DNA from: a virus
DNA length: 34,273 nucleotides
IMG/VR virus record: IMGVR_UViG_3300032282_000329
Span: 1-34,273 of that record
Reading direction: 5' to 3' (one strand)
Made by a program: the position numbers and the translations under genes
Notes under the pieces: model-generated
Database searches by the model: none
What the model was told of the DNA's origin: nothing
The model's input: the letters and a program-made list of their open reading frames with translations, nothing else
Shown here: positions 1 through 34,273 of the stretch, piece after piece
How the letters are laid out: each line of letters opens with the position of its first letter
How positions within the stretch are numbered: position 1 is the stretch's first letter

Positions 1-237
1 GTTCCTTCTTATACCAACGATATGTACCACGCAGTAGATACAGTTCGTGAAATCAAAGTGATTAAAGAATACTTTGCTACTAGCATTGATGAAGAAAGTA
101 ACCGCTTACTGTCAGAAGACTATCACTTCTGTAAGATTGCACGTCAGGCTGGATTCAGAGTATGGTGCGCTCCTTGGGCCAGCTTTAGTCATACTGGAAC
201 CTATAACTTTAGTGGACAGTTACCAAGACAACCATGA
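1..237 (+). CDS. Glycosyltransferase, C-terminal part (5' end outside window)
   Basis: The frame is open from the first base, so this is the last 78 codons of a longer gene that begins upstream. The visible tail contains LLSEDYHFCKIARQAGFRVW followed by a short stretch ending SHTGTYNF. The SED-Y-FC signature, then an aromatic/Gly/Val strand and H-x-G, is typical of the C-terminal part of GT-A fold glycosyltransferases often encoded by phages; the acidic pair usually sits near the acceptor or catalytic base. Such enzymes transfer sugars to phage DNA, virion proteins or host surface glycans, and the substrate cannot be told here. The stop overlaps the next start as ATGA, so the two genes are probably translationally coupled. 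Family assignment rests only on this tail. Confidence 0.65.
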   Translation, partial: VPSYTNDMYHAVDTVREIKVIKEYFATSIDEESNRLLSEDYHFCKIARQAGFRVWCAPWASFSHTGTYNFSGQLPRQP

Positions 238-440
238 TCAAATGGCTAGGCACGATACTATGCTTGTGTGGTATTTTTCTTACAAGCTTTAATATTTATC
301 CATTAAATATCGTGCTTAGTATTATTGGTAGTACACTGTGGACAATAGCGGGAATTATCCAAAGAGATATACCGTTGTTCTTAGTTGAAGCAGTAGCAGT
401 AGCATTCTATTTGGCCGGAATGATTAACTATTTAAGATGA
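234..440 (+). CDS. Small integral membrane protein
   Basis: A 68-residue protein with three hydrophobic stretches at about residues 4-20, 25-42 and 47-65, separated by short polar turns (NIYPLN and IIQRD), so a two- or three-pass inner membrane protein is likely. The start overlaps the preceding stop by four bases (ATGA). It resembles small DUF6552-like membrane proteins seen in phage genomes, but I recall that family only loosely and no catalytic motif is visible. It sits between a glycosyltransferase and a secreted protein, which would suit a role at the host envelope. That role is inference, and the function is unknown. Confidence 0.6.
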   Translation: MIKWLGTILCLCGIFLTSFNIYPLNIVLSIIGSTLWTIAGIIQRDIPLFLVEAVAVAFYLAGMINYLR

Positions 441-449
441 GGAAAATAA

Positions 450-746
450 ATGAAGAAGATTTTAGCGGGAGCTTTCTGTATTACTTCTATGTCGTTGAAT
501 GCCCAGAGTGTGACGAGCTGGGAGAACTCACCGTACAACTGGAAGAACTCGGAATACAACTACGAAAACAGTTCAGCAAACTGGAGCAATTCTCAATACA
601 ACTGGAAAAACAGTGAGTTTAATTACAACTCCAATACTGGGGTTTACGATAATAGCGGCAACCGTGTTGGCTATGAAACAATAACTCCAAGCGGTACAAG
701 AAACTATTACGATAACAACGGCAACCGCCGGGCATACAGCAAATAA
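450..746 (+). CDS. Secreted heptad-repeat protein
   Basis: 98 residues. Residues 1-20 form a clear signal peptide: MKK, a hydrophobic core, then SLNAQS, with cleavage likely after the alanine. Residues 23-57 are five tandem 7-residue units of the form [SN]-[WY]-x-N-S-x-[YFA]; unit 2 (NWKNSEY) and unit 5 (NWKNSEF) are almost identical. The C-terminal part carries two copies of a YDN-x-GNR-x-x-Y motif at about 66-75 and 87-96. The mature protein should be exported to the periplasm and is rich in Asn, Tyr, Trp and Ser with no hydrophobic segment. Similar repeat proteins occur in bacteria and phages without known function. A GAGGAAAA-type ribosome site precedes the ATG. A surface or receptor-masking role is possible but unproven. 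Confidence 0.7.
   Translation: MKKILAGAFCITSMSLNAQSVTSWENSPYNWKNSEYNYENSSANWSNSQYNWKNSEFNYNSNTGVYDNSGNRVGYETITPSGTRNYYDNNGNRRAYSK
516..620 (+). repeat. Five 21-bp coding repeats (7-residue units)
   Basis: Five consecutive 21-base units encode SWENSPY, NWKNSEY, NYENSSA, NWSNSQY and NWKNSEF. The protein pattern is kept while codons differ between units (for example AAG/AAA for Lys and AGC/TCT/TCG for Ser), so the copies are old or under protein-level selection. Confidence 0.8.
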
Positions 747-752
747 GAGGAA

Positions 753-914
753 ATGATGATTGACTATTCAGAAACTATACTTGAACTTAAAACAGGCGAG
801 AAGGAACTTAGCAAACTATTGCAACAGCGTGACTTTCCTAAAGCTTGGGACAAGTGCAATGACTTGATTATTGCGTTGATTGATCTGAAATGTTGGTTGG
901 ATAAAAACAAATGA
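753..914 (+). CDS. Small hypothetical protein (53 aa)
   Basis: This short frame fills the gap between the secreted repeat protein and the nuclease gene. It starts with ATGATG just downstream of AGAGG and ends in an ATGA overlap with the next start, the usual arrangement in this operon. The product (MMIDYSETILELK onward) is one or two amphipathic helices with alternating charged and leucine residues, two cysteines and no membrane segment. Nothing in it identifies a function. Its placement directly ahead of the nuclease and the coupled stop/start support that it is real. Confidence 0.6.
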   Translation: MMIDYSETILELKTGEKELSKLLQQRDFPKAWDKCNDLIIALIDLKCWLDKNK

Positions 915-1786
915 AAATAACTAACAAGTTTGGTCTGCCACAGACTATCGTCAACGCATTAGAGCGCCCTACCTACAGCAAAGGTAAAGCACATCTATCT
1001 GCAACCGAGCTGCTCAATAGCCCGCAGATCGTGGTGTTACGCAAGCAACACTTGGATGAGCTGGAGTCTGATGCATCCGATATGGTGTGGTCTTTGTTTG
1101 GCAGCGCAGTCCATCACATTCTTGAACAAGGCGGTGATGATAACCATTTAGTAGAAGAGCGCCTCCATGCTGAGATGGATGGTTGGAATATCTCCGGTGC
1201 AATTGATCTACAGATCATTCATCCAGACGGTATAGAGATTAACGATTACAAGACGGTAGGCGTCTACGGAGTGATGAATGAGAAAAAGGAATGGGAAGAG
1301 CAACTTAACATTTATGCTTGGTTGGTCGAGGCGGTCAAGAAAACGCCCGTCACTGCTCTCAAGATTGTGGCTATTATCCGCGACTGGAATAGGCGTGATT
1401 CTAATACTCGTGCTGGATATCCTGCAGCTCCTGTGGCGGTCATTGATATTCCTTTGTGGAGTATGCAAAGACGTGAAGAATATGTGCGTGACCGCATTCA
1501 TGCCCACTCCGAAGCATTATTCGCTATGGAAACGGGAGCAGATATACCGCCGTGTACGCCCGAAGACTGCTGGGAAAAGCCAACAACCTACGCCGTCAAA
1601 AAAGAAGGCGGAGTAAGGGCAAAGATTGTTTGTGCTTCTAATGAAGAGGCCAAGGAAGAACTAGAGAAAGCTGGCAAAGGGTATTTTATAGAGACCAGAC
1701 TCGGTGAAAGAACCCGTTGTGCTAACTACTGTCAGGTTAGTCAATGGTGTGAGCAGTACAAATCTTATTTAACAGAGGAGAAGTAA
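911..1786 (+). CDS. PD-(D/E)XK nuclease superfamily protein (Cas4/RecB-like)
   Basis: 291 residues. The nuclease core is readable in order: GSAVHHILE (64-72) gives the N-terminal histidine, GAIDLQ (96-101) gives the metal-binding Asp99, INDYKT (110-115) gives the D-x-K pair (Asp112, Lys114), and QLNIYAWL (131-138) gives the QxxxY motif of RecB-type nucleases. The C-terminus has Cys270, Cys274 and Cys280, with Cys215 and Cys220 further upstream, which resembles the iron-sulphur cluster arrangement of Cas4/AddB-like nucleases, though the spacing is not canonical. Such proteins cut or resect DNA ends. Lying in one operon with a single-strand annealing protein, it probably supplies 5' or 3' resection for phage recombination. 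The ATG overlaps the preceding stop. Strand polarity of cleavage cannot be told. Confidence 0.85.
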   Translation: MKITNKFGLPQTIVNALERPTYSKGKAHLSATELLNSPQIVVLRKQHLDELESDASDMVWSLFGSAVHHILEQGGDDNHLVEERLHAEMDGWNISGAIDLQIIHPDGIEINDYKTVGVYGVMNEKKEWEEQLNIYAWLVEAVKKTPVTALKIVAIIRDWNRRDSNTRAGYPAAPVAVIDIPLWSMQRREEYVRDRIHAHSEALFAMETGADIPPCTPEDCWEKPTTYAVKKEGGVRAKIVCASNEEAKEELEKAGKGYFIETRLGERTRCANYCQVSQWCEQYKSYLTEEK

Positions 1787-1788
1787 AA

Positions 1789-1995
1789 ATGCAAAGACGT
1801 AAAGAAAGTAAACATACACCAATCGTAACTGGTCAGTTAAGCGAAGAGCTTGGAATCGTGGTTAGCAAAGAATTTATTATTCGTACACTACGGGTTAAGC
1901 CATTCCTTGAAACCAAGACTACTGCTTATTGGGATGATGTGCCTTTAATTAGAGCCAAACTTGGTTCTTATTTCACTAGAACTTCAAAGTTATAA
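1789..1995 (+). CDS. Small hypothetical protein, possible helix-turn-helix
   Basis: 68 residues, preceded by GAGGAG inside the end of the nuclease gene and separated from its stop by two bases. The middle part (SEELGIVVSKEFIIRTLRV, then AYWDDVPLIRAKLGSYF) has the look of a small MerR/excisionase-like winged helix: a recognition-type helix followed by a YW-x-x-VP-x-I segment. This is only a resemblance in pattern. The protein is basic at its N-terminus. If it binds DNA, it could regulate the early operon or take part in recombination. No firm family. Confidence 0.55.
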   Translation: MQRRKESKHTPIVTGQLSEELGIVVSKEFIIRTLRVKPFLETKTTAYWDDVPLIRAKLGSYFTRTSKL

Positions 1996-2005
1996 GGAGA
2001 TTGCT

Positions 2006-2209
2006 ATGAGCGATTATATGGCAACCATTATGGCTGCAGTTGAAAAAGGCACTATCAAAGGTGGATTGCTTATGCCACAAGTTGCACATGATAGTTGGTG
2101 CAAAATTAACAAAGGCAAGGCATGCAACTGTCATCCAGAAATATCTGTGGAAACAGAAGATGGTTTGGTTTATTTGAATGATGACGGTAGTGTTAAAAAG
2201 AAAATCTAG
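2006..2209 (+). CDS. Conserved small phage protein with C-x-C-H motif
   Basis: 67 residues from the ATG at 2006, chosen because TAAGGAG lies seven bases upstream; the longer frame from 1961 would overlap the previous gene and lacks such a site. The centre reads HDSWCKINKGKACNCHPEIS. The H-D-x-W-C ... C-x-C-x-PE pattern recurs in small phage proteins of unknown function, and the three Cys plus His could hold one zinc. The C-terminus is a short beta-like segment, then lysines. A role in DNA or protein binding is possible but not shown. Confidence 0.65.
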   Translation: MSDYMATIMAAVEKGTIKGGLLMPQVAHDSWCKINKGKACNCHPEISVETEDGLVYLNDDGSVKKKI

Positions 2210-2217
2210 GAGGAAGT

Positions 2218-2439
2218 ATGTTTAACCAAATGTTAAAAGCTTTTGAGCGTGAGTTTATTGGTCAATCTAAGACTTGGGAACCAGTTAGTGACTCTATCTA
2301 CCATGGCCGTATGTCTGATGCAGAGATTGAGGCAATGCGGGCGCGTAATGAAGAGGCCATTAAAAAGTGCATTAAAGAAATGGGCGATAAGTGGGTTCTT
2401 CATAAGTCACATCAGGTGCAAAGAAATGTCAGCGAATGA
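2218..2439 (+). CDS. Hypothetical protein
   Basis: 73 residues with a strong AGGAGGA Shine-Dalgarno six bases before the ATG. The sequence is mostly helical and charged (SDAEIEAMRARNEEAIKKC in the middle) with no membrane segment or recognised motif. Its 3' end overlaps the DUF3310 gene by 14 bases in another frame. Function unknown. Gene reality is supported by the ribosome site and the tight packing. Confidence 0.6.
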   Translation: MFNQMLKAFEREFIGQSKTWEPVSDSIYHGRMSDAEIEAMRARNEEAIKKCIKEMGDKWVLHKSHQVQRNVSE

Positions 2440-2644
2440 TAGCCAAGTAGGTGGTAGCCATTACAAAGGTAAAGCAATACAGCCTTGGGATTACATTGTT
2501 GCCAATAACCTTGGATACCTAGAGGGGAATGTTGTGAAATACATTTCCCGCTGGAAAGAGAAGGGTGGCATAGATGACTTGCGTAAAGTATTGCATTACA
2601 CACAGAAGTTAATAGAAGTAGCAACCAAAGAGGAAATGAAGTAA
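2426..2644 (+). CDS. DUF3310 family protein
   Basis: 72 residues from the ATG at 2426 (MSANDSQVGGSHY). A longer open frame exists upstream but has no ribosome site and no family similarity. The sequence matches DUF3310: HY-x-G-x-AIQPWDYI, then a Gly-x-LEGNVVKYISRWK block, then KGGIDDLRK-x-LHY. This family is widespread in phages near replication and recombination genes and is sometimes labelled a nucleotide kinase, but that activity is not established and no P-loop is seen here. The stop TAA shares its last base with the next ATG. Likely an early DNA-metabolism accessory. Confidence 0.85.
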   Translation: MSANDSQVGGSHYKGKAIQPWDYIVANNLGYLEGNVVKYISRWKEKGGIDDLRKVLHYTQKLIEVATKEEMK

Positions 2645-3330
2645 TGGATTATAAAGATCTAAGAAGTATTGATGTATCAAAATATACAGAGAAAAAGAAT
2701 GGATTAACTTATCTCTCTTGGTCGTATGCTGTGGATCAATTGTTACTGGCTGATCCAAAAGCGTATTGGTTTTATTCTGAACCCAAGATTTGGGCAAATG
2801 ATACGGTCATGGTTTTTTGTACCGTGGTGTCTAACGATGTTGCTAGAACCGCTCAATTGCCTGTTATGGACTACAAGAATAAATCTATATCCAACCCTGA
2901 TTCATGGGCAGTTAACACGGCTATGCAACGCTGCTTGGCTAAGGCAATTGCTCTACATGGAATCGGGTTATACATTTACAACGGCGAAGATGTCCCTCCA
3001 GACCTAGGAATAGATGTCAAGATAAACACGGTTACTCAACAAGAACCGAAGGTTGTCTCGCCACCCAAAAAAGAAGCACCTACCAAGGCACCAGTCAAGG
3101 TAGCGCTGCCCGGAGAATGGACATTAAAACCTATTGGAGATGACTTTATTGAGTCATTGCAGGTTGGCCTTGATGCCATGCTTCAACTAGCCACATCACC
3201 TGATGATGTAGCCAATATATTCAAAGTCAATAGATCGACATTTGATAAAGCCAAAGAGATGAATGAGCAAGCCTACTCAGACATGATGGCTAAATTTACC
3301 GCAACTAAGAAGTCTTTAACTAAGGAGTAA
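2644..3330 (+). CDS. Sak3/DUF1071-type single-strand annealing protein
   Basis: 228 residues. The first 120 match the DUF1071/Sak3 family of phage single-strand annealing proteins: KNGLTYLSWSYAVD (18-31), QLPVMDYKNKSI near 72-83, and a block with NTAMQRCLAKAIALHG-x-GLYIY-x-GED near 92-117. This family pairs complementary single strands for phage recombination and repair. After about residue 130 comes a Lys/Pro/Ala-rich linker (PPKKEAPTKAPVK) and a helical C-terminal part, probably a partner-binding region as in other annealing proteins. It follows the PD-(D/E)XK nuclease by three genes, forming a plausible exonuclease/annealase set. Its start overlaps the preceding stop by one base. Confidence 0.85.
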   Translation: MDYKDLRSIDVSKYTEKKNGLTYLSWSYAVDQLLLADPKAYWFYSEPKIWANDTVMVFCTVVSNDVARTAQLPVMDYKNKSISNPDSWAVNTAMQRCLAKAIALHGIGLYIYNGEDVPPDLGIDVKINTVTQQEPKVVSPPKKEAPTKAPVKVALPGEWTLKPIGDDFIESLQVGLDAMLQLATSPDDVANIFKVNRSTFDKAKEMNEQAYSDMMAKFTATKKSLTKE

Positions 3331-3333
3331 AAA

Positions 3334-3543
3334 ATGGTAGGAAACTATATTATTTGGGACACGGCAACTGGTATTTATGACGGTGCTTATTCATCAAAAG
3401 AAGCGGCCATCATGCGCTACGAAACAATGTCAAAGGATAGTCCAAGAGGCGGTGGCTGGTGCGTTGTTCAGCTTGTATACCCAGATCATACAAAACTTTC
3501 AGACGAAAAATTTCACGCTAATCAACATATAACACAGGAGTAA
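3334..3543 (+). CDS. Small hypothetical protein
   Basis: 69 residues, with AAGGAG in the end of the previous gene and an ATG four bases after its stop. The sequence begins VGNYIIWDTATGIYDGAY and continues through a helix to WCVVQLVYP, suggesting a small alpha/beta fold with a beta-strand pair. It resembles short unnamed phage proteins of the type Y-x-I-x-D-x-x-x-G in similar positions. There is no catalytic motif. Placement between annealase and a possible DNA-binding protein hints at DNA metabolism, without proof. Confidence 0.6.
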   Translation: MVGNYIIWDTATGIYDGAYSSKEAAIMRYETMSKDSPRGGGWCVVQLVYPDHTKLSDEKFHANQHITQE

Positions 3544-3546
3544 TAC

Positions 3547-3816
3547 ATGGAATATCCAAACAAAGGGTCACTGTTCCCGTCAACAGTTCGTAAGTCTGAT
3601 AAGTCACCAGACTTCTTTGGTAGCGTCAAGATTGACCGTTCTTATCTACGGGATCTGATGGACAAGCACGATGAAGATCTGATTGAGATTAAGTTATCGG
3701 GCTGGAAACGAGAGTCTAAGACTGGCACTCGATTTGTTTCATTGGCTATTGATACATTTGTTAAACCTGATGCTGCACCAGCACCTAAATCACAGGAGAA
3801 AGATCCATGGGAGTAA
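3547..3816 (+). CDS. Small phage protein with acidic DPWE tail (possible ssDNA-binding accessory)
   Basis: 89 residues. The N-terminus (NKGSLFPSTVRKSDKSPDFF) and the later LSGWKRESKTGTRFVSLAI match a widespread short phage protein family with the pattern N-x-G-x-LF ... K-x-PD-[FY]-x-G ... GW ... K-x-G-x-[KR]-[FY]-x-SL, often found beside recombination genes. The predicted strands would fit a small OB-like barrel. The last residues (SQEKDPWE) form an acidic aromatic tip like that of SSB proteins. I infer a single-strand-binding accessory, but the family has no proven role that I know of. Its stop lies inside the next gene. Confidence 0.6.
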   Translation: MEYPNKGSLFPSTVRKSDKSPDFFGSVKIDRSYLRDLMDKHDEDLIEIKLSGWKRESKTGTRFVSLAIDTFVKPDAAPAPKSQEKDPWE

Positions 3817-4082
3817 TCAAAAAGGCAACAGTCGTTGCTAAAACGGCAACTAAAAAACGTGGTCGTCCTGTGGGATCTAAGAACAAAGTTCCATTTCCAA
3901 CTCCTCAAAAACCAGTGGACTGGCAGCAATTATGTATGCGTCTTCAAGAAGCTTTAGCCGCTCAGATTAAAGAAGCAGATTCTTACAAGAAATTGTTTGA
4001 AAATATGGAAGCAAACTCTAAGCCAGTGTCTTTGCTTACTTTTTGGCAACGTGTAAAGCTTGTGTTGACAGGATCATATTAA
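3807..4082 (+). CDS. AT-hook DNA-binding protein
   Basis: 91 residues. The basic N-terminus contains KKRGRPVGSKNK with the RGRP core (residues 18-21), the classic AT-hook that enters the minor groove of AT-rich DNA. It is preceded by a short basic segment and followed by a helical part (DWQQLCMRLQEALAAQIKEA) with heptad-like spacing that could dimerise. The start lies 10 bases inside the preceding gene and its stop shares a base with the next ATG. It could be a nucleoid-like or regulatory protein; which one is not decided by sequence. Confidence 0.7.
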   Translation: MGVIKKATVVAKTATKKRGRPVGSKNKVPFPTPQKPVDWQQLCMRLQEALAAQIKEADSYKKLFENMEANSKPVSLLTFWQRVKLVLTGSY

Positions 4083-4498
4083 TGGAGACTAGTCAGTTTG
4101 AAGCTAAAAAGATAGCTCTCAAGCAGACTAAGGACGGCCATGTACTTACTCTAGCAATCCATCCGGACGAAAGTCCTGATGAGATTCTACGGGACTTTGT
4201 AGGTGCTAGGTACATGGTGGTTATGGTTCGCTTGGGGGATGAGGAAAAGCCTCTGAACCGTGATGAGTATGCTGGCGGTCAGATGGTTAAGCTGGCTGGT
4301 ATGCTTTGTAGGGATAGGAAGTTTTGGGATTATCTATACGAGCAGGGCTTGTTGTTTGAAACCAACGAGGACGCTTGTGTTGAGTGGATAAAGGCTTATT
4401 TAAACATAGGATCTAGGTCTGAACTTAAAACAAACATGGAGGCACAGGGGGCGTTAAAGCTGATCTATGCTGAATACAAGGAATGGAAAAATGACTGA
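4082..4498 (+). CDS. Conserved hypothetical phage protein
   Basis: 138 residues from the ATG at 4082, chosen over an upstream frame because it overlaps the preceding TAA by one base, as elsewhere in the operon. The sequence includes DGHVLTLAIHPDESPDEI, then RDFVGARYMVVMVRLGD, then AGMLCRDRKFWDYL, all strongly reminiscent of a conserved unnamed family found with annealase genes in related phages. It looks like a compact alpha/beta N-terminal domain with a helical C-terminus; no metal or nucleotide site is evident. Function unknown. The conserved neighbourhood suggests DNA replication or recombination. Confidence 0.65.
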   Translation: METSQFEAKKIALKQTKDGHVLTLAIHPDESPDEILRDFVGARYMVVMVRLGDEEKPLNRDEYAGGQMVKLAGMLCRDRKFWDYLYEQGLLFETNEDACVEWIKAYLNIGSRSELKTNMEAQGALKLIYAEYKEWKND

Positions 4499-4778
4499 CG
4501 ATAACTTAGTACCCTATAGTCTGTATTTGCCGCGTAAGCAGATTAATCAACTCAAGGAGATGGCAAAGACCCGTAAGGCCTCTGCCTTTATCCGAGACGC
4601 ATTAATCATGGCGCTGGAAAAGAACGACACCTTTACCAGTGGGTATAACAAAGGACTGCGTGATGCCTGCAAAGTCATCCAAGAAACCAAGGAAGCAGAG
4701 ATGATTTCTATTAAGGGTAAACCCTTGTCTGAAATGTTAATTGAGCAAATTCATATGTTAGAAGAAAATGGAAAATAA
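4491..4778 (+). CDS. Ribbon-helix-helix DNA-binding protein
   Basis: 95 residues from the ATG at 4491, which overlaps the preceding stop by eight bases; an in-frame ATG at 4467 is less likely. Residues 7-13 (VPYSLYL) form the beta-strand of an Arc/MetJ/CopG fold, followed by helix 1 (PRKQINQLKEMAK) and helix 2 (SAFIRDALIMALEK), with the usual FIRDAL signature. The C-terminal part is a further helix rich in Glu and Lys. RHH proteins bind operators as dimers, so this is probably a phage repressor or autoregulator of the early genes. The operator was not identified. Confidence 0.7.
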   Translation: MTDDNLVPYSLYLPRKQINQLKEMAKTRKASAFIRDALIMALEKNDTFTSGYNKGLRDACKVIQETKEAEMISIKGKPLSEMLIEQIHMLEENGK

Positions 4779-4953
4779 AGACCGAGAGTACATGCGCTTC
4801 TTAGCTGCTTGTTTTGCTTTAGTAAATTGTGGAAACCCAGCCGGAGCAGTCAAACTGGCAGACGAACTTATGGAAGAATTAGAAAATGAAAAGACTGTTA
4901 CTGGCGGCATTGTTGATATTGTCCCTAAACGCAAGCGCAGCCGTAGTAGCTGA
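4768..4953 (+). CDS. Small helical hypothetical protein
   Basis: 61 residues starting 11 bases inside the previous gene. It is mainly helical (REYMRFLAACFALVNCG, then AGAVKLADELMEELENEK) and ends in a basic tail, PKRKRSRSS, that could contact nucleic acid. The last 68 bases overlap the start of the next gene in another frame, one of the longest coding overlaps in the window. No family recognised. Confidence 0.55.
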   Translation: MENKDREYMRFLAACFALVNCGNPAGAVKLADELMEELENEKTVTGGIVDIVPKRKRSRSS

Positions 4954-5185
4954 GATGGTGAATCAGGGTGGCGGAACGATAGCGTTGACGGACGCCAAAT
5001 GTAGCAAGATGCAGAATACTTTTGTGGCTTATAGCTATATTAGTAGCGGGCAATCTTTGCTAGGTTGCTGGACATCTGAGGGCAATAGAGTATTTATTCT
5101 GTGGAATGATAATGATCTACGGTCATATCCTTTGGAGCAATTCCGTCAGCCAGCAGGCCGCCAACCATCTAGGAATTCGCTATGA
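4886..5185 (+). CDS. Periplasmic small phage protein with signal peptide
   Basis: 99 residues. MKRLLLAALLILSLNASAAV is a textbook signal peptide with an ASA cleavage site. The mature part has two cysteines (one near AKCSKM, one near LLGCW) able to form a disulphide, and a pattern GG-x-IALTD-x-x-C ... GCW ... N-RVFILWNDND-x-R-x-YP that I associate with exported phage proteins of unknown function. It overlaps the previous gene by 68 bases and ends in ATGA with the next. It would act in the periplasm, perhaps against superinfection or in envelope change; that is inference. Confidence 0.65.
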   Translation: MKRLLLAALLILSLNASAAVVAEMVNQGGGTIALTDAKCSKMQNTFVAYSYISSGQSLLGCWTSEGNRVFILWNDNDLRSYPLEQFRQPAGRQPSRNSL

Positions 5186-5349
5186 CAAACGAAGAGCTAG
5201 AAGAGGTTATACTTAGCCTGAAAGCGGCTGGAGTACCTATGCCGGAGTTTAAAATTTTACCGGACGGGTCATACCTGCTTTATACAAATGGACAAAAAAT
5301 CGGCGATATTACAGTTCATAGCTCAGAACCCCGGAGTGATGTCCGTTGA
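5182..5349 (+). CDS. Small hypothetical protein (55 aa)
   Basis: A short frame linked to the previous gene by an ATGA overlap, encoding MTNEELEEVILSLKAAG, then a beta-like stretch around PDGSYLLYTNGQKIGDITV. The pattern of one helix followed by a short beta hairpin is that of many tiny phage proteins. Its last 62 bases overlap the start of the winged-helix gene in the +1 frame. No function can be given. It closes what would otherwise be a gap of about 100 bases in a fully packed operon. Confidence 0.55.
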   Translation: MTNEELEEVILSLKAAGVPMPEFKILPDGSYLLYTNGQKIGDITVHSSEPRSDVR

Positions 5350-5542
5350 TATTAATGTTGGATTGAGCAGGGCGTCAGTAGGCGCCCATGCTAAAGCGTT
5401 ATTGAACCAAGGATTGTTAATTAAAGATTCATCTGAAGGTTGGCACATAGCTAGTAACTATGTTGCCAGCATAGAACCTAAAGCCATTACACCTATAGAC
5501 ATAGCCGGGGAGTGTATCCGAAAGATGATTGATGTCCAATGA
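5288..5542 (+). CDS. Winged helix-turn-helix protein
   Basis: 84 residues. KKSAILQFIAQNPGVMSVDI forms helix 1 and the start of helix 2, followed by LSRASVGAHAKALLNQGLL as the recognition helix and then a hairpin (IKDSSEGWHIA), the order seen in MarR/ArsR-like winged helices. The C-terminal 25 residues are a linker and a short helix. It would bind duplex DNA, likely as a regulator of early or middle genes. No strong Shine-Dalgarno is visible before the ATG, so translation may depend on coupling to the overlapping upstream gene. Confidence 0.6.
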   Translation: MDKKSAILQFIAQNPGVMSVDINVGLSRASVGAHAKALLNQGLLIKDSSEGWHIASNYVASIEPKAITPIDIAGECIRKMIDVQ

Positions 5543-5834
5543 TCAACGCAAATATTTTTCGAGTCTTGCAGACCTCGGCTGCATACTTTGCAGACATCTC
5601 TCCTACGGGGAGACACCTGCGGAGATACATCATATACGGCGGTTTGGAGGCAAGCGAGATAACTGTAAAGTTATTCCACTCTGCAGAGAGCATCACCGAG
5701 GCGATACCGGTGTTCATGGACTTGGGCATAAACGATTTGAAAAACACTATGGTATTACCGAAATGGAACTATGGGATAGCTCGGAGCAGACCCTACAGGA
5801 CAAGATCCAGAATAGCAAACTCTTTAATAAGTGA
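5532..5834 (+). CDS. Ref-like HNH endonuclease
   Basis: 100 residues from the ATG at 5532, 11 bases inside the previous gene (a TTG directly upstream is less likely). The fold can be read as a treble-clef HNH: C17-x-x-C20, then EIHHIRRFGGKRD with His33 and His34, then PLCREHHRG with Cys51, His54 and His55, then HGLGHKRFEKHYG. The GC-x-x-CR start, PAEIHH, PLC-x-x-HH and the final RFE-x-x-YG are the pattern of the Ref (RecA-dependent nuclease) family known from phage P1. It may nick or cut DNA within RecA filaments to aid recombination. Being last in the early operon with an annealase upstream fits that role. RecA dependence is not shown by sequence. Confidence 0.75.
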   Translation: MSNDQRKYFSSLADLGCILCRHLSYGETPAEIHHIRRFGGKRDNCKVIPLCREHHRGDTGVHGLGHKRFEKHYGITEMELWDSSEQTLQDKIQNSKLFNK

Positions 5835-5874
5835 GAGGGGACGCGAAGAACTCTTGTACGTACTTAATATTTAA

Positions 5875-5901
5875 AGGTGTTAGGACTTTTCCAATCCACC
5901 T
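5875..5901. terminator. Weak hairpin in the convergent intergenic junction
   Basis: Between the ends of the two converging operons (5835-5916) there is an imperfect stem: AGGTG pairs with CACCT, then TT with AA and GGA with TCC around a CTTT loop, with small bulges. Neither strand has a long T-run after it; the minus strand continues CTTTAAATATT. It could act as a weak bidirectional terminator or block converging polymerases. A further 7-base inverted repeat (TGAGAGG/CCTCTCA) encloses it. Confidence 0.3.
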
Positions 5902-5916
5902 CTCAAAATTAGTGTA

Positions 5917-6264
5917 CTACAACTCTAAGGGGTCAAACCCTAGCTCATCAGATATTACTTTGGTGCGGCGCCGAAACTCTTGGTCGTGGTGCGTCCAACG
6001 ATGCGTTTTCCATCTGCTCATATGAACGCACTCATGGCAAAGAACCCGAATGACTGTTGATAAGTGACCGCATTTTTTATCGGAAATAGTAATGGTGTGT
6101 TCGTGATCACCGCCATCATCGTAATAATAAGTACCCATTACTTCAGGATCTTGGTCTACTACAAAGTTAATCTCTTCTGGCAGGGGCATAGGCCAGCGAG
6201 CAAACGGCTTCATACAGTAAATGGCACTGTACAAATTCCGAAGAATCGCTGGTGTTAATTTCAT
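5917..6264 (-). CDS. SprT-like HExxH metallopeptidase
   Basis: 115 residues. The core HECVHMSRW (residues 77-85) contains a complete HExxH zinc site, followed by HHDQEF, where a histidine is well placed as third ligand, as in SprT/WSS1-like small metalloproteases. Upstream, TYYYDDGGDHEHTITIS looks like the beta-strand pair that precedes the active helix. Such proteins cleave DNA-bound or structural proteins; the phage versions have no proven substrate that I know of. It is the last gene of the late operon and overlaps the phosphoesterase gene by four bases. It could process virion or host proteins late in infection. Confidence 0.7.
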   Translation of the reverse strand: MKLTPAILRNLYSAIYCMKPFARWPMPLPEEINFVVDQDPEVMGTYYYDDGGDHEHTITISDKKCGHLSTVIRVLCHECVHMSRWKTHRWTHHDQEFRRRTKVISDELGFDPLEL

Positions 6265-7223
6265 ACCTTATTTATGCAGCCCCTAAATTCAAACCGATCT
6301 TCTCCACATACTTGTATTAGCTCAGGAAGCATTAATCTGCCCTCCTCAAATGATAACAGGGCAAAGCCTTCCCGCCAGTCTTTAGGGTTATCCTCAGTAT
6401 AGGCCATAAACTGTTCACCATGAATGTTCGCTAGGCAGCCCGTTTGGACGCCATAGCGCGTTCCGTTGTAGTCGGTAATGGGTTGCACTGCCAAATTGTG
6501 TGTGTGGCCTGTAACGATGTTTACGCCTGAATTAAGGGCATTGGCGCGGCCTGCTCCAAATCCACCCTTCCAGCGGTGCTTAATACAGGTATCTTCATTC
6601 ACCCAAAATGACCAGCATGGTTTCCACATAGGAAAATGGTCTTTAAGGGTAAACCCTGCTACGCCCTCATAGGTTCCCATTTGGGCTGATAGAAAGGTCT
6701 CAAAGCGGGCATCATGGTTTCCTAGTGTCCAGATAAGCTCTGCTCCACCAGATACCGCCTCAATGCCAGCCATCATCTCTTGGCAGGCTTCTAATTCTTC
6801 TTTGACTGTTGGGGTCTTCTCCCAGCCAATACGGGCATGGCGGCTTGCTTGTGAGCCATCAAACATATCACCGTTAGCTACGATGACTTTAGGTTTAAAT
6901 TCTTTAATGATTAAAAGGAGGGCTTTGTATGAGGTGCTTACATCATCAGGCCAGAAGTGAGCGTCTGAAAAGACTACTACTCTACCCTTTTCCATTGTGA
7001 TTCCACGGCGGGCATGACCGGGGGTTTGTTGTAATTTAGTTAATGGGTTGTAACGAGAGTCATTAAATGTAGGAAGGGTTATCTTTAATTTAGTTTCTAT
7101 TACTCTGCGCCGGTTATATACCGATCTAACAGACATCCCGTGCTTTTCTGAAAAGATCTGAGGGCTACCTAACTTATTCCACTGTTCAATAAACTGATCA
7201 TCTGTTAAATAATAGTTATTCAA
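6261..7223 (-). CDS. Calcineurin-type metallophosphoesterase
   Basis: 320 residues. The motifs of the two-metal phosphoesterase fold are all present in order: FSDAHFWP (Asp87, His89), NGDMFDGS (Asp119, Asp122), LGNHDARFE (Asn169, His170, Asp171), KHRW (His216) and TGHTHN (His240, His242). The first 45 residues form a short helix-turn-helix-like segment (FSEKHGMSVRSVYNRRR) absent from the minimal enzyme. Phages often carry such enzymes near the end of the structural operon, where substrates may be nucleotides or phosphoproteins. The start is a TTG with GAGGAG six bases ahead; the next Met is at residue 30. A hairpin lies just upstream of the ribosome site. Confidence 0.85.
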   Translation of the reverse strand: MNNYYLTDDQFIEQWNKLGSPQIFSEKHGMSVRSVYNRRRVIETKLKITLPTFNDSRYNPLTKLQQTPGHARRGITMEKGRVVVFSDAHFWPDDVSTSYKALLLIIKEFKPKVIVANGDMFDGSQASRHARIGWEKTPTVKEELEACQEMMAGIEAVSGGAELIWTLGNHDARFETFLSAQMGTYEGVAGFTLKDHFPMWKPCWSFWVNEDTCIKHRWKGGFGAGRANALNSGVNIVTGHTHNLAVQPITDYNGTRYGVQTGCLANIHGEQFMAYTEDNPKDWREGFALLSFEEGRLMLPELIQVCGEDRFEFRGCINKV

Positions 7224-7264
7224 TTAAAGCTCCTCTCTTATGGTTACAGAGGTTTTACCATAAG
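7224..7264 (-). promoter_or_regulatory. Leader hairpin and Shine-Dalgarno of the TTG-started phosphoesterase
   Basis: Read on the minus strand, CTTATGGT pairs perfectly with ACCATAAG (8 bp, 7257-7264 with 7237-7244) around a 12-base loop AAAACCTCTGTA. AGAGGAG, the ribosome site of the TTG start, follows at once. The loop's CCTCT is complementary to AGAGG of that site. This could mask the site, or act in a switch between two pairings. It also splits the late operon from the last two genes. No promoter with convincing -35 and -10 boxes was found in the 87-base gap. Confidence 0.5.
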
Positions 7265-7310
7265 TATTTTAAGAATGCACTACATTTGTTTGATTTTTAA
7301 GGGAATATCC

Positions 7311-10300
7311 CTATTTATTCAATTGCTTTCTCATTGATTCTGTTTGCTCTGCAAGAGTAGACATTAATATCTTTAATCGAACAATTTCAGCCCGGCGCTC
7401 TTCCGCAGGGATAGTTTGATTATTCTCAATTAAACGAGACTGCTTGCGCAATTCAGCCAATTGTTTGCTGGTTTTATCGTACATCTTAGCCAAAGCAATA
7501 TCATTACCCTTCTCTGCCATAATCTTCTGAACCTTCTCAGAATCTCCTAGCTCTGCATAATGACGCATATCTGCTAATGCGGATTGTAAGTTGGCATTAT
7601 TCTGATAGAACTGAGTCATATACTTAGATTGAATTTCTGGCTCGGTTTTAATGAATCCCATAGCTAAGGTATCAATAACTGGTTTACGAACCTTAGTTCC
7701 CTCAGAGAACGGCTCTACTGCTAGATCAGCGGTTGATGCAGCGGTAGCACCCAACCAGCCAAAATAAGCTTTAATACCGTAATCTACTTGCACAGGAGAG
7801 AAGCCTTGAGCCTGTGGATTAAATGTCAGGATCTTGGCTGCACCTTCAGATATGCCACCTAATGCAATTGCCAAGCCGCTAGTATTGTTATTAATGCGCT
7901 CTTGTTTCGATAAGTTCTGCATACCAGCAGATTCAATTGGAGCGCTGGTAAAGCTATCCTTATTGGCATACAAATCAATTAAAGGCTTAACCATCTGTGG
8001 AGTTGGATTCAAAGAGAATGTATCCATCAGAATATGATTTAGACGATCAAAGAATACTTTACCCTCTACGCCTTCATCAGCCATCTGCTCATAGGTACGC
8101 TCTGCAATAGTTCCTAATGCGCCAATTTCAAACGGCTTAGGAATACGGTATGCAGTATCGCCAATCTTGAACCACCAGAAGTTATCACGATCCCAGTCTT
8201 CACGGCGCTTGAAGTCTTCGTCATCTTTGTACATGGAGTACAAGGACAATGAGGCAAGCATTACAGCGCCAGAGATAGTGGCAAAGCGCATAGCTTTTTG
8301 TTTATCGCTAACGTCTATAGGTTTACCGGTGGTTGCGTTGCAGATAACACGGTATGTTGGGGTAATACCATCACGGCCTAGCTTGTACAGACCTTGTAAG
8401 CGGGCGTTAAAGAATGGCACTACAGAGCCAATGACCTTAATGGCACGGAACTGACCTTGCATAGAGAAGTCCATTAAATCACGAGCTGCATAGGAGGCTT
8501 CTAAGTGGGTCTTACCGCTGTCAATTAGCTTCTGGTATAGGGCTAGACGGTTGGCGTTTTCAAACTTGTTACCTTGCTCGTTATACCAATCCAATGCATC
8601 TTGTAGCTTACCCTTAATCTTGTCTGGTGTATCAAGGATATGGTTAGCATTTACACCTTTATCTACTAGACGCTTGATTAATTTAGCTTGATTGCCTTCA
8701 TGGGCAGTACCCATTTCAAAAATACCACCGCCAGCTAATGCAGCCATGAATGTAGGATGACCATCCTTACTCATTGACAATCCGTTGTATACGTTGCTAA
8801 ACATATTAGGACCAAGCTCAGAAATAGCGGCAGACTGAATTGAATCGCGGATTAAGTTGCGTACTTTGTATGCTGGGCTAAGGGTAATCCCGTATCTCAA
8901 TGCATTAGTAAATCCTTTGGCAATATCTAAAAACTGAGACTTAGGGCCAAGATAAGAAATTGTGGAAATAGCATCTACTAGATCTGGGTCTGATAGCTCG
9001 TAGTGAACTACCTTGCCGTCTTTCATTACCTTAACGGAATCTTTTGGATACTTGCCATCCATAGGTTTAGCTTCTTGAGCGGCGCCCATTCTTTGGGCGG
9101 CATCAATTGTTTTAACGGCTGCTTGGTTTTTCATGGCAGCAGATAGAATATGAGACCAGTTGAGAAGAACGTTCTCCATTAAGTCGTTAACTTTCTTTTC
9201 GCCACCTTTTAATGCTTTGCTAAACTGTTGACCAGTTAACTTGGCTGCTGCACTAACGGACTGCACGTCACCATCTTCCATTTGTTTATAAAACGGAATG
9301 TAATAAATATCATTTGCAAACTTTTCGTATCCAACTGGGTTGTCTTCAAGCTCTTTAATTTTTGTTTTCTTTTCCGAGTTCGATAACTTGCTATTTTTAA
9401 TTTTCTCTATTTCTTGTTTAGTGGTTCCTATTAAACCAGTCTGCAATGCAACATTAAGAACAGACCTATTTAACTCATTCTCTTCGCTTAGAGCTTTCTC
9501 ATAAACTGCTTTGCGTGATTGACCGTTTAAGGTGCCTTGCACTAATTGATTTCTACCAGCCACCAAGTCCGCTGGGAATGAACGCTTATTTGCAGGAAGA
9601 TTAGCATCACGGCTTAAAGCTTTCCAGCTTTGGTACTGGTCTACTTCAGATCCAACTGGCTCAAGAATTTTTAAAAGACCTTTAGTGTTAGGTTTAATGT
9701 CTAATGCGCCATCACGAATATAAACTTGACCATATTCCAGCAACCCCTGTAGTCCTCCGTCAATAGACTTAGATAAGCGAGCCATCATATAAGCGGTTGG
9801 ATCGTATTTCTTGATAGTTCTAAACTCATCAAACATACCAATCATCATGCGCTCAAAGAAGTTTTTCTTTAGGCCTTCCATGCGCTCTTTGACAGTAGCT
9901 TGTTCTTGAGTAAATTGCTGACGTAACTTTTCTGCATAGGCAGGATCTACACCCTGCATAGGAGCTTTAAACTTCTCACGAGTTGGTACTTGTGCGCGAG
10001 TTTCTGTAACCGTAGGAGCCTTAGTTGGCGTCAACTTACCTTCTGCTGCACGTTCAAATACAGAATCAGCAGTGCGGAATCCTTTACCCATAAGCAGATT
10101 ACGTAGCTGACCAAGGAACTTGCGTACACGGTTAGCCAGTCCTTTAACCATTGGCGTTTGCTTTTGGTAATCAGCAAATGCGTGAGCAATAGCTTCTTCT
10201 AGCTGGATTTTTTGAGATTCGTTGCCGTAATTTTTTGGGTTAGCAATATCGTATTGTTTCATCCATTTGGACTTAGCCATGCTTTCTAAGGTTGCCCACT

Positions 10301-12785
10301 CTTTAGGAGAGAACATACCTAAATCCTTCATAGCGTGAAGGGCTTCATGGTTTAAAGTACGGATAGGATCTGAACTAGATAGTGATACACGGATTAAGTT
10401 ATCAAAGTAAGCACCGCTAATCTCATCTGTTTTACCTTCTAAAGTACGGACCAACTGCTCCTCAAACTTTAATCCAACGTTTTGTAGGCCCATGCGATCT
10501 AATGCTTTACGAGCATCTGCAGCAAGCTTCTTGCCATCAGCTACAAACTTGTCTGAATATGGCGTTTTAATTTCATATCTGTATGGTGCTGGAGGCTCTT
10601 TTTCTGGCGCACCTTTAAAAGTTTCTGCAGCCTTGATAGATTCTTCAGCCTCTATTGGCGCCCGTTCTTCAATTGTTGGAACTGACGGTATTTCTTCTCT
10701 AGCAAAAGCGGCCAACTGTGCTTCACGATTTTGTTTCTCTTCTTCTAGTTGATCTTTTTGATTGTATAAAGCTTCAACTTCTGCAATAGCATCTTTATTG
10801 GCAGCCGTAACAACTTGTTCGTTTGCGTATAAAGCTTTAACCTTATCTATAAATGCCCGCTCTCCAGCAACGTCAGTTGGATCATCAAACTCTTCTTGAG
10901 TAAGGATGCCATCTTCTAATGCTCTAGCTGTTAGATCATCAAGCGGACTTCCTTTTTTATCAAAATAGTTCTGAGCTTTTTTACCAATCTTATAGCCGCC
11001 CTTAGTTGGCTTAGGAACATTGGGTAATATCTCAAAGATTTGATCTTCTCTGATCTTATTCTTTTGTAACCAATCCTTAAACTCACCTTTGGCATCAACA
11101 ACTTCTCTTTCAGTTTTGCCAATTTGTTTTGAAACTTGTTTAATGTCATCTTTAAGAAATTGATTCTCAAATTCAAAAATATCTTTTTCGGTAGGATTAA
11201 CAACAACATTTTCGCTGTTTGGATTGAACGTAACTTTTTTTCCGGTAGCAGGATTTATGCCGCTAAATTTGCCATTTTCATTAATAATTCCTTCAAAAAA
11301 ATCAATCTTGTTTTTTCTCATTACCGCAAGAGTTTTTGTATCAGCATAACTTGCAAGCTTCGCCTGTTCAGCAGCTAATACTTCTGGAATTGCTGGGCGA
11401 ATAACTCCGCCTTCCATAGGGGCATTGGTAAACGCAGATTGCTGTGCTTTTAATGCATCTACTTTAGCTTGCTGAGTTGCAATCTCCTGTTGTTTCTTGT
11501 TGTAGATAGCATTGATCTTTTGCATTGCGGGAGAGTACTTACGAGCTTCCTCCATGCGAGCAGCCATGATTGCTTCTTTATCGCCGGGAATGGCATACGC
11601 TTCTGTAGAACCTAATGGGTATGTTCGCTTAAACTGTTCTTGAAACGCTGCCTCATCTGTTGGAGCAACACGCCCATCTGGAAATACAGTAAACGGAGTT
11701 AAATCTACCGTACCACCAACACCAGATACAGTTGGATCATAGGTTAGCTGCAATGGTACCTGTTGCGGTTCACCAGTCTCTGCTGCTCTTTGTTGAGCCA
11801 ATGCAAGATCACGGCCTGCTTGTGCCTTGTCAGATACGCGACCAATAATACCAATCGGTCCTAATAAGGCAGTAGCAAATGCAGTTTGTCCGTATTCTCT
11901 AAGAGCATCATCATCTGTTAAAGATAAACCAGCTTGCGCTCTTTCTAGAACTTGTTGACTAATTTCAGTAGGAACTTCGGCAGCAATACCTTTGGCTGTG
12001 CCTTTGGCAATAGTGGTCAGTAATGCTTCATCAGCAATCTTAGATCCACCAGCGCCAATTAATTTTCCTGCGGTTGGTCCCAATATCTTAGTGACCATGT
12101 TGCCGCCTAATGGAATCAATGTTCCAACCACATCTAATGCGGCTTGAGGAACTGCGGTGCCTGCAGCAGCGGCACGACTAATTTCTAAGGGTTTACCCTG
12201 AGCAGCTTGAGCTTCGGCTTGGCGTTGAATGTTGCCACCGTATTGCTGAATAAATGATGGAGCAGCTGCACCCGCAATACCACCAATCAAAGTACCAATA
12301 CCCGGTACAACAGATCCAGCGGCAGCACCTGCAGCAGCGCCACCTAATGTGGCAGCAATATTAGGGGCTTGTTCAGCGATGGCCTTGGGAATTTGAGAAA
12401 CCAACTCTCCAGCAGCGGGTAGTATTCCCTGCTCTTTATAAACCTGTTGTAGGCGTTCTAAGCTAGCTCCCTCACCCAACCTACGCTGAATGTCTGCTTG
12501 ACGCTCCTGCGCCCTTCTAGCGGCTTCTTCTCCGCCCTTTGTGACAGACTCTAATGCAGTCTGGCCAGCAGATACGGTTTGCTCAAATCCGCGACGCAAT
12601 GAAGTACCAACACCTTCTTTAGCGGCTGGCTTCTCTGGCGTATAGAGATGCGCAATAATTTCATCGTCTGTATAACCAGATTTTCTAGCGGCCTCAGCAT
12701 CAAAGCCTTTTTGTTGCCCTAAATAATCAGCAACCTCTGCTGGAGTATAGCCAGAACTTAGTGCGGCATTTACATCAAAAGCCAT
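7311..12785 (-). CDS. Giant ejected virion polyvalent protein (HExxH peptidase + LPD38-like)
   Basis: 1824 residues, by far the longest gene. Domains in order: two N-terminal copies of a GYT-x-x-E-[VI]-I/A-x-x-L helix motif (12-22 and 37-47); a glycine-zipper and hydrophobic stretch (about 138-178 and 210-235) able to enter a membrane; coiled-coil segments around 430-450 and 690-720; a zinc-peptidase-like region with HEALH at 813-817 and Glu863/Glu864 before AHAFADY as third-ligand candidates; and a C-terminal part from about 1300 (SPAYKVRNLIRDSIQ) to 1560 (RIPKPFEIG) that matches large polyvalent protein-associated domain 38. Such proteins are packed in the head and injected with the DNA. 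Inferred role: a membrane channel and proteolysis or host takeover on entry. It follows the transglycosylase gene by 12 bases. Confidence 0.75.
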   Translation of the reverse strand: MAFDVNAALSSGYTPAEVADYLGQQKGFDAEAARKSGYTDDEIIAHLYTPEKPAAKEGVGTSLRRGFEQTVSAGQTALESVTKGGEEAARRAQERQADIQRRLGEGASLERLQQVYKEQGILPAAGELVSQIPKAIAEQAPNIAATLGGAAAGAAAGSVVPGIGTLIGGIAGAAAPSFIQQYGGNIQRQAEAQAAQGKPLEISRAAAAGTAVPQAALDVVGTLIPLGGNMVTKILGPTAGKLIGAGGSKIADEALLTTIAKGTAKGIAAEVPTEISQQVLERAQAGLSLTDDDALREYGQTAFATALLGPIGIIGRVSDKAQAGRDLALAQQRAAETGEPQQVPLQLTYDPTVSGVGGTVDLTPFTVFPDGRVAPTDEAAFQEQFKRTYPLGSTEAYAIPGDKEAIMAARMEEARKYSPAMQKINAIYNKKQQEIATQQAKVDALKAQQSAFTNAPMEGGVIRPAIPEVLAAEQAKLASYADTKTLAVMRKNKIDFFEGIINENGKFSGINPATGKKVTFNPNSENVVVNPTEKDIFEFENQFLKDDIKQVSKQIGKTEREVVDAKGEFKDWLQKNKIREDQIFEILPNVPKPTKGGYKIGKKAQNYFDKKGSPLDDLTARALEDGILTQEEFDDPTDVAGERAFIDKVKALYANEQVVTAANKDAIAEVEALYNQKDQLEEEKQNREAQLAAFAREEIPSVPTIEERAPIEAEESIKAAETFKGAPEKEPPAPYRYEIKTPYSDKFVADGKKLAADARKALDRMGLQNVGLKFEEQLVRTLEGKTDEISGAYFDNLIRVSLSSSDPIRTLNHEALHAMKDLGMFSPKEWATLESMAKSKWMKQYDIANPKNYGNESQKIQLEEAIAHAFADYQKQTPMVKGLANRVRKFLGQLRNLLMGKGFRTADSVFERAAEGKLTPTKAPTVTETRAQVPTREKFKAPMQGVDPAYAEKLRQQFTQEQATVKERMEGLKKNFFERMMIGMFDEFRTIKKYDPTAYMMARLSKSIDGGLQGLLEYGQVYIRDGALDIKPNTKGLLKILEPVGSEVDQYQSWKALSRDANLPANKRSFPADLVAGRNQLVQGTLNGQSRKAVYEKALSEENELNRSVLNVALQTGLIGTTKQEIEKIKNSKLSNSEKKTKIKELEDNPVGYEKFANDIYYIPFYKQMEDGDVQSVSAAAKLTGQQFSKALKGGEKKVNDLMENVLLNWSHILSAAMKNQAAVKTIDAAQRMGAAQEAKPMDGKYPKDSVKVMKDGKVVHYELSDPDLVDAISTISYLGPKSQFLDIAKGFTNALRYGITLSPAYKVRNLIRDSIQSAAISELGPNMFSNVYNGLSMSKDGHPTFMAALAGGGIFEMGTAHEGNQAKLIKRLVDKGVNANHILDTPDKIKGKLQDALDWYNEQGNKFENANRLALYQKLIDSGKTHLEASYAARDLMDFSMQGQFRAIKVIGSVVPFFNARLQGLYKLGRDGITPTYRVICNATTGKPIDVSDKQKAMRFATISGAVMLASLSLYSMYKDDEDFKRREDWDRDNFWWFKIGDTAYRIPKPFEIGALGTIAERTYEQMADEGVEGKVFFDRLNHILMDTFSLNPTPQMVKPLIDLYANKDSFTSAPIESAGMQNLSKQERINNNTSGLAIALGGISEGAAKILTFNPQAQGFSPVQVDYGIKAYFGWLGATAASTADLAVEPFSEGTKVRKPVIDTLAMGFIKTEPEIQSKYMTQFYQNNANLQSALADMRHYAELGDSEKVQKIMAEKGNDIALAKMYDKTSKQLAELRKQSRLIENNQTIPAEERRAEIVRLKILMSTLAEQTESMRKQLNK

Positions 12786-12797
12786 ATGGATTCCGAA

Positions 12798-14729
12798 TTA
12801 TTTGTTAAAGCTACTTAATGGAGGTCTTGTTCCTGACGCTGAGGATGCAGCAGGAGAATTATACTGCCTTGGGAATGCTTCTCTCTGCAATTGTTGAACC
12901 ATTGGATCGCTTGCCATCATCGTAGCCCTAGCCTTTGCATAATTAGGATCCATTTCACCCATGGGGAAACGGGCTTTTAATTGTGCATCTTGAAGCGCTA
13001 AGTATTGCTTCAGATCATCACGAGCAACTTCAATTCTTCTTCTGTCAAATTCAGATTGCTCTTGTTCAAATTTGCTTTGACCTAATTTAGCTCTAGCTCT
13101 CTTATCTTCTGCAGCAACTTCTAAAGCAGCTTTTTCAGATTCGGACAATTGCTCAAGACGCTTAACTGCCAGTTCTTCTTTTCCAAGAGAAGAAGCTTCT
13201 GCAGCACGTTGTTTTTTGGCAGCAGCGTAAGCAGCAACGCCTTGCATACCACCCTGACCAATATTAGCCATAGCGTATGGAGATGTACCAGCCATCATTC
13301 CTAAGCTAGCCTGTAACATGGCTAAGTACTTATCAGTTTTAGCTTGCTCTTTAAGATTTTCGCGCTCTTGATTAATGCGAGCTACAGCTTCTTCATAGTA
13401 ACTTAAGCGTTTTGGACCAGCCTGTTCTATTTCTCTATCGGGCTGAGATTTATTTGCTCCAAATCCAAGATCATAGCTTTCCAAAGGAACGTATGCAGAT
13501 GGAGTTGGTTTCAATCTTTGCTCTGCTTCAAACAATGCGGCAGCTTGATCAAAATCTCTAAAATCTTTAGCCGAAGGTTGAGAGACAGTCATTGGCTCTG
13601 GAACGTCTCTTACTCCCATAAGCTTTCTCTTAAGAAATTGACCAACTCCCATATCCATGCCGCCACGATAGCTTGGCTGACTTACACCAATATCACCCAT
13701 CATTGCATATGGATTATATGGGGTTCCATATTCATCATCTTCTACTAAACCTCTGTTAGCAAAAGCAACAATACCGCCATCTGCATATTTAACGTATTGC
13801 TGTGTTTCTGGCTTAAGAGATTCAATTCCAAGCCCACGTTTAAGCATTTGTTGAACACGACCGGGACCAGCGTTATAGGCAGCTAATGCTAATGTTGGAT
13901 CCTTAAACTTATCCATCATTTGTGCAAGATAGCGAACACCACCACGGGTATTTTGTTCTGGATTCATAATATCTACGCCGAGATCTTTAGCAGTTCCGGG
14001 CATTAATTGCATAGGACCATAAGCGCCAGCCTTGGAGCGAGCAATAGATGGATCTTTTAATCCACCGGTTTCCTTTTGCAAAACATGACGCACTAAGTTT
14101 TCATCAAGACCAAACTTCTTAGCTTCATCTAATGCTATAGATTCATATGGATGAGCGCCCTTTTTCTGCAATGTAGAGATACCAGTTTCTGTTTTTGCCT
14201 TGGCAGATTCATATGACTCTGGGAGAGCAGCCCTAATATCTTGGACGGCTCTAGGAATGGCAGCAATTGCTCTAGGTACTGCAGCAACCGCATCTCCAGC
14301 TCTTGCTCTCATGCCCGCAATTAAACTTCTAATACGACTTTCATCACGATTAGCTTGTTTCTCTTCAGCGTCGTATTCTTCTTCATCATCTACTAGATCA
14401 CCGCCTGCAAACGCTACGATACCGCCTGATGCCATGCCTTGTGGCATACCTGTAGGCAACTGAGCTACGCCGGGTTGATTCTCTGGCAACTGTTGAACCA
14501 TCTGCTGAGGTGCCATCTGTGGTGGCATCTGCTGAGGAGCAGCTTGAGCCAACACATCTTCTGCAACGGTAGCCGCAGGAGGCTGAGGTGTATTCTGTAA
14601 ATGCTGACGGCGTTGGATCTCAGCTAGCGCTAAGAACTGTGGCACTACGCTATTAGGATTACGAGCATAGTCTACTAGACGGTTTTGTGGAACGTCTTTT
14701 AACTGTTCTGATAATTGTGCAATATTCAT
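12798..14729 (-). CDS. Internal virion protein with SLT lytic transglycosylase domain
   Basis: 643 residues. Residues about 195-312 form an SLT domain: LQKETGG with catalytic Glu220, GAYGPMQLMPGTA (235-247) and AAYNAGPGRV (283-292), the three signature motifs of family 1 transglycosylases. It cleaves peptidoglycan glycan strands, presumably to open a path for DNA ejection. On each side lies a copy of A-[SD]-GGIVAFA (100-108 and 316-324), each followed by an acidic LV-[DE]-D stretch. The N-terminus is Gln/Pro-rich, and the C-terminal third is a long charged coiled coil (about 430-590). The start overlaps the upstream stop by ATGA. It sits with three other large internal proteins. Confidence 0.85.
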   Translation of the reverse strand: MNIAQLSEQLKDVPQNRLVDYARNPNSVVPQFLALAEIQRRQHLQNTPQPPAATVAEDVLAQAAPQQMPPQMAPQQMVQQLPENQPGVAQLPTGMPQGMASGGIVAFAGGDLVDDEEEYDAEEKQANRDESRIRSLIAGMRARAGDAVAAVPRAIAAIPRAVQDIRAALPESYESAKAKTETGISTLQKKGAHPYESIALDEAKKFGLDENLVRHVLQKETGGLKDPSIARSKAGAYGPMQLMPGTAKDLGVDIMNPEQNTRGGVRYLAQMMDKFKDPTLALAAYNAGPGRVQQMLKRGLGIESLKPETQQYVKYADGGIVAFANRGLVEDDEYGTPYNPYAMMGDIGVSQPSYRGGMDMGVGQFLKRKLMGVRDVPEPMTVSQPSAKDFRDFDQAAALFEAEQRLKPTPSAYVPLESYDLGFGANKSQPDREIEQAGPKRLSYYEEAVARINQERENLKEQAKTDKYLAMLQASLGMMAGTSPYAMANIGQGGMQGVAAYAAAKKQRAAEASSLGKEELAVKRLEQLSESEKAALEVAAEDKRARAKLGQSKFEQEQSEFDRRRIEVARDDLKQYLALQDAQLKARFPMGEMDPNYAKARATMMASDPMVQQLQREAFPRQYNSPAASSASGTRPPLSSFNK

Positions 14730-16237
14730 CTTGCGCCCAATAATTGATTTAAACGAATGTCTGCTAGACCGCTAGGTTGATTCCATCCCGGAGCTAATCC
14801 AGCGCCCATTGCTTGAGGCATACGAGGATTAATCTTTTGTCCTTCTGCTGAGTTGCGGAATGCACCAGCTAAATCTTGTTGGCTAACTTTTCCAGAGTTT
14901 AATAGATCTAAGTTATGCTGATAGCCACCCTGATCCGCTTCTCTACCAAGCATATCTTTATACAGTGAATTTACATAAGCCTCGTTAGAACCATTCCATG
15001 CAGGAGCTAATCCAGCAAGTCCTGCAGCAGCTGGATCTTGTGAATCCCAACCAGCACCCATACCAGCACTAGCCATTAGACCCATAGGACGTACTTCTTC
15101 AGCAGCCCATCCCGGAGTTAATCCTTCTGCTATACCGCCTTCTGCATAACTCTTAACTGTTCCACCTGCGGCTTTGCCTGATAACAGGTACAAGCTACCC
15201 AATGTACCAGCAAGACCGCCCAACTGAGAGATAGTATTAGGAGGAGCTTGGAAACCTTGTGAGGTTGTAGATGTACTTTGGAATGGCAAGTTAGCCATCA
15301 TCTGTTGTTGGAACTGAGCCTGTTGGTACGGCCACATTTGTTGTTGCATACCAAACTGGTTCTTCAACTGGAGAGCAGCAAGACGTGCTTGAGCTTCTTG
15401 AGCAGCAATATTGCCCAATGTACCACCAGCTTGAGTAGCACCAGCGTAACCTTGTTGTGCGCCACCAACACCTTGCAGACCAATCTGTTGACCTTGCATT
15501 GCAGTACCGAGTCCAGCTAAACCTAATTGCTGTCCTTGCATACCAACTTGCTGTCCTTGTAATCCAAGGTTTGCACCAAACTGTTGAGCTTGTTGGGCGT
15601 TCTGAAAAGCCTGTTGTTGTCCTAAAGCCTCAATACCTTGTAACTGGCTATTTAAAGCACGGTTAGCTTCAGACTGTACGATTGCTTGACGACTACCACC
15701 ATAGGCTCCTTGTCCTACTGCTTGTGCTTGCAACATTGGAGTCTGTTTAGCAAAGTCGCGAACTGCTTGTTGCTTCTGATAGTCCACCACATTTTGCATG
15801 TATGGAGACATGTACTGTTGCATAGCTTGTGGGTTAGTAGCTTGCTGTGCATACATATCACCAGCACGGGCTGCAACTTGGCCCATTGCTGCGCCCATCT
15901 CACCGTACTTGGTACCTTGTGCGCCGTATTGAGCGCCTTGCTGACCATACTGCAAAGCCATTGGCGCAGTGCTTAATGAGCCTTTACCACCAGCTTCAGC
16001 TAAAGCAGCTCCAGATTGGAATCCGCCGGGTAACTGTAGGCTTCCTGCGTCAACATAAGACTGGTTTAAAAGTCCGGGAGTCTGCTGGTTAGCCGCTAGG
16101 TTTTGAGCCTGATTTAAATAATTGGTAATGTACGGTTGCGCCCAAGGCTGAATAGACGGAGTAGAAGTCTGCGTCCCTTGTGAGGTTGGGCTAGATGGTA
16201 CTCCACTTGAGCCAAACAGATTGTCTAAGAAACCCAT
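14726..16237 (-). CDS. Gln/Gly-rich internal virion protein with DUF4214 domain
   Basis: 503 residues. The first 320 are very rich in Gln, Ala and Gly, with a GAYGGSRQA motif (177-185) common in ejection or tail proteins of such phages and a run of LGLQGQQ-like repeats (222-260) that should form long helices. A hydrophobic Gly-rich segment (337-355) precedes YAEGGIA (364-370), related to the motif of the transglycosylase protein. Residues about 418-467 (YVNSLYKDMLGREADQGG and the following half) match DUF4214, a domain often found in secreted or surface proteins. The DUF4214 part is flanked by GL-[AT]-P-[AG]-W repeats. Likely part of the internal core or ejection machine; function of DUF4214 is unknown. 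Confidence 0.7.
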   Translation of the reverse strand: MGFLDNLFGSSGVPSSPTSQGTQTSTPSIQPWAQPYITNYLNQAQNLAANQQTPGLLNQSYVDAGSLQLPGGFQSGAALAEAGGKGSLSTAPMALQYGQQGAQYGAQGTKYGEMGAAMGQVAARAGDMYAQQATNPQAMQQYMSPYMQNVVDYQKQQAVRDFAKQTPMLQAQAVGQGAYGGSRQAIVQSEANRALNSQLQGIEALGQQQAFQNAQQAQQFGANLGLQGQQVGMQGQQLGLAGLGTAMQGQQIGLQGVGGAQQGYAGATQAGGTLGNIAAQEAQARLAALQLKNQFGMQQQMWPYQQAQFQQQMMANLPFQSTSTTSQGFQAPPNTISQLGGLAGTLGSLYLLSGKAAGGTVKSYAEGGIAEGLTPGWAAEEVRPMGLMASAGMGAGWDSQDPAAAGLAGLAPAWNGSNEAYVNSLYKDMLGREADQGGYQHNLDLLNSGKVSQQDLAGAFRNSAEGQKINPRMPQAMGAGLAPGWNQPSGLADIRLNQLLGAR

Positions 16238-16240
16238 AAC

Positions 16241-18028
16241 TTATCCTTTAGGTAAAAACTTATTAGGATTAATTCTCTTGCCCTGCTTGGAATTTCCAGT
16301 GCGGGCTTGACGAATACGATCCATCATTCTGTATAAATGTTTTGCACCAGCGTCAGTAGAGCCATTTCCTAAATGACTTACTACATCGGCTGGTACTACA
16401 AATTCTCCATCAGCTAAACGAGCTGGCTGTTTGCCAGCAATATTAGCTACGATACTATCACTCATGCCATCGCCTGCGCCTTTTAACAACTTGCCACCAG
16501 CGGCATATCCACCTAGATCAGCAACACCACCTTGCGCATAATAGCGATAGGTCTGTGGTTGATAATAAGTACCCGGAGCTGCTTGATTCATAGCAAACAT
16601 ATTAGGCATAGACATTGCAGGATTGAACTGATTGCTAGAAACGTTCTGCGTAGGAGGAGCTTGAGTGGTAGTTGTTGTTGAGCTAGGACCAGTAGATCCA
16701 CCACCACCACCGCCGCCACCGCTTTTCATTGCACCAGACGCTAAAGAAAGAGCCGCCAATTTTTGACCTGTTGTCAGGGTTTTGGCACCCTCTTTGGCAT
16801 AGTTTAATGGACCGTTATATGCAGTGCTAAAGTCATATACTGGTGCGCCTTGATTGGCAATATAAGGAGTTGTACCTAAATCTGCTGAAGAAATTCCAGC
16901 GGTTCCAGCAATATCTCCACTAGATGCAATGTAAGGTGTTGTACCTAAGTCAGCAGTAGAAAGACCAACAGTGCTGCCTAAAGCACCTTCCCCACCAGTA
17001 GAAGCAATATATGGCGTAAGACCTAAATCAGCAGAAGAGATACCGGCAGTGCTACCTAATGCTTCTGCACTTGTTAAGGTAGGGGCTGCAGCAGACCCTA
17101 AGTAACCCATAGAGCCAAGCAAAGTTTCAGACGCAGGAACCATACCAGCAAATGCAGCCTCTCCACCAAGCATTCCGGCACCAGCACCAGCGCCTGCGCC
17201 CATTGTTGCAGCAGTCAGGGCTGCAATAGCAATGTATGGAGCAGCATCAGACAATCCACTTTTACCTACACCGCTATCTAAATAGTTAGGAGCTAATGGA
17301 ACAGGAACGCCCTCTTCATTTACACGAAGATTACCTTTTTCATCCTGATAGCCACCCTTGTGATAGATGCCGGGAACCATTACATCAACTCCACCGATTT
17401 TTTTAGTAAGGGTGCTAGTGCCACCATCCCATGTCAAGTTTGCGCCTGTTGGTTGGTAATAGCCTTCTTTGTTGAGTGTGTAATCGTTTCTGCCGGGTGT
17501 GGCTGCAGATACGATACCCATAGGATCTACACCGATAGTAGAGCCATCTTTTAATACATAGGCACCGCTTCCATTAGGAAGTCCTGTTTCTTGATTAAGA
17601 TTAGGAATGAATGTTTTAATCTGATCTTTAGGGATCGTGTAATCAATGCTTTTCATTTCGCCGTAGGGATCTTTTGGATCAGCTAGCGTTTGTAGTTTTA
17701 CTTGTCCAGATTCTGGGTTCCATTCTTGCGGGCGGTTAATCTCTTCCATTCTGGCAATGGGATCAATCTCACCGCCATCGTCATAATGCAATGTTGCAAT
17801 ACCGCCTCGAGCAAAACGGGTATTTGGCATACCAGTAAAGGCATCAGTCTTAGGGTCATAGTCCGAGCTAATGACTTCTGCGCTGGTAGGAAGCTGCAAA
17901 GGGGTAGCGTATTGGGTCTTATCCATACGGCTAAGTGGGTAAATTGAGTCTGTAGAAAGCGCACCAATGCCTCCAGCGCCACCCATAGATGGACTCTGCG
18001 ACTGATTTGCTAGGTCAAATATACTCAT
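16241..18028 (-). CDS. Internal virion protein with [YF]A-x-GG[IV]A motifs
   Basis: 595 residues. FARGGIA (72-78) and YAQGGVA (497-503) are two copies of the motif shared with the next two proteins. An Ala/Gly hydrophobic block (263-300) could cross a membrane. Three tandem copies of a G-x-x-G-[IL]-S-[ST]-ADLG-x-TPYIA repeat follow (325-392), then a Gly8 run and a Ser/Thr/Pro linker. The C-terminus (about 515-575), with GAGDGMSDSIVANI, then ARLADGEFVVPADVVSHLG, is a conserved phage signature seen in other large virion proteins. It precedes two other internal proteins with only three bases between genes. Role inferred: component of the ejection apparatus. Confidence 0.65.
   Translation of the reverse strand: MSIFDLANQSQSPSMGGAGGIGALSTDSIYPLSRMDKTQYATPLQLPTSAEVISSDYDPKTDAFTGMPNTRFARGGIATLHYDDGGEIDPIARMEEINRPQEWNPESGQVKLQTLADPKDPYGEMKSIDYTIPKDQIKTFIPNLNQETGLPNGSGAYVLKDGSTIGVDPMGIVSAATPGRNDYTLNKEGYYQPTGANLTWDGGTSTLTKKIGGVDVMVPGIYHKGGYQDEKGNLRVNEEGVPVPLAPNYLDSGVGKSGLSDAAPYIAIAALTAATMGAGAGAGAGMLGGEAAFAGMVPASETLLGSMGYLGSAAAPTLTSAEALGSTAGISSADLGLTPYIASTGGEGALGSTVGLSTADLGTTPYIASSGDIAGTAGISSADLGTTPYIANQGAPVYDFSTAYNGPLNYAKEGAKTLTTGQKLAALSLASGAMKSGGGGGGGGSTGPSSTTTTTQAPPTQNVSSNQFNPAMSMPNMFAMNQAAPGTYYQPQTYRYYAQGGVADLGGYAAGGKLLKGAGDGMSDSIVANIAGKQPARLADGEFVVPADVVSHLGNGSTDAGAKHLYRMMDRIRQARTGNSKQGKRINPNKFLPKG
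16853..17056 (-). repeat. Three tandem protein repeats in the 595-residue virion protein
   Basis: Residues 325-392 hold three copies of about 18 residues, each ending in ADLG-[LT]-TPYIA-[SN] and separated by 6-7 variable residues. The spacing (26 and 24 residues) is not exact. The copies differ at synonymous sites, so they are coding repeats, not a recent DNA slippage. Confidence 0.75.
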
Positions 18029-18066
18029 AGGAACCCTTTGGGGTAGATATTTGAAGAGTTTATCAT

Positions 18067-18372
18067 TTAAACCTTTACTTTCAAAACATTGGCGTTAGAC
18101 GTATCTAGGTAAACCGAGCCTACCGTCAGGTTGGCATAATCGGCCTGTGTGGGTAGGCTAACTATCGTAGCCCCAGTAGCATTAGATTCTCTAAAACTAA
18201 GGGCGGAAAAGATGGTATTCCCAGTTCTAAAGGTAGACATAGCCGATACGCCCGGATTGTCTAGCTGGGAGAAGTACAGACGCAAGACGTTATTAAGCTG
18301 ATCCTGATATTGCTGGCTGTATTCAACCGGCGCAATCGGTAAGTTCGGGGCTTTAGTAGTACCAGTACTCAT
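18067..18372 (-). CDS. Small virion-associated protein
   Basis: 101 residues, tightly placed: its start overlaps the stop of the 715-residue gene by four bases. The middle (YSQQYQDQLNNVLRLYFSQL) is a helical segment and the C-terminus (YANLTVGSVYLDTSNANVLK) is beta-rich. I recognise this combination from phage structural operons, where it follows a large conserved virion protein, but no function is known to me. A minor head or tail component is the best inference. Confidence 0.6.
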   Translation of the reverse strand: MSTGTTKAPNLPIAPVEYSQQYQDQLNNVLRLYFSQLDNPGVSAMSTFRTGNTIFSALSFRESNATGATIVSLPTQADYANLTVGSVYLDTSNANVLKVKV

Positions 18373-20516
18373 CTGCGACCATCGTTTCTAATATCAATTC
18401 GTGGGGTTCCAAGCTGCCAAGATACACCTAAGCCGTCTGATGCTATACGGAAAGCCATCTGACGACCGCGTAAACGGGTATATACCTGACCAGTAAACTG
18501 CTGTACATTGTACTGCGGTACATTGGTAAAGTTGTCAGCACTAGTCGTGGTGGTAGTGTCAGCTACCTGATATGCAGATCCGCTGTTTTGGCGTGGTTTG
18601 AGATACATTGTTACAGCCGGATTAGCAACGCTGGAGTTATTAAAGTTCACGTCTGGCAGCATACGCCATACATATCCAAAGTTATGACCGTCTCCAATAT
18701 CAAAGTCTGATGACTGGACATAGGCAGAAATAGGCACTGTAGTATCCCCAGCGGCATCATCATTACCAACCTCATGGTAAATCACACGTCCTAATGGGTT
18801 TGCTTGGAAATCATAGCCAAATACGTCTGTAGCCATTGGGCTTTGGCGTAAGCTGGAATCAAGCCAAGAAGTACGCACTAATGTACCGTAATACCATACA
18901 CGGTCTAAGTAGTTATAGATAACATAACGGTCAACTAAAGTACTGTTTTCTGAACAATAAACCCACCATACTTCGTTATAGCCTTCGTTAGCACCAGCAT
19001 AGACTTGCCATGACTGATCTTTGTTAATGTCATTAAAGATGTACTGACGCAATGAGCAAGGAAGGGTTTCTACGCGTCCTGAATACATATAGAACTTGTC
19101 AGCGCCCATCCAGTATGTAACGTTATTAATAGTAATAACGGTGTTTGGACCCATGATGGAGATGTTATCCATCAATACGTTAAAGCCCCAAACATAGGGA
19201 GGCCCTAGATATTGCTGAGAGTAAATCGTAGAGTCTGTCAATACCAAGATCTCTTGACGGGTATTAATCGTTGTTACGATATAAGAACCGTGAGATAGAC
19301 GGAATTCACCAGACTGATTGGTAATAGCAGGCACCCATTCATATGGGTTTTCTTGGTCAGACCAGCGTACCAACATAGGATCAAATGTAGAGTTGCTATT
19401 GGTTGGATCATATGGGTTAGCACCATAAGCAATAACAAAGCGTTGAATATCTGAGGCAACTACTTCGCTAACCACTTTAGGAACCCATTGTCCAGATCCA
19501 GCAGAAACATTATTAGCTAGATCGGATAGATATTGACCGCGCTGGCTTAATCCTGTTGTTGCAGACCAATAGAAAATAGCACCGCCACGTGGAGCAAATA
19601 CTAAGTCTTGACCATAATTGTCATTAGTCCACAATCTAAGTTGTTGTCCTACTGTTACAGGAGCAGCATTACCCCATCCGTAGTAACCCCAAGGAGCCGC
19701 GCCCCAACCGTTACCTACGGTATAGACATCAAGGCCGGGTGGTACTTCATACTGGATAGTAATCAAACCACCGCTATTGATGACTTGAGATGTAGCAAAA
19801 GAAGCGTTAGCCGAGTTGCCGTCTGGAGTAGATGCTAAAGCAAAGAATGGACCGGTAGAGATATATTTCTGTGCCTGATGTTCGCCATTAATGGTAACGT
19901 TAGCAATACCACCTACAGAGGTAGCATTAGCAATAATCAAGAACTGGTTATCAATAGCGTTGGAGTTATCGTTAACCGCAAAGAAAGCGCTGGCTACGTT
20001 AGCTCCAAAAGTATGAGATGCGGCAGTAGTATTGTTATAACCACGAACACAGCCTGTTGCCACGTTAGAAGTCAATGCAGCATAGTAAATATGCTCGGTA
20101 TCAATTTTAATTAGCCCGTTATTCTGGGGAAAATAAGTGACATTAGCAAACTGCATGGTTGTAGTTGTAGCATTGATAGTACCCACTAACGTAGTGAATC
20201 CAGTAGAAATAACATTGGAATAGCTAATTGTGCTGGTAATAGGAGTAATGTCGTTATAGACACCACCGCTCTCAATGTAGTATTTTAAGTTAGTGCCTAT
20301 TCCAAGTAGGTTATCGTTTTGTAATGTAGTCCAGTTCCATAAAGAACGGCACATACCTAAGAAATAGTTAGCACTTAAACGCACCCAGCCACCAATCTTT
20401 TCTGGAAAGCCAGAGCGAAAACGAATATGATCTCCGTCGTAGTAACCACCCTCGTTGGCGTAGTCTGTACCTTCTCGGTTTAATCCGGGGCGGAGTTGTA
20501 GTTTTTGCAATGGCAT
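18369..20516 (-). CDS. Large conserved virion structural protein
   Basis: 715 residues. The N-terminus, LQLRPGLNREGTDYANEGG, then DGDHIRFRSGFPEKIGGW, matches a strongly conserved start of a phage virion protein family. The rest is beta-rich with many Trp, Tyr and Asn residues and repeated short strands (for example WGYYGWG, then WTNDNYGQDLVF), which suggests a propeller or multi-domain beta structure, as in tail hub, nozzle or adaptor proteins. It is expressed between endolysin and internal proteins in the late operon. Which particle position it occupies cannot be said; a tail-hub/nozzle position is my inference. Start is an ATG six bases after the endolysin gene's stop. Confidence 0.65.
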   Translation of the reverse strand: MPLQKLQLRPGLNREGTDYANEGGYYDGDHIRFRSGFPEKIGGWVRLSANYFLGMCRSLWNWTTLQNDNLLGIGTNLKYYIESGGVYNDITPITSTISYSNVISTGFTTLVGTINATTTTMQFANVTYFPQNNGLIKIDTEHIYYAALTSNVATGCVRGYNNTTAASHTFGANVASAFFAVNDNSNAIDNQFLIIANATSVGGIANVTINGEHQAQKYISTGPFFALASTPDGNSANASFATSQVINSGGLITIQYEVPPGLDVYTVGNGWGAAPWGYYGWGNAAPVTVGQQLRLWTNDNYGQDLVFAPRGGAIFYWSATTGLSQRGQYLSDLANNVSAGSGQWVPKVVSEVVASDIQRFVIAYGANPYDPTNSNSTFDPMLVRWSDQENPYEWVPAITNQSGEFRLSHGSYIVTTINTRQEILVLTDSTIYSQQYLGPPYVWGFNVLMDNISIMGPNTVITINNVTYWMGADKFYMYSGRVETLPCSLRQYIFNDINKDQSWQVYAGANEGYNEVWWVYCSENSTLVDRYVIYNYLDRVWYYGTLVRTSWLDSSLRQSPMATDVFGYDFQANPLGRVIYHEVGNDDAAGDTTVPISAYVQSSDFDIGDGHNFGYVWRMLPDVNFNNSSVANPAVTMYLKPRQNSGSAYQVADTTTTTSADNFTNVPQYNVQQFTGQVYTRLRGRQMAFRIASDGLGVSWQLGTPRIDIRNDGRR

Positions 20517-20522
20517 ACGGGT

Positions 20523-21116
20523 TTACCCTAACACAGATAGTGCTTTGGCTATTTTAGCCTTACGATCATCAAGACCAATGAGTCCGCCATTGATCCGCTT
20601 TGTCATTGTATCTATATCACCAGCATCTGCCAAGCTGTTTAACTGTTTACGGTTCCAAAACCAGCCCGCGCTCATAGCCGCATATTCAGGAGTATTAAGC
20701 AGATTAGGATTACTGAGAAGATCCACACCAATACCAGATCCGCAGTTTGCATAGTTTTCCTTTCCAGTAAGCTGGATAAGGCCGCGCCCGTGGTACTTCC
20801 AGCCATCACCAGTCTCTTCAGGCCCATTGCCCATACGACCGCCATAGACTTTGTTAGCAATCATTTCAGGATTATGCGCATATTTCATGGCAGTTGGTAG
20901 GTCTGGGAAGCGGCTAGGCCAAACACGCATTAGGGCTTCTGGCTTGTAGTTAAGGTTTTCTTCAAGAGTCTTGAAATTACCAGACTCATGAGCGCACTGA
21001 CCAATAAACGCTGCTTGACGCTCTGGTGTGTTGATGTCGTATTTAGCAAAGGCATCCTCCAAAGGTTGTAGCCATTTAGCGTCTATACCAAGTTCTTGTA
21101 ACTGTTCGCTTGTCAT
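20523..21116 (-). CDS. Glycoside hydrolase 19 endolysin
   Basis: 197 residues. The sequence carries the GH19 (chitinase-like lysozyme) signature: AFIGQCAHESGNF with catalytic Glu44, EENLNYKPEAL with a second acidic candidate at Glu52/Glu53, then WKYHGRGLIQLTGKENY (106-122) and a C-terminal RINGGLIG motif. GH19 phage endolysins cut the glycan backbone of peptidoglycan. There is no signal peptide or membrane anchor, so release must depend on a holin. It overlaps the upstream membrane-protein gene by four bases and closes the lysis cassette. Length is normal for a single-domain GH19 endolysin. Confidence 0.9.
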   Translation of the reverse strand: MTSEQLQELGIDAKWLQPLEDAFAKYDINTPERQAAFIGQCAHESGNFKTLEENLNYKPEALMRVWPSRFPDLPTAMKYAHNPEMIANKVYGGRMGNGPEETGDGWKYHGRGLIQLTGKENYANCGSGIGVDLLSNPNLLNTPEYAAMSAGWFWNRKQLNSLADAGDIDTMTKRINGGLIGLDDRKAKIAKALSVLG

Positions 21117-21721
21117 TGTTTTCTACTTAACATTAATGCTGATATTGGAAGAATAGCTTCTGGATCAACTGGTTTTTCTTTCCAGCCTACTGTAATTTGA
21201 CCAATAAACTGATTTTGGTCAGGCGGAACGGATATGCGGCAAGTGTAATTAACACCCAAAGATTTGTACCAAAGACCGATTTCAGACTGCGCTTTGGCGT
21301 ATTCTCCGCACGGAATCTCGTTTGCCATCAAGCGAATCACATCGTTATTGTTAGCAATATTCTTGGTAAACAACCCTACATCATAACCATCAAAGTCTTT
21401 ATATCTAGAGCCATCAGCAAGATAAGCCCTTTCTACCACGCGCCTTCCAAGGATTGTATCTACAGTAAATATAACTACTACCGTTGCTCCAGTAGATTTC
21501 AATATCAACCTTGCCGCTGGCTCAAATCTATCTGGATTCATGGTTGGTCTTTCTTTGCTTTTGACATAAGCGCCAATCATTACATCTTGATGTTGGTATA
21601 TAAATACGCCAAGAAATCCTAAAAATGCCAACAAAAGAACTACACCCAACTTAAACGGGCTATCAATATAATTTAAAACGCCTAAGAGAGTTTCTTTGGC
21701 GTTGCCTTGCTCAATTGCCAT
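21113..21721 (-). CDS. Single-pass membrane protein in lysis cassette (holin-T-like topology)
   Basis: 202 residues: about 24 polar N-terminal residues, one transmembrane helix (25-42), then a soluble domain of about 160 residues with two cysteines (138 and 161) that could pair in the periplasm. Short cytoplasmic N-terminus, one helix and a large C-terminal domain with a disulphide is the layout of the phage T4 holin T. It sits between the spanin and endolysin genes, where a holin is expected. No sequence similarity to T is evident to me, so this is inference from topology and place; a regulator or sensor is another choice. Starts one base before the spanin stop, on a shared base. Confidence 0.55.
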   Translation of the reverse strand: MAIEQGNAKETLLGVLNYIDSPFKLGVVLLLAFLGFLGVFIYQHQDVMIGAYVKSKERPTMNPDRFEPAARLILKSTGATVVVIFTVDTILGRRVVERAYLADGSRYKDFDGYDVGLFTKNIANNNDVIRLMANEIPCGEYAKAQSEIGLWYKSLGVNYTCRISVPPDQNQFIGQITVGWKEKPVDPEAILPISALMLSRKQ

Positions 21722-22137
21722 TACTTAATTCCTGCTTGTTGTAAGATCCAATCCTGTAGGGCTATGGTTTGGAGGGTGGTTTCAGAACAGGATTCAGCAA
21801 GCTGGTAGTAGGAGGCGGTTTCATTAGTTCCGCTGGAGGGGTTGGAAATGCTGGGCAATTTACTGCCACTGGTACTGGAGTGCTGCAACCCGCCATAATA
21901 ATTACGAACGGCAGCAAGCTTGCTTTCATAGTCATTTTTAATTCCTTTACTTACTAAGTCTTGTTGTTTAACGATAGAGTCATTCTTGGCTTCTTGTATC
22001 TTTCCTTGAGCTTCTACCTGTGCTTGGAACGCCACGAACTTATCATGCTCTCCGCTATAGCCTTTATAGTACGCAAAACCAAGCGCGGCAATAATGGCAC
22101 CGATCTTTATCCAAGTGAGAATTGGTAATGGAAACAT
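21721..22137 (-). CDS. Rz: Rz-like i-spanin
   Basis: 138 residues. An N-terminal membrane helix (about 8-24) is followed by a charged coiled-coil region (29-78) and a C-terminal segment with CSETTLQTIALQDWILQQ, the layout of inner-membrane spanins that span the periplasm. It works with an outer-membrane lipoprotein (Rz1) to fuse the two membranes in the last step of lysis. The Rz1 gene is nested inside it in the +1 frame (21762..21935). Its start shares one base with the stop of the GIY-YIG gene upstream and its stop shares one base with the start of the next gene. Confidence 0.8.
   Translation of the reverse strand: MFPLPILTWIKIGAIIAALGFAYYKGYSGEHDKFVAFQAQVEAQGKIQEAKNDSIVKQQDLVSKGIKNDYESKLAAVRNYYGGLQHSSTSGSKLPSISNPSSGTNETASYYQLAESCSETTLQTIALQDWILQQAGIK
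21762..21935 (-). CDS. Rz1: Rz1-like o-spanin lipoprotein, nested in Rz
   Basis: 57 residues in the +1 frame inside Rz. MTMKASLLPFVII is a short signal sequence that ends in a lipobox MAGC (Cys17). The mature part (CSTPVPVAVNCPAF, then PTPPAELMKPPP and a KPPSKP end) is very proline-rich, exactly the character of phage Rz1 proteins. AAAGGA lies seven bases before the ATG. It would be lipidated, go to the outer membrane and bind Rz across the periplasm. Fully embedded +1 placement is the lambda type of arrangement. The gene is under 60 codons and easily missed. Confidence 0.85.
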   Translation of the reverse strand: MTMKASLLPFVIIMAGCSTPVPVAVNCPAFPTPPAELMKPPPTTSLLNPVLKPPSKP

Positions 22138-22637
22138 TAGTTAGCATCCTTTTTTGCTTTTCTGATAACCCAAGCGGCTTTCATTTTATCGATAGTTTCT
22201 TGGCTTCTTTTTCTGCCACGATTCAATTCCCATAGTTTTTCAAGAACCTTCATGTTAACTATGCCCTTGTGCGCTGCAGCAGATTTTGCAACAGCAACAG
22301 GATCTTTTGGCCTGCCAAGATGAGCTTTAGATATTTTTTGTTTTGTTTCTTCTGAGTGTTTAATGCCAGATAGACCTTCACCGCCGTCAGTATAGTTGGC
22401 AAGGTCATATCCCATATCTCTAAAGCAAGAAATCAATAAGATCTCATGGTCTAAGGCTTCTTGTTCAGTACTCCAGTGGGCTAAAATTTCTGCCTGAAAC
22501 CCATACTTGTTTGCTATATTTGTCCAATGAGCATTCCTTCTAGCAACGGCTAAATGACGAGATTCCTTACCCTTGCCGATATAAAATATCTTGCCAGTAT
22601 CGTTTCTAGTGTGAGCGTAAGTGTAGTAGCTTGTCAT
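22137..22637 (-). CDS. GIY-YIG homing endonuclease with NUMOD3-like motif (copy 1)
   Basis: 166 residues. YYTYAH followed by IFYIGKGK gives the GIY-YIG core, with Tyr5, Tyr19, Arg27, Glu65 and Asn81 as catalytic candidates. After the core come TDGGEGLSGIKHSEETKQ and RGRKRSQETIDKMK, NUMOD3-like DNA-binding repeats of phage homing endonucleases. It cuts DNA at a specific site so that the gene is copied into alleles lacking it. It lies cleanly in the lysis cassette between the DUF7338-like protein and Rz, with one- and four-base overlaps. It is a paralogue of the protein at 32739..33272. Confidence 0.85.
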   Translation of the reverse strand: MTSYYTYAHTRNDTGKIFYIGKGKESRHLAVARRNAHWTNIANKYGFQAEILAHWSTEQEALDHEILLISCFRDMGYDLANYTDGGEGLSGIKHSEETKQKISKAHLGRPKDPVAVAKSAAAHKGIVNMKVLEKLWELNRGRKRSQETIDKMKAAWVIRKAKKDAN

Positions 22638-23182
22638 ACAAATCTTATTGTAAAAGCGAATGTGGCGGGAAAGTTAGCTATAAAATCCTTATTTGTTGGG
22701 TCGTTTACATATGCAGGATCAACAAGCGCTCTAATATTGTGACCGCAATTGATACAAACCATTTTGCCAAAAATGTTATGGTAAGAGTTGTATTGCCAAA
22801 GTCCCTGACCATTGACACGAATAGTGCCGGGGTTGTTTGCTCCACAATCCACTTTACCTTCGTAAGTCATTCCTGCCGTACCATGCAAATACTTTACAGC
22901 AAAGCCGTAGAACGGATTACGCCATAGCCATTGGACTTTTGAAAACCAGCAAGGGTTATGTAAGGAGCGGAAGGTTTGATCGCCGTCTAAGCTGTTATCG
23001 GGCGTTTGGAACCATGATAACCAAGAGAAGAGGCGTGGGCCTGATTGCCATACTGTACCGTTGTTGCACCAGCCGATTTGGGTGGAATATAGAATCCCGA
23101 TAATGAAGGCTAAAGGGAAAGTTAAAACTGTACCAATTAAGTTAATAGGTACTAACACTAAGGCATAAATAAGATAGTTCAT
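22634..23182 (-). CDS. DUF7338-like membrane protein
   Basis: 182 residues from the ATG at 23182, chosen because ATGA couples it to the holin candidate; a frame 15 codons longer exists but would run into that gene. The N-terminus (MNYLIYALVLVPINLIGTVL and on to residue 31) is one or two membrane helices. WLSWFQTPDNSLDGD (residues 54-68) is the hallmark of the family I know as DUF7338, common in phages close to lysis genes. The rest is rich in Trp, Asn and Cys (CGANNPG, CINCGHN) and likely lies outside the membrane. Function unknown. Its place suggests a lysis or envelope role. Confidence 0.65.
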   Translation of the reverse strand: MNYLIYALVLVPINLIGTVLTFPLAFIIGILYSTQIGWCNNGTVWQSGPRLFSWLSWFQTPDNSLDGDQTFRSLHNPCWFSKVQWLWRNPFYGFAVKYLHGTAGMTYEGKVDCGANNPGTIRVNGQGLWQYNSYHNIFGKMVCINCGHNIRALVDPAYVNDPTNKDFIANFPATFAFTIRFV

Positions 23183-23382
23183 TTTTTGTCCAAAGGTAAA
23201 GTTGTTGCAAAACGCAAAACCGCACAAATGATGCCAATAGTCATAAAGATAGGACCATAGTATTGAGGTTGTATGTTCTTTTCAAGATACGGAAAATACA
23301 TTTCTACAGCCCCAAACACCATCATCGCAAGAGAGAACCACATGGTCTTAGAGTGCATAGCACCCTTCAAGCTGCGTCTCAT
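23179..23382 (-). CDS. Holin candidate (DUF7940-like)
   Basis: 67 residues. A basic N-terminus (MRRSLKGAMHSKTMWF) leads into one hydrophobic helix (15-30), a short loop with Pro and Tyr (PYLEKNIQPQYYG) and a second helix (44-59), then RFATTLPLDKK. Two helices, small size, a charged tail and position at the head of the lysis cassette fit a class II holin. The RF-x-TT-x-PL-x-x-K ending is like that of short phage proteins I associate with DUF7940. It would form pores that release the endolysin. An ATGA overlap couples it to the next gene. Confidence 0.65.
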   Translation of the reverse strand: MRRSLKGAMHSKTMWFSLAMMVFGAVEMYFPYLEKNIQPQYYGPIFMTIGIICAVLRFATTLPLDKK

Positions 23383-23383
23383 A

Positions 23384-24838
23384 TTACGCTGTATATGTAC
23401 CGGAAGCTGTAAACTTCACAATCGTATTAGCGCCAGCAGTAAAGATTGTTGGAGCGCCTGTATACACGCCAGAGTAGTATGCAGTTGGAATGGATAGAAT
23501 TACTACACCAGATCCACCAGCTTTTCCACCTTGTGCATTTGTACCGCCACCACCGCCACCACCTGTATTAATTGTTCCAGCAGTAGCATTATCGCCGGGA
23601 TATGTTCCTCCATTACCACCACCGCCAGCGCCTCCAGCGCCACCAGAGCCACCTAATGAGTCACCGTTTGGACCAGATCCACCGCCTCCACCGCCAGCAT
23701 AATATTCTGCAGTTCCAGTAATCGTTGTGTAGTAACCTGTACCACCAGCACCACCGTTTGCGTATGGATTTCCTAAACCATTAGAACCAGCAACACTTTG
23801 TCCACCACCACCACCGCCACCGCCTGCGCTGTTTCCGGGAACGCCAGCAGCAGATCCTCCGCTAGTACCTTGTCCTGATGTTCCAGTTCCGGGGCTACCA
23901 CCACCGTAATATCCATTACCACCGCCTCCACCAGAACCACCATTGCCACCATTTCCGTAAGCGTTTGAACCTAGTCCACCACCAACAGCGGTAACTGTTC
24001 CAGTTAATGAAGACTGAGATCCAGCAGTAGCTGCCGCTCCTCCAGCTCCAACAATAATAGTTAATACTGTTCCGGGGTCAACAGAGCGGTTGCTAGCAAT
24101 TAAACCACCCGCACCACCACCACCGCCGCCGCCAGAACCACCGCCACCACCGCCAGCTACAGTAATGTAAGTAATTGTATATACGCCTTGTGGATATGTT
24201 TGGAACCGAACCCAAGTGGAATTTGAATAACCTTCATAAAAATCTAATTCAGAGTTATAGCGAATTAAACCTTCAATTGGAGAGGTTGTTCTAACAGCAG
24301 AATTTCCAACCGGCAAATAAAATTGCCCTGTGCTAGAGTTGGCAAATAAGTCTTTTCCAAGGGTAATGTTGTTTGTAGCTACTAAGTTGTTTGCAGTAGC
24401 TGTGCCAGTAACAGTTAAATCACCACTAACATAATTAAACTGAGTCGCGCTATAGACGTTGGCGCCGTCTGTAAAAAGTACTTCACTGGCAGCATTTGCT
24501 ACACTAATATTAGATCCAGTGCCTGTAGTCAGGGTTACGGTATTGCCAGTACGGTTACGAACAATATAGACCTTTTGCTGACCTGCTGGAGCTACAAGGA
24601 ACTGAGGAGAGGTAATGGGGCCATTAAGGATTAATACCGCGTTACGCGCTTCATCCGACAAACCGTTAAAGTTAGTCAGCGTATAGGTTGCATCACCCAT
24701 TGGAATGGTTACAACACCAGTAATTGCCTGTTCTAGCAATGTTCCTAGGTTATAGTTGGTGGTTGTCCCCCAAACACCCGCTTGTTCGCCGGTTCCAATT
24801 AACTGGAGTTTTAGTGAGGTTGAATAGGTGCTAGGCAT
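23384..24838 (-). CDS. Tail fibre/adhesin with glycine-rich domain (copy A)
   Basis: 484 residues. The N-terminal 130 residues (PSTYSTSLKLQLIGTGEQAG and so on) form a beta-rich virion-attachment part seen in other phage fibres. Around residues 170-210 lies a GQFYLPVGN ... RTTSPIEGLIRYNSE motif like those of the two paralogues downstream. From about residue 225 runs a glycine-rich region (GGGG runs) ending in a C-terminal tail VILSIPTAYYSG ... NTIVKFTASGTYTA. Glycine-rich stretches like this can fold as polyglycine-II sandwiches, as in the phage S16 adhesin gp38, and would bind the receptor. It ends one base before the holin start. Confidence 0.7.
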   Translation of the reverse strand: MPSTYSTSLKLQLIGTGEQAGVWGTTTNYNLGTLLEQAITGVVTIPMGDATYTLTNFNGLSDEARNAVLILNGPITSPQFLVAPAGQQKVYIVRNRTGNTVTLTTGTGSNISVANAASEVLFTDGANVYSATQFNYVSGDLTVTGTATANNLVATNNITLGKDLFANSSTGQFYLPVGNSAVRTTSPIEGLIRYNSELDFYEGYSNSTWVRFQTYPQGVYTITYITVAGGGGGGSGGGGGGGAGGLIASNRSVDPGTVLTIIVGAGGAAATAGSQSSLTGTVTAVGGGLGSNAYGNGGNGGSGGGGGNGYYGGGSPGTGTSGQGTSGGSAAGVPGNSAGGGGGGGGQSVAGSNGLGNPYANGGAGGTGYYTTITGTAEYYAGGGGGGSGPNGDSLGGSGGAGGAGGGGNGGTYPGDNATAGTINTGGGGGGGTNAQGGKAGGSGVVILSIPTAYYSGVYTGAPTIFTAGANTIVKFTASGTYTA

Positions 24839-24843
24839 GTTGT

Positions 24844-25806
24844 CTATCCTTGATAATCGTTTACGTTAATCCAACTTGTATTTGCAGTATTGTTAATAGT
24901 AGTCCAAGTTCCGGCATTAGCCGTTACAATATTAGCCCAATTTGGGGTTTGTCCGTCGTTGATTGTAATCCAACCACGGGTGAAAAGCGACTCATAAATG
25001 GTCATTAAATCGGTTACAACTCCTGCAAACGCGGCAGAAGCAGCTTCTGTATCGGTTAGGCTATAGGATTCAACCAAAGCCCCTACCCAGTCATAGCGGG
25101 CGCTGACGGTATCAACTAAGGTTACGGTATCTGTGTAGTTTCCTAAAGCAGAACGGATGCCATCATAGGTATCCAACAAAGTTACAGTTTCGTCGCTAGC
25201 TACAAAGAACTGGAATTGACCCGGAGCCTCATCTGTAATATCAACAGAATCTACTACATCGCCAGCAAAATTAGCGGTTGAGGAATATAGGTCAGTTAGG
25301 GTTACAGTATCTTCTGTGTTTACCGCAAAGCCTTGTGGGCCTAATTCTACAGTAGTTAAAGTAACGTTTTCAGCCGTGGTTGTTGTAAATACTACCTGAG
25401 TAGACTGGGTTTCTGTAAGGTTTGCGGTCTCGGAGCTATCTGCATAAAAGGCTACTTGAGTACTAATTGCTTCTGTTAGGTCTATAGTTTCTTCTTGGGT
25501 AGCCGATGTATTCCATGCACCTTCTGGGGTGTCGGTTAAGGTTATTGTTTCACTAGACTGGGCAGATGTATTCCAAGCGCCGTTTGCAGCATCCAATAAA
25601 GATATAGTGTCATTGCTAAATACATAAAACTCAAATACGGGGCTGTCATCTGTAGATAGGGTAAACGACTCAAATGCAATGCCGCTAAAGTTTGCAGGCC
25701 CCGCAAATTGGTCTGTTAAAGTAAAAGACTCATCAGTCTGTAGGTTGTAGCTATTCCCCGCCAAAGAAGCGAAAGGAGACTGGGCAAATGAGCTTATACC
25801 GAACAT
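24844..25806 (-). CDS. Appendage protein made of twelve 20-residue repeats
   Basis: 320 residues. The N-terminus (MFGISSFAQSPFASL) has the FG-x-x-x-FAQ-x-PFA motif of phage appendage proteins. Residues 28-267 are twelve successive 20-residue units with the pattern [VIF]-[TS]-L-x-[DE] at the start and [SED]-x-E-T at the end, with no insertion or deletion. Two adjacent units share GAWNTSA. The C-terminus (268-320) has Trp-centred short repeats (GWITIN, NWANIV, TWTTIN, SWINVN). The regular beta pattern suggests a solenoid or shaft. It lies among glycine-rich fibre genes, so a fibre or spike shaft is likely. Confidence 0.65.
   Translation of the reverse strand: MFGISSFAQSPFASLAGNSYNLQTDESFTLTDQFAGPANFSGIAFESFTLSTDDSPVFEFYVFSNDTISLLDAANGAWNTSAQSSETITLTDTPEGAWNTSATQEETIDLTEAISTQVAFYADSSETANLTETQSTQVVFTTTTAENVTLTTVELGPQGFAVNTEDTVTLTDLYSSTANFAGDVVDSVDITDEAPGQFQFFVASDETVTLLDTYDGIRSALGNYTDTVTLVDTVSARYDWVGALVESYSLTDTEAASAAFAGVVTDLMTIYESLFTRGWITINDGQTPNWANIVTANAGTWTTINNTANTSWINVNDYQG
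25006..25725 (-). repeat. 12 x 60-bp coding repeat (20-residue units)
   Basis: Starting at each [VIFYA]-[TSDN]-[LI], the successive distances are exactly 20 residues for all twelve units, giving 720 bases with no frame slip. Most units begin like VTLTD or ITLTD and end in ET, DT, or ES. DNA identity between units is modest, so the repeat is kept at the protein level. Confidence 0.85.
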
Positions 25807-25808
25807 AA

Positions 25809-26873
25809 TTAAGCTGTGTAACTACCGCTAGAAGTAAATTTCAAAATGGTGTTAGATCCAGAAGTAGTTACGGTAGGACTTCCAGTAGTTGTACCAGAGT
25901 AGTTTGTTGTAGGAACTGAAATAACCACTACACCAGAGCCGCCATTACCACCAGTAAATGATCCTGCACTTCCACCTCCGGTAGATCCACCACCTCCACC
26001 ACCTGTGTTAGTTGTACCAGCAGTACCACTTCCAGTAGCTCCACCAGCACCACCTCCGCCTGCTCCGCCAGAAGAATTGCTTCCTGTATTACCGTTACCG
26101 CCGCCACCGCCACCGGCGTAGGTTACAGATGAGCCTGTGATTGTTGAAACCGCGCCGTTTCCACCGTTACCGCCAATAAAAGTATTTGTCCCATTAAAAC
26201 CAGCTTGTGCTGCTCCACCGCCACCACCGCCTCCAGCAGAACCACCAGTAGAATTACCGCCAGCATAACCTTGAGAAGTAGTTGGATTTCCTCCGTTTGC
26301 AGTTCCGCCACCACCAGCACCTCCGCCAGAGCCACCATCTCTACCAGTATTGCTAGAGTATGAACCACCGCCACCACCACCAATTGCGGTAGTTAATCCA
26401 GTAATAGAAGAATTACCGCCGTTTGTACCAACTAATGTTCCAGAAGTTCCACCTGCGCCACCATTACCAACAGTAACAGTGTAGGTTGTTCCAATACTCA
26501 TGTACGAACTGCCAGTGACTAATCCACCGCCACCTCCTCCTCCTGAAGTATTCCAGCCACCTCCGCCGCCGCCTGCAACAATAAGGTAAGAGATCGCGTA
26601 CGAAGATTGTTTAATAGTTACCCAGCTACCACCAACATAACCCTCTAATCCATAGCCATTATCAGAGTTATATCTAATCATGCCGTTTACACCAGTAGGT
26701 CTTTGGGCTGTTGTACCAACAGGAACAGTAATTGCTCCTGTAGATGCAAAGTTCGCATTTTGATCTGTACCAATAATAACGGCACTTGTTCCATTGGTTT
26801 GTAGTGCAAGTATTCCAGAGGCGTCAACGGTTTGCACTAACCCGCTAGCATTTGCGTTGATAAATGTCGTCAT
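25809..26873 (-). CDS. Glycine-rich tail fibre/adhesin (copy B)
   Basis: 354 residues. The N-terminus (ALQTNGTSAVIIGTDQNANF, then TAQRP-x-G-V-N-GMIRYN) is a trimeric-fibre-type head. After VGGSWVTIKQSSYAIS comes SYLIVAGGGGGGW and a region of GGGG runs, then VVVISVPTTNYSG ... GSPTVTTSGSNTILKFTSSG and the final SYTA. The start overlaps the stop of copy C by four bases. It is a close paralogue of copy C, without the Ig-like domain. The Gly-rich part is the probable receptor-binding surface. Confidence 0.7.
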   Translation of the reverse strand: MTTFINANASGLVQTVDASGILALQTNGTSAVIIGTDQNANFASTGAITVPVGTTAQRPTGVNGMIRYNSDNGYGLEGYVGGSWVTIKQSSYAISYLIVAGGGGGGWNTSGGGGGGGLVTGSSYMSIGTTYTVTVGNGGAGGTSGTLVGTNGGNSSITGLTTAIGGGGGGSYSSNTGRDGGSGGGAGGGGTANGGNPTTSQGYAGGNSTGGSAGGGGGGGAAQAGFNGTNTFIGGNGGNGAVSTITGSSVTYAGGGGGGNGNTGSNSSGGAGGGGAGGATGSGTAGTTNTGGGGGGSTGGGSAGSFTGGNGGSGVVVISVPTTNYSGTTTGSPTVTTSGSNTILKFTSSGSYTA

Positions 26874-28243
26874 GCTGTATATGTTCCGCTAGATGTAAAT
26901 TTAATAATTGTGTTAGATCCTGATGTGGTTACTGTTGGGCTACCTGTAGTGGTTCCAGTATATCTAGCTGTTGGCACGGAAAGAATTACCACGCCAGAAC
27001 CACCAGATCCACCATTTACACCACCACCACCGCCACCACCGCCTCCACCACCTGTGTTAGCTGATGCATTATTACCGTTGCTGTAATTGTTTGCTCCATT
27101 GGCACCTCCACCAAGGCCACCACCACCACCGCCAGCATCAATAGAATCGCCGTTTAGACCGGGACCACCGCCTCCGCCACCAGCATAGTAAACAGAAGAT
27201 CCAGTAATACTAGAAGCTAACCCGTTGCCTCCAGCTCCTCCATTTGGGAATGCGTTTCCAGCACCATTGCTACCAGTAGCCCCAGCTCCACCACCACCTC
27301 CGCCACCGCCTGCAGAGCTACCGCCTCCGCCAGCTCCAGAACCACCGTTGCTACCTTGACCGCCTGTTCCAGCACCAGCTCCACCGCCGCCATAGTAAGC
27401 ATTACCACCACCGCCACCTGAACCGCCTGATCCGCCATTGTTGTAAGATCCAGCTCCGTTACCACCACCGTTAGCTGTAACTGAAAGTCCTGTTCCTACT
27501 AAAGTAGAGTTTGTTCCAGCGCCAGTGCTTCCGCCACCGCCACCAATTGTTGCTGTAAAGACGACCGCAGGGGTAACCGTTACAGATGATGTTAATAATC
27601 CACCAGCACCGCCGCCGCCACCTGTTCCATAACCACCTCCGCCTCCGCCTGCCACTACCAAATAGCTCATACTATAAGTTGCCAATACTGGGCCAACAGA
27701 GTTTGATGTAGCTGCAGAAGCAGAGTTACCGTAAGAGTTATATGCGGTTACATTGCATGAGATGTTTGCGCCAACCTGAGTTGCCGTTAGTACAAATGTA
27801 TTTGCGGTAGCATTAGAAGAAATAGCAACGGAATTGGCTAGCCATTGATAGTAGTATCCAGTTGGAGTATTTGACCATGTACCGTTTGTAGTAGATAAAG
27901 TAGAGTTAATTGCTGGTGTTCCAGAAACCACAGGCGCAACAGCATTTACTGGCGTTAAAATTGAAGTTACACTGAACCAACTGTTATTTACATAAGTTTC
28001 AATATTTTGATAACCAGTGTTATATCTAAGCATTCCATTCGTAGGGCTTACTGGTCGTTGGGCAATACCACCGCTTGGTAAAATTAAAGCGCCAGTAGAT
28101 GTGCAGTTAGCGTTTTGGTCGGAACCAATAACTATTGCATTGGACCCATTTGTTTGAAATGCGAGCGTGGAAGTATTGTCTGCGCTTGTAACAATTGCAG
28201 AAAAGGTAGAAGAGTTTCCAGCTTGCGCATTTATGGATGACAT
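26870..28243 (-). CDS. Glycine-rich tail fibre/adhesin with Ig-like domain (copy C)
   Basis: 457 residues. The head (LAFQTNGSNAIVIGSDQNAN, then AQRPVSPTNGMLRYN) matches copy B. Residues about 98-186 form an inserted Ig-like domain: PVVSGTPAINSTLSTTNGTW, then YYYQWLANSVAISS, then NISCNVTAYNSYGNS, with the W and Y residues of that fold. Then SMSYLVVAGGGGGGYG begins the glycine-rich region, which ends in GSPTVTTSGSNTIIKFTSSG and TYTA. Ig-like modules in phage virions often bind sugars weakly. The domain sits at the joint between head and Gly-rich parts. Confidence 0.75.
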   Translation of the reverse strand: MSSINAQAGNSSTFSAIVTSADNTSTLAFQTNGSNAIVIGSDQNANCTSTGALILPSGGIAQRPVSPTNGMLRYNTGYQNIETYVNNSWFSVTSILTPVNAVAPVVSGTPAINSTLSTTNGTWSNTPTGYYYQWLANSVAISSNATANTFVLTATQVGANISCNVTAYNSYGNSASAATSNSVGPVLATYSMSYLVVAGGGGGGYGTGGGGGAGGLLTSSVTVTPAVVFTATIGGGGGSTGAGTNSTLVGTGLSVTANGGGNGAGSYNNGGSGGSGGGGGNAYYGGGGAGAGTGGQGSNGGSGAGGGGSSAGGGGGGGGAGATGSNGAGNAFPNGGAGGNGLASSITGSSVYYAGGGGGGPGLNGDSIDAGGGGGGLGGGANGANNYSNGNNASANTGGGGGGGGGGGVNGGSGGSGVVILSVPTARYTGTTTGSPTVTTSGSNTIIKFTSSGTYTA

Positions 28244-28246
28244 GTC

Positions 28247-28963
28247 TTAGAAATAAGCTGTGACTATAATTAAGCCAGACCCACCATTACCGCCAGCATA
28301 AGTTCCGCTTGCACCAGTACCACCAGTTCCTACTGCATAAGAATATGTGGATGCTGGAGAAGCAATAATGGCATATATACCGCCAGCACCACCTCCAGCG
28401 GCACTAGAGCCATAACTATTATTACCAGCATTATTAGCTCCTGAGCCACCGCCACCAGTATTTGCGTTAGCTGCAGTAGAGTTTCCACCACTACCATTGC
28501 CCGGTGTTGCGCCGCCGCCAAGCATTGAGCCACCGCCAGTGCCGCCCATTGCATAACTTCCGTTGGTAGCGCCCATAGCAGGAGCGCCAGATTGTCCAAC
28601 AAAAACATATCCCGCCATACCAGAGCCTACAGTACCAGTTCCACCATTACCGCCGCCGCTGCCAGCACCTCCATTAGGTGCGCCAAATCCACCATTTGCT
28701 TGAGATGTTCCAAAAGTTGAAATGTTCCCATTGCCGCCAGCATTTGCTGTTGCGCCAGTACTACCACCACCACCACCGCCACCAACCATTTTTAACTCTA
28801 ACCACTTAGCATTTGTAGGTGTTGTGTAAGTTCCAGATCCACTTGTGATTACAGTTACATTTGGCGCTTGATTGCTAATGATTACAGATGTATCAGGAAA
28901 TGTAATTCCGCTAGAGCTGTCAATAGTTAAATTAGAAGAATTGCCTGTTAATATCAGCGCCAT
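28247..28963 (-). CDS. Glycine-rich tail fibre/adhesin (copy D)
   Basis: 238 residues, shorter than the paralogues. A brief head (ALILTGNSSNLTIDSSSG, then ITFPDTSVIISNQAPNVTV) is followed by TYTTPTNAKWLELKMVGGGG, the usual entry into phage glycine-rich domains, then Gly/Asn/Ser runs and a strand GGSGLIIVTAYF at the end. It lacks the RYN motif and the SGTYTA tail of copies A-C, so it is a more distant family member. Likely receptor-binding as a part of the same adhesin array. Confidence 0.65.
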   Translation of the reverse strand: MALILTGNSSNLTIDSSSGITFPDTSVIISNQAPNVTVITSGSGTYTTPTNAKWLELKMVGGGGGGGSTGATANAGGNGNISTFGTSQANGGFGAPNGGAGSGGGNGGTGTVGSGMAGYVFVGQSGAPAMGATNGSYAMGGTGGGSMLGGGATPGNGSGGNSTAANANTGGGGSGANNAGNNSYGSSAAGGGAGGIYAIIASPASTYSYAVGTGGTGASGTYAGGNGGSGLIIVTAYF

Positions 28964-28972
28964 AATAAATCC

Positions 28973-29356
28973 TTAAACTGGAACCCAAGCCTGTAACTCT
29001 TCGTTCCAAACATAATTACCGCCATCTGTTGGATATGGTACTGGTGCTTCCCAAAGCCATGTAGAGATATTTAAAATCCATGATGGATAAGGTTGAGGTG
29101 CATAGAACACATCGTTTGGAATATCGTATGTAAAACCGATACCAGCGTAGTTACCACGCACCGCTACACCGCCATCAGGAGTTCCGGGTTCTGCGGGAGG
29201 AGATGGTGCGTAATGCACGTTTCCGTATGTATTGTATGAGGTCTGAACCCAAAATCCGGGCTGAGTTTCTGTAAACGATTGGTCAGCAGAAATAACTTCT
29301 GTCACCAGCATCGCTGAAGAATTTGCGGTTTGTACGCATTTTGCAAAATAAGGCAT
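28973..29356 (-). CDS. Conserved appendage-block protein
   Basis: 127 residues with a recognisable phage pattern: GFWVQTSYNTYGNVHYAPSP, then GGVAVRGNYAGIGFTYD, then a Pro/Trp-rich end (PYPSWILNISTWLWEAPVPY and PTDGGNYVWNEELQAW). Proteins of this type occur in T4-like and other marine or freshwater phages. They are small, beta-rich and full of aromatic residues, and I know of no function. It lies among adhesin genes, so an accessory on the fibre base or a fibre-assembly protein is possible. Confidence 0.65.
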   Translation of the reverse strand: MPYFAKCVQTANSSAMLVTEVISADQSFTETQPGFWVQTSYNTYGNVHYAPSPPAEPGTPDGGVAVRGNYAGIGFTYDIPNDVFYAPQPYPSWILNISTWLWEAPVPYPTDGGNYVWNEELQAWVPV

Positions 29357-29369
29357 TATTTACTCCTAA

Positions 29370-30215
29370 TTAATTCGTTCCAAAAGTCCAAGTTTTATAT
29401 GCTACACCACCAGCGCCGCCGCCACCAGAAGAAACGCCGTCATTAGCATTTGCAGCGCCTCCTGATCCACCACCACCAACAGACCATATTTTTACAGTTC
29501 TTGCGGCTACAGCAATGGTATAAGAAGTTCCGCTGGTTAAAACAACATAAGTGTTTGCACCAGCCGCAGTAGTCAATTGTAGAACAATGGAGCCATTTCC
29601 ACCACCTCCGCCTGATTGCGTACATTGATAGCCAGCGGCTCCACCACCACCACCACCTAAATTACCGCCTCCACCGTTACCGCCATACCAGCCGGCTCCG
29701 CCTCCACCGCAACCGAATCCAGAAGCGCCACCACCGCCTGCGTTACAAGGAGAATTGCCAGAAGTTCCACCGCCACCAGCACCCGAATATGAGTATCCAG
29801 CGTTTGTAACCGCTGTAGAAAGACCGCTAACATCTGAACTATTGGCTCCACTACCACCGCCTTGACCGCCACCACCGCCGTTTGCAGCACCCAAAGCACC
29901 ACCGCCACCACCGCCAGCATCTCCGCCAGCGCCAGCGCCTGATCCGCCATTAGAGCCACCGTCTCCACCAGAATAGGTTCCACCGCCTCCACCACCACCG
30001 TTGAATGATCCACCTCCACCACCGTTTCCAGTAATGGTTGTCAATCTAAATGTGGCAGTTGTAGCTCCGCCAGAGTTTCCGCTTGAAGCACCGCTAGTTG
30101 AAGCGCCACCAGAACCTATCGAATAGGTAATGATTTGGTTAATATAACTTGTCGCTCCACCAGTGGTAAATCCAAAGGCTTTTGTAGCTTCGGCACGGGC
30201 TGCTAAGAATGGCAT
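29370..30215 (-). CDS. Glycine-rich tail fibre/adhesin (copy E)
   Basis: 281 residues. Starts with MPFLAARAEATKAFGFTTGG, then a short beta part (YINQIITYSIGSGG), and runs almost at once into GGGG-rich sequence. The end is an unusual C-terminal head: GANTYVVLTSGTSYTI, then AVAARTVKIWSVGGGGSG and VAYKTWTFGTN. It has cysteines in the Gly-rich part (SPCNAGGGGASGFGCGG and YQCTQSGGGG), unlike copies B and C. Presumably another receptor-binding protein of the array. Confidence 0.6.
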   Translation of the reverse strand: MPFLAARAEATKAFGFTTGGATSYINQIITYSIGSGGASTSGASSGNSGGATTATFRLTTITGNGGGGGSFNGGGGGGGTYSGGDGGSNGGSGAGAGGDAGGGGGGALGAANGGGGGQGGGSGANSSDVSGLSTAVTNAGYSYSGAGGGGTSGNSPCNAGGGGASGFGCGGGGAGWYGGNGGGGNLGGGGGGAAGYQCTQSGGGGGNGSIVLQLTTAAGANTYVVLTSGTSYTIAVAARTVKIWSVGGGGSGGAANANDGVSSGGGGAGGVAYKTWTFGTN

Positions 30216-30216
30216 G

Positions 30217-30837
30217 TTATTTAAACTGTGTTTGTGAGGCTAATACGGTATAAGTTGCGTTCGCAGTCTTTAAAAATGTAAAAGCATAAATGTCTACAGA
30301 TAATGTGTTACCGCTAGTGGGAGCAGTTCCGCCCTGCCATTTTGGAGTAACCGCAGATCCATCTACTTGGAATACTGTTGGTAAATAAGCTGTTGCGCCG
30401 TTGGTGTTCATAAGAACTACGCTCAAAGATTGGTTATTCGCCATCAATGAGTTCATGGTAACAACAGAATTTCCTCGGAAATTGATTGTAGTGTTTGCAG
30501 TAGCATTAGCTGTCAAATACAAAATAGGATTTGTAATAACATCAAAAGTTGTATTAGCACTCATGCCAGTAGCAGTAGCATTAGCCGTTTCAATAATGGT
30601 GCTACTAAATGCAGTAGTCTGACTTGTGCCAATCGTAACTGCTGTAGTAGATCCGTTGCTTGCTAAAGTAAGTGCGCCAGCAGAGGCAACCTTACCAGCA
30701 AAAGTTGCGTTTTGTGATGAGTCCAGAGTTAATGCGGTTGTGTTGGCTCCTCCAGTTGTAAAAACTAGATTGCCTGTAGTATCACCTCTTATGACAACTG
30801 AAGTCGATAGAGTATTGCTTGCACTTATAACGCTCAT
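30217..30837 (-). CDS. Tail fibre accessory protein
   Basis: 206 residues without glycine runs. The N-terminal half has two copies of a short beta-repeat: GNLVFTTGGANTTALTLDSS and STTAVTIGTSQTTAF, similar to the head of copies B and C. The C-terminal half (YLTANATANTTINFRG, then NQSLSVVLMNTNGATAYLP and SVDIYAFTFLKTANATY) matches a beta-sandwich type of phage fibre domain. It lies one base from the start of the next gene in the operon and two from the end of copy E. A fibre shaft or capping role is inferred. Confidence 0.6.
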   Translation of the reverse strand: MSVISASNTLSTSVVIRGDTTGNLVFTTGGANTTALTLDSSQNATFAGKVASAGALTLASNGSTTAVTIGTSQTTAFSSTIIETANATATGMSANTTFDVITNPILYLTANATANTTINFRGNSVVTMNSLMANNQSLSVVLMNTNGATAYLPTVFQVDGSAVTPKWQGGTAPTSGNTLSVDIYAFTFLKTANATYTVLASQTQFK

Positions 30838-32748
30838 TTAAATAACCACCCATTTCTGACCGCTGGCAATTGTCGTAGATACGCCATTGGCTGTATAGAC
30901 TGGACCAACTGTAAAGCCATTCTGTCCTGCAGCCACTGTAGCATTTGACGTAATATTTACGTTATTGATAATAATTGAACTATTACCAGAAGTTAACGCT
31001 GCATCAACTGTTGACCAAGATAATACGTTTGCGCCGTCTGTAGTTAAGTATTTATTTGCATTTCCAGCTTGGGCTGGCAGGATTGTATTGGAAGACACCA
31101 CTTGAGCTGCACTACCGTTAAAGCTTACGCCCGATGCTGCACCGTTTCCAGCGCTAGTAAAGGTTAATGTGCTGACAACAGAACCCGCAGAAATGTTAGC
31201 TGGAGACTGCCAAATAGGGGCAGTAGCATTACCAGTAGACTGCAACAGAAAGGTATTAGTACCAAAGTTTCCGTTAAACGCTACGGCGTTGGTTGAATTG
31301 ATGGTTATAGCGTCGGTATTACTGCTATTGGTAACAATGCGAACACCGTTATTTGTAGTAGTGCCTAGAACCAATTCTCCGCTTACGGAATAAACATATA
31401 CCGCATTTGGTAGATTGAAGCTTCCAGAACCAGCAAAGGTAGATCCATTTATACCAAAGTTACCGTAGTAAGAACTCTTAGTTCCCAGATCATTGCTGAC
31501 CACGTAATCGGCAGAAGCGGAATTTCCACTGCTTGTATTTTGAATAATGAACTGACCATAACCGTTTTGGCTGGTAATAAACGATCCAAGAATACCTGTA
31601 TCTGAGTAACCTAAATTGCCGTTATTAAATGCGCCATAAGCTACGTTAGCGGTTACATCTGCAGTAGCATTAAAGTAAACAGAACTTACAGTGTTGTTTA
31701 AAAACGTCAAATTTGCTGAAGAAGCTAAAGCATTTGCGCCAGCGCCGTAAGGAATGCGACCAGCAGTTAATGTCGTTAAGCCTGTACCACCAGCAGTTAC
31801 TGGTAATGTTCCAGTCGTTAGTGCGCTAGTAGATGTTGCATATACTGCACCGCCAGAAGTAAAGGTTGTGAGTCCTGTTCCACCATAACCAGTAGCAATT
31901 GTAGATCCATTCCATGTTGAATTGGAAATGGTAGAGCCACCAAAGTTGGCGGTTGTTGTACCCCAGTTTACAGACGCTGGAAGGTATGCGTGTTTACTCC
32001 AAGTACCAGCAGTTGAGCTATTTGCTAGTAGTGTAATAACATCAATACCACCACCCGGTATTAAATCTATTAAACCAGAGGATGCATCATTAACGGTTAA
32101 GTTGCCGGTAGAGTCATTATTAAATACGAACGAAGCGCCAGCAACTAAAGTAGATGCGGTTGGCAGTTGGAATGTTTGATCTAAAGTACCAGTTAAACGC
32201 TGATAATAAGTAGATGCGGCGGTTAATGTAGTGGTTGTGCCTGCAGATGTAGTTGCAGTAAAGCCGGGCAGAGAGTTATTAAACTGGATGTTAACGTTTG
32301 CATCACGTAGTACAACGCTATTAGCACCGCTAGAGGCAGTAACTCCAGTACCGCCGTAAGCTACGCCAATTGTATTAGCGTTCCATGTACCTAAAGTAAT
32401 ATTGCCTAAAGCGGATACGTTGCCGCTAGCGTCTAAATAAACGGCTTCTTCCGCAGGATAAGTAACAAATACGCTTTGAGTGCCAGAGCTAAAGTTGGTT
32501 AAGTTGCCAGCATTGCTAGAGGATATGACGGTGTTACGCACCACAGAATTATTAGCGCTGTAGTAAGTACCAATACCAACTTCCCACTCAGCACCGCCAA
32601 CTGTAGCGATGGTGTAGTAGGTCGTGTTGCCGTTCCCAACACCATTTGCAAATGTTTGGTATCCAGTTGTTGCGCCGAGCAATACAACAGTACCAGTACC
32701 GGGGCTACTCGCCGTCTCTAATACACGGTCTTTTAACACTAATGGCAT
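30838..32748 (-). CDS. Long tail fibre protein with GGTG[LV]T repeats
   Basis: 636 residues. The N-terminus (MPLVLKDRVLETASSPGTGT, then VLLGATTGYQ and EWEVGIGTYY) is a well-known start of phage fibre or baseplate-attached proteins. The central part has three GGTG-[VL]-T copies, two inside YGGTG (AYGGTGVTA, GYGGTGLTT, AGGTGLTTL), a motif of phage tail fibres, separated by beta-rich spacers. The C-terminus (SSIIINNVNITSNATVAAGQ and so on) is beta-helix-like. It probably forms the main fibre shaft. Its start lies 10 bases inside the end of the GIY-YIG gene. Confidence 0.75.
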   Translation of the reverse strand: MPLVLKDRVLETASSPGTGTVVLLGATTGYQTFANGVGNGNTTYYTIATVGGAEWEVGIGTYYSANNSVVRNTVISSSNAGNLTNFSSGTQSVFVTYPAEEAVYLDASGNVSALGNITLGTWNANTIGVAYGGTGVTASSGANSVVLRDANVNIQFNNSLPGFTATTSAGTTTTLTAASTYYQRLTGTLDQTFQLPTASTLVAGASFVFNNDSTGNLTVNDASSGLIDLIPGGGIDVITLLANSSTAGTWSKHAYLPASVNWGTTTANFGGSTISNSTWNGSTIATGYGGTGLTTFTSGGAVYATSTSALTTGTLPVTAGGTGLTTLTAGRIPYGAGANALASSANLTFLNNTVSSVYFNATADVTANVAYGAFNNGNLGYSDTGILGSFITSQNGYGQFIIQNTSSGNSASADYVVSNDLGTKSSYYGNFGINGSTFAGSGSFNLPNAVYVYSVSGELVLGTTTNNGVRIVTNSSNTDAITINSTNAVAFNGNFGTNTFLLQSTGNATAPIWQSPANISAGSVVSTLTFTSAGNGAASGVSFNGSAAQVVSSNTILPAQAGNANKYLTTDGANVLSWSTVDAALTSGNSSIIINNVNITSNATVAAGQNGFTVGPVYTANGVSTTIASGQKWVVI

Positions 32749-33272
32749 TGTTTAGTCTCCAGCAGTTCTCTGCGCCATATATAGCCTTTGTGAGACTGTC
32801 TGGTGCCGTTGATGCATTTTATAACATTTGCATGCTGAAAACCAGCCTCAACTAAGGCATTTGACCCATCAAAAGCAATTAGTTCGCCACTGTTAATGTG
32901 TGTACCAATCCATTTGTACTTACGTGCGTTAATGTTTCCAGTATTAAAAGCAGAACCTTTAAAGAATTCACTAACTTGTTTTTTTCTAGCTTCAGTATGC
33001 TTCATGCCAGATGGACCTTCTCCACCGTCAGACAAATTGGTAAGCTTATGACCAAGATCTTTAAAGCATTTGATCAACAGTATTTCATGGTCAAACGCTT
33101 CTGCTTCAGTCTTCCAGTTTGCTAATATTTGAACATCAGGATTGCCATGTTTTTCAACAACCCTGCGCCAATATATATTTCTTCCACGATGACTATGCGC
33201 ACGTCTTCCGTTACCTTTTCCAATGTAGAAAAGGCGACCTTCAGGAGTGTAGTGAGCGTATGTATAGAACAC
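32739..33272 (-). CDS. GIY-YIG homing endonuclease (copy 2)
   Basis: 177 residues, with a GTG start preceded by AGGCGG. FYTYAH and LFYIGKGNGRR give the GIY-YIG core (Tyr16-Gly18, Arg23/24, Glu63, Asn79), then SDGGEGPSGMKHTEARKKQ as a NUMOD3-like repeat. The C-terminal part (RKYKWIGTHINSGELIAFDG, then SNALVEAGFQHANVIKCING) looks like a NUMOD/IENR-type DNA-binding helix, which copy 1 lacks. Core residues such as DHEILLI are identical in both copies. It overlaps the fibre gene by 10 bases and lies directly after a terminator-like hairpin. It mobilises itself to related phages. Confidence 0.85.
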   Translation of the reverse strand: MFYTYAHYTPEGRLFYIGKGNGRRAHSHRGRNIYWRRVVEKHGNPDVQILANWKTEAEAFDHEILLIKCFKDLGHKLTNLSDGGEGPSGMKHTEARKKQVSEFFKGSAFNTGNINARKYKWIGTHINSGELIAFDGSNALVEAGFQHANVIKCINGTRQSHKGYIWRRELLETKQCH

Positions 33273-33288
33273 GTGTAACCGCCTAAAA

Positions 33289-33306
33289 TAGGGCTGTTAA
33301 GCCCTA
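33289..33306 (-). terminator. Terminator-like hairpin before the second GIY-YIG gene
   Basis: On the minus strand, TAGGGCT pairs perfectly with AGCCCTA across a TAAC loop and is followed by TTTT, then AGGCGG, the ribosome site of the GIY-YIG gene. The stem starts one base after the stop codon of the upstream gene. It could reduce read-through into the endonuclease gene and the fibre operon. Stem is seven base pairs with three or four T's, so partial termination is likely. Confidence 0.5.
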
Positions 33307-33307
33307 A

Positions 33308-33901
33308 TTAACCAGCGGCTGACAGCGTGTAAGTCACATTTATGGTGTCTCCGCTTGTTACTGTCTTCGATCCCGCCGTGAACGCGCCGATACTGAATAG
33401 AGTACCAGTAGTAGAATCAATAGTAGAAGACCCGCCAATATTGATAAACGCACCATAAACAGTTCCTGAACTTGTCATGCTAAATACGACAGCAGCAGAA
33501 GTAGTTAATACTGATGGGTTAGCAGAAGTAGCAGAACTAAATACTGGAGTCTTGCGTGTTCCAGAGTATGTAGGAGCGTTAGATCCACCAACTTCATACC
33601 AACCAACGTGGCTAGCTTGAGTGTCTGTGTAAGCTGGAGTAAATGTGTTGCTAGCGTTAGCACCACCTAGACCCATAACAACAGAACCACCGCCTGTGTT
33701 AGCGAAGTATGCGTTCAATAAACTTTGACGACCAACGTTAGTAGTCAAGTTCTCAATAACATCTGACCACTTTTCTGTACCATCGGAACCGATACAAGTG
33801 AAAGTGTATACGCCAGCTAAGCCTACAGACTCAACAGAGCCTCCGCCTAGTTCTGCAGTAGCACCTACAGTATCACCAAATTTTGCAATTTCATTGCTCA
33901 T
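33308..33901 (-). CDS. Conserved virion appendage protein
   Basis: 197 residues with a ribosome site GGAG five bases ahead. The middle contains GTEKWSDVIENLTTNVGRQS, then LGGANASNTFTPAYTDTQAS, HVGWYEVGG and YSGTRKTPVF, a pattern I recognise from phage structural operons where the product carries W-x-E and R-x-x-P-x-F blocks. The rest is beta-strand alternating with Ser/Thr/Gly. It is probably a tail or capsid decoration component. Function is not established. Confidence 0.65.
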   Translation of the reverse strand: MSNEIAKFGDTVGATAELGGGSVESVGLAGVYTFTCIGSDGTEKWSDVIENLTTNVGRQSLLNAYFANTGGGSVVMGLGGANASNTFTPAYTDTQASHVGWYEVGGSNAPTYSGTRKTPVFSSATSANPSVLTTSAAVVFSMTSSGTVYGAFINIGGSSTIDSTTGTLFSIGAFTAGSKTVTSGDTINVTYTLSAAG

Positions 33902-33909
33902 AAAAACTC

Positions 33910-34273
33910 CTAACTTATGCGAATAATAGCGGAGTTTGCAAGATCCGCTGGAAAATAAATGTTAAAGGTTTGATCATTTGTGGTGATCGTACTACCAAAG
34001 TTCAATACAGCAACTGACGCATTATTAAAGGAACTATTATAAATCAAAGCTCCCGCAGCGCTAATTGTAGACGAACTCCACGAAGTATTGGCAAAAGAAA
34101 TGAACGCCACGTTACCCGTGTTGGTAGGGGTTTGGGTTACGGTTAAGGTATTTCCACCAGCCGTATAGCCAGTTCCATTGGCTTCTCCTGTAGACGTATA
34201 TGCGGTCGTGGAGTTACTAATGCTGGCAGACCCCTGATATAGGGCGATTTTAAAAGTGTTAGCCGAGAAGTTA
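33910..34273 (-). CDS. Conserved phage appendage protein, partial (start outside window)
   Basis: The frame stays open to the right edge, so only the C-terminal 120 residues are present. The visible part reads FKIALYQGSASISNSTTAYT, then an ANGTGYTAGG block, then SWSSSTISAAGALIYNSSFN and a VAVLNFGSTI strand, ending SAIIRIS. This matches a common phage protein with the pattern FK-x-ALY ... TAY ... GTGYTAGG ... GALIYN ... AV-x-x-DFG, found in appendage operons. Function unknown, likely virion-associated. An internal GTG at 34110 is not the start. It lies nine bases before the next gene. Confidence 0.65.
   Translation of the reverse strand, partial: NFSANTFKIALYQGSASISNSTTAYTSTGEANGTGYTAGGNTLTVTQTPTNTGNVAFISFANTSWSSSTISAAGALIYNSSFNNASVAVLNFGSTITTNDQTFNIYFPADLANSAIIRIS

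What the first reader, a model, noticed from the sequence alone, without database searches (positions are those of the whole stretch)
25006..25725. Twelve exact 20-residue repeats without a single indel
Counting from each [VIFYA]-[TSDN]-[LI] step gives twenty residues twelve times in a row. Strict length with diverged sequence points to a regular fold in which each 20-residue turn is one layer. Two adjacent pairs (GAWNTSA in two; STQV-x-F in two) hint at later unit duplication. I do not know a named domain for this repeat.
Basis: seen in the sequence. Interest (0 to 1): 0.6.

Follow-up and report, generated by a model that had tools for sequence, protein, structure and literature searches.

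The report
Phage tail-fibre shaft of 20-residue repeats
A protein in an uncultured short-tailed phage is built from twelve perfectly regular 20-residue units between a fixed front peptide and a fixed tryptophan-rich end; it belongs to a widespread but undescribed family that most likely forms stackable tail-fibre rods of variable length.

Summary
The minus-strand ORF 25806..24844 (320 aa) holds twelve consecutive units of exactly 20 residues; self-similarity at lag 20 is far above all 5000 shuffles. No described family or solved structure matches it. It is one member of a phage family: 145 non-redundant relatives from IMG/VR share a 16-residue N-terminal motif (MFGIxxFAQxPFASL), 4 to 28 units (mode 12) and a C-terminal array with a tryptophan every 11 residues. 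1489 of 1629 unit-to-unit intervals are exactly 20. The middle cassette can be exchanged for a different Gly/Val repeat while both ends stay. The gene sits in a tight operon directly upstream of a tail-fibre-like gene. All ten relatives' contigs tested encode an SU10-type tail adaptor. Best explanation: a tail-appendage (fibre or spike) rod of a short-tailed phage, two short beta-strands per unit, probably an oligomer. The fold is not settled: both AlphaFold monomer models have pLDDT of about 49, the covariation test was inconclusive, and no multimer prediction could be run. "One layer per unit" remains a hypothesis.

The parts
24844..25806 (-). repeat protein gene, 320 aa; 2 nt after the previous gene and 5 nt before the next one
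   Evidence: ORF lists; relatives on IMG/VR contigs
25759..25806 (-). N-terminal motif MFGISSFAQSPFASLA (residues 1-16), probable docking peptide
   Evidence: 16-residue consensus over 145 relatives; also found in front of other bodies
25732..25758 (-). half-unit before the array (residues 17-25, second strand of a unit 0)
   Evidence: register of the repeat
25012..25731 (-). twelve 20-residue units, consensus [ED]-[TS]-[VIF]-[TSD]-L-T-D-x7-F-x5
24973..25011 (-). half-unit after the array (residues 266-278, first strand of a unit 13)
   Evidence: register of the repeat; the family segmentation counts it as unit 13
24847..24972 (-). C-terminal tryptophan array, W279, W290, W301, W312 (period 11)
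   Evidence: W-W spacing 11 in 420 of 451 family intervals; W columns invariant or nearly so
23384..24838 (-). downstream partner gene, tail-fibre-like N-terminal domain (MPSTYSTSLKLQLIGTGEQAGVWG) plus Gly-rich C-terminal part
   Evidence: same N-terminal type directly downstream in at least 84 of 124 relatives; residues 1-125 are 34% identical to the 'putative tail fiber protein' of Roseobacter phage CRP-901; PF21722
25809..26873 (-). upstream neighbour, Gly-rich tail protein
   Evidence: PF21722, phrog_2295
18369..20516 (-). 715-aa homologue of phage stabilization protein (P22 gp10 type, tail nozzle)
   Evidence: tblastn to records annotated stabilization protein; phrog_3287
33910..34272 (-). 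phrog_644 protein, the gene type that precedes the repeat-protein region in L007, where an SU10_adaptor gene lies further upstream

Best explanation
The protein is a structural appendage (fibre or spike rod) of the tail of a short-tailed (podovirus-like) phage. A short conserved N-terminal peptide docks it to the tail machine. Twelve and two half 20-residue units, each predicted to form two short beta-strands, build a regular rod whose length is set by the number of units. The C-terminal 11-residue tryptophan repeats form the far end, or a contact to the neighbouring fibre encoded by the next gene. The rod is probably a homo-oligomer, most likely a trimer, in which strands of different chains pack together. 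The strict 20-residue pitch is needed to keep the layers in register, so new units can be added or lost only whole. Shown: repeat, family, constant ends, cassette exchange, operon and tail-module context. Inferred: virion location, docking role, oligomer, receptor-related function.
For: Tail module: partner gene directly downstream with gaps mostly of 3-12 nt, homologous to an annotated tail fibre; stabilization protein homologue; SU10-type adaptor on 10 of 10 relatives' contigs, 0 of 14 controls. In phage SU10 the tail-fibre genes (gp12, gp13, gp16) are numbered between adaptor (gp11) and nozzle (gp17), fibres are trimers, and the N-termini of the long fibre bind the adaptor (PMC9509320). Modular build: same ends with two types of repeat, and the same repeat and W-array at the end of 1100-1300-aa proteins at the same locus. 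Unit number 4-28 with length fixed at 20 in 91.4%. Two strands per unit in both models. No relative confirmed in a scan of genomes of 84,980 bacterial and archaeal species.
Against: No proteomics or structure of any member. AlphaFold models are poor (pLDDT 49.7 and 48.9), so the strand pattern is only indicative; low confidence fits an obligate oligomer but also fits a disordered or badly predicted chain. No matched PDB fold. Some members (for example L019) have Ala-rich units that could be helical. The window itself ends before the adaptor gene.
Confidence: 0.6

Rival explanations
1. A monomeric beta-solenoid: each 20-residue unit is one coil, and the coil stack itself is the rod.
For: Fixed even-numbered pitch, hydrophobic residues mostly at odd positions (3, 5, 15, 19), which alternates inward and outward as in beta-solenoids; same-position couplings between neighbouring units in the raw covariation analysis.
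Against: AlphaFold2 usually predicts regular solenoids of near-identical repeats well (own knowledge), yet gave pLDDT 49 for the very regular L125. The couplings vanish when neighbours are shuffled within proteins. The nearly invariant acidic residue at position 1 has the parity of the hydrophobic ones and would have to be stacked inside or at a corner. No solenoid match below E 0.3.
Confidence: 0.25
2. A metal-stapled acidic scaffold: the two nearly invariant acidic residues of each unit (positions 1 and 7) bind Ca2+ between units, so that the rod folds only in the presence of divalent ions.
For: Position 1 is acidic in 97% and position 7 in 79% of units, with 2.8 acidic but only 0.34 basic residues per unit; 43 D+E against 3 K+R in this protein.
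Against: No known calcium-binding family was matched. Acidic, surface-exposed phage fibres are common. Not exclusive of the best explanation.
Confidence: 0.15
3. A head decoration or internal virion protein rather than a tail appendage.
For: No virion localisation exists for any member; the N-terminal motif also heads a 119-aa charged protein next to scaffold- and capsid-like genes in L169 and L170.
Against: The repeat gene itself lies next to the tail-fibre-like gene in most relatives, and fusion to 1100-1300-aa proteins at that locus is typical of appendages.
Confidence: 0.12

Closest known systems
SU10 (Kuravirus) tail fibres gp12, gp13, gp16 between adaptor gp11 and nozzle gp17
   Same: Place in the tail gene module next to adaptor and nozzle homologues; N-terminal segment used for docking (proposed here, shown in SU10)
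   Different: No sequence match was found; arrays of 20-residue units are not mentioned in the passages of the SU10 paper read here
Triple beta-spiral shafts (adenovirus fibre)
   Same: Repeated short unit with two beta-strands, variable number of repeats, constant ends
   Different: Known shafts use shorter units (about 15 residues, own knowledge; 17 residues per 15 A in PMC7565637) with a conserved Gly/Pro turn (own knowledge); here 20 residues and no conserved Gly/Pro (at most 16% at any position)
Orsay virus beta-bracelet fibre (PMC7565637)
   Same: Fixed-length strand-loop repeats with hydrophobic interior and acidic loops
   Different: 8-residue unit, pentamer, no sequence match
Phage DSL-LC04 protein WJZ48131 (OR003939)
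   Same: Same gene position between adaptor and stabilization protein, same tryptophan-repeat end
   Different: GWGxGxWG front motif and the Gly/Val repeat type of mostly 22 residues instead of the E..L.D type

Membership tests
Any Pfam / NCBIfam / PHROG family | score above cut-off or E below 1e-3 | tested here: not met
   window protein: none in PHROGs, only sub-threshold XRCC4 in Pfam, none in NCBIfam. Among 30 relatives only two PHROGs of unknown function score below 1e-3, each in a single member (phrog_12240, phrog_22249)
Triple beta-spiral (adenovirus type) | about 15-residue repeat with conserved Gly/Pro in the turn (own knowledge) | tested here: not met
   20-residue unit; Gly+Pro at most 16% at any position
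Triple beta-spiral (adenovirus type) | intertwined trimer | not testable with these tools
   only monomer prediction offered; both models low confidence
Pentapeptide-repeat beta-helix (20 residues per coil) | A(D/N)Lxx every 5 residues | tested here: not met
   lag-5 self-score is -0.94, below background
Short-tailed phage tail appendage | gene in the tail module, next to fibre, adaptor or nozzle genes | tested here: met
Short-tailed phage tail appendage | protein present on the tail of the virion | not testable with these tools
   no proteomics or microscopy available

The most novel reading that the evidence does not exclude
The units form a so far undescribed oligomeric beta-fibre fold with a 20-residue pitch, in which different repeat sequences (the E..L.D type and the TGVxASGxVG type of 20 or 22 residues) are interchangeable cassettes between one docking peptide and one tip, so that phages change fibre length and surface by swapping and counting whole units.
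Probability: 0.25. Interest if true: 0.65.

Novelty: new variant of a known kind. Interest (0 to 1): 0.42.

Why it matters
Phage fibres decide host range, and fibrous beta-folds are few. A family of over a hundred phage proteins with strict whole-unit length changes and no curated entry would give a natural ruler series (4 to 28 units) for studying how fibre length evolves, a candidate new fibrous fold, and an annotation for many 'hypothetical' genes next to adaptor and fibre genes.

Tried and rejected
Sequence search of solved structures with four queries: nothing meaningful. Foldseek of both low-confidence models against PDB: best E 0.3, meaningless; of the L125 model against BFVD: best matches are uncharacterised proteins of uncultured Caudovirales phages. 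XRCC4 Pfam match: below cut-off, chance. Covariation between units: raw same-position couplings at 19, 3 and 5 did not survive shuffling within proteins, so they are not used as evidence for stacking. Intra-unit i,i+4 couplings were not followed up; they may reflect unit subtypes rather than a helix. Ice-binding (TxT ladder) reading: rejected, because the Thr at positions 2, 4 and 6 is not kept in relatives. tblastn of three members against 50,697 phage records found nothing; only the exchanged-repeat type found a relative. Genome-contig scan: none.

Full report
What is there. The window is a 34,273-base virus record, a linear fragment from IMG/VR. The ORF 25806..24844 on the minus strand encodes 320 residues. 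Mean BLOSUM62 self-similarity at lags 20, 40 and 60 is 1.00, 0.89 and 0.97, while every other lag tested is negative; the best value over all lags in 5000 shuffles is 0.07. Position 5 is Leu in 11 of 12 units, position 1 is acidic in all, position 7 is Asp or Glu in 10, position 15 is aromatic in 9. A half-unit stands on each side of the array.

A family, not a single oddity. Scans of the viral collection gave 145 non-redundant relatives. They share a start, M-F-G-[IF]-x-x-F-[AS]-Q-x-P-F-[AS]-x-L; 4 to 28 units, most often 12; and an end in which tryptophans follow one another every 11 residues (420 of 451 intervals), in most cases with a pattern like W-x-x-[IV]-N-D-x-Q-[TS]-x-x. Of 1629 unit intervals, 1489 (91.4%) are exactly 20; most others are 21 (109) or 18 (16). 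In the 63-protein subset listed one by one, the odd intervals recur at particular unit positions, often with one residue added or two removed in the part between the two strands or around the acidic residue. So length is under strong constraint and units come and go whole. Close relatives keep the identity of each unit by index (17.1/20 identical at the same index against 5.0/20 elsewhere for L002), distant ones do not (L125: 5.7 and 5.7), and some arrays look fresh (up to 19/20 identical units in L122, 18/20 in L125), which points to repeated birth and loss of units.

Exchangeable cassette. L107, L115 and L162 have the same N-terminal motif and the same tryptophan end but a quite different repeat (TGVxASGxVGTV) with a pitch of 20 or 22. 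Profile comparison aligns the two groups, most clearly at both ends (probability 99.2%, E 7e-20). In L014 and L019 the 20-residue units and the tryptophan end sit at the C-terminus of 1100-1300-aa proteins at the same locus. The N-terminal motif also heads a 119-aa charged protein in L169, L170, L171 and a 117-aa one in L173, so it is a portable piece, probably a docking peptide.

Gene context. The gene is packed 2 nt after a Gly-rich tail protein and 5 nt before a gene whose N-terminal 125 residues are 34% identical to the 'putative tail fiber protein' of Roseobacter phage CRP-901. That neighbour type lies directly downstream in at least 84 of 124 relatives, with gaps mostly of 3-12 nt. Further along the window come a DUF7338 protein, an endolysin (phrog_181) and a 715-aa homologue of phage stabilization proteins, then proteins resembling lytic tail and large virion proteins. 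On the contigs of ten relatives, SU10-type adaptor proteins are present in all ten (best E 5e-30; none in 14 control genomes). The window's own fragment has no adaptor match; its last gene, at the record's end, is the phrog_644 type that in L007 lies downstream of the adaptor. In phage SU10 fibre genes gp12, gp13 and gp16 are numbered between adaptor gp11 and nozzle gp17; fibres are trimers and the N-termini of the long fibre bind the adaptor (PMC9509320). By position and modular build the repeat protein is best read as a tail appendage.

Fold. Two AlphaFold2 runs (window protein with 40 sequences; L125 with 30) gave low confidence (pLDDT 49.7 and 48.9; pTM 0.33 and 0.43), but both place two short strands at similar positions in nearly every unit. 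This would be expected of a chain that folds only as an oligomer, but it does not prove it. A direct-coupling analysis over four-unit windows showed like-with-like couplings at positions 19, 3 and 5 of neighbouring units, which did not hold against shuffles within proteins. The stacking of units therefore remains open. Each unit carries 2.8 acidic and 0.34 basic residues on average, which makes ion-dependent stability a reasonable test.

Known or new. No Pfam, NCBIfam or PHROG family claims the window protein, and no solved structure resembles it in sequence. Sequence features of the adenovirus triple beta-spiral and of pentapeptide repeats are not met. It is a new variant of a known kind: repetitive beta-structured phage fibre proteins.

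Noticed in passing
window 22137-22637 and 32739-33272 (-): Two homing-endonuclease-like genes (phrog_314; the first with NUMOD3 and weak GIY-YIG matches) sit inside the tail module.
   Followed up: no
window 23384-24838, 25809-26873, 26870-28243 (-): Three neighbouring genes match phrog_2295 with similar Gly-rich C-terminal parts (PF21722 in two of them), like paralogues around the repeat gene.
   Followed up: no
L169, L170 3001-3357: The MFGFASFAELPFA motif begins a 119-aa charged, repeat-free protein next to scaffold- and capsid-like genes.
   Followed up: partly
L022-L026, L029: The tryptophan end (NDxQTPNW) also closes other large repetitive proteins with unrelated units (for example NPxTR...PPDFLT, VTGQAA).
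   Followed up: no
window 7311-12785 (-): 1824-aa protein whose C-terminal half resembles large proteins of Achromobacter, Pelagibacter and Bacillus phages (phrog_18222; one hit annotated large polyvalent protein).
   Followed up: partly
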